Below, piece after piece: positions 1 to 52,848 of a DNA stretch of 52,848 nt. The stretch covers positions 1-52,848 of the forward strand of contig JAIRKA010000028.1 in NCBI GenBank assembly GCA_031260345.1, read 5' to 3'. Within the stretch, counting starts at the first letter, position 1. Each line of letters begins with the position of its first letter. A model generated the notes under the pieces. The model did not search any database. It was not told the DNA's origin and saw nothing but the letters and a program-made list of their open reading frames with translations. This DNA comes from Methanosarcinales archaeon (lineage in GTDB: Archaea > Halobacteriota > Methanosarcinia > Methanosarcinales > Methanosarcinaceae). The position numbers were made by a program, and so were the translations under genes.

Positions 1-141
1 GGCATCAATATGAACATGAAAGTGGAAGGCGACAACGATCATCACAAAACGGAAGCGCTGTTTAAAGCGTTCGCGTACGCGATGAAGAGAGCGACCGTGA
101 TTGAAGGACAGGAAATTAAGAGCACGAAAGGCGTGCTTTAA
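1..141 (+). CDS. hisB: Imidazoleglycerol-phosphate dehydratase, C-terminal end only
   Basis: The window opens inside this gene; only the last 46 codons and the TAA stop are present. HisB dehydrates imidazole glycerol phosphate in histidine biosynthesis. The visible tail holds the family signature [15 protein letters not shown], whose paired histidines and glutamate bind the two Mn ions, and ends in the usual STKGVL. The reading frame is open from base 1. hisF follows on the same strand after 194 bases, but a double hairpin with a T-run lies between them and hisF has its own TATA box, so the two are probably transcribed separately. Identification from the tail alone is firm because the motif is specific. 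Confidence 0.93.
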
Positions 142-151
142 TTTCTTTTTT

Positions 152-208
152 GACCGGTTCCGAAAGGAAACGGTCAACTCAGAGCGTAGCTCTGAGGGAT
201 TTTTTTTA
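152..208 (+). terminator. Tandem-hairpin terminator (dispersed repeat family A, copy 1)
   Basis: Two hairpins in a row follow hisB. The first (152-175) has a 5-bp stem, one mismatch and 4 more bp, closed by a GAAA tetraloop. The second (178-196) is a perfect 8-bp stem, CTCAGAGC/GCTCTGAG, with a GTA loop. A run of T follows (200-207). The same pair recurs at 21270-21312, and the first hairpin alone at 24022-24042. Confidence 0.7.
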
Positions 209-305
209 TATTTTCAAAAAAAGTTGAAGCCGACGCGGCCTTTGGTGCGCGGCTGCCTTGAGCAGTAAACATCATTGTTGAGCGTGATACTTCTCACCAA
301 AAAGA

Positions 306-313
306 TTTATATT
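306..313 (+). promoter_or_regulatory. hisF TATA box; transcript probably leaderless
   Basis: TTTATATT is centred about 26 bases before the hisF ATG at 336. That is the usual archaeal spacing from TATA box to transcription start, so the mRNA would begin at or next to the start codon. No Shine-Dalgarno sequence lies upstream of the ATG, which fits. Confidence 0.6.
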
Positions 314-335
314 CTACTTCAAGTCAGTTTTAACC

Positions 336-1154
336 ATGTCAAATGAAAAAAGAATTATCCCTTGCCTTGACCTTCTTCTGGATGAAAAAGGCGGCAGAGT
401 TGTCAAGGGCGTTGAGTTTGAAGGATTAAAAGATGCCGGAGATCCTGTTGAGCTCGCAAAGAAATATGAAGCGCAAGGCGCTGACGAAATCATTTTTTTA
501 GATATTGCCGCGTCCGTTCAAGGAAGGGAAACAATTCTTGATGTAATCCAAAGAGCTGCGGAAGCCATTTCGATTCCGTTTACAATCGGCGGCGGAATTT
601 CAACGCTTGAAAACATTCAAAAAGTATTGGATGCGGGCGCCGCAAAAGTTTCAATCAACACGGCAGGCATTGAGAATCCGGAATTGATTTCAAAGGCGGC
701 TGAGAAATTCGGCGCAGACAAAATCGTTATGGCAATTGACTGTAAAAGAAATCTCGACATCAGCGTTGAAGACGTTAACGTTTTCGACGAAAACGGACAA
801 AAATTCTGGTATGAAGTCATGATTAAGGGCGGAAATGTCGGAACCGGAATGGATACCGTCAATTGGGCAAAACAAATTGAAGCGCTTGGCGCCGGTGAAA
901 TTCTTTTGACCGTCAAAGACCGCGACGGAGTCTGCGGCGGATATGACCTTTTAATCACCCGCGCCGTTGCCGAAGCTGTTACAATTCCGGTGATCGCGTC
1001 AGGCGGCGCCGGGACATTGGAGCACATGGCAGAAGGCGTTTTAAAGGGCGGGGCCGATGCCGTTTTAGCGGCAAGTATTTTTCATTTTGATAAATACACT
1101 GTCGGCGACGTCAAAGAAGAATTCCGCAAGAGAGGCATTCCTGTCAAGTCTTAA
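336..1154 (+). CDS. hisF: Imidazole glycerol phosphate synthase subunit HisF (cyclase)
   Basis: HisF is the cyclase half of IGP synthase. With HisH it turns PRFAR and ammonia into imidazole glycerol phosphate and AICAR. The 272-aa (beta/alpha)8 barrel is full length. The general acid/base aspartates are seen in IIPCLDLL (near residue 11) and VMAIDCKR (near 133), and phosphate-binding turns in TIGGGIS and IASGGAG. The loop after strand 6 reads LLTVKDRDGVCGGYD, where most homologs have LLTSxDRDGTxxGYD, and the segment YEVMIKGGNVGTGMD is also unusual for YEVxTHGGRxxTGID. The known catalytic aspartates are kept, so the enzyme is probably active but divergent. No hisH is visible in the window. Confidence 0.93.
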   Translation: MSNEKRIIPCLDLLLDEKGGRVVKGVEFEGLKDAGDPVELAKKYEAQGADEIIFLDIAASVQGRETILDVIQRAAEAISIPFTIGGGISTLENIQKVLDAGAAKVSINTAGIENPELISKAAEKFGADKIVMAIDCKRNLDISVEDVNVFDENGQKFWYEVMIKGGNVGTGMDTVNWAKQIEALGAGEILLTVKDRDGVCGGYDLLITRAVAEAVTIPVIASGGAGTLEHMAEGVLKGGADAVLAASIFHFDKYTVGDVKEEFRKRGIPVKS

Positions 1155-1509
1155 AATGAAATTATTTCCTAAGATGCTTTAAGATATTTTTAAGATATCC
1201 GCATCCTTTTTTTAAAAACTGAGATTCAATCTCTACCATTGCAGCTTTTTGTTTTTATATGTTTATAAAGTCATGCTCAGAGCGACTCAGCCATTGGGTT
1301 TCAAATCATGAGCCTTTTTGTTTTTTATTTTTTGTTCATTTACTTTTCCTTTTCTGAAAAAAAGAAGTTATTGAGTGCAAGATGTTATCGAAAAAATGTT
1401 CGGATTGGCAGAATTCCCAATTGAAAAAAATATCTTTAGATATATATTTATACTGTTTCGGCAGTTTTAAAATTGATGAAATAATATAAATATAAAGAGA
1501 TGAAATATA
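1155..1509. other. Intergenic region, hisF to surface protein 1
   Basis: AT-rich, with no ORF of note. A weak 5-bp hairpin (GCTCA 1275-1279 / TGAGC 1309-1313) followed by a T-rich run from 1315 may terminate hisF. The 3' end carries the promoter of the next gene: a TATA-like AGATATATATTTATA at about 1438-1452, roughly 60 bases before the ATG. Confidence 0.4.
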
Positions 1510-3240
1510 ATGTCGAATTCATTACAATCTAATCAAGCTATTCATCCGAATAGCTTTTTGAAATATTCTTTAATTATCTTTGTTGCGTTGATCGTTTTGT
1601 TTTCGTTTGCCGGAAACGTACACGCAGCTGATGGCAATTTTGGAGGCGGCAGCGGTACTCCCTCCGATCCTTTTATCATTGAAGATGAAGCTGATTTAGT
1701 GGCAATCGGTTCACAAAGCTCTTATTATTACATTCTGGGCGCGGACATTCATTTAACATCTCCGTGGATGCCCCTTATTTGGTTTATGGGCAATTTGGAT
1801 GGAAAAGGGCATACGATTTTTGATTTGGAAATTGATATAGCAATGGGTAACGGCATCGGTTTATTTTCTGTAACAGACGGTGCTGTTATTACCAATTTAA
1901 CACTTGAATCCGCTAATGTTAAAGGCCGAGGGGTCGTTGGTGCTGTTGTCGGTCTTGCGCAGGACACTACTTTTGACAACATTTCTGTCGTCAACGGAAA
2001 TATTGAAGGAGGGGACGGGTCGGATATAGGCGGCTTAGTCGGGTTAATGGAGGACGGTTCCATTTCAAACAGTTCTTTCTCAGGAAGTGTTAATGGAAGC
2101 ACTTATGTCGGTGGTTTAATCGGCGGTACAGACAGCGTTGCCATTTCAAACAGCTTTGTTACAGGAGATGTTATAGGAGGAGAAGCGGTCGGCGGTTTAG
2201 TCGGTGACATGTGGGGCGGGTCTATTTCAAACAGCTTTGTCGCAGGAAATGTTACAGGAGAAGAGGCGGTCGGTGGTTTAATCGGTGACATGCAGGGCGT
2301 TGCCATTTCAAATAGTTACGTCACAGGAAATGTTACAGGAGAAGATGTTGTCGGCGGTTTAGTCGGCGACATGCGGAGCGGTTTCATTTCAAACTGCATG
2401 GCTTTAAATGGATTTGTCAATGGGACGACTCAAGTACATAGTGATTTTGGGAATTACGGAGGTACGGCGATGAATTTGTTTGTTTGGGAAAACATTTCCA
2501 TGAACGGCGTGATTGGAACCATTACAAATATTTCAGGAGCAAGCGTCGTTACTGACGTAGGCTCCGAAGATGTTTGGTGCTCTTACCCGACAAGCCCGAT
2601 TCAAACAATTAATGTTTGGGCAACATTTGACGCAGCCGGCTGGACTTTGAATTCCTACGGCAAATTCATGATGCCTGTTCAAACATGGAACATCCAAACT
2701 TGGAACGATGATCCTCTTCTCAAATACGCATACGTCGTCGCGGACGCCACTCATTTAATTCCGGAGTTTATGATTATTTATGACGGCAACGGTCACACGG
2801 CAGGCACTGCTCCGAGAGATTGGACTGTTTACATTTGGGACGGCGAGTTCAAAAATGCGACAATTATGGGCCGGGGTACTTTGGAAAAAACAGATCACAC
2901 TTTCACGGGATGGATGACAGACGGCTTCAATCCTGAAAGGTCATATCAGCCCGGGCAGATCCGCGTAATGGATTCCAGCATCGTTTTGTTTGCTCAGTGG
3001 CAGCTCAATGAAAGCACGGGCGGCGGAGGAAGCGGAACCGGTAACGCGACAGTCAGGCCTCCTCCCGACAATAATACAACCATCACCCCGCCCCCTCCTC
3101 CGGAAAACGGAGGAAATGAAACGTTGCCCCCTCAACCGCCGTTGATTCCTCCGGCGGAGATTTTGGTCGTTTTGCTTTTCCCGATTGCAATCGCAGCTTG
3201 GGTATTTGTTAGAAAAAAACATACAGAACACGAGAAATAA
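1510..3240 (+). CDS. Secreted, membrane-anchored surface protein with GLUG repeats and one InlB-type repeat
   Basis: 576 aa. An N-terminal signal peptide (basic residue near 19, hydrophobic core 21-35, likely cleavage after VHAA near residue 40) is followed by a beta-helix region of GLUG-type repeats at about residues 130-300, such as VGGLVGDMxxGxISNSFVxGxVxG. Residues about 420-497 form a Listeria-Bacteroides/InlB B-type repeat (IIYDGNGHTAG ... TFTGWMTDG ... IVLFAQW). The C-terminus has a GGGGSGTGNATV linker, a Pro-rich stalk with N-glycosylation sequons, one membrane helix (about 547-566) and a basic tail. It should be exported by Sec and sit on the cell surface as an adhesin-like protein; no ligand can be inferred. 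It shares its architecture with the surface proteins at 33424 and 39440. Confidence 0.85.
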   Translation: MSNSLQSNQAIHPNSFLKYSLIIFVALIVLFSFAGNVHAADGNFGGGSGTPSDPFIIEDEADLVAIGSQSSYYYILGADIHLTSPWMPLIWFMGNLDGKGHTIFDLEIDIAMGNGIGLFSVTDGAVITNLTLESANVKGRGVVGAVVGLAQDTTFDNISVVNGNIEGGDGSDIGGLVGLMEDGSISNSSFSGSVNGSTYVGGLIGGTDSVAISNSFVTGDVIGGEAVGGLVGDMWGGSISNSFVAGNVTGEEAVGGLIGDMQGVAISNSYVTGNVTGEDVVGGLVGDMRSGFISNCMALNGFVNGTTQVHSDFGNYGGTAMNLFVWENISMNGVIGTITNISGASVVTDVGSEDVWCSYPTSPIQTINVWATFDAAGWTLNSYGKFMMPVQTWNIQTWNDDPLLKYAYVVADATHLIPEFMIIYDGNGHTAGTAPRDWTVYIWDGEFKNATIMGRGTLEKTDHTFTGWMTDGFNPERSYQPGQIRVMDSSIVLFAQWQLNESTGGGGSGTGNATVRPPPDNNTTITPPPPPENGGNETLPPQPPLIPPAEILVVLLFPIAIAAWVFVRKKHTEHEK

Positions 3241-3297
3241 TGAACGAATCTGATTCGTTATCGTCAAATCTTAAACTCAATTATATGTTTCAATCAA

Positions 3298-3332
3298 AAA
3301 GTGCATAAAAGCGCACTTTCCTTTTTATTTTT
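3298..3332 (+). terminator. Intrinsic terminator of surface protein 1
   Basis: A perfect 7-bp stem (AAAGTGC 3298-3304 / GCACTTT 3313-3319) is followed by a T-rich tract. It lies 58 bases after the stop codon. Confidence 0.6.
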
Positions 3333-3374
3333 TAAAATTTGATCTATCGTGCGTGGTTTCATACTTTTTTGACT

Positions 3375-3922
3375 TTATTGAAACACCGTTTTTTTTCAAT
3401 TTTCTTAAAAAATAGGAACGCCATTTTTTTTATTTTTATTTAACTCATTCTTATTTTTAAGGTTTTATCGGGCGTTCATGTTTCATAAATACTTTAGAAA
3501 AACGGATGTTTGGTTTTATCCAAAATTGATTGGAAAAACAAAACAACCACCTCCAACGACGAGTTCATGAGCGAAGCGAATGAAGGAGGAGTTGGAGATT
3601 CACACCCATAAAAAACAACGAAGTCTAAAAACGATTTTTTTACTCGATAGCAAAAGAAAGGCTTTTTAAAACTATTTTTTCTTTGGGGTAAGAAGCCGCA
3701 TTTTTTGCTTCCGTCCGCCGCTTCGCGCCGCCCGGAATCAAAAATTGCGGTCGTACTCGAAGTTTCTATCCAAATTCGGTTTTACTGAAACATCGTCTTT
3801 CTTTCAGTTTTCTTGAAAAACAGGAACGCCGTTTTTTATTTTTATCTGACTCATTCTTATTTTTAGGTTTTATCGGGCGTTCAGGTTCATCGAAATTTTA
3901 TGAAAGTTGGATGTTTGATTTT
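3375..3922. repeat. Imperfect ~140-bp direct repeat flanking a hairpin-bearing spacer, no gene
   Basis: Copy 1 (about 3375-3512) and copy 2 (about 3780-3922) align along most of their length. They share blocks such as AGGAACGCC, ACTCATTCTTATTTTTA and GGTTTTATCGGGCGTTCA. The ~270-bp spacer holds an inverted pair (CTCCAAC near 3552, GTTGGAG near 3591) and a GC-rich patch at about 3710-3735. No ORF with coding character spans it; a 30-codon ORF at 3478 is not conserved between the two copies. It could be a decayed mobile element or a duplicated intergenic block. The 3241-4020 stretch otherwise holds only the terminator above. Confidence 0.6.
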
Positions 3923-4020
3923 TTTAAAAATAATAAGTGGAAGAAAAATTTAACTATCTTTTTAAATCAGAAATGCATTGTCAAGGACATATTTTGATAA
4001 TTTTTTAAACGAGTGAAAAA

Positions 4021-5475
4021 ATGGCTTCCGAAATATTTAACAAATTAAGCGAACGAGCAGCGTTGTGCGCGAGCCGCCTGAAAACGGCAAACTCCGTTCA
4101 TCTGGTTTCTCACATTGATGCCGACGGCATTACGTCGGCTGCGATTATGGGCCTTTCTTTTGAGCGCGCCGGCATTCATTATACCGCCGAATACGTCAAA
4201 AAACTGGATGAAAAAATAATGACGCGTTTGCTTGAAGAAAATCATGAGCTTTTGGTATTTACCGACCTCGGCAGCGCGATGGTTGACTTCATGGTTGATA
4301 ACGAAATGGAAGCAATCATTGCCGATCACCATCAGCCGACCGGACGCCCCGAAAATATCGCGCCGGATTCAAAAACATTTCCGTACCACATCAATCCGCA
4401 TTTATACGGCGCAAACGGCGGCTTTGAAATCAGCGGCTCAGGCGTCTCTTATATTTTGGCAAACGCTCTCGGCGACAACAGAGATTTGTCCGGTCTCGCG
4501 ATTGTCGGCGCAATCGGCGACATGCAGAACCGCAAATACGGAAAACTGGTCGGCTTAAACAAAGAAATATTGGAACAAGGCGTTCAGGCCGGCGTTTTAA
4601 TGAACGCTCCCGACCTCTCGCTTTTCGGAAAACAAACCCGTCCGATTTATAAAATGCTTCAATATTCATCTGAACCCTATCTGCCGGGACTGACGGGAGA
4701 AGAAGAAGCTTGCATTCGTTTCCTTCAAAGCGCAGGGGTCGGCTATGATCAGCGCGAAGGAGCAAAATTATGGATTGAACTTTCAAAGGAAGAGCGCGTC
4801 AAAGTGATCTCTGTCCTCATGAAATTCTGCCAGGACCGCGGTTTTCCGACACGCCGCGTGGAAGAGCTCATCAGCGAATGCTACACGCTGCAGGCGGAAA
4901 AAGAGGGATCGGAAATGAGAGACGCATCTGAGTTTTCAACGCTTTTGAACGCAACCGGACGCTACGATAAAGCGGAAATCGGCGTTCGTGTTTGCATGGG
5001 CGATCGCGGCGAAGCGCTTGGCGAAGCAAGGACGCTGCTTTCCGAACACCGAAAAAATTTGGTCAACGGACTCAATTTTGTCAAAGAAAACGGCGTCACT
5101 CAACTTGAATATATTCAATATTTCTATTCGGGCGAAGAAATCAAAGAAACGATTGTCGGGATCATCGCGGGAATGGCAACGTCTTTGGACGGCGTTGACC
5201 GCAAAAAACCGATTATCGGTATGGCCGATTCAGAAGACGGCATCAAAATTTCATCGCGCGGCACACAGGATTTGATTCGCCGAGGATTGAATTTATCAAA
5301 CGCGATGAACGACGTCACAGAAATGGTCGGCGGCTCGGGCGGCGGACATGACATCGCGGCAGGCGGAACGGTGCCTCCTGAAAGAGCGCTTGAGTTTGTT
5401 GACTTGTTGGATAAATATATCGGCGAGCAACTGAGCGCGGAAAGAAGTAATAAATTGAAAAGAAGGATGAAATAA
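4021..5475 (+). CDS. DHH-family single-stranded-DNA exonuclease, archaeal RecJ-like
   Basis: 484 aa. DHH phosphoesterase motifs appear in order: HIDADG (residues 31-36), FTDLGS (near 80), IADHHQP (near 100) and GAIGDMQ (near 165). The C-terminal DHHA1 domain ends in GGSGGGHDIAAGG near 440-452. Archaeal RecJ homologs degrade single-stranded DNA or RNA 5' to 3' or 3' to 5', and some (GAN, the Cdc45 counterpart) bind the replicative GINS complex. Which branch this protein belongs to cannot be settled by eye. All metal-binding residues are kept, which argues for an active nuclease. The ATG is preceded by GAGTG 5 bases upstream. The gene stands alone, converging on the minus-strand giant-protein operon. 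Confidence 0.88.
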   Translation: MASEIFNKLSERAALCASRLKTANSVHLVSHIDADGITSAAIMGLSFERAGIHYTAEYVKKLDEKIMTRLLEENHELLVFTDLGSAMVDFMVDNEMEAIIADHHQPTGRPENIAPDSKTFPYHINPHLYGANGGFEISGSGVSYILANALGDNRDLSGLAIVGAIGDMQNRKYGKLVGLNKEILEQGVQAGVLMNAPDLSLFGKQTRPIYKMLQYSSEPYLPGLTGEEEACIRFLQSAGVGYDQREGAKLWIELSKEERVKVISVLMKFCQDRGFPTRRVEELISECYTLQAEKEGSEMRDASEFSTLLNATGRYDKAEIGVRVCMGDRGEALGEARTLLSEHRKNLVNGLNFVKENGVTQLEYIQYFYSGEEIKETIVGIIAGMATSLDGVDRKKPIIGMADSEDGIKISSRGTQDLIRRGLNLSNAMNDVTEMVGGSGGGHDIAAGGTVPPERALEFVDLLDKYIGEQLSAERSNKLKRRMK

Positions 5476-5497
5476 AAAAACTCAAAATATTGAGTTT
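5472..5497 (-). terminator. Terminator between convergent genes, reading on the minus strand
   Basis: A perfect 8-bp stem, AAACTCAA (5478-5485) / TTGAGTTT (5490-5497), is followed on the minus strand by a run of T. It would end the minus-strand giant-protein operon, just before the recJ-like gene's stop. Confidence 0.6.
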
Positions 5498-5553
5498 ATG
5501 TCTAAAAGCTCACTCTTTTACAACATTTCTTGAATGGATATGTTAATTTTTGA

Positions 5554-5769
5554 TTACCTTTTTTGCGCTAAAGCAAAAGCATCAACAATATTGGCAATCC
5601 AATATACAAAAGCGATAATAGCTCCGATAATTGGAATAAAGATTGCGATTGCGAAAACAATTAAGGCACCGATAAAAATCAAAAGTCCCCTGAGTAAACT
5701 GCCGCAGTAGAATTGACCGAGTCCGGGGATAAAGAACGACAATATTGCTGCGAGTAATGCGTTTGCCAT
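5554..5769 (-). CDS. Small TM2-like membrane protein
   Basis: 71 aa when read from ATG at 5769; a TTG two codons upstream (5775) is the alternative. Two hydrophobic segments follow the motif LSFFIPGLGQFYCGSLLRG. This matches the core (FIPGxGQVYNGNLKKG) of the three zinc-ribbon proteins at 27810, 28369 and 29797, but here there is no zinc ribbon. A C-terminal LAQKR ends the protein on the cytoplasmic side. It is the last gene of the minus-strand cluster headed by the giant proteins, 80 bases after the 147-aa gene, and a terminator follows. Function unknown; TM2-like proteins are small integral membrane proteins of varied context. Confidence 0.65.
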   Translation of the reverse strand: MANALLAAILSFFIPGLGQFYCGSLLRGLLIFIGALIVFAIAIFIPIIGAIIAFVYWIANIVDAFALAQKR

Positions 5770-5849
5770 AGTCAAGTAAACACTTTGCTACTATTTGATT
5801 CTTATCCAATACAAATAAAAAAAGAGAGAAACGTTTTTGCATAAAAATG

Positions 5850-6293
5850 TTACTCTAGCGGCGGCCGCATTGGCAAACCGAGTATTGAAGCGATGGTTTG
5901 CCGCAGCATTTCCTCCTGATTTAACTGCCGCATCAAGTTAATATATCCCCCGATTTCAGTAATGTTCACAGGAGCAGGGATGCGCGAAGGTTTTATGTCG
6001 CTCTCCATGATAATTCGACGAATGAGCATTTTTCTAAGCTCAAACATCTCAGGCGAAGCTTCCTGCTCCAACAATTTGACCGCAAGTTTCAACAAATCGT
6101 CCTGATCATTACTTGAAACATTTTCATTTGCTTTGTTTTCGTTTGTTCTGTTTTCATTTGTCATGTTCTCATTTGCCCCTTTTCCATTCGTTTCCTTTTC
6201 GTTTACTTCTTTTTCATCTGTTTCTTTTTCATTTCCCTCTTTTTCGTTTACCTCTTTTTCGTTTGCCTCTTTTTCATTTACTTCGTCTGTCAT
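5850..6293 (-). CDS. 147-aa protein with NEKE repeats, partner of the giant proteins
   Basis: The first ~58 residues are a charged low-complexity repeat of five-residue units (VNEKE, ANEKE, TNENR, ANENV), encoded by a DNA repeat at about 6120-6295. The rest is a compact alpha-helical domain (LLKLAVKLLEQEASPEMFELRKM, then NITEIGGYINLMRQL and a tail ending PMRPPLE). There is no signal peptide or membrane segment. It starts 63 bases after the 1909-aa gene stops, with a GTGAT element a few bases before the ATG, so it is likely co-transcribed and may be a subunit or adaptor for the giants. Function unknown. Confidence 0.75.
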   Translation of the reverse strand: MTDEVNEKEANEKEVNEKEGNEKETDEKEVNEKETNGKGANENMTNENRTNENKANENVSSNDQDDLLKLAVKLLEQEASPEMFELRKMLIRRIIMESDIKPSRIPAPVNITEIGGYINLMRQLNQEEMLRQTIASILGLPMRPPLE

Positions 6294-6356
6294 TCAATCA
6301 CGCACTCTATACTTTCACTTTTATGATTTCAAATTCTTATTGACGGCTCGCTGACG

Positions 6357-9300
6357 TTAATTACCCTTATTTTCATCAGATTCTTTGCGGACTTCTTGAT
6401 CGGACATATTTGATTTCGTGTCAGTGTTCTTTGGTTTCGGATCTGCATCCTTTGATTCGGAGGAGGATTTGCCGCAGCAATACACAGTTACCACGTTACT
6501 GTTGCCGCCGCCACCACTGCCACTGCTGTTGCCACCACTGCCACTGCTGTTGCCACCGCTGCCGCCACCACCGCTACCGCCGCCACCGCGGCCATCGCCG
6601 TCTGCGCCATTTTCTCTATTGTTATTATTTCTGTTATTGTTATTATTCGTGTTATTGTTCTCTTTTTCCGACTCTTTTCTCATAACGTTTAAAATGTCCA
6701 TCGCATTTGAAGCAAAACCCAATGCTGATTTAGAAAGATCGGCATTGTAATCCATTGCTTCTTTTCGGGCATCTGCCGCGCTCTTTGTTCCTTCACTTAT
6801 GATTGCTTTGAGCTGACTTTGTCCCGTGATATTTTCAAAAGAGGGAGACTCTTTAGCAACCAAAGCGGCAATCACATCGACCAACTTTTCAGTCGTGACG
6901 TGTTCAGCGCCCTTTAAATTGAGGGGTTTAAGTTCGCCCGGCTCTTTTTTATCGAGATAATCCGTGTTACTGAGATAATTATTGTTTAAATCCATTTTTT
7001 CAATCGGCGAATCTTTCCAATTCCAAAAGCGCGTCAGATCGATGACTTCACTGACATTGGACTCACCAAGAACGGCCTCTCCAATCATGCCGTCTGTCGG
7101 CAATGATATCGTCGTTGTCGGCACACGGAAATAATGAGAGTGATATCGATAAAGAGCATCCGTAACTTCCGCCGACGTTTTACCCAACCTATCCGCCAAA
7201 GCTTTTGGATAAGTAAACGGCAAAAGAATACAATTGCCGTAAAAGCCCAAAAATTTCTTGATATTGACACAATTGAGAAGCGGAATGTCAATGTCCTCTG
7301 AAGCGTAGGTATTGTCATCCATCAAATTGTCAAAATTCATGTTAATCGTATATTGCTCAAGCATCATCGCGCGTTCATCTTCACTCAGGGAAGCCCAAAT
7401 CACTTGGGAATAATGCAAAGTGTCTGACGCAATGTGCTGTATGGCCGCTTCCATCTCCCGAAGCTCAGTAAAGCGAAGGACAGGCGTCTTGGTGGCAACA
7501 TTTATGATAACAGATGAACTGAGACCGGTGCTTGACAGCGTCATTTGAAGGTTTGCATCTTCTTCTTTTCTTTCGTCTACTTTTACTTCAAGGAGTTCTG
7601 TTGCACCCTCTCCCGGCACAATCGTTGGAACGCCTTCATTCATGACCTCACGGGGAGACAAAGAGACATCGGGCGATTGGAAGGCCTCAGGCAGTTGACT
7701 TCTGTAGTGTCCGATTTTTTCAATATCTTTTTGGGTGTCAACATCATCTTGCGCCAGATTCATCATTTTATTTACCATATTGTCATAAGCTTCCCTTGCC
7801 GCGCCCTTTAAAGCATTTTTATCCGCATGAAGCACGTATTCAAGTCCTTCACATGAATAAAAGAGTGTAATGTGCGAGATATCATCGTCAGAGATGGTGC
7901 TTGGTATCGTAAAAGTACATGTGACTTTTGTGTTTTGGGCGATTTTGCCGTTTCGTATATCGCGAATCGCTTGTTTTAACGCGCTTGTCGTCGCATATGT
8001 TGTTTTCAATTCGCCCTTCTGACCTGTACGCTTAGGATTGGAAGTCAAATCTTCATACGTTACAATACCCGCAATTGTGCCTTTGTTGTTTTTCAAAGCC
8101 ATAGAAGCCGTCAGATCATCAAATGACATCAGATTGCATGTAAATGTCAAGCTGATTTTTCTTTGTTGAGTATCCGCGTCTTCCGGCACCCAATCCGGCA
8201 ATGCCGCGTATTTCTTTATCAAGTCGATTCCTTTTCGATATTGAGGCGGCAGAGCGAAATAAAGCGTGTCAGCGTACTTTAAAAGCACATCATAACGCAT
8301 TGTAAATTCATCTCTTGTAAAGTCGGATAAATCGGGCGCGTATTCACCATCCGGGATGAACGGAATGATTTGAAGCGGCACAAACAGCACCAAGTCCACG
8401 CCATTGATACAAGTTTCAAGGCGATAGCGGCGCACCACTTCCCAATACTGAATGGTCATCGCATGCGAATGATTGTGGTTGGCGATGATTTTGGTTGCAA
8501 CAGAATCACTCTCCGTGCTTTCGGCTGTACGGACACTGGCGCGCTTTATTTGAGTGATTTTAGCGGCTGCGTTTTTGATGCTGTGCTGAAACGTTTGTGA
8601 AGCAGAAGACGCTTCTCTGTGCGTATTGGTTTGACCGGCGGATGCCCTACCGCCGCCGGTTGTTTTCGTCGTTGTTTTTGAATAAGAACCGGACAAACCA
8701 AGCATGACCGATAAAACACCCGGAACACCGGCGGCCACGCCATAACCCGCGCCAAATCCTCCGGACTGTGTTCTCGATTTTGCCCAATAATCGTATTCAG
8801 AATTCGCCTGCATCATTTGGCCGACTGCGTAATCAAAAGCCGCCGTTGTATCGTCCATCTGCATTTTTGAATAGGTTTCACCATCTATGTCCGTTTGTCC
8901 GGCTTCATCTGAAACAACGTAGCTTTGAGATTTTTCTCTGACAATCAGACGCTGTTCTTCTCCGGGAGCCAATATGAGTGAATAGAGCAAGGTGCCTAAA
9001 GCAAAACCGTCCGGAACCCAGGACTGGTGCATGTTGAGAACATAACCGATTCCAAGGGAGGACATTTGAGGGTAGTCCCCCGGGTCCTTATACATTTGAG
9101 TCTTAAAGTCCGTCACATCAACTGTTCCGGACAGCGTTTTTCTAAACCCGCTTGTTATTTCCGGCTCAACCAAACGCTGAAGCATTCCATAACTGAAAAT
9201 TCGGGACGGCGCTCTGTCTGTTGGAAGATGGATGGCATCTTCACCCTCTCCCATAAGTTTAACGCTTGGAAGAGCCCGTCTCAAATCGGTACGAAGGTCT

Positions 9301-12086
9301 TTAAAAATTTCTTCAATGAGAATGAAATCGCCCAAATCCGCTTCCAAATCTTTGCTTAAAAGATTTCTCAGCGTCTGCTCCAAATCATTGGTTGTCGGGT
9401 CATAATCAAGAATTCTTCCTTTAATTTCGTTGTACTCTTCCCATTTCTGCTCAATGGATTGATTAATTTCAGACTCTTGTTTTTCCAAGTCCTTTTTCTC
9501 GCGATACATTTGCAAAAGTTCATCGCGGGAATAAGTCGGATTATGGGGGTCAGCAAGCTCTTTTTTCAGCCAGTCGAAATGATTCAATTTGGAACGCTGA
9601 ACACGAATATATTCTAATATCGAATCCAGGCGGTCATAATCGTTGAGAATCTCCTGCTCTTTGACAGCGCCGAGGACATCAGAAGCACTTCTGACAAACT
9701 TTTGACTTCCCCGACCTTTTGAAATAGTGAGAATGATGCCGTCTTTTAAATTATAGCCATCGGGTAAAATGATATGGAAACGTCCGTCACTGTCTGTATA
9801 ACCGATCGGGTTGCTTTCTTCATCAGATTTCTCGGCGGACGGGCTTGCAATGCCGCTTACGGTGACCAAGGCGTCGGGGTAAGAAACGCCTTTGTCATTC
9901 ACCTCGTCAACGCTTTTCATATAGATTCTGCCGCTGATAAAACGAGGCAGCGGAAGAACTTGTTCAATGTCATTTAAAAAGTCCAAGCCTTCTCGAATAA
10001 TCTTGCCGCTTGATTTTTCGCCAATTTCCGTTCTAAAAAGAAATGCCGGCTCTTTTTCATCGATTTCAATGCATAACGAAAAAGGACTTTTGGATTGGAA
10101 AAAAACATTTTGAACTTCAAATTCAGACAGCGTATCTTGTCTGTCTTTGACTTGAGAGACAATCAAATCGTCAAACTTATTTTGATTGACGGAAAAGCCC
10201 GTTAAATCTTCCGCTTTTTGAACCATGTCTTGAAGCGACAGCGGGTCTGCCAAATTTAAAATGCCCGGCTGATATTTTCCAAGCTGCCGCAAAAGCGGAT
10301 AAATGATTTCAACGTCTACTCTTGCCAAGTCCGCCGCATGCCGTACACCGGTTTGCGCAAGCAAAAAGGCGGTATCGTTGTCCATGCCTTCAACGCGCAA
10401 TAAATCCGCTTGCTTGAGCCAAGAATTGACCATTGAAACATTGATGCCAAGCTCTGACGCTATAATGTCTCTTTGTCCCTGTGTTCGGGCTTTGAGCAGC
10501 AAATCCGGAACTGTTGTGATGCCGAGTTCTGATAAGCGATCACGCTGTTCTTTGGTCATCCATTTGATTTTAAGAAGCGGGTCATCATCGTCTTGCCCAA
10601 TTTCATTTATCGTATCCCCGACTGTCACGGCGCAGCTTGCCGTTATTGTCGGATTGGAAACGGAAGATGCCGTAATTGACGCCATGGTTCCCTTTACGGC
10701 GGTTGAAGGAACAGAAACAACGCCTGAACTGTTAACTGTTACCATGGACGGGTTGCTTGAATGCCAGTTGATGTTTTTGTTTGTCGCGTCATGAGGTAAA
10801 ACGACCGCTGTAAGCGTCTCTTTACCTCCGGGCTCAATCGGCGTTTCTGATTTATTCAGTGTTATAGAGGATACGGCAACCGGTCTTCTTACCGTTACGG
10901 TACATGTATCTGTTTTTTTACCGTCTTCTGTGACCACAGTAATTCCGACTGTCCCCGCCGTTGCATTTTCCAAAGCGGTGACTTTGCCGTTAGCATCAAC
11001 TGTTGCTCTTGAAGGCATGCTTGATTGCCATGTGACTTTTTTGTCTGTCGCCGCTGCCGGCAGAACACTTGCCAACAGTGTTTCACTGTCGCCTGCTACT
11101 AATGACAACGTTCTTCTGCTAAGCGTGACTCCCGAGACGTCAACTTTCACAGTCACTCTGCATCTTGCGATTCTGTTTCCATCAACGGTGATTGCTTCAA
11201 TGGTTGCCTTTCCTGCTCTAAAAGCGGTCACTTTTCCTGTCGAATCAACATCGGCAACCGATCGGTTGAGCGATTTCCAAGTGACATTTTTATTGGTGGC
11301 ATTATGGGGGGAGATGTCTGCAGTCAGTTTTTTGCTTCTCGTTGGCTCAATTATCATCTCTGACTCGCTAATCGTTATGCCCGTTACGGGAACATGAACT
11401 CCAAATATCCTCCAGCCTTTATTTTCGGCGATTTCCGGACTGCATGTGTTGGATCCGGGATTATTTCCGACATGTAATTGATTGGATTCGGAAATGGTAG
11501 GCAGCGAAGAAAACATACTGTTTAAAGCCGAAACTGACATGCGATTGTTTGAACAGTTCAACTGATACAATCCGGAACAGGGACCTAAATCCAAACTTGT
11601 TAATTGATTAGCGGCACAGTTTAAGACTCTTAATCCCGAAAGGCCGGCCAAATTTAAACTTGTTAATTGATTAGCGGCACAGTTTAAGGTTCTCAATCCC
11701 GAAAGGCCGGTCAGATTTAAACTTGCTAATTGATTATGAGAACAATCCAAATTTTCCAATCCGGGGAGATTAGTCAAATTTAAACTTGTTAATTGATTCT
11801 GAGAACAAATCACTTCATCAAGACCGGGATGGGAACTCACATTCAAGGACGATACATTGGAAGCTATTGCAAAACGAATGCCTGTGATTACATCGCCGCT
11901 GGTTATTCTTATAGTGCGTGTTTCTACACCATCGTTGTAGTCTATTGAACACGGCTGCTCATAATTGCTCGAAAGAGTGTAGAACTCTTTTCTGCCATTC
12001 CTCCACTCCACTGCCGCAAGACCGGAACCCCGCAAGAAAAAATGTATCTTAGAACACCTTGCTTCGATTGTTATTGATGCTGACAT
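6357..12086 (-). CDS. Giant multidomain protein B (1909 aa), uncharacterised
   Basis: Not recognised as a characterised family. Domains in rough order: N-terminal PKD-like strand region, LRRs with a 21-residue period (85-190), three BIG2-type Ig domains (230-490), a helix-hairpin-helix region resembling DUF4332 (502-612, e.g. WLKQADLLRVEGMDNDTA), a carboxypeptidase-regulatory-like beta domain (714-802), a coiled coil (809-932), and a long unassigned core (945-1700). The core holds LNMHQSWVPDGFALGTLLYS, NHNHSHAMTIQYWEV and LPTDGMIGEAVLGE. The end is Asn-rich, then Gly/Ser-rich, then NSNVVTVYCC and a charged tail. No signal peptide or membrane anchor is visible. A strong Shine-Dalgarno (GGGAGGAGGG) precedes the ATG. 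It is a paralog of the upstream 2026-aa gene, 97 bases away. Confidence 0.85.
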   Translation of the reverse strand: MSASITIEARCSKIHFFLRGSGLAAVEWRNGRKEFYTLSSNYEQPCSIDYNDGVETRTIRITSGDVITGIRFAIASNVSSLNVSSHPGLDEVICSQNQLTSLNLTNLPGLENLDCSHNQLASLNLTGLSGLRTLNCAANQLTSLNLAGLSGLRVLNCAANQLTSLDLGPCSGLYQLNCSNNRMSVSALNSMFSSLPTISESNQLHVGNNPGSNTCSPEIAENKGWRIFGVHVPVTGITISESEMIIEPTRSKKLTADISPHNATNKNVTWKSLNRSVADVDSTGKVTAFRAGKATIEAITVDGNRIARCRVTVKVDVSGVTLSRRTLSLVAGDSETLLASVLPAAATDKKVTWQSSMPSRATVDANGKVTALENATAGTVGITVVTEDGKKTDTCTVTVRRPVAVSSITLNKSETPIEPGGKETLTAVVLPHDATNKNINWHSSNPSMVTVNSSGVVSVPSTAVKGTMASITASSVSNPTITASCAVTVGDTINEIGQDDDDPLLKIKWMTKEQRDRLSELGITTVPDLLLKARTQGQRDIIASELGINVSMVNSWLKQADLLRVEGMDNDTAFLLAQTGVRHAADLARVDVEIIYPLLRQLGKYQPGILNLADPLSLQDMVQKAEDLTGFSVNQNKFDDLIVSQVKDRQDTLSEFEVQNVFFQSKSPFSLCIEIDEKEPAFLFRTEIGEKSSGKIIREGLDFLNDIEQVLPLPRFISGRIYMKSVDEVNDKGVSYPDALVTVSGIASPSAEKSDEESNPIGYTDSDGRFHIILPDGYNLKDGIILTISKGRGSQKFVRSASDVLGAVKEQEILNDYDRLDSILEYIRVQRSKLNHFDWLKKELADPHNPTYSRDELLQMYREKKDLEKQESEINQSIEQKWEEYNEIKGRILDYDPTTNDLEQTLRNLLSKDLEADLGDFILIEEIFKDLRTDLRRALPSVKLMGEGEDAIHLPTDRAPSRIFSYGMLQRLVEPEITSGFRKTLSGTVDVTDFKTQMYKDPGDYPQMSSLGIGYVLNMHQSWVPDGFALGTLLYSLILAPGEEQRLIVREKSQSYVVSDEAGQTDIDGETYSKMQMDDTTAAFDYAVGQMMQANSEYDYWAKSRTQSGGFGAGYGVAAGVPGVLSVMLGLSGSYSKTTTKTTGGGRASAGQTNTHREASSASQTFQHSIKNAAAKITQIKRASVRTAESTESDSVATKIIANHNHSHAMTIQYWEVVRRYRLETCINGVDLVLFVPLQIIPFIPDGEYAPDLSDFTRDEFTMRYDVLLKYADTLYFALPPQYRKGIDLIKKYAALPDWVPEDADTQQRKISLTFTCNLMSFDDLTASMALKNNKGTIAGIVTYEDLTSNPKRTGQKGELKTTYATTSALKQAIRDIRNGKIAQNTKVTCTFTIPSTISDDDISHITLFYSCEGLEYVLHADKNALKGAAREAYDNMVNKMMNLAQDDVDTQKDIEKIGHYRSQLPEAFQSPDVSLSPREVMNEGVPTIVPGEGATELLEVKVDERKEEDANLQMTLSSTGLSSSVIINVATKTPVLRFTELREMEAAIQHIASDTLHYSQVIWASLSEDERAMMLEQYTINMNFDNLMDDNTYASEDIDIPLLNCVNIKKFLGFYGNCILLPFTYPKALADRLGKTSAEVTDALYRYHSHYFRVPTTTISLPTDGMIGEAVLGESNVSEVIDLTRFWNWKDSPIEKMDLNNNYLSNTDYLDKKEPGELKPLNLKGAEHVTTEKLVDVIAALVAKESPSFENITGQSQLKAIISEGTKSAADARKEAMDYNADLSKSALGFASNAMDILNVMRKESEKENNNTNNNNNRNNNNRENGADGDGRGGGGSGGGGSGGNSSGSGGNSSGSGGGGNSNVVTVYCCGKSSSESKDADPKPKNTDTKSNMSDQEVRKESDENKGN
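6495..6600 (-). repeat. Gly/Ser-coding short tandem repeats in giant gene B
   Basis: Within the gene, near-identical 21-base units encode GGNSSGS-type linker repeats just before the NSNVVTVYCC motif. Such trinucleotide-rich arrays can slip during replication and change linker length. Confidence 0.55.
11592..11800 (-). repeat. 63-bp LRR-coding repeats in giant gene B
   Basis: Adjacent 63-base units encode 21-residue leucine-rich repeats (LTSLNLxGLSGLRxLNCAANQ). Two of the units are nearly identical at the DNA level, which points to recent in-frame duplication. The related gene A has only a few diverged units. Confidence 0.7.
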
Positions 12087-12183
12087 GATTAAACCCTCCT
12101 CCCGTCTTCTTTTATTTGATGTTTCAGCAGTTCTCCCGATTTCAATAAAAATGCCAATAAATTATTTTCTTTTATCATATCAA

Positions 12184-15100
12184 TCACTCATCGCGTTCTT
12201 TTTCATCGGTGTTTGGAATTTCATCGATACAATCCTCATCGGTATTTGGAGTTTCATCGACACAATCTTCAACGGTGTTCGGCGTTTCATTGACACAATC
12301 GTCATTGATTGTCACTATATTCTTATTTCCGCCGGTATTGCTTTCTTTAATAGAAGCATGCGCTGGATTGCTGCAACAATAAACCGTTACAACGTTGCTG
12401 TTGCCGCCGCCACCGCCTCCTCCTGCCGAAGCTTGACCACCACTGCCTCTGCCGCCTCCTGTCGAAGCTTGATCGCCGCCGCCACCCGCCGAAGCTTGAC
12501 CTCCGCCACTGCCTCTGCCGCCGCCTGCGGGAGTTTGATTGCCGCCGCCTCTGCCGCCGCCTGCCGGCGTTTGTTCTCCTTCTGCCGGCGTTTGTTCCCC
12601 TCCTTTGGGGTTTTGCCCATCGCCTTTGGGAGTCTCCGCTTTCTTTAAGGGCATTAATCCCTCAGATGCTTTTGTAGCGTAATCCAACGCTGTTTGGGTG
12701 AGCTGCTTGTTGTGTTCAAACAGCTCTTTTCTGCCATTTGCAGCACTCTTTGTTCCTTCATTGACGAGGTCTTTGAGTTGGTCAAGTCCCGTCAAATTGT
12801 CAAAGGCCGGAATTTTCTTACCGGCTAAAGCAGCAATCAAATCGGCCGTTCCTACCGCAGACGAATGCGTTGCACCTGTCATGTTAAACGGCGTAATGCC
12901 GCCGGGCGCTTTGCCGGCCAGATAATCCGTATTGTTGAGATAGCTGTTGTCCAATGTCATGCTGTCAATCGGCGAATCCTTCCAATTCCAAAAACGCGTC
13001 AGGTCGATCAATTCGCTGACATTTGTTTCCCCAAGAACGGCCTCGCCGATCATCCCGTCTGTCGGCAGTGAGATGGTCGTCTGCGGCACACGGAAATGAT
13101 AAGTATGATACCGATAAAGCGCGTCCTGTACTTCAGCGGAGCTTTTTCCAAGCTTATCCGCCAACGATTTTGGATACGTAAACGGTAAAAGAATACAATT
13201 ACCGTAAAAGCCGAGCATTTTTTTGACATTCACGCAGTTGAGCAGCGGAATGTCAATATTGTCCTGCGTTTCCGTTTTGTTTCCGGTCAGATTGTCAAAA
13301 TTCATGTCAATCGTATACTGCTCAAGCATCACGGCACGTTCGTCTTCACTCAGCGATGCCCAAACGACTTGAGAATAATACAAAGCTTCCGTTGCGATAT
13401 GATGCATCAGCGCTTCCATTTCCTGAAGTTCGGCGTAGCGAAGAACAGGCATCGTGTTTTCAATGCGGAGCGTAACAGAGGAAAGAAGATTGCCGCTTGA
13501 GATCATGAATCCCATCGTACCGCCGTTTAATCTGAGATTCACATCTGACATCATTGGCGCGCCCTCACTCATGATGTCACGGGGAGAGAGAGAAACAATC
13601 GGTGTGCGGTAAGACTCGGGCAATTGGCTTTTGTAGTGCTCAATTTTTCGCTTGTCATGGAAATTATCCTTAAAGTCCTCAGCCAAATTATTCATTTTAT
13701 TAACCATGTTCAAATAAGCCACGGTTTCTTCAGGATTCAAATACAGATCTTTCCTGTGAGCACTCAATCCCTTGTATCTTTCTTTTGCCTCCTTAACCCA
13801 AGATACCTTCTCACCCGGACTTATGAGCGAGGTTCGCTGTGAGAGCGTATATTCAAGCCTGTCACATGAATGATTGAGGGTAATATGTGACAGATCGTCA
13901 TCGGTAATATCAGACGGCAGCATAAAAGTGCAGTTGACACTGTGGCTGCTGTTTTTGTTTCGTATATCGCGAATCCCTTGTTTTAATTCCATTATCGTTT
14001 GATAGGTTATTGGAAGTTCTTGACGCGTATAGTTTACAAAGCCGGCAATCGTTCTTCTCTTGTTTTTCAGGACTAAAGAAGCCGTCACGTCATCAAATGA
14101 CAGTAAATCACATTTAAACGACAAGGTTAATGTTCGTGTGCCTGCGGTCAATGGTTGCGCTATCCAATTCGGCATCGCCGCGTATTTCTTAACCAGATTC
14201 ATGCCTGTTCGATACGGATAGGGCAAAGCGCTGAACAAAGCATCCGCATATTTCAGCAGCATGCTGTAGCGTCCCATAAATTTGTCTCTGTTAAAGTCGG
14301 ATTGCTTGTTTGGGGAATACAGCGTCCCGTCCGGAAGAAATCGAATCACTTTCAGCGGCACAAACACAACTAAGTCCACGCCGTCAATGCATGTTTCAAG
14401 GCAATAGCGGCGCATCACTTCCCAATACTGAACGGTCAGAGTATGCGAATGATTACGATTGGCGATGATTTTGGTGGCCGCCGAATCTTTTTCATCGGCT
14501 GCGGCCGCACGTACGCTCACGCGTTTCGCTTGAGATATTCGGTCTGCCGCACTTTTGATGTTGTGCTGAAAGGATTGTGCTGCAGAAGAAGCTTCCTTAT
14601 TCAAATTGGACTGATTGGCCGATGCAGTTCCGCCGCCGCTCGCTTTGGAGTTACTTTTTGAAAATGAACCGGTAATCCCGTTCACCACCGCCAATGAGAA
14701 CTCCGGTGTGACTGCGTAGGCGGATGTTCCGTAACCCGCCCCAAAGCCCCCACCTTTGCTTTCAGTTTTTGCCCAGTAATCATATTCGGAATTGCCCATA
14801 GACATGCGGTTAACAGCATTGCCGAATGCGGCGTCCACGTCATCCGTTCTCGCTAATTCAAAAGTCTGATTGTCAATATCTGTTCCTTCGGATTCATCAG
14901 AGACGACATAACTTTGTGTTTTTTCCCTCACGATGAGGCGCTGCTCTTCTCCGGGCGCCAATACGAGCGAGTAGAGGAGAGTTCCGAGAGCAAAGCCATC
15001 AGGAACCCATGCTTGATGCATGTTGAGGATATAACCGATTCCAAGTGACGCCATTTGCGGATAGTCATCCGGATTGGAATATAATTTCTCCTTAAAATCC

Positions 15101-18100
15101 ATCACGTTAACAGGTTTTTCCAAACTTTGCCGCTGCTGATTTGCCGCAACGGGCGGGTAGATTGCAGGTTCGACCAAACGTTGAACCATTCCGTAATTAA
15201 AAACGCGGGAAGGCGCTTTATCTGTCGGCAGATGAATGGCTTTATCATCGCTGCCCATCAATTTGACACTCGGAAGCGCTTTTTTAAGGCCGGTGCTGCG
15301 GCCTTCAAATATTTCTTTGACAAGGATGAACTCGCCCAAATCCGCTTCTGTTTTTTTGCTCAGGAGATTTCTCAAAGTTTGTTCCAAATCATTGGTTGAT
15401 TTGTCGTAGTCAAGAATTTTATCTTTTATTTTTTGATATTCAGTTCTTTGCAAGTCGATGGATTCTTTTATTTTGGGTTCCTGAAGTTCCAGCGATTCTT
15501 TTTCTCGATTCATTTCCAGCTTTTCATCCGCGTTATAAGGATTGTACGGGTCGCTCAATACGTCATTGAGCCAGTCGAGATGGTATAATTTGGAGGCCTC
15601 GATTTGAATTTGTTTTCCAAGCGCGTCAAGGCGGTCATAGCTGTTCAAAATTTCTTGTTCTTCTTTGAGTGAATTCAAAATGTCAGAAGCGTTTCGAACA
15701 AACTTTTGCTTGCCCGAATTTTTTGAAATGGTGATGGTAATACTGTCCTGTAAATTATAGCCGTCCGGTAAAATAATATGGAAACGGCCATCGCCATCGG
15801 TATGTCCTGTCGGATTCTCGGCTTCGATTTTATCGGCGGACGGGCTTGAAATGCCTTCGATATCGACTAAGGCGTCGTGGAAACTTATTTTGTCAGAATC
15901 TGCCTTCCCTTCCTGTCTCATGTAAATCCTGCCACTGATAAAACGCGGCAGCGGAAGAACTCTGTCGATTTCATCTAAAAAGTCCAAGCCTTCTCGAATC
16001 ACTTTTCCGCTTGATTTCAAGCCAATATTTCTTCTAAAAAGATAGGCCGGCTCCTTTTCATCGATTTCGAGGTTCAAAGAGAAGCTGTATTTGGAAGAGA
16101 CGAGAATGTTTTTAATAGCGGACTCAGACAAACCTCCCTCTCTTTCTTTAGACTTCATTGAAATCAAGTCATCAAACTTATTTTGATGAAGCGTATAGCC
16201 GGTCATGTCCCCGGCATTCCTGATCAGTTTTTGAAGCGCGATTTCATTGATTAAAGAAAGGCCGGACTGAGATTCAAAAAGACGGCGCATAAGCGGATAC
16301 GCTTTTTCAAAATCCAATTTTGCCAAATCGACAATGTGACGCACACCGATTTGCACGAGAAGACACGCTGTATCCGGATCCATGCCGTCAACACGCCACA
16401 AATCCGCCTGTTTAATCCAAAACGTGATTAACGGGAGGTCTATGTCAGGCTTGGAGGCGACCGGAACATCTGAATCCGTCGGTGTTCGAACAGCAGAGTC
16501 AAACGGCACCATTATGTTTGCATTGTTCGTGTCTTTTAAAGCGTCTTTTTTGTCTGAAAGGTCTTTTGCGGAGATATATCGGCTGTCATTTAATATTTTT
16601 TTAGATGCATTCAATTTTACTGCGACAGCAGTCGATCTTTTAAGCTGTCGTATGTTTGCGAGACGGCCCGGTAAAAAAGATTCATTTCGAAGAGATGCCG
16701 CTAAAATTTGTCTTTGTTCGGGCGTCCTTCCTTTCATTAACAAACCGGGAACGTCAAATATCCCCGCTTCTCTTAATTGGTCACGCTGCCCCGGACTTAT
16801 CCATTTGAGAAGAAGAAGCATATCTTCAGGAATAACGGTAACAACGCAGGATGCTGAAATATTGTTACTCCTATCCGAGATTGATGCCGTAATGGTCGCT
16901 TGAAAGCCCGCTTGTGCGCTTTGAGAGACCCGAATTCTGCCGTTGTCATCAACAATCACAAGATTCGGACTATCCGATTTCCATACAACTTTTTGGAAAA
17001 ATGTCGCGTCGGCAGGCTCAAAGATAACCTCAAGCTGTTCAAAGCTGCCGGCGGCAATCCCCACTGAATATTTGTTGAGTTTTATACTTTTGACCACATT
17101 ATTTTCAGACACAGGCGATTCCTCCGGACGAAGCGGTACGAATTTATCATCAAATTTTGGTATATCCTTGAGGTTTGCGGGCATGTCCTTGAAATTTGAA
17201 GTGACGGACTCCTCAGGAGTTGAAATTGAGGGTATATCCCTGATCTTTGAATCCTCGAGCTTTGAGGTGACGAGTACATCCTCAAGCTTTGAGGTTGCAG
17301 GCACTTCCCTAAGACTTGAAGCGGTGGATACCTCCCTGATGTTTGAGATTGCAGGCACTTCTCTGAGATTTGAAATGACAGGTATATCCTGAACATTTGC
17401 GGCTGCAATTCTGTCTTCGAGTTTTGCGGTTGCAAGCCTGTTTGCGGAAATAGAAGCGGGTGTTGGAGCAGGTATCGGGACAGATGTCGAAGCAGACGCC
17501 GGTTTTACAGTTACGGTACAAGCTGCTCTTCTGCCGCGATCTACTGTAATTGCGGTGACGGTTGCCTGACTTGCTGTTGCAGTCCCGGAAATCGAAATCA
17601 TCCCGTTTGCATCTACCGTAACGGAAGAGTTGTTGCTCAGCCATTTTATTTGTTTGAGTGTGGCATCGGAAGGTGTAAAAACAGGCGTTAATTTTTCGCT
17701 TTTGCCGGCTTCAATCGCAATGGCAGCCTTATCAAGAGAGAGGTTTGTAACGGGAATTTTGAAAGGAAAATCCGATAATATCCAACCGTAATGTATGGCC
17801 ATTGCCGGGTCACAAGTACTTACGTTCGGATTGCCGCTGACAGAGAGTTCAGCAATTGTGTCGCCGGAAACAGGGCGCAGAGACATAAACAAATTTCTCA
17901 TACTTGCGGTACTGATGTTATTATTTGAACAATCTACAATGCGCAACGCTGCATTTCTTTGCAGATTCAAGATTGTTAATCTGTTATTTTGACAGCGCAG
18001 GACTTCTAACTTAGGATTCTGGCTCACATCCAAATGTGTCAAACCCGAATCTGCACATCCGAGATAGGTAATGTTATCTCCGGTTATCGTGATAATGCGC

Positions 18101-18264
18101 GTACCCAACCCCGCAAGATATGTTTTTTTGCCGCCCACATCCGACCTTGAAAGTGTAAAAGTTTGATTTGGAGACCCGTCGCCCCAATTTATTGTTGCTG
18201 TACCTGTGCCGTTCAAGCTAATTTGCAAGCTCGTATTTTCCGCCGCTAAGGTCATTTTGTGCAT
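12184..18264 (-). CDS. Giant multidomain protein A (2026 aa), uncharacterised
   Basis: First gene of the minus-strand cluster and a paralog of gene B, closest in the core. Rough domain order: PKD-like strand (TINWGDGSPNQTF, near 25) with short LRRs (60-125), BIG2 Ig domain (170-255), a low-complexity segment of ~11-residue repeats such as LREVPAISN (278-375), a second BIG2 domain (388-475), DUF4332-like helix-hairpin-helix segments (481-661, WIKQADLWRVDGMD), carboxypeptidase-regulatory-like beta domain (768-855), coiled coil (865-985) and the shared core (998-1770; LNMHQAWVPDGFALGTLLYS, NRNHSHTLTVQYWEV, LPTDGMIGEAVLGE). A Gly-rich stretch, NSNVVTVYCC and three DCVxExPNT repeats end the protein. 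No signal peptide or membrane anchor is seen, and no Shine-Dalgarno precedes the ATG. Role unknown; a large scaffold, fibre or toxin-like particle are all open. Confidence 0.85.
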   Translation of the reverse strand: MHKMTLAAENTSLQISLNGTGTATINWGDGSPNQTFTLSRSDVGGKKTYLAGLGTRIITITGDNITYLGCADSGLTHLDVSQNPKLEVLRCQNNRLTILNLQRNAALRIVDCSNNNISTASMRNLFMSLRPVSGDTIAELSVSGNPNVSTCDPAMAIHYGWILSDFPFKIPVTNLSLDKAAIAIEAGKSEKLTPVFTPSDATLKQIKWLSNNSSVTVDANGMISISGTATASQATVTAITVDRGRRAACTVTVKPASASTSVPIPAPTPASISANRLATAKLEDRIAAANVQDIPVISNLREVPAISNIREVSTASSLREVPATSKLEDVLVTSKLEDSKIRDIPSISTPEESVTSNFKDMPANLKDIPKFDDKFVPLRPEESPVSENNVVKSIKLNKYSVGIAAGSFEQLEVIFEPADATFFQKVVWKSDSPNLVIVDDNGRIRVSQSAQAGFQATITASISDRSNNISASCVVTVIPEDMLLLLKWISPGQRDQLREAGIFDVPGLLMKGRTPEQRQILAASLRNESFLPGRLANIRQLKRSTAVAVKLNASKKILNDSRYISAKDLSDKKDALKDTNNANIMVPFDSAVRTPTDSDVPVASKPDIDLPLITFWIKQADLWRVDGMDPDTACLLVQIGVRHIVDLAKLDFEKAYPLMRRLFESQSGLSLINEIALQKLIRNAGDMTGYTLHQNKFDDLISMKSKEREGGLSESAIKNILVSSKYSFSLNLEIDEKEPAYLFRRNIGLKSSGKVIREGLDFLDEIDRVLPLPRFISGRIYMRQEGKADSDKISFHDALVDIEGISSPSADKIEAENPTGHTDGDGRFHIILPDGYNLQDSITITISKNSGKQKFVRNASDILNSLKEEQEILNSYDRLDALGKQIQIEASKLYHLDWLNDVLSDPYNPYNADEKLEMNREKESLELQEPKIKESIDLQRTEYQKIKDKILDYDKSTNDLEQTLRNLLSKKTEADLGEFILVKEIFEGRSTGLKKALPSVKLMGSDDKAIHLPTDKAPSRVFNYGMVQRLVEPAIYPPVAANQQRQSLEKPVNVMDFKEKLYSNPDDYPQMASLGIGYILNMHQAWVPDGFALGTLLYSLVLAPGEEQRLIVREKTQSYVVSDESEGTDIDNQTFELARTDDVDAAFGNAVNRMSMGNSEYDYWAKTESKGGGFGAGYGTSAYAVTPEFSLAVVNGITGSFSKSNSKASGGGTASANQSNLNKEASSAAQSFQHNIKSAADRISQAKRVSVRAAAADEKDSAATKIIANRNHSHTLTVQYWEVMRRYCLETCIDGVDLVVFVPLKVIRFLPDGTLYSPNKQSDFNRDKFMGRYSMLLKYADALFSALPYPYRTGMNLVKKYAAMPNWIAQPLTAGTRTLTLSFKCDLLSFDDVTASLVLKNKRRTIAGFVNYTRQELPITYQTIMELKQGIRDIRNKNSSHSVNCTFMLPSDITDDDLSHITLNHSCDRLEYTLSQRTSLISPGEKVSWVKEAKERYKGLSAHRKDLYLNPEETVAYLNMVNKMNNLAEDFKDNFHDKRKIEHYKSQLPESYRTPIVSLSPRDIMSEGAPMMSDVNLRLNGGTMGFMISSGNLLSSVTLRIENTMPVLRYAELQEMEALMHHIATEALYYSQVVWASLSEDERAVMLEQYTIDMNFDNLTGNKTETQDNIDIPLLNCVNVKKMLGFYGNCILLPFTYPKSLADKLGKSSAEVQDALYRYHTYHFRVPQTTISLPTDGMIGEAVLGETNVSELIDLTRFWNWKDSPIDSMTLDNSYLNNTDYLAGKAPGGITPFNMTGATHSSAVGTADLIAALAGKKIPAFDNLTGLDQLKDLVNEGTKSAANGRKELFEHNKQLTQTALDYATKASEGLMPLKKAETPKGDGQNPKGGEQTPAEGEQTPAGGGRGGGNQTPAGGGRGSGGGQASAGGGGDQASTGGGRGSGGQASAGGGGGGGNSNVVTVYCCSNPAHASIKESNTGGNKNIVTINDDCVNETPNTVEDCVDETPNTDEDCIDEIPNTDEKERDE
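17130..17430 (-). repeat. ~33-bp degenerate tandem repeats in giant gene A
   Basis: About eight units of roughly 33 bases encode variants of LREVPAISN and LEDVLVTSK. The segment separates the two Ig-like domains and has no counterpart in gene B. It is probably an extended, flexible or weakly helical spacer. Confidence 0.6.
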
Positions 18265-18608
18265 ATTAATCGTGATATATTTTGAAGTACATATAACTAT
18301 GTTTCGAACATTAATGTCTCTTGATTATGTTTTCAAGCAACCTTAGCTTTTGTATATATTTATCCATATTCGGAGTATTGCTATTGTTTTAATTAGAAAT
18401 AATATTTATTTAATACCGATTATTATTGAATGGACGAATTTATTGATAAATTGGCAGCTGCGGGAAATAATTATAAAATAATTCATTGTAAGTTGAAACA
18501 ATTATTACGGACAATAAAAATCACAATCAATAACAATTATAATCAATCAGAATTATTATTACCCATATTGTTTCAATAATCATCGGATTAAAAAAGAGAG
18601 GAATAACC
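18265..18608. other. Divergent intergenic region between giant gene A and radB
   Basis: Very AT-rich, 344 bases. A minus-strand TATA-like element (about 18351-18362, TATATATT core) lies ~90 bases before gene A. A perfect 10-bp inverted pair, TTGAAACAAT (18493-18502) and ATTGTTTCAA (18567-18576), lies upstream of radB. An ORF of about 50 codons starts at ATG 18430 and ends just past the second arm; it has no recognisable content and is not called as a gene. Confidence 0.5.
18351..18362 (-). promoter_or_regulatory. Putative TATA box of the giant-protein operon
   Basis: On the minus strand the sequence reads ATAAATATATACA, preceded by purines that could serve as a BRE. It predicts a 5' leader of roughly 60 bases before gene A. 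This is the only strong TATA match in the region in that direction. Confidence 0.4.
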
Positions 18609-19280
18609 ATCGGAAATTATCTGACCACGGGATGCAAGCCGATTGACGATTTGATCGGCGGCGGCCTTGAATGCGGCATCGTCACGCAGGTGTACGGTGA
18701 GCCCGGCTCAGGTAAAACGAATTTGTGTCTTCAGGCGGCGATTGAATGTTCCAAATCCGGCAAAAAAGTCATTTACATTGACACGGAAGGGCTTTCTTTT
18801 GATCGATTCACTCAAATTGCCGGCGAAAAATCTAAAGAAATCGCGCAGAATATTTTAATTTACGAGCCGATGAGCTTTGATGAGCAGTACACGGCAATCT
18901 GCGAAGCGGAGAAAATTTCAAGCGAAAATATCGGCTTAATTGTCGTCGATTCCGCGACGTCCTTCTACCGTTGCGAACTGGACGATGAAGACGCGGGCAT
19001 TCAGGCACGGCGCGAACTCTCCAACCAAATCGGATTTTTACAGGGAATCGCTCGAAAAACAGGCATTGCCGTTTTGATTACGAATCAGATTTTCAGCGAT
19101 GTCGAAAACAGCGGAAACGTGCGCCCGATCGGTGGACGCGGCATTGAACACATTTCAAAAACCATTTTGAGATTGGACCGCATCGGAACGGGAGAGAGGA
19201 GCGCGAAAATCATAAAGCACCGCTCAAAACCCGAAGGAGATATATGCTGCTTTGCAATAACGGCCGATGGATTGAGATAA
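18609..19280 (+). CDS. radB: DNA repair and recombination protein RadB, apparent ATC start
   Basis: RadB is the archaeal RecA/RadA paralog that assists homologous recombination. It has Walker A GEPGSGKTN and Walker B LIVVDSATS, and lacks the N-terminal helix-hairpin-helix domain of RadA, as is normal for RadB. The family begins only a few residues before TTGCKPIDDLIGGG. In this frame no ATG, GTG or TTG lies upstream of that motif. ATC at 18609 sits 7 bases after GAGAGG (18596-18601) and gives a well-fitting N-terminus, xGNYLTTGCKPID. The TTG at 18651 would cut off the conserved start; CTG at 18621 is the other option but lies 19 bases from the Shine-Dalgarno. Read to the stop, the protein is 223 aa. 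Confidence 0.88.
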   Translation: MGNYLTTGCKPIDDLIGGGLECGIVTQVYGEPGSGKTNLCLQAAIECSKSGKKVIYIDTEGLSFDRFTQIAGEKSKEIAQNILIYEPMSFDEQYTAICEAEKISSENIGLIVVDSATSFYRCELDDEDAGIQARRELSNQIGFLQGIARKTGIAVLITNQIFSDVENSGNVRPIGGRGIEHISKTILRLDRIGTGERSAKIIKHRSKPEGDICCFAITADGLR

Positions 19281-19361
19281 GCCGGCCGTAATCTATTTAC
19301 AATCCATTTTATTCAAAAATAATTTAAGTTAATTCAAACTAATTCAAAATCAGGCGGGACC

Positions 19362-20393
19362 ATGAGAACAATTGAATGGGATAATTCGGATTCATCCATA
19401 AAAATGATTGATCAGACGCTTTTACCGGGCGAGCTAAAAACGATTAAATGCAAAAACGTTGCCGAGCTCTGCGAAGCGATTCAAAGCTTAAGAATCAGAG
19501 GCGCGCCCGCCCTCGGCATCTGCGGTGCGTTCGGCATTGCGCTGTCGGCGCGGCTGAGCAGCGCAAAAAACGCTGAAGACATGATCAAAGACATGAAAGC
19601 GGCAGGCGACGCGATCAAGAAAACACGTCCGACCGCAATTAATTTGGCGTGGGGCGTTGACAGCGTTCTTCAAATCGCTGAAGAAGAGGGAGTAGACCCG
19701 CAGCTGATTCGAAACATTTCATTAGAAGTTGCGAAAAGCATGGCTGATGAAGATGTCGCAATCAATAAAAAAATCGGCAAAAACGGCGCGAAACTGCTTC
19801 GCGACGGAGATGTCGTGCTGACACACTGCAACGCAGGCAGAATGGCCTGTGTCGATTGGGGAACAGCACTCGGCGTCATCCGCTCGGCAGTCGCTGAAAA
19901 AAAGAAGATTACAGTCATCGCCTGCGAAACCCGCCCGCTCAATCAGGGCAGCCGTATTACGGCTTGGGAGCTGCAGCAGGATAAGATTCCCGTCCAAGTG
20001 ATTCCGGATTCGGCAGCCGGCTTTTTGATGAGCGAAGGCGTCATCAACAAAGTAATTGTCGGCGCCGATAGAGTCACTCAAGAATTTGTTTACAACAAAA
20101 TCGGAACGTACAGCCTTTCCGTTTTGGCAAAAGAGCACAATATTCCGTTTTATGTCGCGGCTCCTGTCTCAACGCTTGACCCTGAAAGCTGGGACGAGAA
20201 CGTTCAAATCGAAAAGCGCTCCGAAGACGAACTCAGGTACATCGGCTCCTGCAAAGACTTAAATGTCCCCGTCGGCGTCCCGATTTTGAATTTGGCGTTT
20301 GACAAAACGCCGATGGAAAACGTATCGGCGATCATCACAGAAAACGGCGCCTTTTACCCGCCGATTTTAATTGACGAAATCATTCTCGGATGA
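19362..20393 (+). CDS. mtnA: S-methyl-5-thioribose-1-phosphate isomerase (MtnA / aIF2B-like family)
   Basis: 343 aa. Members isomerise 5-methylthioribose 1-phosphate to the ribulose form in methionine salvage; archaeal members may also act on 5-deoxyribose 1-phosphate. Signatures: RGAPALGICGAFG (46-58), THCNAG with the catalytic cysteine near 155, VGADRV with the catalytic aspartate near 235, and NKIGTYSLSVLA. This set separates MtnA from eIF2B subunits and from ribose-1,5-bisphosphate isomerase. The ATG is 81 bases after radB, with a weak GGCGGGA upstream. The stop codon lies directly against the next gene's ATG. Confidence 0.9.
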   Translation: MRTIEWDNSDSSIKMIDQTLLPGELKTIKCKNVAELCEAIQSLRIRGAPALGICGAFGIALSARLSSAKNAEDMIKDMKAAGDAIKKTRPTAINLAWGVDSVLQIAEEEGVDPQLIRNISLEVAKSMADEDVAINKKIGKNGAKLLRDGDVVLTHCNAGRMACVDWGTALGVIRSAVAEKKKITVIACETRPLNQGSRITAWELQQDKIPVQVIPDSAAGFLMSEGVINKVIVGADRVTQEFVYNKIGTYSLSVLAKEHNIPFYVAAPVSTLDPESWDENVQIEKRSEDELRYIGSCKDLNVPVGVPILNLAFDKTPMENVSAIITENGAFYPPILIDEIILG

Positions 20394-20912
20394 ATGAGAA
20401 AAAGAAAGCGCGGCGGCAAAATGACGGCAGAAAAGAAAGAGAGAAAAATCCTTTACATTGATATGGACGGCGTTTTAGCCGACTATCAGCGCGTCATTGA
20501 TGAATTGGATGAAGAAACATATCAAAAGTACTGCGCAAAGCCCGAAGAAAACAAGCCGGCAACTTTTGATGAAATTCCAGACGCTTTTAAAATCCTGCCG
20601 CCGATAAAAGATGCCGTTGAAAGTTTTTTAGAGCTTTCAAAGCATTTCGATATTTACATTCTTTCAACGGCGCCGTGGGAAAACAATTCCGCCTGGGCCG
20701 ATAAATTGTATTGGGTGAAAAAGCATCTCGGGGAGTGCGCTCATAAGCGTTTGATATTAACGCATTATAAAAACCTGAACAAAGGTGACTTTTTGGTGGA
20801 CGACCGCGACAAAAACGGCGCGGGTGAATTCGAAGGCGAATTGATCAGATTCGGATCATCTGAATTTCCGAATTGGGTTGCTGTGAAAGCTTATTTAATG
20901 GAAAGGAAATAA
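20394..20912 (+). CDS. HAD-family 5'(3')-deoxyribonucleotidase-like protein
   Basis: 172 aa from the first ATG; an internal ATG at 20421 (MTAEKKERKILYIDMDG) may be the true start, since the nine residues before it are only a basic stretch. HAD motif I is YIDMDGVLADYQ, with both aspartates. Motif II is ILSTAPW, and motif IV is LVDDRDKNGAGEF. This matches the NT5C family of cytosolic 5'-nucleotidases that remove phosphate from (deoxy)nucleoside monophosphates. The ATG abuts the mtnA stop, so translation is probably coupled. Exact substrate unknown. Confidence 0.82.
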   Translation: MRKRKRGGKMTAEKKERKILYIDMDGVLADYQRVIDELDEETYQKYCAKPEENKPATFDEIPDAFKILPPIKDAVESFLELSKHFDIYILSTAPWENNSAWADKLYWVKKHLGECAHKRLILTHYKNLNKGDFLVDDRDKNGAGEFEGELIRFGSSEFPNWVAVKAYLMERK

Positions 20913-20975
20913 GGGTATAATAAAAGCAGAATATTTGTCCTCTTAAACGGCCGAATTCAGCAAAAAAGATAAATG

Positions 20976-20983
20976 TTTATATA
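20976..20983 (+). promoter_or_regulatory. TATA box of the Sec61-beta gene
   Basis: TTTATATA stands out in this short intergenic region, about 70 bases before the Sec61-beta ATG, predicting a 5' leader of about 45 bases. Confidence 0.55.
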
Positions 20984-21051
20984 AGAAAAAACGCTCTATC
21001 AATTACATTCTATAAAACGTATTTAACATTAAGATTAAGGAAGATATATTT

Positions 21052-21231
21052 ATGGTGAAACAAAAAGGAAACGGCCTTCAGTCCTCTGCCGGATTGATGA
21101 GATATTTTGATGCGGACAAAAAAGCAATTACATTTAAACCGATTTATGTTTTAATTGCAGGCGTTGTGGTCAGTCTTTTCGTCCTGCTTCTCTCTTACTT
21201 CTACGGCGTATGGCCGCTGACAAACTTGTAA
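21052..21231 (+). CDS. Preprotein translocase subunit Sec61-beta (SecG-equivalent)
   Basis: 59 aa. The archaeal Sec61-beta signature SSAGLMRYFDAD lies at residues 11-22, followed by one membrane helix (about 31-51) and a short tail, PLTNL. It is the small third subunit of the SecYE-beta protein-conducting channel in the cytoplasmic membrane, with its N-terminus in the cytoplasm. AAGGA lies about 10 bases before the ATG. The gene is monocistronic, with its own TATA box and a double-hairpin terminator. It is the channel component that would serve the Sec-secreted surface proteins in this window. Confidence 0.93.
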   Translation: MVKQKGNGLQSSAGLMRYFDADKKAITFKPIYVLIAGVVVSLFVLLLSYFYGVWPLTNL

Positions 21232-21269
21232 GAAAAAGAGATACGTTCATTTTCTTTTTTTGGGTCTTT

Positions 21270-21325
21270 GGCCGGTCCGAAGGAGCGGCCAAACTCAGAG
21301 CGAAGCTCTGAGGTTTTCATTCATT
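21270..21325 (+). terminator. Tandem-hairpin terminator (dispersed repeat family A, copy 2)
   Basis: The first hairpin, GGCCGGTCC-GAA-GGAGCGGCC, is at 21270-21290. The second, CTCAGAGC-GAA-GCTCTGAG, is at 21294-21312 and perfect. T-rich DNA follows. The order and spacing match copy 1 after hisB. Confidence 0.7.
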
Positions 21326-21467
21326 TCTTTTCTTTTTTACTTTTCATTTCTTCAATGAGCTCTCATTTATTAAATCGGGAAGTGGAAATAAAAACCTCCC
21401 CCTTTCCTCAATTTCATAATAGAGTAAAATTGTGATGCAATTTTAAAAAACATTAAAAATGAAAAAT

Positions 21468-21495
21468 GGAGCAGGCCGCGCGCGGCAGCAACTGC
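21468..21495 (+). repeat. GC-rich dispersed intergenic repeat, family B, copy 1
   Basis: GGAGCAGGCCGCGCGCGGC with an adjoining AGCAACTGC lies in an otherwise AT-rich spacer. Relatives are at 24065, 37202 and 47318. A small TCGC-TTC-GCGA stem with a T-run follows on the minus strand (21495-21513) and may help end the permease gene. Confidence 0.55.
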
Positions 21496-21535
21496 AAAAA
21501 AATCGCGAAGCGAGCAAAATTTGAGCAAAAGTTCA

Positions 21536-22750
21536 TTAAATGGACCGGAGTGCGTCAACCGGATTCATGTCAGCCGCGCGTTTTGCGGGATAAACGCCTG
21601 CCAAAACGCCGATAATCACCGATATGAGAATCGCGCCGAGAATCGCGCCGTATGAAAGCGCCATTGAGATTCCCAACAGGGAAGTGCCGATATAGGAGAT
21701 GCCAAGACCCAAAGCCGTCCCGATAACACCGCCGATAACACTGATAACAATGGATTCGATGAGGAATAAAGTCAAAACGTCAGCAGATGTGTAACCGAGC
21801 GCCTTAAGCGTTCCGATCTCTTTTGTCCTTTCCGTCACAGTCACAATCATAATGTTCATAATACCGACAGAGCCGACAATCAATGAAATGCCGCCGATCG
21901 CGATTAAGAACAGCTGCATCGTCTGCGTTATAGAGCCGACTTGTTCCAAAAGCTGGGCTTGATTGATCGTGTTGAAAGGAATTAAGTCGCGGTCGTCCAG
22001 ATTCCTTTCAGAAACCCCTAAATTGCGGGCTAAATTCCTTCTGACTTCATCATTCGCTTCCTGAATCACATCATCATACTCCGCGATCGCGTAAATCATC
22101 GGATAATCATAGCGGCCCGACATTTCCTGCAAAACAGAAAGCGGAATGAACACAGCTGTATTGGAATCGCTTCCGATAATAAGAGTTGTCTCTTCCGAGC
22201 CGGAAATGCCTTTGACGCTGAAAGCTCTGGTGACGTTTTCACCCGTGACGTTGTTGAAAACGGTAATTTGGATGGAACTGCGCGTTGAAATTTGATTTCT
22301 GAAATCATCCTCGGAAACATTCTTACCGATAACGACGGCCGCCGTATCCCGATCAGATAAGAAAACGCCGTCTACCATCGGAATCGCCGCTATTTCCTGA
22401 TAATCGCCCCGCACACCGGTAATGGACATATTTTTGGATTCGCCCATGAAAGTAACGGCTCCCGGCCTTGTTAAAACGGGGGTCGCCGCTTCAATGCCGC
22501 GCGTGTTGCGGACGACTTCAACCTGCTGATCGAAAAACAGGTTTTCCTTAGAAGACATAATCATGATATAATTGGAACCGCCCGCACTGATTTGATCAGA
22601 GAAATAGGCGCCGAAACTGGCGCCGAGCGTAAAAGTCGCAATGACTGCGGCAATGCCGATAATAATGCCGAGCGCCGTCAGGGCTGATCGAACTTTGGCG
22701 CTCTTTAAACTGCCGATCGCCATTTTCGTGCTGTGAGAAATACTGATCAT
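21536..22750 (-). CDS. MacB-type ABC transporter permease 1
   Basis: 404 aa. One N-terminal membrane helix (about 25-47) is followed by a large extracytoplasmic MacB_PCD-type domain (about 50-275) and three C-terminal helices of the FtsX fold. The conserved cytoplasmic stretch MNIMIVTVTERTKEIGTLKALG lies between helices 2 and 3. Such permeases usually move no solute through the bilayer but transmit force from the ATPase to the outside (export or extrusion of lipoproteins, peptides or signals). A good Shine-Dalgarno (GAGGCGGTG) precedes the ATG. It is 23 bases from the paralogous permease; the two align over their full length and so arose by tandem duplication. Confidence 0.9.
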   Translation of the reverse strand: MISISHSTKMAIGSLKSAKVRSALTALGIIIGIAAVIATFTLGASFGAYFSDQISAGGSNYIMIMSSKENLFFDQQVEVVRNTRGIEAATPVLTRPGAVTFMGESKNMSITGVRGDYQEIAAIPMVDGVFLSDRDTAAVVIGKNVSEDDFRNQISTRSSIQITVFNNVTGENVTRAFSVKGISGSEETTLIIGSDSNTAVFIPLSVLQEMSGRYDYPMIYAIAEYDDVIQEANDEVRRNLARNLGVSERNLDDRDLIPFNTINQAQLLEQVGSITQTMQLFLIAIGGISLIVGSVGIMNIMIVTVTERTKEIGTLKALGYTSADVLTLFLIESIVISVIGGVIGTALGLGISYIGTSLLGISMALSYGAILGAILISVIIGVLAGVYPAKRAADMNPVDALRSI

Positions 22751-22773
22751 TTTTACACCGCCTCAAACATTTC

Positions 22774-23988
22774 TCAAATACTCCTCAAAGCTTCAACCGG
22801 ATCCATTTTTGCGGCTCGGTAAGACGGCTGGGCGCCTGCCAAAACACCGACTAAAATGGACAAGCCGACACCGAATAAAACGCCCGAATACGGGACAGAC
22901 ATGGGAAAACCGAGCAAACTCGCGCCGGCATAAGCGATCGCAATCCCAATGACCGTTCCAATCAGACCGCCGATTGTGCTGATAATAATCGACTCGACAA
23001 CGAAAAGCATTAAAACATCTCTTGAAGAATAGCCGAGCGCCTTTAAAGTTCCGATTTCACGCGTTCTCTCAGTCACCGTCACAATCATAATGTTCATGAT
23101 GCCGACAGCGCCGACAACCAATGAAATGCCGCCGATTGCAAGCAAAAACATTTGAAGCGTTGCTGTCAAAGTGCCGACCAAATCAACAATTTCTGCTTGA
23201 TTCATCACCATAAACGGAATTTTCTCAGGATCATCCAAATCACGTTCAGAAACGCCCAAACTGCGCGCAAGACGCCTTTCGATTTCATTTGACGTCTCAT
23301 TAATCGTTTCACGAGAGTCAGTCATTGCATAAATCATAGCATAAGACTCTATGCCGGTCATTTGCTGCATGGTATGCATCGGAATGAAGATGTATGTATC
23401 TTCTATACCGCCCGTCAGTAAAGAGGTTTCATCGGATCCGAGGATGCCAACGACTCTAAACGTCTCCGTCACTTGCTCTCCCGTTCTGGAATTAAAAAAC
23501 GTAATATTAATATTGCTTCGAAGACCGATGTCATTGCGAAACTCCTCTCGGGCAATATCTCTCCCGATAACAACGGCATAATTATCTCTATCGGAAAAAA
23601 ACCGCCCTTCATATATCGGCATCGGCCAGATTTCCATCATCGTCTCTTGCGTTCCGTAAATCGTGAAATTCCTTTGCTCATTCGCAAAAGTGACCATCCC
23701 CGTTCTCGAAATTTCGGTAGCGACCCCGGTGACGCCCGGCGTATTTCGAACAATGTCCACTTGCGCGTCATAAAAAAGATCTTGCTGAAATGAAAAAGCC
23801 ACAATGTAATTCGAGCCTTGCGTATCCAACTCTTCCTCAAAATAGCCGGAAAAACTGCTGCCGAGCGTAAAAACGGTGATAACGGCGGCAATGCCGATAA
23901 TAATTCCGAGAGCCGTCAGACCTGAGCGAAGCTTGGCGCTTTTCAAGCTTGCAATTGCCATTTTAAAACAATGGAACAGACTGATCAT
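22774..23988 (-). CDS. MacB-type ABC transporter permease 2
   Basis: 404 aa, the same length as its tandem paralog, with the same topology: helix at about 25-47, extracytoplasmic domain, then three FtsX-fold helices around MNIMIVTVTERTREIGTLKALG. Sequences of the two diverge mostly in the extracytoplasmic domain. They may form a heterodimer on one ATPase dimer (two permeases but one ATPase are encoded here) or serve different partners. The 3' neighbour is permease 1. The ATG is preceded by GAGATG. Confidence 0.9.
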   Translation of the reverse strand: MISLFHCFKMAIASLKSAKLRSGLTALGIIIGIAAVITVFTLGSSFSGYFEEELDTQGSNYIVAFSFQQDLFYDAQVDIVRNTPGVTGVATEISRTGMVTFANEQRNFTIYGTQETMMEIWPMPIYEGRFFSDRDNYAVVIGRDIAREEFRNDIGLRSNINITFFNSRTGEQVTETFRVVGILGSDETSLLTGGIEDTYIFIPMHTMQQMTGIESYAMIYAMTDSRETINETSNEIERRLARSLGVSERDLDDPEKIPFMVMNQAEIVDLVGTLTATLQMFLLAIGGISLVVGAVGIMNIMIVTVTERTREIGTLKALGYSSRDVLMLFVVESIIISTIGGLIGTVIGIAIAYAGASLLGFPMSVPYSGVLFGVGLSILVGVLAGAQPSYRAAKMDPVEALRSI

Positions 23989-24021
23989 TTCGGCATCTCT
24001 TTGTGTTTATTTTCGATTTTT

Positions 24022-24042
24022 GACCGGTCCGAAGGAGCGGTC
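24022..24042. repeat. Dispersed hairpin, family A, single-hairpin copy
   Basis: GACCGGTCC-GAA-GGAGCGGTC forms 5 bp, one mismatch and 3 bp around a GAA loop. It lacks the CTCAGAGC hairpin seen in the other two copies. It lies between the extracellular-partner gene and permease 2. Confidence 0.6.
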
Positions 24043-24064
24043 AATCGGGGGGCATGGTTTGTTT

Positions 24065-24095
24065 GGCGGCAACGCTCGCGCGCGAGCCGCTTCAC
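24065..24095 (-). repeat. GC-rich dispersed intergenic repeat, family B, copy 2 (minus orientation)
   Basis: It contains a perfect 14-base palindrome, GCTCGCGCGCGAGC (24074-24087). Read on the minus strand it matches the copies at 37202 and 47318 (AGCGGCTCGCGCGCGAGC). It lies between the stop codon of the partner gene and permease 2. Confidence 0.55.
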
Positions 24096-24257
24096 TTTTT
24101 TATTCTGTATTTTCAACCCGTCCGACGTTTTTCATTAGACTTCTTCGGAAATTGAACCCTGATTATGATTTATTTGATGCAATAACGATTGCATTTAATC
24201 ATCTTTAAATTAATTTCCGAAGAAGTCGATTTTTCAATTGAAACGGCTAAATTGAAA

Positions 24258-25586
24258 TTACTCGTTTTTCTTCTCAAGCTGCTTTTTCTCTTTTCGAGCC
24301 TTTCTTTTTTCCTGAACGGCTGCTTTTTGAAGTTTCAGCCAGTCAATCAGAGACATATTTTTCTTTTTCTTGAGATAGAAATGCCCGACAACAGCGCCGA
24401 TGAGGAGGAGAATAATGAAATAGATGAGCAAGGTCATGATTCCCGAAGACTGTCGAACCATCGGGCCGATATCAATAAACATGCTGTCTTCATGCGGGTT
24501 GTCGCCGTTGAAATAAACGGCTCTGAATTCGACAACGGAATCGCCGTGGCCTTGTGTAATGTTAAATCGGGCCGTGTATAAGTCATCCGGCCTCATTTCG
24601 CCGATGAAGAATTCAGCCGGATAAAATGACATGCCTTCTGCGACCGGAATAATAGATACGCCGCGGACGGACCCTTGAAGAGCGTTGACGATGTCAAGTT
24701 CAACTGTTTTTCCTGTCGCTGTTGTTGTGACAGGCCTTGACTGAATCGCCCTGATGCCGGAAGAATCAACATTGATTTCAATATTTCTTCGAATGTTGTA
24801 TTCAAAAGAGCTTCCTTTCACATCTAACGTCAAAATGTACGTCCCGTCAAGCGCATCTTCGGGAACGCTGATGCGGAAGGGTATGGAAACATTGTCCTGG
24901 GGAGCAATGATGCCCAAATTATTGACGGCATCGCTTCGGGTAACGATATTGTCTCTTGAATACAAGTCGGCAGAGTTGATTCTCGCGTTTGCCATGTAGC
25001 TTCTGTTGGAAGCGGTAACGGTTTGGCTTGTCGCATTGTTTTTCAATGTCACCCAAATGATGCCTTCATCTCCCGGCTTGAAAACTTCGGGGCTGCTTCT
25101 CACGCTTTCAACAATGAGCGTTCCGCGGTTGTCGGTATCAATGATACCGCCGATGCCGACCACAAATTTCTCTTCAATCCAGAGGCTGGAATTGTTTGTT
25201 CTGTGGCGGACAGTCAGTTCACGCGGACCGTCGGGAGCGTCACTCGCGACGTGCATGATGTATTCATGAAAAACCTTTGTGCCGGCATTAATTGTTGAAT
25301 ACGTTCTTGTTGCTTCTGCTGCCGAAATCGTAAATATGCTGTCGGACATGACTTGGATTGTAACGTTTTCCAAGGGACCGTTGCCGATATTTTCGGCTTG
25401 AATCCAGAAACGGATTTGCTGACCGGGCTGGGCGGGAAACGGCGTTTGATCCACCAGCGTGACTTTTAAAGAAGGCGGGGCGGGTTGGGCGGTTCCTAAA
25501 AAGGCTGCTGCACTTCCCGAAAAAAGCGAGAGAATGAGCATGAGCGCGATAAATACTTGAATACAGCTTTTTAGTTTTTTGGACAT
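24258..25586 (-). CDS. Extracellular membrane-anchored partner of the ABC exporter (CARDB/S-layer-like)
   Basis: 442 aa. The signal peptide (basic start MSKKLK, hydrophobic 9-27, likely cleavage after SAAA) leads into Ig-like beta domains. The first has the CARDB-like pattern APPSLKVTLVDQTPFPAQPGQQIRFWIQAENIGNGPLENV, shortened here to its core logic of a strand, a Pro turn and NIGNG. Two or more similar domains follow to about residue 375. One membrane helix (about 383-405) and a Lys/Glu-rich cytoplasmic tail end the protein. SD AGGTGA precedes the ATG. Similar proteins often sit beside MacB permeases in Methanosarcinales; the likely role is capturing or coupling the exported substrate, but none can be named. 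Confidence 0.8.
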   Translation of the reverse strand: MSKKLKSCIQVFIALMLILSLFSGSAAAFLGTAQPAPPSLKVTLVDQTPFPAQPGQQIRFWIQAENIGNGPLENVTIQVMSDSIFTISAAEATRTYSTINAGTKVFHEYIMHVASDAPDGPRELTVRHRTNNSSLWIEEKFVVGIGGIIDTDNRGTLIVESVRSSPEVFKPGDEGIIWVTLKNNATSQTVTASNRSYMANARINSADLYSRDNIVTRSDAVNNLGIIAPQDNVSIPFRISVPEDALDGTYILTLDVKGSSFEYNIRRNIEINVDSSGIRAIQSRPVTTTATGKTVELDIVNALQGSVRGVSIIPVAEGMSFYPAEFFIGEMRPDDLYTARFNITQGHGDSVVEFRAVYFNGDNPHEDSMFIDIGPMVRQSSGIMTLLIYFIILLLIGAVVGHFYLKKKKNMSLIDWLKLQKAAVQEKRKARKEKKQLEKKNE

Positions 25587-25862
25587 ATTTTCACCTTATA
25601 TATGAGAACTCTGAAGGATTAAAATCGCCGCTCCAAAGTTCTAATGTTCACCGATTTAATTGATGCAGTTTACAATTTTCCTTAATATAACTTTCCCTTA
25701 TTCATTATTATAAAGAACAATAATTATAAAAACACTCAAAGTGATATTTCTTAAACTCCAAACAATTATAAAAATGAGATGTATAACGGTTTGAAACAAA
25801 AAAATAAAATAAATATAAAACGGAAATCAGATTTTCAGCGGCTGTGTTTCATGCAAGCCCGA

Positions 25863-26657
25863 TTATTCCGTAACAGCAGTTTGTTCCGTACCGGCGGATT
25901 GTTTCGCAGCAGTGAGCTGCCCTTCTTTCATGTACCGAATGAATTCCGCCGCGGGAACGTCCAAAGTAATTTGCCCGTCGAAAATTTTAATCACGCGATC
26001 GGTTTGGGCGGCGAGCTCGTTGTTGTGCGTAATCATAATGATGGTGGAGCCGCTTTGATTCAGTTTGCGGAAGTAATCGATCACTTCTTCACCTGTTTTA
26101 GAGTCCAGATTTCCTGTCGGTTCATCGGCAAGAAGAATGGACGGGTCATTAATGAGCGCGCGCGCGACTGCAACACGCTGGATCTGACCGCCTGAAAGCT
26201 CTGTCGGTTTGTGCTTCATGCGTTCTCCTAAGCCGACCATTTTGAGGAGCTCCTTGGCTTTTGCCGAATAATCGATGCCTTCTTTTTTGCTGGCGTAAGA
26301 CGGCAGCATTACATTTTCATAAGCCGTCAGCCTCGGGATGAGGTTAAACTGCTGGAAAATGAAACCGATTTCCATACCGCGCAAATGCGCAAGCTCGTTG
26401 TCGCTTAATTGGTTAACGTCGTGACCGTTCACTGAAATTAAGCCGGAAGTCGGGCGGTCCAAACAGCCGAGAAGATTCATGAGCGTGCTTTTGCCGGAAC
26501 CGGACGGGCCGACAATCGCAACGAACTCGCCTTTGCGGATTTCAAAGTTGACACCTTTTAAAATCGGCACTTCTTCAGTTCCCATAAAATAACTTTTGTA
26601 AACATCGCGGACTTCGACGACGATCTGCGTATTTGTTTTTTTTTCATCGGCTGTCAA
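25863..26657 (-). CDS. ABC transporter ATP-binding protein (LolD/MacB type)
   Basis: 264 aa. Walker A GPSGSGKST (near 52), Q-loop FIFQQF, signature LSGGQIQRVAVARAL, Walker B ILLADEPTGNLDS and the switch histidine in ITHN are all intact. It should power the two permeases downstream. Translation starts at TTG (26657), chosen because AGGTG lies about 8 bases upstream. The residues after 240 form a short Thr/Glu-rich tail. It is separated from the partner gene by 276 AT-rich bases with no clear terminator, so it may have its own promoter as well as sharing the operon. Confidence 0.93.
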   Translation of the reverse strand: MTADEKKTNTQIVVEVRDVYKSYFMGTEEVPILKGVNFEIRKGEFVAIVGPSGSGKSTLMNLLGCLDRPTSGLISVNGHDVNQLSDNELAHLRGMEIGFIFQQFNLIPRLTAYENVMLPSYASKKEGIDYSAKAKELLKMVGLGERMKHKPTELSGGQIQRVAVARALINDPSILLADEPTGNLDSKTGEEVIDYFRKLNQSGSTIIMITHNNELAAQTDRVIKIFDGQITLDVPAAEFIRYMKEGQLTAAKQSAGTEQTAVTE

Positions 26658-27022
26658 ATAAGAACACCTGCGTTTTAATGATTTATTAATTGAATAATAG
26701 TAATCGGATAATAAGTTGCTGCAATATAATTCATTTAAGAATATTAAAGGTGAGGGAACACAATTGATTTAAAACTATCCAATGTCAACCCGCGTTTTGA
26801 TTAAAAGTTGACAATAAGAGTTCTTAAAGACGACTTTAATCTACGTTTAAAATTGGTTTAATAGTTGTTTAATAACTGAACAACACTGAGATTTATAAGG
26901 TCCAAATATGAATGCAACAGACAGTAATATATAAAAAGAAAACATTATTATTTTGTCTATAAAGCTCTCAATACTTAATTTTAGAACAGAGAGCGAACAA
27001 AAAGTGAAGAGGAGACATATCA
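26658..27022. other. Divergent intergenic region, ABC ATPase to ferritin
   Basis: 365 AT-rich bases, no ORF of note. A TATA box for ferritin, AATATATAAA, lies at about 26926-26935, predicting a ~65-base leader. Another TATA-like TTTATAAGG is at about 26892. No clear iron-regulator (DtxR/Fur-type) palindrome was spotted by eye. Confidence 0.45.
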
Positions 27023-27520
27023 ATGATTAAAGCACCCGTATTAAAACTGTTAAACGAGCAAATCAACAAAGAGCTTTACGCCGCTTACCTTTACTTGGGG
27101 ATGTCTGCCAAATGTACAGACATGAACAGAGACGGCTTTGCCTCTTGGCTCAGACTTCAGGCAGAAGAAGAAGTCGAACACGCCATGAAAATTTATGACT
27201 ACATCACGGAACAATCCGAGAGCGTTGTATTGATGCCGATTGACAAGCCGGACATCAAAGGAAAAACACTTCATGATTTCTTCAAGCAGGCTTACGAGCA
27301 CGAACAGCTGGTGACCAAAACCATCAACGGAATCATGGATGTCGCCGTCAAAGAAAAAGACTACGCAACTCAAATCTTCCTTCAGTGGTTCATCACCGAA
27401 CAGATCGAAGAAGAAAACCAAACATCCAACATTGTTGATGACTTGGCCTTTGCCAAAAATGATGCAACCGCAATTTTCGCAATTGAAAAGAAACTCGCCA
27501 AAAGAGAGAAAGAAGACTGA
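27023..27520 (+). CDS. Ferritin (iron storage)
   Basis: 165 aa, a four-helix non-haem ferritin. It oxidises Fe2+ and stores it as a ferric core in a 24-subunit shell in the cytoplasm. Ferroxidase ligands are visible: Glu17 (NKELYAAYLY), Glu50 and His53 (EEEVEHAMK), Glu93/Gln94 (YEHEQLV), and Gln126/Glu130 (TEQIEEE). The protein lacks the haem-binding pattern of bacterioferritin. A strong Shine-Dalgarno (GAGGAG) lies 8 bases before the ATG. It stands alone with its own TATA box and terminator. In an oxygen-sensitive host-associated methanogen it would also limit iron-driven oxidative damage. Confidence 0.93.
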   Translation: MIKAPVLKLLNEQINKELYAAYLYLGMSAKCTDMNRDGFASWLRLQAEEEVEHAMKIYDYITEQSESVVLMPIDKPDIKGKTLHDFFKQAYEHEQLVTKTINGIMDVAVKEKDYATQIFLQWFITEQIEEENQTSNIVDDLAFAKNDATAIFAIEKKLAKREKED

Positions 27521-27563
27521 TTTTTGAATTGTTGTAAATACCAACCCAAAACATAGAAAACGA

Positions 27564-27618
27564 AAAAACAGTAACGGGATTGAAAATCCTTTTTGCTGTT
27601 TTTCAGTCTCTTTTTTAT
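27564..27618 (+). terminator. Terminator of the ferritin gene
   Basis: An 8-bp outer stem AAAAACAG/CTGTTTTT (27564-27571, 27596-27603) encloses an inner GGATT-GAA-AATCC hairpin (27577-27589). A T-rich tract follows. Confidence 0.6.
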
Positions 27619-27809
27619 TTCGTTATCGCTTTTTTATTACTTTTCGTTGAGGTGATCACTGTTTCTCTTTTTGATTCGACATGCACTTCATTTCAGAACA
27701 TTTCGACACAGTCAACCGATTGCTACTTATACCATATTCATTCAAATAACATGTAATATAAGAGTTTAATTTTACGCCTTTCAACAGTTTACAAGGGGAT
27801 TAACAAATA

Positions 27810-28301
27810 ATGGCAAATAATTTTTGTTCAGCTTGTGGAAAAAAATCAGATGAGCCCGATGCGAATTACTGTGCCGGCTGTGGCTCATCGTTTCATTCAT
27901 CTCAAACCGAATCGACCTCTCATGAAAATGTTGTATACGTCAAGCAGAAAAGCGTCTTCGTTTCAATCATTTTATCGATTTTCATTCCGGGAAGCGGTCA
28001 GGTCTATAATGGAAATCTGAAAAAAGGTCTTGTGCTTTGCATCGGATTTTATCTCGGGCTGCTTGCATTAGTCATACCCGGAATAATTGTATGGATTTAC
28101 GCGCTTTATAATGCATACAAAGAAACAGGCAATATAAACAAAGGATTACTTCCCTTTATTGAGCCGACTCCAACGGATGCCGTTATAATCTATATCGCGG
28201 ACTTCGTTATGCTTACTTTTGCTTATATCGCCTTTTACATTCTGGCAATTTTTATGTTCGCTTTTATGAGAGGCTTTATGTCAGCTTTTATGGCCGTTTA
28301 A
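27810..28301 (+). CDS. Zinc-ribbon/TM2-like membrane protein 1
   Basis: 163 aa. An N-terminal zinc ribbon (FCSACGKKSDEPDANYCAGCG, two CxxC pairs at about 6-9 and 22-25) is joined by a polar linker to a hydrophobic region. The latter begins LSIFIPGSGQVYNGNLKKG, the same motif as in the proteins at 28369, 29797 and 5554, and continues with about three membrane segments. SD AAGGGG precedes the ATG. The ribbon should lie in the cytoplasm. Such proteins are common and uncharacterised in methanogens. Confidence 0.75.
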   Translation: MANNFCSACGKKSDEPDANYCAGCGSSFHSSQTESTSHENVVYVKQKSVFVSIILSIFIPGSGQVYNGNLKKGLVLCIGFYLGLLALVIPGIIVWIYALYNAYKETGNINKGLLPFIEPTPTDAVIIYIADFVMLTFAYIAFYILAIFMFAFMRGFMSAFMAV

Positions 28302-28368
28302 TAAATTATTCTAAAACCATTTTTAACAATCGAAATTATAAAAGTCATAACAAAAATGAGGTATAATA

Positions 28369-28875
28369 ATGGGAAATAATTTTTGTTCCAACTGCGGTGA
28401 ACAAGTCATAAGAGAAGACGCTGCCATTTGCTACAATTGCGGTTACCGTCTTTTAGAAAACTTCGAAAATGATCAAAAGGAATCTGCCGCAGGAAGCGAT
28501 GTGAATAGCGGAACAGCGCAAACAAAAACAATAATCGTAGAGTCGAAAAGTCCTTTTGCGGCCATCCTGCTCTCCGCTATTTATCCGGGTGCCGGTCAAT
28601 TATACAACAAAGATATTTTAAAAGGACTCGTATTCCAACTCGGTTATTTTTTCAGCATCATATTCGGGATAGTTTTACTCTTTATACCGACACTTATCGC
28701 ATGGATCCTCATCGTGTGGGAAGCATATAGTGTTTCAGATAAAATGAATCGGGGACAAATACCCGTTGCAAGCCCGACTGCCGGAGAAATCATTTTCTTC
28801 ATCCTCTTCTGGCCGATTATTTTAATCGTTCTGATTGGAATCTTCGTGTTAATAGCCATAACTTTATACATTTAA
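28369..28875 (+). CDS. Zinc-ribbon/TM2-like membrane protein 2
   Basis: 168 aa, a tandem paralog of the preceding gene, 67 bases downstream. Zinc ribbon FCSNCGEQVIREDAAICYNCG, then a Ser/Thr/Gln linker, then LSAIYPGAGQLYNKDILKG and three hydrophobic segments. The short motif ending MNRGQIPVASPTAGE aligns with INKGLLPFIEPTPTD in the neighbour, so the third part is also homologous. SD GAGGT lies near the ATG. A hairpin (TCAGCTG 28917-28923 / CAGCTGA 28930-28936) after the stop may end the transcript. Function unknown. Confidence 0.75.
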   Translation: MGNNFCSNCGEQVIREDAAICYNCGYRLLENFENDQKESAAGSDVNSGTAQTKTIIVESKSPFAAILLSAIYPGAGQLYNKDILKGLVFQLGYFFSIIFGIVLLFIPTLIAWILIVWEAYSVSDKMNRGQIPVASPTAGEIIFFILFWPIILIVLIGIFVLIAITLYI

Positions 28876-29001
28876 AATGCAAAAGAAGTGAAGATAAAAA
28901 ATATTAAAAACGAAAGTCAGCTGTTTTTGCAGCTGATTCAAATCACTTTTACATAAATTTATGAAAAATATTTCAATTTTTTCTCAAATTGTATTCAAAA
29001 T

Positions 29002-29538
29002 TTACTTCCTAAAAACAATTTCATTCAGAGGCCTGCGACTCGAACATCCCGAATCCGTTGACTTCTCGACAGGTTTTCCGACAGCAATCACAGCCGCCAA
29101 CTCAAACGTACCAGGCGCTTCCAATATTTTTGAGACCTGATCTTTGTTTTTCAAAATTTCGCCGAGCCATACTGTACCAAGTCCGATAGAATGCGCCGAA
29201 AGCAGAATATTTTGGATGCAGGCGCCGATGGCCATCAAATCTTTTTCGCGGTGATAAGAAGCTGCTGTGTCCAAGAAAACCGCGATTAAAAGAGGCGCAG
29301 ACATTACGATGTCAGAATAATGCGTCAGTTCTGAAAGCTGCCGTCCGATTTCTTTGTCATCGCAATTGCCGGCGTTGTCAACAATGATAAACCGCCACGG
29401 CTGATTATTTAAGCCGGACGGCGCGAACCTTGCGCATTCAAGCATCGCTGAAACAGCATCTTTTGAAATCGGTTCGCCCGAATATTTGCGGACGCTTCGA
29501 CGGGAACAGATATTTTTCGTAATTTCATTCTGAATCAA
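29002..29538 (-). CDS. Nitroreductase-family FMN oxidoreductase
   Basis: About 178 aa. Family motifs: CSRRSVRKYSGEPI for FMN phosphate binding, ARFAPSGLNNQPWRF, and SIGLGTVWLGE near the C-terminal half. Such small nitroreductases use NAD(P)H to reduce nitro compounds, quinones or flavins. The start is taken as TTG at 29538 (xIQNEITKNICSRRSVRKY), which has AGGATGTG 6-7 bases upstream and the family's usual short N-terminus; the TTG at 29556 adds six residues. Transcribed opposite to the neighbouring zinc-ribbon genes. The physiological substrate is unknown. Confidence 0.85.
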   Translation of the reverse strand: MIQNEITKNICSRRSVRKYSGEPISKDAVSAMLECARFAPSGLNNQPWRFIIVDNAGNCDDKEIGRQLSELTHYSDIVMSAPLLIAVFLDTAASYHREKDLMAIGACIQNILLSAHSIGLGTVWLGEILKNKDQVSKILEAPGTFELAAVIAVGKPVEKSTDSGCSSRRPLNEIVFRK

Positions 29539-29796
29539 AAAGGCACATCCTGTCAATCACAATAGTCAGTTTAGTCAATTGAATAAAATATTTATAGAAA
29601 CAGACAGCCCGTTTCAAATATTAATTTTATGATGAAAAGAAGATGCAAAATGGAAACGTGAAAAGAGCCAACTACGACAGTCAAAAAAATATTAATACCT
29701 TGACCAAATGATTTAATACATCGGTTGGAAAAGGTTTTTAGGTTAATCTTATAGTTTGAAAATTTCAAAAATTAAGAGAAATTCAGAGATGAAAAC

Positions 29797-30336
29797 ATGG
29801 CACAAAAATATTGTTCCCATTGCGGCGAGTCTTTAAAGGAGTACGCAATCGTTTGCTCCGATTGCGGCGCCCCCGTTAAAGGACAAAAGCAGTCAGGCGG
29901 AAACACCGCAGAAGAAAACGTACATGCTGAGCCGGTTGGCAACAGCGGCAAAACACAATCCGCGCCGATGTTCGGAAAAGAAAAAAGCACATTTTTCGCG
30001 CTTATTTTATCCTTCTTTATGTCCGGTCTCGGGCAAGTTTACAACGGGAATTTCTGGAAAGGCGTCGGCTTTATGATTGCGGCCACTCTCGGATGGCTCT
30101 TAATTATACCCGGGTTAGTCATATGGATTTGGAACATGTACGACGCGTACACGGATGCTGAAAAGATTAATCGAGGGGAACTGCCGTTCAAAGAACCAAC
30201 CGTTTGGGAAATTATTGCATTCCTGTTGCTGCCGTTTATCGTCGGAGCGGTATTTGTGTTCTTCCTCGTCATATTTGCTATGGCCATCTTTGTTCCATTT
30301 TCATACGCTATCTACTCAATGAATGTGATCGCATAA
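29797..30336 (+). CDS. Zinc-ribbon/TM2-like membrane protein 3
   Basis: 179 aa. Zinc ribbon YCSHCGESLKEYAIVCSDCGAP, an acidic and polar linker, then LSFFMSGLGQVYNGNFWKG and three hydrophobic segments. INRGELPFKEPTVWE matches the same region of the other two paralogs. It is separated from them by the inverted nitroreductase gene, which suggests that the nitroreductase was inserted into a triplet or that one copy was transposed locally. Function unknown. Confidence 0.75.
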   Translation: MAQKYCSHCGESLKEYAIVCSDCGAPVKGQKQSGGNTAEENVHAEPVGNSGKTQSAPMFGKEKSTFFALILSFFMSGLGQVYNGNFWKGVGFMIAATLGWLLIIPGLVIWIWNMYDAYTDAEKINRGELPFKEPTVWEIIAFLLLPFIVGAVFVFFLVIFAMAIFVPFSYAIYSMNVIA

Positions 30337-30354
30337 GAAAGAACACAAAAAAGA

Positions 30355-30391
30355 GATTGAAGCGGATGCGAAAAGCTTCAATCCGCTTTTT
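30355..30391. terminator. Terminator between convergent genes
   Basis: A 9-bp stem, GATTGAAGC (30355-30363) / GCTTCAATC (30375-30383), is followed by CCGCTTTTTT on the plus strand. An A-rich stretch on the other side could let it work for the minus strand too. Confidence 0.65.
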
Positions 30392-30396
30392 TACAT

Positions 30397-30774
30397 TTAT
30401 TTTTTCCAGCGCTTTAACTCAGGGAAAAATTTCTGCATCATTTCACGAGCGTCTTCTTCGGTCATTTCCGTATTGAATGAGATCACGTGCGGAATGCAGA
30501 ATTCAATCATTTCTTCCATAGTCATGTCGGGAGCTGTAAAAGCACCGTCTTTGTAACAGTAAATGCAGTAGCCATCGCTGATGCTGCCATCCGCCTCTGT
30601 TCCTTTCAATTCGCTGCCTTCATCCAAAGGCATTCCGCAGCACTGGCAAAACGTTGTATTTTCGGGGAATTCAGGTATTTCCAAATTGATCACTTCTTTT
30701 GATTTTTTTGAATGTAGTTTTGAATATGTTTTAAATGTTTTGTAAAACTTTTTGAATATTTCTTTAGATTTCAA
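30397..30774 (-). CDS. Zinc-ribbon domain protein (PF12674-like)
   Basis: 125 aa. Residues about 40-75 carry CQCCGMPL and a second cysteine cluster, YCIYCYKDGAF, with the intervening KGTEADGSISDGYC. This is the putative zinc-ribbon domain 2 family, often fused or next to small regulators and oxidoreductases. The Lys-rich first 28 residues have no known match and may not be translated if a downstream start is used (a GTG or TTG around the EVINLE segment also follows a GTGAT). The TTG at 30774 overlaps the stop of the upstream FMN-binding gene (TTGA), so translation is probably coupled. Function unknown. Confidence 0.7.
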   Translation of the reverse strand: MKSKEIFKKFYKTFKTYSKLHSKKSKEVINLEIPEFPENTTFCQCCGMPLDEGSELKGTEADGSISDGYCIYCYKDGAFTAPDMTMEEMIEFCIPHVISFNTEMTEEDAREMMQKFFPELKRWKK

Positions 30775-31199
30775 AATGTTACTTTGCCGAAATTTTCCAT
30801 GTCAACAATGACATCCGCTTCTTTAACATGAATCTCATAAACGGTCAAAGCATCGCCGATGGTTTCATACATTTCCGCAAGCCCGGGATAATGTTCCAAA
30901 AATAAATCTTTGACATCATTTAAAGACAAATCACTTTTGCGGACAGACGCACTGTGAGAGCGAACGTGAGGAACGTCATCGGAAGAATTCGGAATTGTCG
31001 TAAAAGCAGTTTTATCGTTTTCCCCTAATTCCGCGATTTTATCGCTATCAGCCGTTGTTGAAAAATAAATGACAGACGGATTGTTCTCATCACAGCAATA
31101 ATTAACGATTCGAACATTCGGGCTGTCATTTACAGACGTAGCTAAAGCAACAAGTCCGCCCTGTTTTAAGATGCGTATATAAGCCGGTAAATATTCCAT
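30771..31199 (-). CDS. Pyridoxamine 5'-phosphate oxidase-like FMN-binding protein
   Basis: About 142 aa of a split-barrel flavin-binding fold: GGLVALATSVNDSPNVRIVNY (strands 1-2), VIYFSTTADSDKIAEL and NDKTAFTTIP. The family includes flavin reductases, F420-linked enzymes and haem-degrading proteins. Start chosen at ATG 31199 because AGGATGAT ends 5 bases before it; a TTG nine codons upstream (31226) has no such signal. The zinc-ribbon gene downstream overlaps its stop. Substrate unknown. Confidence 0.75.
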   Translation of the reverse strand: MEYLPAYIRILKQGGLVALATSVNDSPNVRIVNYCCDENNPSVIYFSTTADSDKIAELGENDKTAFTTIPNSSDDVPHVRSHSASVRKSDLSLNDVKDLFLEHYPGLAEMYETIGDALTVYEIHVKEADVIVDMENFGKVTF

Positions 31200-31226
31200 A
31201 AAAATCATCCTGCTCAATGTGAGCAA

Positions 31227-31656
31227 AAAAGAGAATGCATTTGGAACAGATAAAGATGAAGAATGAGGTGAAAGTATTCGAAATTAAATCTGTCTCAAAA
31301 GTTTTTCTTTAATCGAATCAACATCACCAAAAATGATTTAAAAATGAAAGATCGGCCGATTTTGAATAATACCGATAAGTTTGATCCCGGCGATTTATTT
31401 ACCCCGCGCTGCCGGTAAGCGGAGAATATTTGGTCCCGACGATTTTCGACCCCGCTGACGGTAAGCGGAGAATATTTGAGTGCAATCTTAAAGAAGATGA
31501 CACTGCAAGTTAAACATGTTCGCTTGCCTATAAATAAGTGTCGAAATTTCTAAAAAATAATGAAGAGGATACGACTCCATACTCAATCTCCCTTCTTAAA
31601 ATGACCCTTTATTTTATTTTCGAAACTGATAAATTAATTAACTATAACACATTTAC
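31227..31656. other. Gene-free region with tandem hairpin-forming repeats
   Basis: 430 bases. It holds two abutting imperfect repeats of 49 and 46 bases (31383-31431 and 31432-31477), each with CCGCT...AGCGG-type arms able to fold. No ORF is credible. A TATA-like element for serS is not obvious. Confidence 0.5.
31383..31477. repeat. Two-unit tandem repeat with a hairpin in each unit
   Basis: The units share GATCCCGGCGATTT / GGTCCCGACGATTT and end identically in GGTAAGCGGAGAATATTT. In unit 2, CCGCT and AGCGG can pair around GACGGTA; unit 1 has a related CGCT/AGCG pair. It could be a small RNA, a binding-site pair or a decayed element. Confidence 0.6.
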
Positions 31657-31689
31657 ATGAATCATTCAATACATCAGATGGTGCATAAA

Positions 31690-33192
31690 ATGGAATTTTA
31701 CTTAAAAGCTTCTTTGAAAACAAGCGCTGATCCCGCTGCCGGAAAAGAAGATATTGAAAAAATTATGGCGGAAGCCGAAAAGACGATATTGGCAAAAGGG
31801 GCTCCGGAAGGCGCCGGCGCTCAAATCAAAAGCTGGTCACTCGGTGACAAAAGCATTGACGTGGAACTGACGTCCGGCCGCTACGTTCGTGTTCATGACG
31901 CCGTCATGCGTCTTAAAAAGGCGCTTGCGGAACCGCTCGGCAAAACGCATAAAATCGGTATTCGTGGAATCGAAGCTGAAACTTTTATGATTACCGTTCC
32001 GTCCGAGTCTGATCTGAAGAATAAGAAAATTCCTTACGTCAAATCCGTTGATTTCACAAACGGAAATCTTGTTTTGGAACTTGAAGTCGGCGAAGCGGAA
32101 ATGCGCAATCAGGTTCCCGACCGCATTTTGACTTTGATTGAAGAAAAGCTTGAAAAAGATGAATACGGCGCAAAAGCTGAACACTGGAAGTTGCTTTGGG
32201 AAAGCGAAGACAGAGAATTCCATTATAAGGAAGATCCGACCGAAGATATGCTGAAACAGGGTTGGCTGAAAAGAGGCGCCGGCCGCGGCCAATGGATTCA
32301 CGGTCCGATAACGACCCGATTATTCCGCGTGTTTGAGCAGATTGTCGTTGAAGAAATTTTAACGCCGCTCGGCTATGACGAAATGATTTTTCCGAAAATG
32401 ATTATGTGGGACATTTGGAAACATTCCGGCCACGCCAAAGGCATTTACCCCGAAATTTATTACGTTTGCCCGCCGAAGACACGTGACCCTGCATTTTGGG
32501 AAGATGTGATTGACCATTACAAAGTCACGAACGAGGTGCCTGTTGAAATGCTGAAAGATAAAATCGGTGACCCGATCGGCGGTATGTGCTACGCTCAGTG
32601 CCCGCCCGGCTGGGGATTCTTCCAGGGTGAAACAATCGCGACGGAAAGCTTACCGATTTTGATTTTTGACCGCTCGGGAACATCCCACCGCTATGAAAGC
32701 GGCGGCATTCACGGAATTGAGCGTGTCGATGAATTCCACAGAATCGAATTGGTCTGGCTCGGAACAAAGGAGCAGGTGGTCGAAACAACGAATCTGCTTC
32801 ATGAAAAATACGCGCATATTTTCAACGATATTTTGGACTTAAAATGGCGTAAAGCTTGGGTCACACCGTGGTTCATGGCGCAGGAAGGCCTTGCGGGCGT
32901 TGCCGCCGATGAAGTGACGGGAACGACTGACTACGAAGCGCCGCTGCCGTACCGCGGTCTCGAAGGCGAATGGCTGGAGTTTCAAAACGTCAGCATCAAC
33001 GGCGAAAAATATCCGAACGGCTTTAACGTGAAAAGCCAAAGCGGTGAAAAGCTTTGGAGCGGCTGCTCCGGCGTGGGTCTTGAAAGATGGACGGCTGCAT
33101 TCCTTGCGCAGCACGGGCTTGATCCTGAAAACTGGCCGGCCAAAGTGAAAAAGAGATTCGGTCAAATGCCGAAGCAGGTTAAATTTTTATGA
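31690..33192 (+). CDS. serS: Seryl-tRNA synthetase, type 2 (rare, methanogen form)
   Basis: 500 aa. It charges tRNA-Ser (and tRNA-Sec where present) with serine. The type-2 form, known from methanogens, has a different N-terminal tRNA-binding domain and an active-site zinc. Class II motifs 2 and 3 are seen as [26 protein letters not shown] and [19 protein letters not shown] carries a zinc-site cysteine. The start is placed at ATG 31690 ([15 protein letters not shown]), which matches the family N-terminus and has GGTG 7 bases upstream; the ATG at 31657 adds eleven residues without a Shine-Dalgarno. The length is as expected. It is the only synthetase in this window. Confidence 0.95.
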
Positions 33193-33278
33193 ATTAATTC
33201 TCTTGTTTTTGAATGAAGTTCATAAAATATTTTAATTTTACAAATTTGAAAAACACATTCTTTGACGAAAGACTGAAC

Positions 33279-33313
33279 TGAAAAAGGATAAAATCCTTTT
33301 CAATTTTATTTTT
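33279..33313 (+). terminator. Terminator after serS
   Basis: A hairpin, GAAAAAGGAT (33280-33289) with ATCCTTTTC (33293-33301), is followed by a T-rich tract. A close relative, also A/T-flanked, follows the next gene at 35965. Confidence 0.5.
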
Positions 33314-33423
33314 TGAAACTTATTAAAATATACCGTCTGCCACCGCTTTCGGAATTTACTCTCACGATATCATTAAATATATATTAATACTGTTATGAAC
33401 TTTATTGTTTCGGAGGGATATTT

Positions 33424-35943
33424 ATCTCACGAAAATTTCTTTTGATTTTATTCATAACAACTTTGTTCTTGGTCACATGCGGTACCGCTGCGGCGGCAGA
33501 TACAATTTACGTCAACGAATCGTTGTTTATCCATATCGGCGACGGCTCTTTAGGTCTTCCTGATGCCCAGGGAACTTCTGTTAACTGGACTCTTGATGCA
33601 ACATACATTCTTGTCGAAAATATTAACGTGGCGAATATTACGGCTGATTGGACCCCGGTCGGCGGCTCGTCCGGTTCGTTTACAGGAACTTTGAATGGTC
33701 AAAATTTCACGATTTCTAATCTTACTATTCTTGCCGGCGGCAACGCCAGCTTATTCAATCGCACCGATGGCGCGACAATCGAAAATGTTATTTTGAACAA
33801 CGTTTCGAGTCCTACTGTCGGCACCACCGGCGCTTCTTTAATTGCAACTGCCAATAATACAACGATTGAAAATTGTCACGCTTCCTCCGTCAATATTGTC
33901 GGAAATTACAGTACCGGCGGTCTTGTTGGTCATCTTAGCGGTTCAACTATTTCTAACAGTTCCGCTTCCGGAACAGTTACGGGACAATCTCCCGGATGGG
34001 GTATCGGCGGTCTCGTAGGCACCGCTGACCAAAATTCTGTAATTGAAAACAGTTTTGCGATGGTCACTGTTACAGGAACCGGTGGGGAGACGAACGGTAA
34101 TATTGGCGGATTTATCGGCGGTCTCTCTAATTCCACTATTTCTAATTGTTATGCGACGGGTAATGTTGTCGGAAATGCGGGCAGTAATAATACAGGCAGT
34201 TTTGTCGGTTTTATTGGAGATACAATTTGGGCGGCATCCAATGTCGATAATTCTATTATATCATATTGCTACGCTGTCGGAAGTGTCTCAGGAGCCCAAA
34301 ATGTCGGCGGATTTGCAGGCAATATATCAGACCAGCATATCAATATTGGAAATGCAATTCAATTCAGTTTCTTCAGAGAGGGTAACGGCGGCACCGTCAA
34401 CGGTTTTGCCATTCCCGAGTCTGCTGCAAACTTAATGAAAATTCAAACTTTCTTAAATGCAGGTTGGGACATTTCGCCCGTACCGCCTGACAGTTCCAAA
34501 ATTTGGTATATTGTGGAGGGAGTGAGCTATCCGACATTCTATTGGGTTCCCTTGCCGGATATAATTTATGTCAATGAATTGCTGTTTATTCATATCGGCG
34601 ACGGTTCCGCGAATCTTCCCGATGCTCGGGGAAATTCTGTTAATTGGACGCTTAATGCAACATACATTCTTGAAGGAAATGTCAACATGGCAAATGTGAA
34701 TGGCGGTGTCTTCACTCCGATTGGAAGTCAAACAAATCCTTTTACAGGAACTTTGGATGGTCAAAATTTCACGATTTCTAATCTTTCGATTTCTGCCAGC
34801 AGCCATGCCGGCTTATTCAGTGTCACTAACGGCGCGACAATCGAAAATGTTATTTTGAACAACGTTACGAATCCGACTTCCGGCGCTTATTCCGGCTCTT
34901 TAGTCGGCGCTGCGAATAATACAGTTATTGAAAATTGTCACGCCCTCTCCGTCAGCGTTTCCGGAAATTACAGTATCGGCGGTCTCGTTGGCAGTCTCAA
35001 CGGTTCAGCTGTTTCCAACAGCTCCGCTTCAGGCACGGTCAGAGGTTCATCGCCGGGATCAGGTGTCGGCGGCCTTGCAGGCTCCGCTGAACAAGACTCC
35101 GTAATAACAACCAGTTTTGCGGCGGTCGCTGTGACAGCGGAGAGCGGTAATATCGGCGGATTTATCGGCGGTCTCTCTAATTCAACCATTTCAAATTGTT
35201 ATGCTGAAGGCAATGTTGTAGGAAATACAAGCAGCAATAATACCGGCGGCTTTGTTGGTTATATCGGAGGTGTGTGGTGGCCGTCAAACAATGACGATAC
35301 TTCAACCATTTCAAATTGTTACGCTGTCGGTGATGTCTTTGGAGATTACAGTGTCGGCGGCGGCTACGGGGCCCAAAATGTCGGCGGATTTGCAGGCAAT
35401 GTATCAAGCCAACACGTCGATATTGCAGATGCAATTCAGTTCAGTTTCTTCAGAGAGGATAACGGCGGCGACCTCAACGGTTTTGCCATTCCGAAATCCG
35501 CTGAAGATTTAATGAAAATTCAAACATTTTTAGATGTAGGCTGGTCTATTTCATCCGCACCTGACAGTTCCAAAATTTGGTATATCGTAGAAGGGGCGGA
35601 ATATCCGAAATTCTATTGGACATACGTTCCGTCAGGCGGCGGCAGCGGAGGAGGGGGAAGCGGCACGGGCAATGCAACGGTCATTCCGCCCGGAAATAAT
35701 TCGACCGGCAACGGCACCCCGCCCGGAAACAATTCAACAGGCAACGGCACTCCGCCGGGGAATAATTCAACAGGCAACGGTACTCCGCCCGGAAATAATT
35801 CAACAGGCGGCGGTTCTCCCGGAGGGGAAGGTTCTTGGAAATGGTATTATACGCTTCTTGTAGCCGGATCACTCCTCGGAATTTTCTTCTTGATCTTTTT
35901 CTACAGAAGACGAGAAGATGAAGAAGAAGAACAAATGAATTAA
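33424..35943 (+). CDS. Secreted, membrane-anchored GLUG-repeat surface protein with internal duplication; apparent ATC start
   Basis: 840 aa from ATC at 33424, which follows GGAGGG (33412-33417) by 6 bases and gives a proper signal peptide, xSRKFLLILFITTLFLVTCGTAAA. Starting at TTG 33442 would lose the basic residues. The mature part is two ~350-residue copies of one unit (about 28-378 and 379-728), each with GLUG-type repeats (GGLVGxLxGSxxSNSSASGTV, IGGFIGGLSNSTISNCYA). A GGGGSGTGNATV linker, four PPGNNSTGNGT stalk repeats full of N-glycosylation sequons, one membrane helix and an acidic tail follow. Surface location is firm; the ligand is unknown. Confidence 0.85.
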   Translation: MSRKFLLILFITTLFLVTCGTAAAADTIYVNESLFIHIGDGSLGLPDAQGTSVNWTLDATYILVENINVANITADWTPVGGSSGSFTGTLNGQNFTISNLTILAGGNASLFNRTDGATIENVILNNVSSPTVGTTGASLIATANNTTIENCHASSVNIVGNYSTGGLVGHLSGSTISNSSASGTVTGQSPGWGIGGLVGTADQNSVIENSFAMVTVTGTGGETNGNIGGFIGGLSNSTISNCYATGNVVGNAGSNNTGSFVGFIGDTIWAASNVDNSIISYCYAVGSVSGAQNVGGFAGNISDQHINIGNAIQFSFFREGNGGTVNGFAIPESAANLMKIQTFLNAGWDISPVPPDSSKIWYIVEGVSYPTFYWVPLPDIIYVNELLFIHIGDGSANLPDARGNSVNWTLNATYILEGNVNMANVNGGVFTPIGSQTNPFTGTLDGQNFTISNLSISASSHAGLFSVTNGATIENVILNNVTNPTSGAYSGSLVGAANNTVIENCHALSVSVSGNYSIGGLVGSLNGSAVSNSSASGTVRGSSPGSGVGGLAGSAEQDSVITTSFAAVAVTAESGNIGGFIGGLSNSTISNCYAEGNVVGNTSSNNTGGFVGYIGGVWWPSNNDDTSTISNCYAVGDVFGDYSVGGGYGAQNVGGFAGNVSSQHVDIADAIQFSFFREDNGGDLNGFAIPKSAEDLMKIQTFLDVGWSISSAPDSSKIWYIVEGAEYPKFYWTYVPSGGGSGGGGSGTGNATVIPPGNNSTGNGTPPGNNSTGNGTPPGNNSTGNGTPPGNNSTGGGSPGGEGSWKWYYTLLVAGSLLGIFFLIFFYRRREDEEEEQMN
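35686..35815 (+). repeat. 33-bp stalk repeats (PPGNNSTGNGT) in surface protein 2
   Basis: Four tandem units encode the Pro/Asn-rich stalk before the membrane helix. Each carries an NNST N-glycosylation sequon. The near identity of the DNA suggests recent expansion. Confidence 0.8.
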
Positions 35944-35964
35944 GTTTAAAGAAAAACGGATCGA

Positions 35965-36004
35965 ATTGAAAAAAAGGGTTCAACCCCTTTTTCAATTTTT
36001 ATTT
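35965..36004 (+). terminator. Terminator of surface protein 2
   Basis: A long hairpin, ATTGAAAAAAAGGG with CCCCTTTTTCAAT, is followed by a T-rich run. It lies just after the stop and just before Trm-G10. Confidence 0.65.
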
Positions 36005-36029
36005 TTGAAAAAACAGAGAACATAAATAA

Positions 36030-37160
36030 TTGTTTCACATTCAACTGCTCATGCTGTATGCGTTTGAACTCTCGGGTGAACATCCTCTCATTCCCGCCGC
36101 CGAAGTTTTAAGTGTCTTGTCTTCTTACGGCTTAGAGTATTCTGTTTTTGAAAATTATCTGAATTGCATCATTGTTGACATTTTTTCAAATGATCCGGCG
36201 GTCTCGGATGAGGACATTTTTTTAATGATGAGAGATGAAATGCCGGATGTTTTGGCGATGACGCATGCGATTTCTAAAGTGATTGAAATCACGGATGTCG
36301 ATGAAGAAGCCATTTTAACGGCCGCTGAGCGTTTCTGCGCGGCGGACTATTTGAACGAAGGCGAAACTTTCGTTGTCCGCGCCAAACGCCTCGGCGACAA
36401 CTCTGTTCTCAAGTCCGTTGATTTGGAAGGCAGAATCGGCGGGCGCATTTTTCGCCAAGGATTCCGGGCGTCGCTCAAAAGCGCTGACGTCACTTTCAGA
36501 CTGACGCTGACGGATAAAGCTGTGTTCGGCGTCCTTGCGGCTGTCGTTGACCGCGGCGCATATGAACACCGCTCGCCTCAGAAGAAACCGTTTTTCTATC
36601 CGGGTGTTTTGATGCCGCGTGTCGCGCGGGCATTGTCAAACATTGCGGGCGCCAAAAAAGATGCGGTTGTCGTCGATCCGTTTTGCGGGACGGCCGGCAT
36701 TTTGCTTGAAGCGGGCCTGCTCGGCGCAAAAGCAATCGGCGTTGACGCGCAGGAGAAAATTATCATCGGGGCAGCCTCAAATATGGACGGCTACGCGCAG
36801 TCAACCGGACAGCTTCTTTCAAAAGAAGAGCGTGAAAGCGGGTCGGATCGAATTCGCTATGATTTATTTGTCGGTGACGCCTGCAGTTTGCCGTTTTGTT
36901 GTGAAATCGCCGACGCCGTCATTACAGATCCGCCTTACGGAAGGTCGGCGGCGATCAAAGCGGAATCTTTAGAGCGCTTGTATGATGAATCATTTAAAGA
37001 AATGTTCCGTGTTTTAAAGTCCGGAAAAAAGGCGGTTGTCGTTTCCGAAATCGAAGTTGAGAGTTACGCGCGGGAAGCGGGCTTTCATATCGAAAATATT
37101 TACAAGCAGCGTGTTCATAAGAGTTTGACGCGGACAATTACTGTTTTGAGCAAAGCGTAA
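36030..37160 (+). CDS. tRNA (guanine10-N2)-dimethyltransferase, Trm-G10
   Basis: 376 aa. It transfers methyl groups from SAM to N2 of G10 in tRNA, an archaeal and eukaryotic modification. N-terminal THUMP domain (about 40-150). The Rossmann methyltransferase follows, with motif I VVVDPFCGTAGILLEAGLLGAKAIGVD shortened here to its FCGTAG core, and motif IV ITDPPYGRS, the NPPY-type element that marks base amino-methylation. Start taken at TTG 36030, since an in-frame TAA lies directly upstream; ATG 36051 is a possible internal start. It follows the surface-protein terminator and converges on truA. Confidence 0.88.
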   Translation: MFHIQLLMLYAFELSGEHPLIPAAEVLSVLSSYGLEYSVFENYLNCIIVDIFSNDPAVSDEDIFLMMRDEMPDVLAMTHAISKVIEITDVDEEAILTAAERFCAADYLNEGETFVVRAKRLGDNSVLKSVDLEGRIGGRIFRQGFRASLKSADVTFRLTLTDKAVFGVLAAVVDRGAYEHRSPQKKPFFYPGVLMPRVARALSNIAGAKKDAVVVDPFCGTAGILLEAGLLGAKAIGVDAQEKIIIGAASNMDGYAQSTGQLLSKEERESGSDRIRYDLFVGDACSLPFCCEIADAVITDPPYGRSAAIKAESLERLYDESFKEMFRVLKSGKKAVVVSEIEVESYAREAGFHIENIYKQRVHKSLTRTITVLSKA

Positions 37161-37201
37161 AATAAAAGCGCTGGTCGGGGTTTGATTCATTTTTTAAAAA
37201 A

Positions 37202-37230
37202 CGGAGCGGGTCGCGCGCGACGCAAACCGT
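37202..37230 (+). repeat. GC-rich dispersed intergenic repeat, family B, copy 3
   Basis: CGGAGCGGGTCGCGCGCGAC with GCAAACCG lies between the convergent trmG10 and truA genes. It contains the palindrome GTCGCGCGCGAC (37210-37221). On the minus strand it is followed by a T-run, so it could also terminate truA. Confidence 0.55.
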
Positions 37231-37236
37231 GATAAA

Positions 37237-38073
37237 TCAACCCAAATCTTTGTCTTTTTCGGGCTGCATGATAAACTGTTCCGAAATCGTTGAAATCACA
37301 CGAAGCCGGCTTGCTTCTTTTGTGTAAAAATCGTTGGTCTGCTTAATCGAATAATTATCAATCACCCATTCAGGCTCAGGATCATATTTTATGTCTACGA
37401 AAATCAAACCGTATGCCGGCACCGGCTCAATTCCTTTTTCATAATTTTCCGGATCAAGCATTTTAGAGATCCATGCCGTCTCTCTCGTGCCGTTCCCGAC
37501 AAGCGATAAGGCGGAGACGATTTTTCGGACCATATTCCATAAGTAAGAGTTTGCGACGATGTCAATTTTAATGACGGACCCGTGGCTTCGGATATCCAGC
37601 TTTTCAACTTTTCGGATTGTTGATTTCGGACTGTCTTTGTCTTTTTTTGTGAAATTTGAAAAATTATGCGTGCCGATGAAAAGCTTTGCCGCCTCTCTCA
37701 TTTTTGAAATGTCATATCCGTCCGCATTTAAAATGTATCTGTATCTCCGGTGAATCGCATGACGGCGGGGGTCAAAGTTGTCGGGAACTTCAGCGTACGC
37801 CCACGCCCAAACATCCTGCGGAAGCTTGGAATTCAAAATGCGCGGGATTGCCATCCGCGGATTATCTGTAAAAAAAGTAACGACCTGACCGATGGAGTGA
37901 ACGCCCGCGTCGGTCCGGCTGGAAGAAGACAAGTCTGCCGCTTCGGCATTCTTAATCACTTCCGTTTCCAAAAGTGCTTGCAGCAACGCGCCTTCCACAG
38001 TTCGTTTGTCCGGCTGGATTTGGGATCCGGAAAAGTGTGTTCCGTCATATCCGATTTTTAACGCAATTTTCAT
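37237..38073 (-). CDS. truA: tRNA pseudouridine(38-40) synthase TruA
   Basis: 278 aa from ATG 38073. It turns uridines 38-40 of the tRNA anticodon stem-loop into pseudouridine. The catalytic aspartate is in SSSRTDAGVHS (Asp55 by this start). Other family motifs: LKIGYDGTHFSGSQIQ and RRYRYIL. The start follows family N-termini (MKIALKIGYDG); TTG 38085 and ATG 38079 are upstream alternatives with no better Shine-Dalgarno. Convergent with trmG10; the adjacency of two tRNA-modification genes may be chance, as they are on opposite strands. Confidence 0.93.
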   Translation of the reverse strand: MKIALKIGYDGTHFSGSQIQPDKRTVEGALLQALLETEVIKNAEAADLSSSSRTDAGVHSIGQVVTFFTDNPRMAIPRILNSKLPQDVWAWAYAEVPDNFDPRRHAIHRRYRYILNADGYDISKMREAAKLFIGTHNFSNFTKKDKDSPKSTIRKVEKLDIRSHGSVIKIDIVANSYLWNMVRKIVSALSLVGNGTRETAWISKMLDPENYEKGIEPVPAYGLIFVDIKYDPEPEWVIDNYSIKQTNDFYTKEASRLRVISTISEQFIMQPEKDKDLG

Positions 38074-38130
38074 AATCATCGTCAAAGGTTATTTTATAAT
38101 TTCTTATAATAACCCCGATGATTTATTTAT

Positions 38131-38868
38131 TCATTCCGATTTCGCGTTTTTCTTGACAGACATGTATTCAAACGCCCAAATGGCAACGCAAACGAAGAGC
38201 GCGCCTGCAATAAACCAAAAGGCGTTATAATTCATAATGTAGAAGAACCAGTCGCAGAACGCCATAACTGAGTTGTGGATAACAGATCCGTCGGAAAGAG
38301 CGCCTGCGCCGGCTGCCGCTTCAGGAACCGGTGACGGCATGATTTCGTAGGCATCATCTGCAAATCTCGCCATCGCCGGCATAGCTTGGTTTGTCCTGCC
38401 TTGGTAAATATAATTCAAGCCGAATCCGGCAAATGCCGCCGCGACAAAAGCGAAAGCATATTTCTGAAGCATTGAAAGGAGTGAAATGCGGCTCATTGTT
38501 TCGGGCGCGAAAACAATAACCTTTTCGGGCGCTTCATAAATCTTTACTTGACGGCCTTTTTCACTGTATTTAATGCGCTGAACGCGGACCAAATCATATT
38601 CGACCATTTGGTCAACGTTGTACTTAACGGTCGTCAGCGGAATTCCCAGCTTTTCAGAAACTTCGCTGGCCGAAAGACTTTCCTTTTTCAGCAACTCCAT
38701 AATTTTCATGGAGGTATCATTCGATAAGATCTGCCGGATTTTTTTGGAGTCATCATTTACCGGAATGACGACAACTGAGTCTGCGCCCAGCTCTTCAAAT
38801 GCTTCGCTCTTTGGTTTTTCCATCATTTTGTCGGTCGCGTCTTTAGCTGTTGTGCCGGCTGTATTCAT
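38131..38868 (-). CDS. Membrane-anchored winged-helix (ArsR-like) regulator
   Basis: 245 aa. Residues about 43-110 form a winged helix of the ArsR/HTH_20 type (IRQILSNDTSMKIMELLKKESLSASEVSEKLGIPLTTVKYNVDQM, shortened to that core). Two hydrophobic segments near 133-154 and 217-238 flank a loop rich in Ala, Pro and Gly that would lie outside the membrane. This layout, a soluble DNA-binding domain followed by membrane helices, is common in Methanosarcinales and suggests sensing at the membrane. It lies upstream of, and divergent from, the large surface-protein gene, whose promoter it might control. SD AGGAC lies before the ATG. Confidence 0.75.
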   Translation of the reverse strand: MNTAGTTAKDATDKMMEKPKSEAFEELGADSVVVIPVNDDSKKIRQILSNDTSMKIMELLKKESLSASEVSEKLGIPLTTVKYNVDQMVEYDLVRVQRIKYSEKGRQVKIYEAPEKVIVFAPETMSRISLLSMLQKYAFAFVAAAFAGFGLNYIYQGRTNQAMPAMARFADDAYEIMPSPVPEAAAGAGALSDGSVIHNSVMAFCDWFFYIMNYNAFWFIAGALFVCVAIWAFEYMSVKKNAKSE

Positions 38869-39439
38869 GGTATTTTTGTCCTGTTCGTTTTTTTTCAGTC
38901 GTTTTCCGGTTTTGAACCGGAGTTTTAATTATTTGATATGGTTTAAATTCTTCAACTCATTTAAATAATTGGTTAGCTTCAATTTAATTTATACTTATTT
39001 CCCGCAGTCTTTTTTGATTTTATTTAGTTCTACAGCATATTAGAATACTTTCAATGCATTATTGGTTTATTCACATGTCAATTAGTTACATTAATTTACT
39101 CCAATAGTTTACTCTTCATAGGTTGTTATAATTATCTACCATTTTTAGACATTTTATATTTTTATGGCTCATACGTATACTTATTTATATAGCATGTATC
39201 ATTATTCAAACTAATTTTATTATGAAGGTATTCTCTCGGTATTGGCCGAACGACAGTGAATGTTTGTTCCGATCTCCTTCTACGCCGGATCGGGAAGCCG
39301 CATAACCGGAACTGTTTATATATTTAAAAACAGTATATTTTTCCAATTAGTTATTATCTTCATCAAGAAGTAGTTTCAAAAAAATATATTTTACAATTAT
39401 AATAATACCAATAACAGGGGTTTAAACGGGAGTTGAATT
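38869..39439. other. Long divergent leader between HTH regulator and giant surface protein
   Basis: 571 bases, mostly AT-rich. At 39222-39312 a short GC-rich island holds a 27-codon ORF (MKVFSRYWPNDSECLFRSPS...) and a potential hairpin, CCGATC (39269-39274) / GATCGG (39288-39293). A TATA-like TTTATATA lies at about 39182-39189. The surface-protein TATA is at about 39315-39324. No longer gene is present. Confidence 0.5.
39315..39324 (+). promoter_or_regulatory. TATA box of the 2289-aa surface protein
   Basis: TTTATATATT lies about 120 bases before the ATG and predicts a ~95-base leader. It resembles the TATATATT elements before the two GLUG surface proteins (about 1441 and 33377). Confidence 0.5.
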
Positions 39440-42400
39440 ATGAAAACAAAATTTCTTTCTTATCTGGCAATAACTGCAGCACTTCTTCTGCTTGCGCTGT
39501 CCGCTCCGGCATTGGCCGAACCGAATTATAACAGTACAATTACAGCCAATTGGCTGGATTCAGCAGTTGGTAATGATAACCAATCCATTCAAATCAATAC
39601 CGAACATAGGCTTGTTTACAGAATTCACGCGAATGAGACCGATCTCGGCGGAAATTATGTTTTCACCGTCCGATTAGAACACAATAATTCAGAGTGGATC
39701 GAGCCGAGAACGGGATTCGATATTATCGGCTTCACGTCTGAGGACGCTTTTCCTGATGTTATTCTGAATATTGAATTGAAAAACAGCAATACTGAAATTG
39801 TGTATACATTAAAGGATCCGACTTTGATTCAAATTGAAATCTTTGTTCGGGCAAATGCGGGGTTCGTTTATCCCAACGAAGTTGCGGATATTACCGCGGG
39901 CTTGTCCAGACATGAAGGCGAATCGTTAAACCAGGTTGCCGAAAATTCTTTTATGCAGGCGCACGCGTTATATCCGACAATGACATTTCCGGCCCAATAT
40001 GAATTGTTTAACCCGACAATCATGCCTGTCGGCGCCAAAGAAATTGACTACAATTATCTGTTCATAACTGACAGCACGTTCAACACGCTCGCTTCATCCG
40101 GTCTGCGTCTGTTCAACAGAGGATACACATTGGATTTCTCAAACGTTGTCATCACAATTAACGGCGTTCCCAAAACTTATGCGGAATGGCAGACCGAAGC
40201 TGATAATCCTGTGACATTTACATATTCAAACGGCTCACCTTTGGCGGCCGGCCATTTGATGACGGTTCCCGCGCCCGATCGGTTTGTTTGGAGAACTCCG
40301 CTGCCTTTTAAAGCTGTCACAAACGATAATTTTACAAATACGCCGTCCATTAATTTCACAGGTCTGCGCGCTTACGGCGAAATGTCGTTTAACAATCGCG
40401 GACCCAATGTCAACCTTTCTCCCGACTCCGGCGAACCTCTCAGAACGTCCTCTTCAGGTACATTTACAGGCGTTTCTGCCTTCACAACATCTGTTTCGCT
40501 TTCACGTGCCATGGGCGGCGGCGTCAATATTCCCTATATCGTTGCCAATTCTGAACAATACACAATAAATGAGACGCACTCGCACCTGCTGTATCAGGAA
40601 TTGTTCAAAAGTTTTATCACCAGCACGGCGCGCGACGGCACATCGAATGTGACCATTACTTATGAGATTCCGGACGGCGTTACGATAACGCATATCCGCA
40701 TTCCAGGAAGCGGCGGAAATATCGAAACGGAGTACGGTAAAATCATTCTTGTCAAAGACGGCGTTTCTTATGATCTCGGAAACGGCGGCGGAACTTTAGA
40801 CCTCGTCAACGGAACAGGCCCGAACAGTCACACCGGTCTGCCTGCATTTACGCCCGGTGAAAATGTTGTTTTTGAATTTGAGAATGTTCTGTCTCTGAGA
40901 GGCAATCCGGGAGGTATTGTTTCTTATGCTCCAAGTCATTCTCTGAGTTTTGTCGGAACAACGAACAGTTCTGTTGTCGGCGGAACATCTCTTACTTTTA
41001 CGGCAAGAACAGATGAATCCGGCTCCGTTCCCTCTTCATTTTCAACACCCGCGACCAACACTTATTACATGACATCTGTCATGGGTTCAAGGACGACTTG
41101 GCTCGGAGATGAAGGCAACAGATCGGTCACAGCAATTGAAAAAGACAAGCCGTTTTATTTCTATGCCCATATGAGTACGCCGACGTATCCGTATTTCTCC
41201 ACACATCGTACGAACCCGGCGGACCCTATGAGCACCGGCGTGTTTTCAAGCCCTGTGTTTTACTTCAGCCTTCCGGAAGGCGTCAGAATTTCAGGCAATG
41301 ACGCCGCAGAAATCGTAACCGTAACAGGCGCTCCGACAACGGTGAGAGATGTTAACAACAATGTGATTACGCCGAGAATTACGAACGTTTGGCCGAATGC
41401 CGGTCATTATACAAACGGAACGCTCGTTGAAGTCAAACTTGAGAATGCTGATCGCCCCGACGATGTTTTCTGGATGCGCGCTATGAATATTCGGCTGCAA
41501 GTCTACATCGAATCCGAATATGACGGTGCTGACAGGATTACCATTCTTCGGCAGAGCGTCCAGCTCAGTTCATGGGATCCGCGCGTTATTGATACATTAT
41601 CCGGCGGCTCCGGCGGGGCTTTCAGGGTCATCCCGGACGCTCCCGGAAAGATTCATGCGGGAACGAACGGTACGTTTCCTGAAAGCTTGAGGGAGACGAC
41701 ACTCTCTATCATCTCTACAGATTCAATCCGCATGACCGCCAGCGTTATGACGCCTCTCGGCAACCTGACTTACACTCCGGGAGATGAAAGGTCTTATCCG
41801 CAGCTCAGAGCGGGCAGTCTGAATGAGACTTTCAGAATCTTTTTCTCTAATGACATAGAAGACGGCGTTTTCCCCGATGCCGAGGTATTCTTTATTCTGC
41901 CCAAAGCGGTCAATTGGAAACCGAATTTAAACACTCCGGCCCGTCTGTCAGTTTCAGGATTTGACAGTCCCGGCGACTATACAATCTACTACACAACCGA
42001 TTCGATTGACTACAGCCAAATCGGAAATACAGCGGTATACAACCGCTCCAGCCTTTCGGCATTTAATTGGAATGAAATGACCTTTACGGGAAGCACCGCG
42101 GATAATACGGTTGACTGGGAAAACGTTTCAGCAATTCGTGTTTCGATGGACCTGCAAGGCTCTGAACGCTTGGAACTTCAGCTTCCGTTTGAGCTTCCGA
42201 GGGTGACTGCAGGCAGCGACGTGAATTACGGAGACCGAGCGCGCGGTCAAACAATGTTTTATTTGAATGCCTCTCTCCGCCATGAAAATACATTCACGGC
42301 CGCGGTTATGCTTGTGAAATCAGCCCCTCCCGTTATTTCAGCCGTCAATTCATCCAGTCCCGTTCCGGAAGCATTCCAGGACGCGACAATTGATTACCTG

Positions 42401-45400
42401 ACCGGTACGATTCCGAACTGGTTTGAATTCTATACATACGATGACTTTACACCCGACCTTAAAATCAGGGAAGTCAACGTGGTCTTTACACCGCACGTCG
42501 GAGCGACTGCAAGTTACACCATTCCGGGATCAAGCATCGCGAATACCTCCTACATGCCGCAGAGACCCAACGGCTCCGGCGGATTTGAAGACGATATCGA
42601 TTTTGTTTACGGATTCAAATGGACAATTGCCAATCCGACGAATTATATCAGCCACGGCACTCCCGGCGTCTACCGCATTACCTATGTGACGGAAGAAGAT
42701 GACGATTTGCAAACACGTTCTGCGACTAAAAACATAACAATGACAAAAAATCCGGGTACGATCAGCATCTCCGCGGTAAATACGCATGTCATATGGAGAA
42801 CAGACCTCGGCGCAACGGTTGAGAATTATTTCAGACAATTTGTTACGGCGACAGATACGGAAACGGTTGATCCCTCCAGAGTTCTTTTGGAAGCCAGTTC
42901 GCCCGAGTTTAATATCAGCCACCCCGGCAATTATACTTTGAGATACGGCTATACGGATCGCGGAAATAACAACGTGAATACGACAATGATTGTTTCCGTT
43001 TTGTTTAACGGAACGCTGAACGGCACGGTTCTCGGAAACGGTTTACCGGTTGAAGGCTTTGTTGTGAATATTGACGGCACATCTGCAACGACCAATGAAA
43101 CCGGTCGGTTCGCTCATGAATTGACAGCTTTGGTGTCCGCGCCAACGGCTGCGCCTTACAACGTGACATTCACTTCGTCGGTTCCTGTCGGATTGAAGTA
43201 TTCGGGCAGCACGCCGATTACCGGCTCAGGCAGCCTTTCAGTGCCGGCACCTGCCGCAAATATCAACTTTGACGCCGTTTCAATGACCGTCAACATTGCA
43301 GGACAAGTTGGCGGCGTCGATTCAATTAAGCTGTATAAAGTCGGCTCGGATTCCCCGATCGCTGTTTTTGATGATATTTCAGGAAATGTCGTCTTCTCAA
43401 AAGAAAACGGACTGGGTTGGTTTGAAGCAGGCGATTACTACTTTGTCGCTGACTTTAAGCCGGGCTACACCTATGGTGACTGGCCATCCGCTGATTTTAT
43501 AGCCGGCAGTTCCGTTTTGAACGCGAAGACGGAGAATTTCGCACTCGGCAATGCTGATATTACAAAAAATCTTGCGGTTACGGCAGCACCGCTCATTTCA
43601 GGTTTTGTTTGGAATGACGCGAACCGTGACAGCAACATGGATGAAGCGGAGAGTAAAATTGCAGGAGCAACCGTTACTCTGTATCGGTATGATGTTATAG
43701 CAGGAAGCACGCAGGTTCAGCAAACAGCAACAAACGGTGACGGCTTCTATTATTTCGTCGGCTTGGCCTTAGACAGTTATGCTGTTGAAATCAAGCCGCC
43801 AAGCGGCTTTAATACAGCCTCCGCGCTTGCTAATGATTCAACAATAGATCCTGAAACTTTCCGGACCGCTTGGATCAGCTTTTTAAGCAACTGGCATGTG
43901 ACCAACATCAATGCCGGTTTCTACACGTTGTACACCGTTACTTACGATGGCAACAACGCTGATGGCGGCACGGTTCCGGTTGATTCCAACGATTATCTCC
44001 CGAGCGCGTCTGCAGCGGTTCTCGGAAACACGGGCAATTTATGGAAAGCGGGCTACAAATTCGGCGGCTGGACCTATGACGGTACAACGTATCAGGCCGG
44101 CGATACCATCGCCATGACCGAAGATGTCACCTTGACCGCTGTTTGGACAGCTCTTGCAGTCAATGAATATTTGTCAATCACTTACAATGCCAACGGTGCT
44201 GACGGCGGCGATGTTCCTGTTGATTCGTACGCTTACAGTCCGAATGAGCCGGCAACTGTTCTCGGAAACACCGGCGGACTATGGAAATCCGGCTACAAAT
44301 TCGACGGCTGGAGCTATGGAGGCAATACCTATGAAGCGGGCGATACCGTTATCGTGGCTGAAAATGTCACTTTGAATGCGGTTTGGACAGCTCTTGCAGT
44401 CAATGAATATTTGACAGTCACATACAATGCCAATGCCGCCGACGGCGGTACCGTTCCGTCAGATTCTCACAGCTATAGTCCGAATGAGCCGGCAACCGTT
44501 CTCGGCAACACGGGCAATTTGTGGAGGGCAGGATTCAAATTCGACGGCTGGACTTACAACAGTGCAACGTATCAGGCAGGCGATGCCATCGTTATGGTCG
44601 AAAACGTCACTCTGAGCGCCATTTGGACACCTCTTGCGACGAATGAATACCTGACAGTCACTTACAATGCCAACGGCGCTGACGGCGGCACTGTTCCCGC
44701 AGATTCTCACGACTACAGCCCGAATGAACCGGCAACCGTTCTCGGAAACACAGGTAATTTGTGGAGGGCAGGATACAAGTTTGACGGCTGGACTTACAAC
44801 AGCGCAACATATCAGGCCGGCGATTCCATCGTTATGGTCGAAAACGCCACTCTGAGCGCTGTTTGGACACCCCTTGCAGTGAATGAATATCTGACCGTCA
44901 CTTACAACGCCAACGGCGCTGACGGCGGCACTGTCCCTGCGGATTCTCACAGCTACAGCCCGAATGAGCCTGCAACCGTTCTCGGCAACACGGGCAATTT
45001 GTGGAAGGCAGGATTCAAATTCGACGGCTGGACTTACAACAATGCAGCGTATCAGGCAGGCGATGCCATCGTTATGGCCGAAAACGTCACGTTGAGCGCC
45101 GTTTGGACGCCTCTTGCTGCGAATGAATACCTGGCGGTCACTTACAATGCCAACGGCGCTGACGGCGGTACTGTTCCCGCAGATTCTCACGACTACAGTC
45201 CGAATGAGCCTGCAACCGTTCTTGGCAACACGGGCAATTTGTGGAGGGCGGGATACAAATTCGATGGCTGGACTTACAACAGCGTAACGTATCAGGCCGG
45301 CGATTCCATCGTCATGGTTGAAAACGTCACTTTGAGTGCTGTTTGGACGCCTCTGGCAGCAAATGAGTATCTTTTCGTCACTTACGAAGCGGTCGACGCT

Positions 45401-46309
45401 GACGGCGGTGCTGTTCCTGAAGATTTGCACGCCTACAGCCCGAATGAACCTGCTCAAGTTAAGGACAACATCGGATATCTCTGGAAACTCGATTTCAAGT
45501 TCGATGGCTGGAGTGACAGCAGCGTGACCTACGAAGCTGATGATATCATCATCATGACTGAAAACGTCACTTTGAGCGCTGTTTGGAAAGCTCTTGAAGA
45601 AGGAGACTATCTGAGAGTCATCTACTATGAAAACGGCGCTGACGGCGGCACTGTTCCCGCAGATTCTCACGACTACAGTCCGAATGAACCTGCCGAAGTT
45701 CTTGACAACACAGGCTTATTGTGGAAATCCGGTTTCAAATTCGATGGTTGGAGTTATGGCGGCGTTACCTATGAAGCCGGCGACTTCGTTATCGTGTCTG
45801 ATACTGTCACTTTGAGCGCCGTTTGGACAGTTCTTGATGCAGATGAATATCTTTTCGTCACTTACGATGCCAACGGCGGCATCGGCAATCTGCCTGCGGA
45901 TTCTCACGGATACAGTCCGAATGAGCCTGCCAAAGTTTTGGACAACACGGACCTCCAAAGAAGTGGCTTCACATTTGGTAACTGGAGCTGGGATAATGAA
46001 ATCTATGAAGCCGATGACATCATCATCATGACCGAAAACGTCACGCTGAGTGCTGTTTGGATTCCTACGGGCGGCGGAGGCGGCCCCGGATCCGGCAACG
46101 CAACGGTTGTTAATCCCATCAGCCCGCAGCCCCCGATTGAAGACAACAGCACAACTCCGGGCCCCGATGAAGGTTACGAAACTCCCGAGCCTCCCAAACC
46201 TCCTCAAGAATCAGGAAACATGTGGTGGCTTTGGCTTGTTCTTTTGCTGCTTGTTTTGATTGTTGGCGGCTATGCAGCTTATCGCCTCTACAAGAAAAAG
46301 AATCAGTGA
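39440..46309 (+). CDS. 2289-aa secreted surface protein with nine InlB-type repeats and a membrane anchor
   Basis: A clear signal peptide (MKTKFLSYLA..., cleavage after ALA near 27) leads to ~1350 residues of beta-rich domains without firm assignment. Then come a carboxypeptidase-regulatory-like domain (about 1190-1240), an SdrD-B-like domain (about 1385-1480, SGFVWNDANRDSNMDEAES) and nine InlB B/Listeria-Bacteroides repeats (from residue 1498 to about 2208). The 80-residue repeats carry YLTVTYNANGADGG, KFDGWTY and NVTLSAVW motifs. A GGGGGPGSGNATVVNP linker, Pro-rich stalk, one membrane helix (about 2262-2282) and basic tail end the protein. It should be an extended adhesin on the cell surface. 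GGGAG lies before the ATG. A terminator follows the stop. Confidence 0.85.
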   Translation: MKTKFLSYLAITAALLLLALSAPALAEPNYNSTITANWLDSAVGNDNQSIQINTEHRLVYRIHANETDLGGNYVFTVRLEHNNSEWIEPRTGFDIIGFTSEDAFPDVILNIELKNSNTEIVYTLKDPTLIQIEIFVRANAGFVYPNEVADITAGLSRHEGESLNQVAENSFMQAHALYPTMTFPAQYELFNPTIMPVGAKEIDYNYLFITDSTFNTLASSGLRLFNRGYTLDFSNVVITINGVPKTYAEWQTEADNPVTFTYSNGSPLAAGHLMTVPAPDRFVWRTPLPFKAVTNDNFTNTPSINFTGLRAYGEMSFNNRGPNVNLSPDSGEPLRTSSSGTFTGVSAFTTSVSLSRAMGGGVNIPYIVANSEQYTINETHSHLLYQELFKSFITSTARDGTSNVTITYEIPDGVTITHIRIPGSGGNIETEYGKIILVKDGVSYDLGNGGGTLDLVNGTGPNSHTGLPAFTPGENVVFEFENVLSLRGNPGGIVSYAPSHSLSFVGTTNSSVVGGTSLTFTARTDESGSVPSSFSTPATNTYYMTSVMGSRTTWLGDEGNRSVTAIEKDKPFYFYAHMSTPTYPYFSTHRTNPADPMSTGVFSSPVFYFSLPEGVRISGNDAAEIVTVTGAPTTVRDVNNNVITPRITNVWPNAGHYTNGTLVEVKLENADRPDDVFWMRAMNIRLQVYIESEYDGADRITILRQSVQLSSWDPRVIDTLSGGSGGAFRVIPDAPGKIHAGTNGTFPESLRETTLSIISTDSIRMTASVMTPLGNLTYTPGDERSYPQLRAGSLNETFRIFFSNDIEDGVFPDAEVFFILPKAVNWKPNLNTPARLSVSGFDSPGDYTIYYTTDSIDYSQIGNTAVYNRSSLSAFNWNEMTFTGSTADNTVDWENVSAIRVSMDLQGSERLELQLPFELPRVTAGSDVNYGDRARGQTMFYLNASLRHENTFTAAVMLVKSAPPVISAVNSSSPVPEAFQDATIDYLTGTIPNWFEFYTYDDFTPDLKIREVNVVFTPHVGATASYTIPGSSIANTSYMPQRPNGSGGFEDDIDFVYGFKWTIANPTNYISHGTPGVYRITYVTEEDDDLQTRSATKNITMTKNPGTISISAVNTHVIWRTDLGATVENYFRQFVTATDTETVDPSRVLLEASSPEFNISHPGNYTLRYGYTDRGNNNVNTTMIVSVLFNGTLNGTVLGNGLPVEGFVVNIDGTSATTNETGRFAHELTALVSAPTAAPYNVTFTSSVPVGLKYSGSTPITGSGSLSVPAPAANINFDAVSMTVNIAGQVGGVDSIKLYKVGSDSPIAVFDDISGNVVFSKENGLGWFEAGDYYFVADFKPGYTYGDWPSADFIAGSSVLNAKTENFALGNADITKNLAVTAAPLISGFVWNDANRDSNMDEAESKIAGATVTLYRYDVIAGSTQVQQTATNGDGFYYFVGLALDSYAVEIKPPSGFNTASALANDSTIDPETFRTAWISFLSNWHVTNINAGFYTLYTVTYDGNNADGGTVPVDSNDYLPSASAAVLGNTGNLWKAGYKFGGWTYDGTTYQAGDTIAMTEDVTLTAVWTALAVNEYLSITYNANGADGGDVPVDSYAYSPNEPATVLGNTGGLWKSGYKFDGWSYGGNTYEAGDTVIVAENVTLNAVWTALAVNEYLTVTYNANAADGGTVPSDSHSYSPNEPATVLGNTGNLWRAGFKFDGWTYNSATYQAGDAIVMVENVTLSAIWTPLATNEYLTVTYNANGADGGTVPADSHDYSPNEPATVLGNTGNLWRAGYKFDGWTYNSATYQAGDSIVMVENATLSAVWTPLAVNEYLTVTYNANGADGGTVPADSHSYSPNEPATVLGNTGNLWKAGFKFDGWTYNNAAYQAGDAIVMAENVTLSAVWTPLAANEYLAVTYNANGADGGTVPADSHDYSPNEPATVLGNTGNLWRAGYKFDGWTYNSVTYQAGDSIVMVENVTLSAVWTPLAANEYLFVTYEAVDADGGAVPEDLHAYSPNEPAQVKDNIGYLWKLDFKFDGWSDSSVTYEADDIIIMTENVTLSAVWKALEEGDYLRVIYYENGADGGTVPADSHDYSPNEPAEVLDNTGLLWKSGFKFDGWSYGGVTYEAGDFVIVSDTVTLSAVWTVLDADEYLFVTYDANGGIGNLPADSHGYSPNEPAKVLDNTDLQRSGFTFGNWSWDNEIYEADDIIIMTENVTLSAVWIPTGGGGGPGSGNATVVNPISPQPPIEDNSTTPGPDEGYETPEPPKPPQESGNMWWLWLVLLLLVLIVGGYAAYRLYKKKNQ
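43931..46066 (+). repeat. Nine tandem 240-bp repeats in the giant surface protein
   Basis: Units begin at about 43931, 44168, 44408, 44648, 44888, 45128, 45368, 45608 and 45848 and keep an exact 240-base period from the second unit on. Units 3-6 are closest to each other; the outer ones diverge. Each encodes one InlB-type repeat of about 80 residues. Confidence 0.9.
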
Positions 46310-46336
46310 AAAACGAATTCCAAGCATTTAAAATAA

Positions 46337-46371
46337 AATAAGCGATTTCGGTCGCTTATTCTCTTTTTTTA
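46337..46371 (+). terminator. Terminator of the giant surface protein
   Basis: A perfect 9-bp stem AATAAGCGA (46337-46345) / TCGCTTATT (46352-46360) with a TTTCGG loop is followed by a run of T. Confidence 0.8.
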
Positions 46372-46399
46372 TTTCAATTACTTTCACCCCGTAAACCAA

Positions 46400-46409
46400 C
46401 TTTTATAAT
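46400..46409 (+). promoter_or_regulatory. TATA box of the PD-(D/E)XK nuclease gene; transcript probably leaderless
   Basis: CTTTTATAAT is centred about 28 bases before the ATG at 46433. No Shine-Dalgarno sequence is seen between them. Transcription should therefore start next to the start codon, as with hisF. Confidence 0.55.
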
Positions 46410-46432
46410 CCTAAAACATTCATTTCTGAACA

Positions 46433-47233
46433 ATGACAACTTACTCCCATTCCCGCCTCTCGACTTTTGAGAAGTGTCCTCTTTCTTACAAATACAAATA
46501 TCTCGATAAAATCAAGCCCGAAATTCCTTTTACGGGAATTGAAGCTTATATGGGCTCAACCGTTCACGAATCAATTGAATACTTGTACCGCCGCCAAAAG
46601 AAGATGCCCAACGATGACATTCCGCTCATTCTGATACTTGACAAATACGAAACCGTTTGGAATGAAAACATGTCGGAAGCCATTCAAGTTGTCAAAGAGG
46701 GAATGAAAAAAGAAGATTATTTTTTACAAGGCAAAAAAATTCTTGCGGATTATTACAAAAAGCATCAGCCGTTCGACAAAGAAAAAACGCTTTCAATGGA
46801 AGAGCGGATTGACGTCAATATTGAAGGTTTTAAAATTATGGGATTTGTCGACCGCCTCGCTGTCAGTAATGTGACAGGAAATTTGGAAATTCATGATTAC
46901 AAAACATCCGGAAGGCTGCCTCAAATCGGCGATCTTCAAAATGACCGCCAGCTTTCTTTGTATCAAATCGGCGCAAGAAAAAAATATCCCGAATACAATG
47001 AAAATAATGCTGAAATCGTTTATCATTATCTTCGGTTCAACGAAGAATTCCGCTTTCACAAAACCGAGGAAGAGCTCAGCGCCGTCAAGAATGAGATTGT
47101 TGACTTGATTCAAACAATTGAATTTTCCTCTTGGGAAAACAATTTCAAGCCGCATGTCAGCAAACTTTGTCAATGGTGTGAATTTTCAACGCTTTGTCCG
47201 GCTTTTCAGAATTCGGTGAATCATCCGGTTTGA
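46433..47233 (+). CDS. PD-(D/E)XK nuclease with Fe-S cluster motif (RecB/Cas4-like)
   Basis: 266 aa. Motif I histidine in MGSTVHESIEYLY, motif II aspartate in IMGFVDRLA, motif III in LEIHDYKTS, and the QLSLYQIG element make a PD-(D/E)XK nuclease of the RecB/Cas4/AddB type. Cysteines near residue 15 (EKCPLSYKY) and a C-terminal CQWCEFSTLCP fit the four ligands of an Fe-S cluster that pins the fold. Such proteins cut or process single-stranded or broken DNA ends. No cas1 or cas2 and no CRISPR array are in the window, so a CRISPR role is not supported. The gene is near PolD and topoisomerase I. Confidence 0.85.
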   Translation: MTTYSHSRLSTFEKCPLSYKYKYLDKIKPEIPFTGIEAYMGSTVHESIEYLYRRQKKMPNDDIPLILILDKYETVWNENMSEAIQVVKEGMKKEDYFLQGKKILADYYKKHQPFDKEKTLSMEERIDVNIEGFKIMGFVDRLAVSNVTGNLEIHDYKTSGRLPQIGDLQNDRQLSLYQIGARKKYPEYNENNAEIVYHYLRFNEEFRFHKTEEELSAVKNEIVDLIQTIEFSSWENNFKPHVSKLCQWCEFSTLCPAFQNSVNHPV

Positions 47234-47317
47234 TTTATTCGGCTTTTTATTAAATCACCGCTTCAAATTGAATAAGATAATGAAAAAACGAAGGGTGGGT
47301 GAAAAATGAGATGAAAA

Positions 47318-47346
47318 GCGGAGCGGCTCGCGCGTGGAAGCAGTTG
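47318..47346 (+). repeat. GC-rich dispersed intergenic repeat, family B, copy 4
   Basis: GCGGAGCGGCTCGCGCGTGG followed by AAGCAGTTG, between the convergent nuclease and signal peptidase genes. Its second half is less palindromic than in the other copies. Confidence 0.5.
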
Positions 47347-47421
47347 TTGAGAGAGCGGCAGAAACGAAAAGGAAAAAGAATGTAAAGCGAACGAAAGTCA
47401 CTTTACATCAAAAAACAGATG

Positions 47422-47958
47422 TTAGGACGCGAACAGCAGCCTTATTCTTCCAACGAACGGAATCCTGAATTGTGATGTGCCGATAATCCATTCTTCTTTA
47501 ATCGGCATACCCGGGCTGATGGACGTCTGCTGGTCCAGCAGCGCATTGGTTTGTTCGTTGTCGCCTTTTGTAATATACCCCGCGTGCGGCGCTGCCGGTC
47601 CGCCCGGCCACATTTCATCGCCGGCTTCAACATAATACATCGCACGATGTATGATCGGGGTATAACTGTCACTGCCGAGCGGCCTGAACAGAATCACATC
47701 ACCGGGATTTCCAAACTTAACGCGGGGGTTTGACATGTTTGCTGCATCGTTCCATGTAACGACGCCCGCGCGGTCAATGCTTCTGACAAAAACGATATCG
47801 CCGATATTCATGTTCGGCTCCATGCTGCCCGAAGATACGACATACATCGGTGTCCATAATCCGAAAACAAGCCAGCAGATCACTAAAAAAGCAACGACGA
47901 TGCCTATAACGATGCCAACATCTTTTGCGATTCCCTTCAATTGCTCATTATTTAGCAT
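47422..47958 (-). CDS. Signal peptidase I, archaeal (Ser-His-Asp type)
   Basis: 178 aa. It cuts signal peptides from Sec-exported proteins at the outer face of the membrane. An N-terminal membrane helix (about 13-34) is followed by VSSGSMEP with the nucleophile Ser45, PIIHRAMYYVE with the catalytic histidine near 104 (in place of the bacterial lysine), and TKGDNEQTN with the aspartate near 132. The His in place of Lys marks the archaeal/ER type. A strong Shine-Dalgarno (AGGTGA) lies 4 bases before the ATG. The surface proteins and the ABC partner in this window are plausible substrates. Confidence 0.93.
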   Translation of the reverse strand: MLNNEQLKGIAKDVGIVIGIVVAFLVICWLVFGLWTPMYVVSSGSMEPNMNIGDIVFVRSIDRAGVVTWNDAANMSNPRVKFGNPGDVILFRPLGSDSYTPIIHRAMYYVEAGDEMWPGGPAAPHAGYITKGDNEQTNALLDQQTSISPGMPIKEEWIIGTSQFRIPFVGRIRLLFAS

Positions 47959-48044
47959 AACTTCACCTGATGAAAATTAAAAATAAGTAAAAGCTATTAA
48001 TCAACGAAATAATAAATAACGTTTCTTGCAGAAAGAACAAGACT

Positions 48045-48053
48045 TTTATATAA
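48045..48053 (+). promoter_or_regulatory. TATA box of the PolD small-subunit gene
   Basis: TTTATATAA lies about 130 bases before the ATG in the 219-base region divergent from the signal peptidase gene. It is the best TATA match there. Confidence 0.45.
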
Positions 48054-48177
48054 ATACTATACCAAAGCCTCAGATTAAAGAGTCAGAGGGTATTAATCAT
48101 TACAAAATCATTACAAATCATTGCAAAGTGAATCACGGCAGAGATGTTTGACACAAAAACGGCGAGAGAGAGAGAAA

Positions 48178-49761
48178 ATGGACGAAGCAATTATTTTAGA
48201 AAAAGCAGCAGAAGCAGGCTTTATGATAAGTAAAGACGCCGTTGACTTTTTGGTAAACTGCCGCCTCTCTGAAAACGCCCTTCCCGATATTTTTTCAAAT
48301 ATTGACCTTTCCGTTTTCGTTATTGAAACAAAGCATCTGATAACTTTTGTTTGGACTTTGGAAGAGTTAGAAAATGCATGCGAATCCGGTGAAGCCGTTT
48401 CATCCGCATCGGCTGCGGCCTCTTCTTCTGTGTCGTCTGCCTCCCCTGCATCATCCGCCTCTTCCGCACTTTCAGAATTCCAATACAAATATTCATTTGA
48501 CGACAACATCGTTGATGTTTTGGAAGACGTTACGGAGAAAACGACCAGCATCGGCGAATATAATCAATTTGTTCAATATTTCAGAGACAGATATACGCGC
48601 ATCAGCGAAATGATCCGCTCCCGCGTCAGTTCCCGCCCGATTGAAAGCCTGCTGAAAGGAAAAGGCGTCAAACCGCTTTCATCCCGTGACGGAAACGCCG
48701 AAATCACAATCATCGGGATGGTTTCTGAAAAAACGACAACCGGAAACCAGCACCTTGTTTTAACGCTTGAAGACCCGACCGGAACGTTTCCCGTTTTAAT
48801 TAATCAGCGGGATACGGATTTAATGGAGCAGGCCGAGAAGCTGATTTTAGATGAAATCGTCGGCATTACCGGAAACCTGACACCGGAAGGAACGATTTTA
48901 ATGGCAAGCAAAATTACGCAGCCTGATGTTCCGAACAATTACACTTCCAATCGGCAGCGATCGGAGGGATATGCTCTTTTCATTTCAGATATCCACGTCG
49001 GCAGCAAAGAATTCATGAAAGAGGAATGGGAGACGTTTTTAGACTTTTTAAACGGCAGCTCGGAAAATCCTCAGCTTCGGAAAATGGCATCGGAAATCCG
49101 CTATATTGTCATTGCCGGCGACGTTGTTGACGGAATCGGCATTTACCCGGGTCAGGAACATGATTTGGAAATCAAAGAATTATTTAAGCAATATGAAGCG
49201 ACAGCGGAATATTTCAAGCGCATACCGAAAAACATTCACATCGTTATCGCGCCGGGCAATCACGATGCTGTTCGCCGCGCTGAGCCGCAGGTTACCTTTT
49301 CAAGAGACATTCAAAGACTGTTTCCCGAAAACGTGACGTTTGTCGGAAATCCGGCGGTCGTTTCGTTAAGCGGTGTCTGCGTCCACATTTATCACGGCTG
49401 CTCTATGGATGACATGGTCGCAAGCATCAAAGGCGTTTCATACCAGGAGCCGACGACGGGAATGGTGGAAATGATCAAGCGCCGACATCTGGCGCCGACA
49501 TACGGCAGCCGCGTCATGATTTCACCGGAGAAGAAAGATTACCTGATTATTGACAAGGTTCCCGATATCGTTCATTGCGGACACGTTCATACAGTCGGCG
49601 TTCAGAACTACAAAAACATCCTTTTAATCAACTCCGGTACCTGGCAGGCGCAGACAAGTTTTCAGAAAAAAGTCAATATCGTCCCGCATCCGGCGAAAGT
49701 TCCTTTTGTGGATTTAAGAACGATGAAACCCGGGGTTTTGGATTTTAATATGAATTATTAA
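48178..49761 (+). CDS. DNA polymerase II (PolD) small subunit DP1, exonuclease
   Basis: 527 aa from ATG 48178. DP1 is the 3'-5' proofreading subunit of PolD, the archaeal replicative polymerase; its large subunit DP2 is not in the window. An N-terminal helical region (1-60) is joined by a Ser/Ala linker (near 75-100) to an OB fold (near 170-255, ITIIGMVSEK). The metallophosphatase domain follows: SDIHVGSKEF (near 269), AGDVVDGIG (near 315), APGNHDAVR (near 360), YHGCSMDD and CGHVHTVG (near 469), with all metal ligands kept. The start is placed after GAGAGAGAGAG, 4-6 bases upstream; an upstream TTG (48121) adds 19 residues with no such signal. Confidence 0.92.
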   Translation: MDEAIILEKAAEAGFMISKDAVDFLVNCRLSENALPDIFSNIDLSVFVIETKHLITFVWTLEELENACESGEAVSSASAAASSSVSSASPASSASSALSEFQYKYSFDDNIVDVLEDVTEKTTSIGEYNQFVQYFRDRYTRISEMIRSRVSSRPIESLLKGKGVKPLSSRDGNAEITIIGMVSEKTTTGNQHLVLTLEDPTGTFPVLINQRDTDLMEQAEKLILDEIVGITGNLTPEGTILMASKITQPDVPNNYTSNRQRSEGYALFISDIHVGSKEFMKEEWETFLDFLNGSSENPQLRKMASEIRYIVIAGDVVDGIGIYPGQEHDLEIKELFKQYEATAEYFKRIPKNIHIVIAPGNHDAVRRAEPQVTFSRDIQRLFPENVTFVGNPAVVSLSGVCVHIYHGCSMDDMVASIKGVSYQEPTTGMVEMIKRRHLAPTYGSRVMISPEKKDYLIIDKVPDIVHCGHVHTVGVQNYKNILLINSGTWQAQTSFQKKVNIVPHPAKVPFVDLRTMKPGVLDFNMNY

Positions 49762-49958
49762 GTCTGAAAAAATCAAAAAGCATATTAACGATGAAATAAA
49801 TCAAAAACAAGTGAACGGAAATACGATAAACAATTACTGTGACGTGTCACAACAATTACAAACGCTATACGAAAAATCATTTGAATGTTCAAATCCGATC
49901 TGCATGATGAAAAATCCGTCCTCTTTGACAATTTAGGAGTATATTTGGAGTGTATAAC

Positions 49959-51002
49959 ATGTCGAAACAAGATATAATGAAACCGGATTTGAGAGAAGTT
50001 TCTGAAATGACTCATCTTTACGAATATTCAAGAGATTTGATCCTCAACTCTCGTAAGCTTGTTTATCATACAGCCAATTCTGTAATGGTTGAAACTTATT
50101 GGCGCATCGGTGAAAAAATTGTTGAAGAACAGGGCGGTGCAGAGCGAGCAAAATACGGAGATGGGCTTATCGCAAGTTTATCCGAAAAACTGACTGCTGA
50201 ATTTGGAAATGGGTTTACGGTTAGAAATTTGCGCGCTATGCGGCAATTCTATCTTCAGTTCCCAATTCGGCACGCACTGCGTGCCGAATTGAACTGGACG
50301 CACTACCGCTCACTTATTCGTGTTGAAAACCCAAAAGCGCGTGAAGTTTATATGAACGAAGCTGCTGATAGCTCTTGGAGTACTCGTTTTTTAGACGAAC
50401 AGGTTGATAAGCACTTCTATGAACGGCTGATTTCCACGCACAAAGAAGCGATAAATGAGCTGAGCGAAAAAAATTCAGCCCAACTGCCAACCAATCCCCA
50501 AGACTTCATTCTGAAAGACCCGTTGTTATTGGAATATTACGAATTGAGCGAGAATCCAAAATACAATGAAAGCGATGTTGAGCAACTGATTATTGATAAT
50601 TTGCAAAAATTTTTATTGGAACTCGGCAAAGGTTTTTCATTTGTCGCTCGGCAACAGCGGATTAATACAGAATTTTCGCATTATTACATAGATTTGGTTT
50701 TTTACAATTATATTTTGAAATGTTTTGTTCTCGTTGATTTGAAAATAGGCAAACTGACGCACCAAGACATTGGACAAATGGATATGTATGTGAGAATGTA
50801 CGATAAACTGAAAACGACCGAAGGCGATAACCCGACGATCGGAATTATTCTTTGTGAAGAAAAAGACAGAGCTGAGGTTAAATTTTCCGTTTTGGACGAC
50901 AATGAACAACTTTTTGCGACAAAATATAAACTTTACATCCCAACCGAAGAAGAACTGATAAGAGAAATAACTCAAATTCGTTCTTTAATGAGCGGCGATT
51001 AA
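49959..51002 (+). CDS. DUF1016 (YhcG-like) PD-(D/E)XK nuclease domain protein
   Basis: 347 aa from ATG 49959, with GGAG 8 bases upstream; GTG 49950 is an alternative. N-terminal DUF1016_N helical region (NSVMVETYWRIGEKIVEEQGG ... RNLRAMRQFY ... LNWTHYRSLIRVENPKAREVYMNEA, shortened to its signatures) is followed by a PD-(D/E)XK-like nuclease domain (SFVARQQRINTEFSHYYIDLVFYN, FVLVDLKIGKLTHQDIGQM) with the D...DLK core. The family is widespread in bacteria and archaea, moves by horizontal transfer, and is sometimes found near restriction or defence genes; its activity is poorly known. A 29-base perfect palindrome lies inside the gene. topA follows after 21 bases. Confidence 0.85.
   Translation: MSKQDIMKPDLREVSEMTHLYEYSRDLILNSRKLVYHTANSVMVETYWRIGEKIVEEQGGAERAKYGDGLIASLSEKLTAEFGNGFTVRNLRAMRQFYLQFPIRHALRAELNWTHYRSLIRVENPKAREVYMNEAADSSWSTRFLDEQVDKHFYERLISTHKEAINELSEKNSAQLPTNPQDFILKDPLLLEYYELSENPKYNESDVEQLIIDNLQKFLLELGKGFSFVARQQRINTEFSHYYIDLVFYNYILKCFVLVDLKIGKLTHQDIGQMDMYVRMYDKLKTTEGDNPTIGIILCEEKDRAEVKFSVLDDNEQLFATKYKLYIPTEEELIREITQIRSLMSGD
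50263..50291. repeat. Perfect palindrome inside the DUF1016 gene
   Basis: CAATTCGGCACGC (50263-50275) and GCGTGCCGAATTG (50279-50291) pair perfectly around an ACT loop. It encodes IRHALRAEL in the linker between the conserved QFP and NWTHY blocks, a place where homologs vary. Confidence 0.75.
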
Positions 51003-51023
51003 ATAAACAGCAGAGAAGAAGAA

Positions 51024-52848
51024 ATGACAATCGTTGCCTTCGCGGAAAAAAATAAAGCGGCTGAAGAAATTGCCAATATTTTGGGAAAAGGCAATTACAA
51101 GCGCACTTCCATAGAAGGCATTGCCGTTTACCGCTTCACCCGAAACGGGAAAGAATGGGCGATTTCGGGCCTTGCCGGCCACATTATGAATTACGATTTC
51201 CCCGCCGAATACAACAGCTGGACAGGTGTTTCTCCCGGGACGCTTTTGGATATTTCGCCGATAAAGTTGGTGACGAAAGAAAATTTCGCATTTGCAATTG
51301 AAAAGCTTGCAAAGGAAGCTGACATGATCATTTTGGCCTGCGACTATGACCGCGAAGGCGAAAACATCGGATTTGAAGCCAAAGAAATTGCCGAGCGCGT
51401 TGCAAAAATTCCGATTAAGCGCGCCCGTTATTCAACTTTTTCTCAAAATGAAATTGAAAAGGCTTTTGACAATCCAGGTGAACCGGACACCGCTTTGGCG
51501 ATGGCCGCTGAAACGCGCCAGATTTTAGATTTAAAAATGGGCGCCGCATTTACTCGATATGTGACGCTCTCCGTTCGCGAAAAAGCGTTTACGAAAGAGA
51601 TTCTTTCCATCGGTCCGTGCCAAACGCCGACATGCGGCTTTGTTTACGAGCGTGAGAAAGCGATTCGAGAGTTTGTGCCCAAAGACTTTTGGAAAATTAC
51701 GGCCGATTTTGACGCCGGCGGCAATATTTTTACGGGAACGCACCGCGCCGGAAACATTCCCGAAAAAGAAAAAGCCGATGAAATCATGGCGCGGATTAAA
51801 GGCGAAAAAAAAGCGGCGGTTCATAAGAAAGATGTTCGTGAACAAAGTTTGGCGCCGCCCGTTCCGCTGAACACGACGGAATTTTTAAAACGCGCCTCTA
51901 CTTTCCTGAATATCAGTCCGGAGAAGTCGCTCGAAGTTGCCGAACAGCTTTACTTGTCGGGTTTAACGAGTTATCCGAGGACGGAGACGAACAAATACGC
52001 CGACGATTTCGATTTTAAAACGATTTTAGCGGATTTGGCGAAAAACACTGATTATACGGCAACCGTCTCCCGAATCGTGACAGCGGAGGGCGGCATTCAA
52101 TGCAAAAACGGCCCGAAAGATGCGAAAGACCACCCGCCGATTTACCCGATTCGCGGCGCAAGCAAACAAACCGTTGAAAGCATGGTTAAGCTTCCCGGTG
52201 CCTACGTTGTGTATGATTTGATTTGCCGTCACTTTTTAGCGAACTTGATGTCTTTCGCTGTTTTTGAGAAAACGAAGCTTGAAATGAAAATCAAAGACGA
52301 TTTGTTTGACGCGGCCGGCTCGATTAAAAAGTTTGCCGGCTGGCTGGATATTTATGATTTTGAAACGAAAAACGATAAGTTTTTGCCTGACGTTGATGAA
52401 GGGGATACGACAGGCGTCAAGAAGATTTTAAACACGGCTTCCAAAACAGCGCCGCCGAAGAAGCTGACCGAAGCCGAACTTTTGACGCTGATGGATAAAA
52501 ACGGCATCGGAACGAAGGCGACTGCGCCGACCCACATTGAAACGAATAAAAAACGCGGCTATTTCGAAGCGAAAGGAAAAACGCTGTCCATTCTCAACAC
52601 CGGTTATATGCTTATGGAGAGTTTGGACGCGTCCGTTCCGGTTTTGATTCAGCCCAAAGTCCGCGCGCAGGTGGAAGAATTGATTCAGCAGGTGGAAGAC
52701 GGCAAAATCAGCAAAGACGAAGCCGTTTTGACGGGAACGAAATTGATTAAGCAAATGTATGCCGACTTAACGGAAAACAAAGACAGGCTTGTGACAAAGC
52801 TCAGCGGCAGCATCAAGACGGAAGCGGCGGAAGAGGACAAAAAGAATT
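51024..52848 (+). CDS. topA: DNA topoisomerase I (type IA), C-terminal end beyond the window
   Basis: 608 codons are visible and the frame is open to the last base. It relaxes negatively supercoiled DNA by passing strands through a transient break. The N-terminal Toprim domain has MTIVAFAEKNKAAEEIA and ACDYDREGENIGFEA, with its acidic metal-binding triad. The active-site tyrosine is Tyr317 in TSYPRTETN. QxxLxxLYxxGxLTxYPRT and DKNGIGTKATAPTHIE follow family order. A zinc-finger C-terminus, if present, would lie outside. Start taken at ATG 51024, preceded by GAGAAG; it is 21 bases after the DUF1016 gene, so the two may be co-transcribed. Confidence 0.95.
   Translation, partial: MTIVAFAEKNKAAEEIANILGKGNYKRTSIEGIAVYRFTRNGKEWAISGLAGHIMNYDFPAEYNSWTGVSPGTLLDISPIKLVTKENFAFAIEKLAKEADMIILACDYDREGENIGFEAKEIAERVAKIPIKRARYSTFSQNEIEKAFDNPGEPDTALAMAAETRQILDLKMGAAFTRYVTLSVREKAFTKEILSIGPCQTPTCGFVYEREKAIREFVPKDFWKITADFDAGGNIFTGTHRAGNIPEKEKADEIMARIKGEKKAAVHKKDVREQSLAPPVPLNTTEFLKRASTFLNISPEKSLEVAEQLYLSGLTSYPRTETNKYADDFDFKTILADLAKNTDYTATVSRIVTAEGGIQCKNGPKDAKDHPPIYPIRGASKQTVESMVKLPGAYVVYDLICRHFLANLMSFAVFEKTKLEMKIKDDLFDAAGSIKKFAGWLDIYDFETKNDKFLPDVDEGDTTGVKKILNTASKTAPPKKLTEAELLTLMDKNGIGTKATAPTHIETNKKRGYFEAKGKTLSILNTGYMLMESLDASVPVLIQPKVRAQVEELIQQVEDGKISKDEAVLTGTKLIKQMYADLTENKDRLVTKLSGSIKTEAAEEDKKN

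Follow-up and report, generated by a model that had tools for sequence, protein, structure and literature searches.

Which codon begins translation when an archaeal Shine-Dalgarno (SD) sequence is followed at a normal distance by ATC, and the leader offers no usable ATG, GTG or TTG? The question is raised by a surface-protein gene in the window, a 52,848-nucleotide stretch forming contig C34 of a draft gut methanogen genome (G000; 1.59 Mb, 119 contigs, 76% complete). NCBI genetic code table 11 lists ATT, ATC and ATA as permitted starts. Gene finders rarely use such ATH codons, and the genes that have them get truncated to a downstream TTG or GTG. The initial annotation had proposed two ATC starts in the window, one in the DNA-recombination gene radB and one in the surface gene. 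We compared the window with genomes of its archaeal family, including a 4.2 Mb single-contig member, and of its genus (1.3–1.8 Mb, G+C 44%). Judged from these sequences, the surface gene almost certainly begins at AUC, not AUG, and its start-site assignment is well supported. The features of the locus are as follows.

33385..33387, + strand: in-frame TAA stop upstream of the start (sequence)
33412..33417, + strand: SD GGAGGG; GGAGG lies 7 bases before the ATC, inside the genome's SD–ATG spacing range
33424..33426, + strand: predicted ATC start codon; the corresponding codon of the closest paralog (G000:C65:22056, minus strand) is ATT
33424..33498, + strand: predicted signal peptide (M)SRKFLLILFITTLFLVTCGTAAAA, likely cleaved at A|D (translation; n-region and core common to four paralogs)
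33424..35943, + strand: GLUG-motif surface protein gene, 839 aa (Pfam Glug PF07581, E=1.2e-28)
33442..33444, + strand: TTG, the expected choice of a standard gene caller, rejected as start (24 bases from the SD; all basic residues removed)

The GGAGGG followed after six bases by ATC, as first described, was confirmed in the sequence; the spacer is ATATTT (33418–33423), and the ATC is in frame with the ORF that runs to 35943. Between the TAA and TTG 33442 there is no in-frame ATG, GTG or TTG, that TTG being the first after the stop. The codon at 33424 is therefore one of AUA, AUC and AUU (AUH) at normal SD spacing, with no usable ATG, GTG or TTG. As an estimate of chance, SD matches of at least 5 at a spacing of 4–10 preceded 185 of 7154 (2.6%) internal in-frame ATH codons. 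Two other codons were considered as starts and rejected: an in-frame ATA at 33418 directly follows the SD, at a spacing from GGAGG of 1 base that is too short for a start, and an upstream ATG at 33395 lies in another reading frame.

Translated from ATC 33424, the protein has the N-terminus ISRKFLLILFITTLFLVTCGTAAAAD. Its predicted signal peptide reads (M)SRK-FLLILFITTLFLVTCGTAAAA, with the basic SRK preceding the hydrophobic core, in agreement with the SRK-bearing signal peptide described earlier; its basic n-region and core are common to four paralogs. With 97.9 bits against a Pfam Glug gathering score of 20.5, the protein belongs to the GLUG-motif family. A Ser/Thr/Asn/Pro-rich stalk is followed by a C-terminal membrane segment and a basic tail (RRR), the C-terminus being WYYTLLVAGSLLGIFFLIFFYRRREDEEEEQMN. 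It resembles other GLUG-motif surface proteins (Pfam PF07581) in its GLUG repeats, signal peptide, stalk and C-terminal membrane anchor and differs from them in the AUC start of its gene. Matches to IgA-protease/ZmpA-type families span only the shared N-terminal repeat region, and domain searches found no protease domain. A genome-contig scan for orthologs returned only distant bacterial GLUG proteins, and the five genus relatives held no ortholog of this exact gene, the best identity being 35–37%.

The nearest paralog, on another contig of the same genome (G000:C65:22056, minus strand), encodes 1280 aa and has ATT at the position homologous to the ATC. Its leader, TAA AGG AAG GAG AGG ATA ATT ATT TCA CGA AAA, aligns with GGA GGG ATA TTT ATC TCA CGA AAA in the window. 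It has its own SD, AGGAGAGG, and a TAA 18 bases upstream of the ATT, and neither leader contains a canonical start. The exact AUH start codon of the C65 paralog is less certain, as an ATA and a second ATT just before it could serve equally. The two genes become similar in DNA sequence about 6 bases before the ATY codon, with identity of about 37–40% at −60 to −10 and 80–90% from the ATY codon on; over codons 2–60, dN was 0.067 and dS 0.355 (dN/dS 0.19). Four further paralogs, on C66, carry an ATG at the homologous position or at most three codons away from it. In one of them, C66:20867, ATG SKN YFLILL stands exactly where the window has ATC SRK FLLILF, so the ATG/ATH difference lies at the start itself. 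In some paralogs, the ATG is 1–3 codons upstream of the S(R/K)K motif, which counts against an AUC start in the window gene.

The alternative that survives best, itself improbable, is that translation really begins six codons downstream, at TTG 33442, with the SRK codons belonging to an untranslated leader. TTG is accepted and used in this genome (37 of 286 best canonical starts), and the same TTG is also found in the C65 paralog. A start there would, however, leave the SD 24 bases away and the signal peptide with no K or R before its hydrophobic core, a cost already pointed out in the initial annotation and confirmed here, whereas ATG-started paralogs carry HRK, SKK or SKN at this place. In addition, TCACGAAAA is conserved between the two paralogs and the DNA upstream of the SD is not, and paralog C66:38619 has TTA in place of the TTG.

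Further observations were made on the surface-protein family. Paralog G000:C66:38619 contains two in-frame TAG codons (GQD*TISNL and GLFG*TDG) where its paralogs have Tyr or Phe, in a frame that is otherwise long and open; they may reflect pyrrolysine read-through or early decay. TAG also precedes adhesin-like frames at C9 and C51. A GLUG protein of a genus relative (G005:C6:11180) has its signal peptide behind GGGAGGGGAACTTCG, with no ATG, GTG, TTG or ATH at normal spacing, which may be due to a frameshift, a fusion or another unusual start.

The most interesting part of the analysis lies outside the coordinates of the surface gene, in a family-wide non-AUG start of radB. Two features of the window are concerned.

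18596..18602, + strand: SD GAGAGGA of radB (sequence; family consensus GAGGTG)
18609..19280, + strand: radB gene with predicted ATC start at 18609–18611 (TIGR02237 RadB, E=4.4e-78)

The identity of RadB is given by an NCBIfam TIGR02237 score of 262 bits against a cut-off of 172.4. Its leader in the window reads AGAGG AATAACC ATC GGA AAT TAT, with the ATC at 18609 in frame with RadB. Among the 60 family species examined, the start codon was ATC or ATA in 60 and ATG in none. The proposed ATC start of radB holds throughout the genus, with ATC GGA in six of six species; in the remaining 54 species of the family the codon is ATA, at the aligned position in 53 and one codon before it (ATA ACA GGT) in one. 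The SD is conserved across the family as GAGGTG or AGAGGTGT. In many species a stop codon lies just upstream of the start (GTG TAA/TAG/TGA), which rules out the GTG as a start; in some species the open frame extends beyond this point and contains other candidate codons, none of them conserved. An ATG occurs near the start point in several relatives from outside the family. A start that is non-AUG in 60 species and changes from ATA to ATC but not to ATG suggests selection for a weak start. A literature search for archaeal AUA/AUC starts or radB start codons found no description; within the literature searched, family-wide retention of a non-AUG start in archaea seems not to have been reported.

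Two more genes of this genome, encoding an MFS transporter (C65:23564) and an MscS-like channel (C45:6096), offer only an ATC downstream of a strong SD. In four of the six genus species (G000, G005, G004 and G001) the MFS gene has ATC; in G005 and G004 the start is CAGGAGGAATAATTT ATC GAA with TAA just upstream, G003 has GGAGGAACATTT ATG GAC at the corresponding site, and in G002 the gene probably starts at a nearby TTG. At a single position, the MscS gene has ATC in G000, G005 and G003, ATT in G002, and ATG in G004 and G001. The codons of these two genes across the genus indicate that AUH and AUG interchange at a start. On one strand of contig C65 (22056–23564), the MFS gene (ATC) is immediately upstream of the GLUG surface gene (ATT), both with AUH starts.

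How common are such starts? Within 466 kb of this genome, in which a codon model called 306 genes, five had AUH starts (radB, the two surface genes, MFS and MscS); this proportion is an upper estimate, since surface genes and GGAGG-ATC sites partly guided the choice of stretches. Forty further GGAGG-ATC/ATT sites, in targeted stretches of about 139 kb, yielded no new solid case, so AUH starts are rare. Samples of 200 kb each from G015 and G027 contained no clear new ATH gene; samples of G005 and G011 contained similar candidates, for example ACAGGAGGAGTCATTT ATT AGA and AAGGAGGTAAATAAA ATT CAG. In G011, a member of a different genus in the family, genes with ATT or ATA behind a good SD and no canonical start were seen near joined coordinates 336426, 43734, 94828 and 184011; among these candidates are one similar to hexulose-phosphate synthase and an MFS-like protein.

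Non-AUG starts are conserved in homologs of radB, MFS and MscS, and for the surface gene itself in one paralog. ATC is formally allowed, like the other alternative starts of table 11; unlike those table entries, the ATH starts here are backed by comparative evidence. The initial annotation's suggestion that this genome genuinely uses ATC starts was upheld by further cases (C65 ATT, MFS ATC and MscS ATC), with the qualification that they are rare, at about 1–1.6% of genes sampled. Its restriction to ATC was too narrow, as the codons are AUA, AUC and AUU and the range extends beyond this genome to the family. The combination that would have spoken against it, no further cases together with sequencing errors at both sites, did not occur: further cases exist, and conservation excludes error.

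Loss of the start in both surface genes, leaving them as silent donor copies for recombination with ATG-bearing paralogs, is very unlikely. The genome does hold a large family of repeat-rich paralogs, between whose repeats recombination is plausible, but both genes have an SD at the right distance and long open frames (839 and 1280 aa), the dN/dS of about 0.19 over codons 2–60 indicates purifying selection, and single-copy housekeeping genes have the same kind of start. Least probable of all is a sequencing or assembly error for ATG at 33424: the assembly is a draft (119 contigs, 76% complete), but an independent locus, the C65 paralog, has ATT, and radB, MFS and MscS have ATH in several independent genomes.

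We consider it highly probable that the surface gene at 33424–35943 is translated from AUC, by an SD-plus-AUH device that a small number of genes in the lineage share. The strong SD GGAGGG would position the 30S subunit over the AUC, where the ordinary initiator Met-tRNA (anticodon CAU) would bind with a third-position mismatch; the protein would start with Met and carry the signal peptide M-SRK-FLLILF. The same device would serve the surface paralog, the MFS transporter, the MscS-like channel and, family-wide, radB. Only one initiator-type anticodon arm, GGGCTCATAACCC, with CAU, was found in the genome (76% complete), so that AUH would have to be read with a third-position mismatch, the SD compensating. 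A separate initiator tRNA with a GAU anticodon was not found in this 76% complete genome. In vitro, a bacterial system required pairing at the first two codon positions and tolerated a mismatch only at the third (PMC10158994).

Bacterial AUU/AUA starts (E. coli infC and pcnB; S. aureus infC, ccpN and cvfC1, PMC13009471) are likewise AUH codons behind a strong SD with no canonical start in place, and codon and SD are conserved among relatives. Expression from the conserved S. aureus AUU/AUA starts behind strong SDs is about 10% of that from AUG, one gene reaching up to 30% in rich medium (PMC13009471). Initiation in bacteria is lowered to roughly 10–30% of AUG, and by analogy archaeal AUH starts probably attenuate expression as well; their position, conservation and interchange with AUG are established by the sequence comparison. 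Unlike the bacterial cases, the archaeal ones involve a ribosome without IF3, whose fidelity factor is aIF1, use AUC, switch between AUA and AUC, and affect radB, surface proteins, MFS and MscS. Archaeal aIF1 acts against initiation at non-AUG codons (PMC6237735, PMC8211752), and AUH initiation at reduced efficiency would keep these proteins scarce and sensitive to it.

Evenly balanced, in our judgement, is the broader proposal that the family (probably Methanosarcinaceae) uses AUA, AUC and AUU starts as selected attenuation. Under it, radB would be kept at a non-AUG start in all species, even where the gut genus changed AUA to AUC, envelope genes would gain and lose the device in varying sets, and aIF1 would probably be the sensor, making this an archaeal counterpart of bacterial IF3/infC control. 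For annotation, gene finders restricted to ATG, GTG and TTG mis-start or truncate AUH genes, losing the signal peptide of the surface gene and the N-terminus of RadB. A non-AUG start conserved across an archaeal family points to selected weak initiation and offers a natural context in which to test how aIF1 influences start choice, for example with radB of Methanosarcina, for which genetic tools exist.
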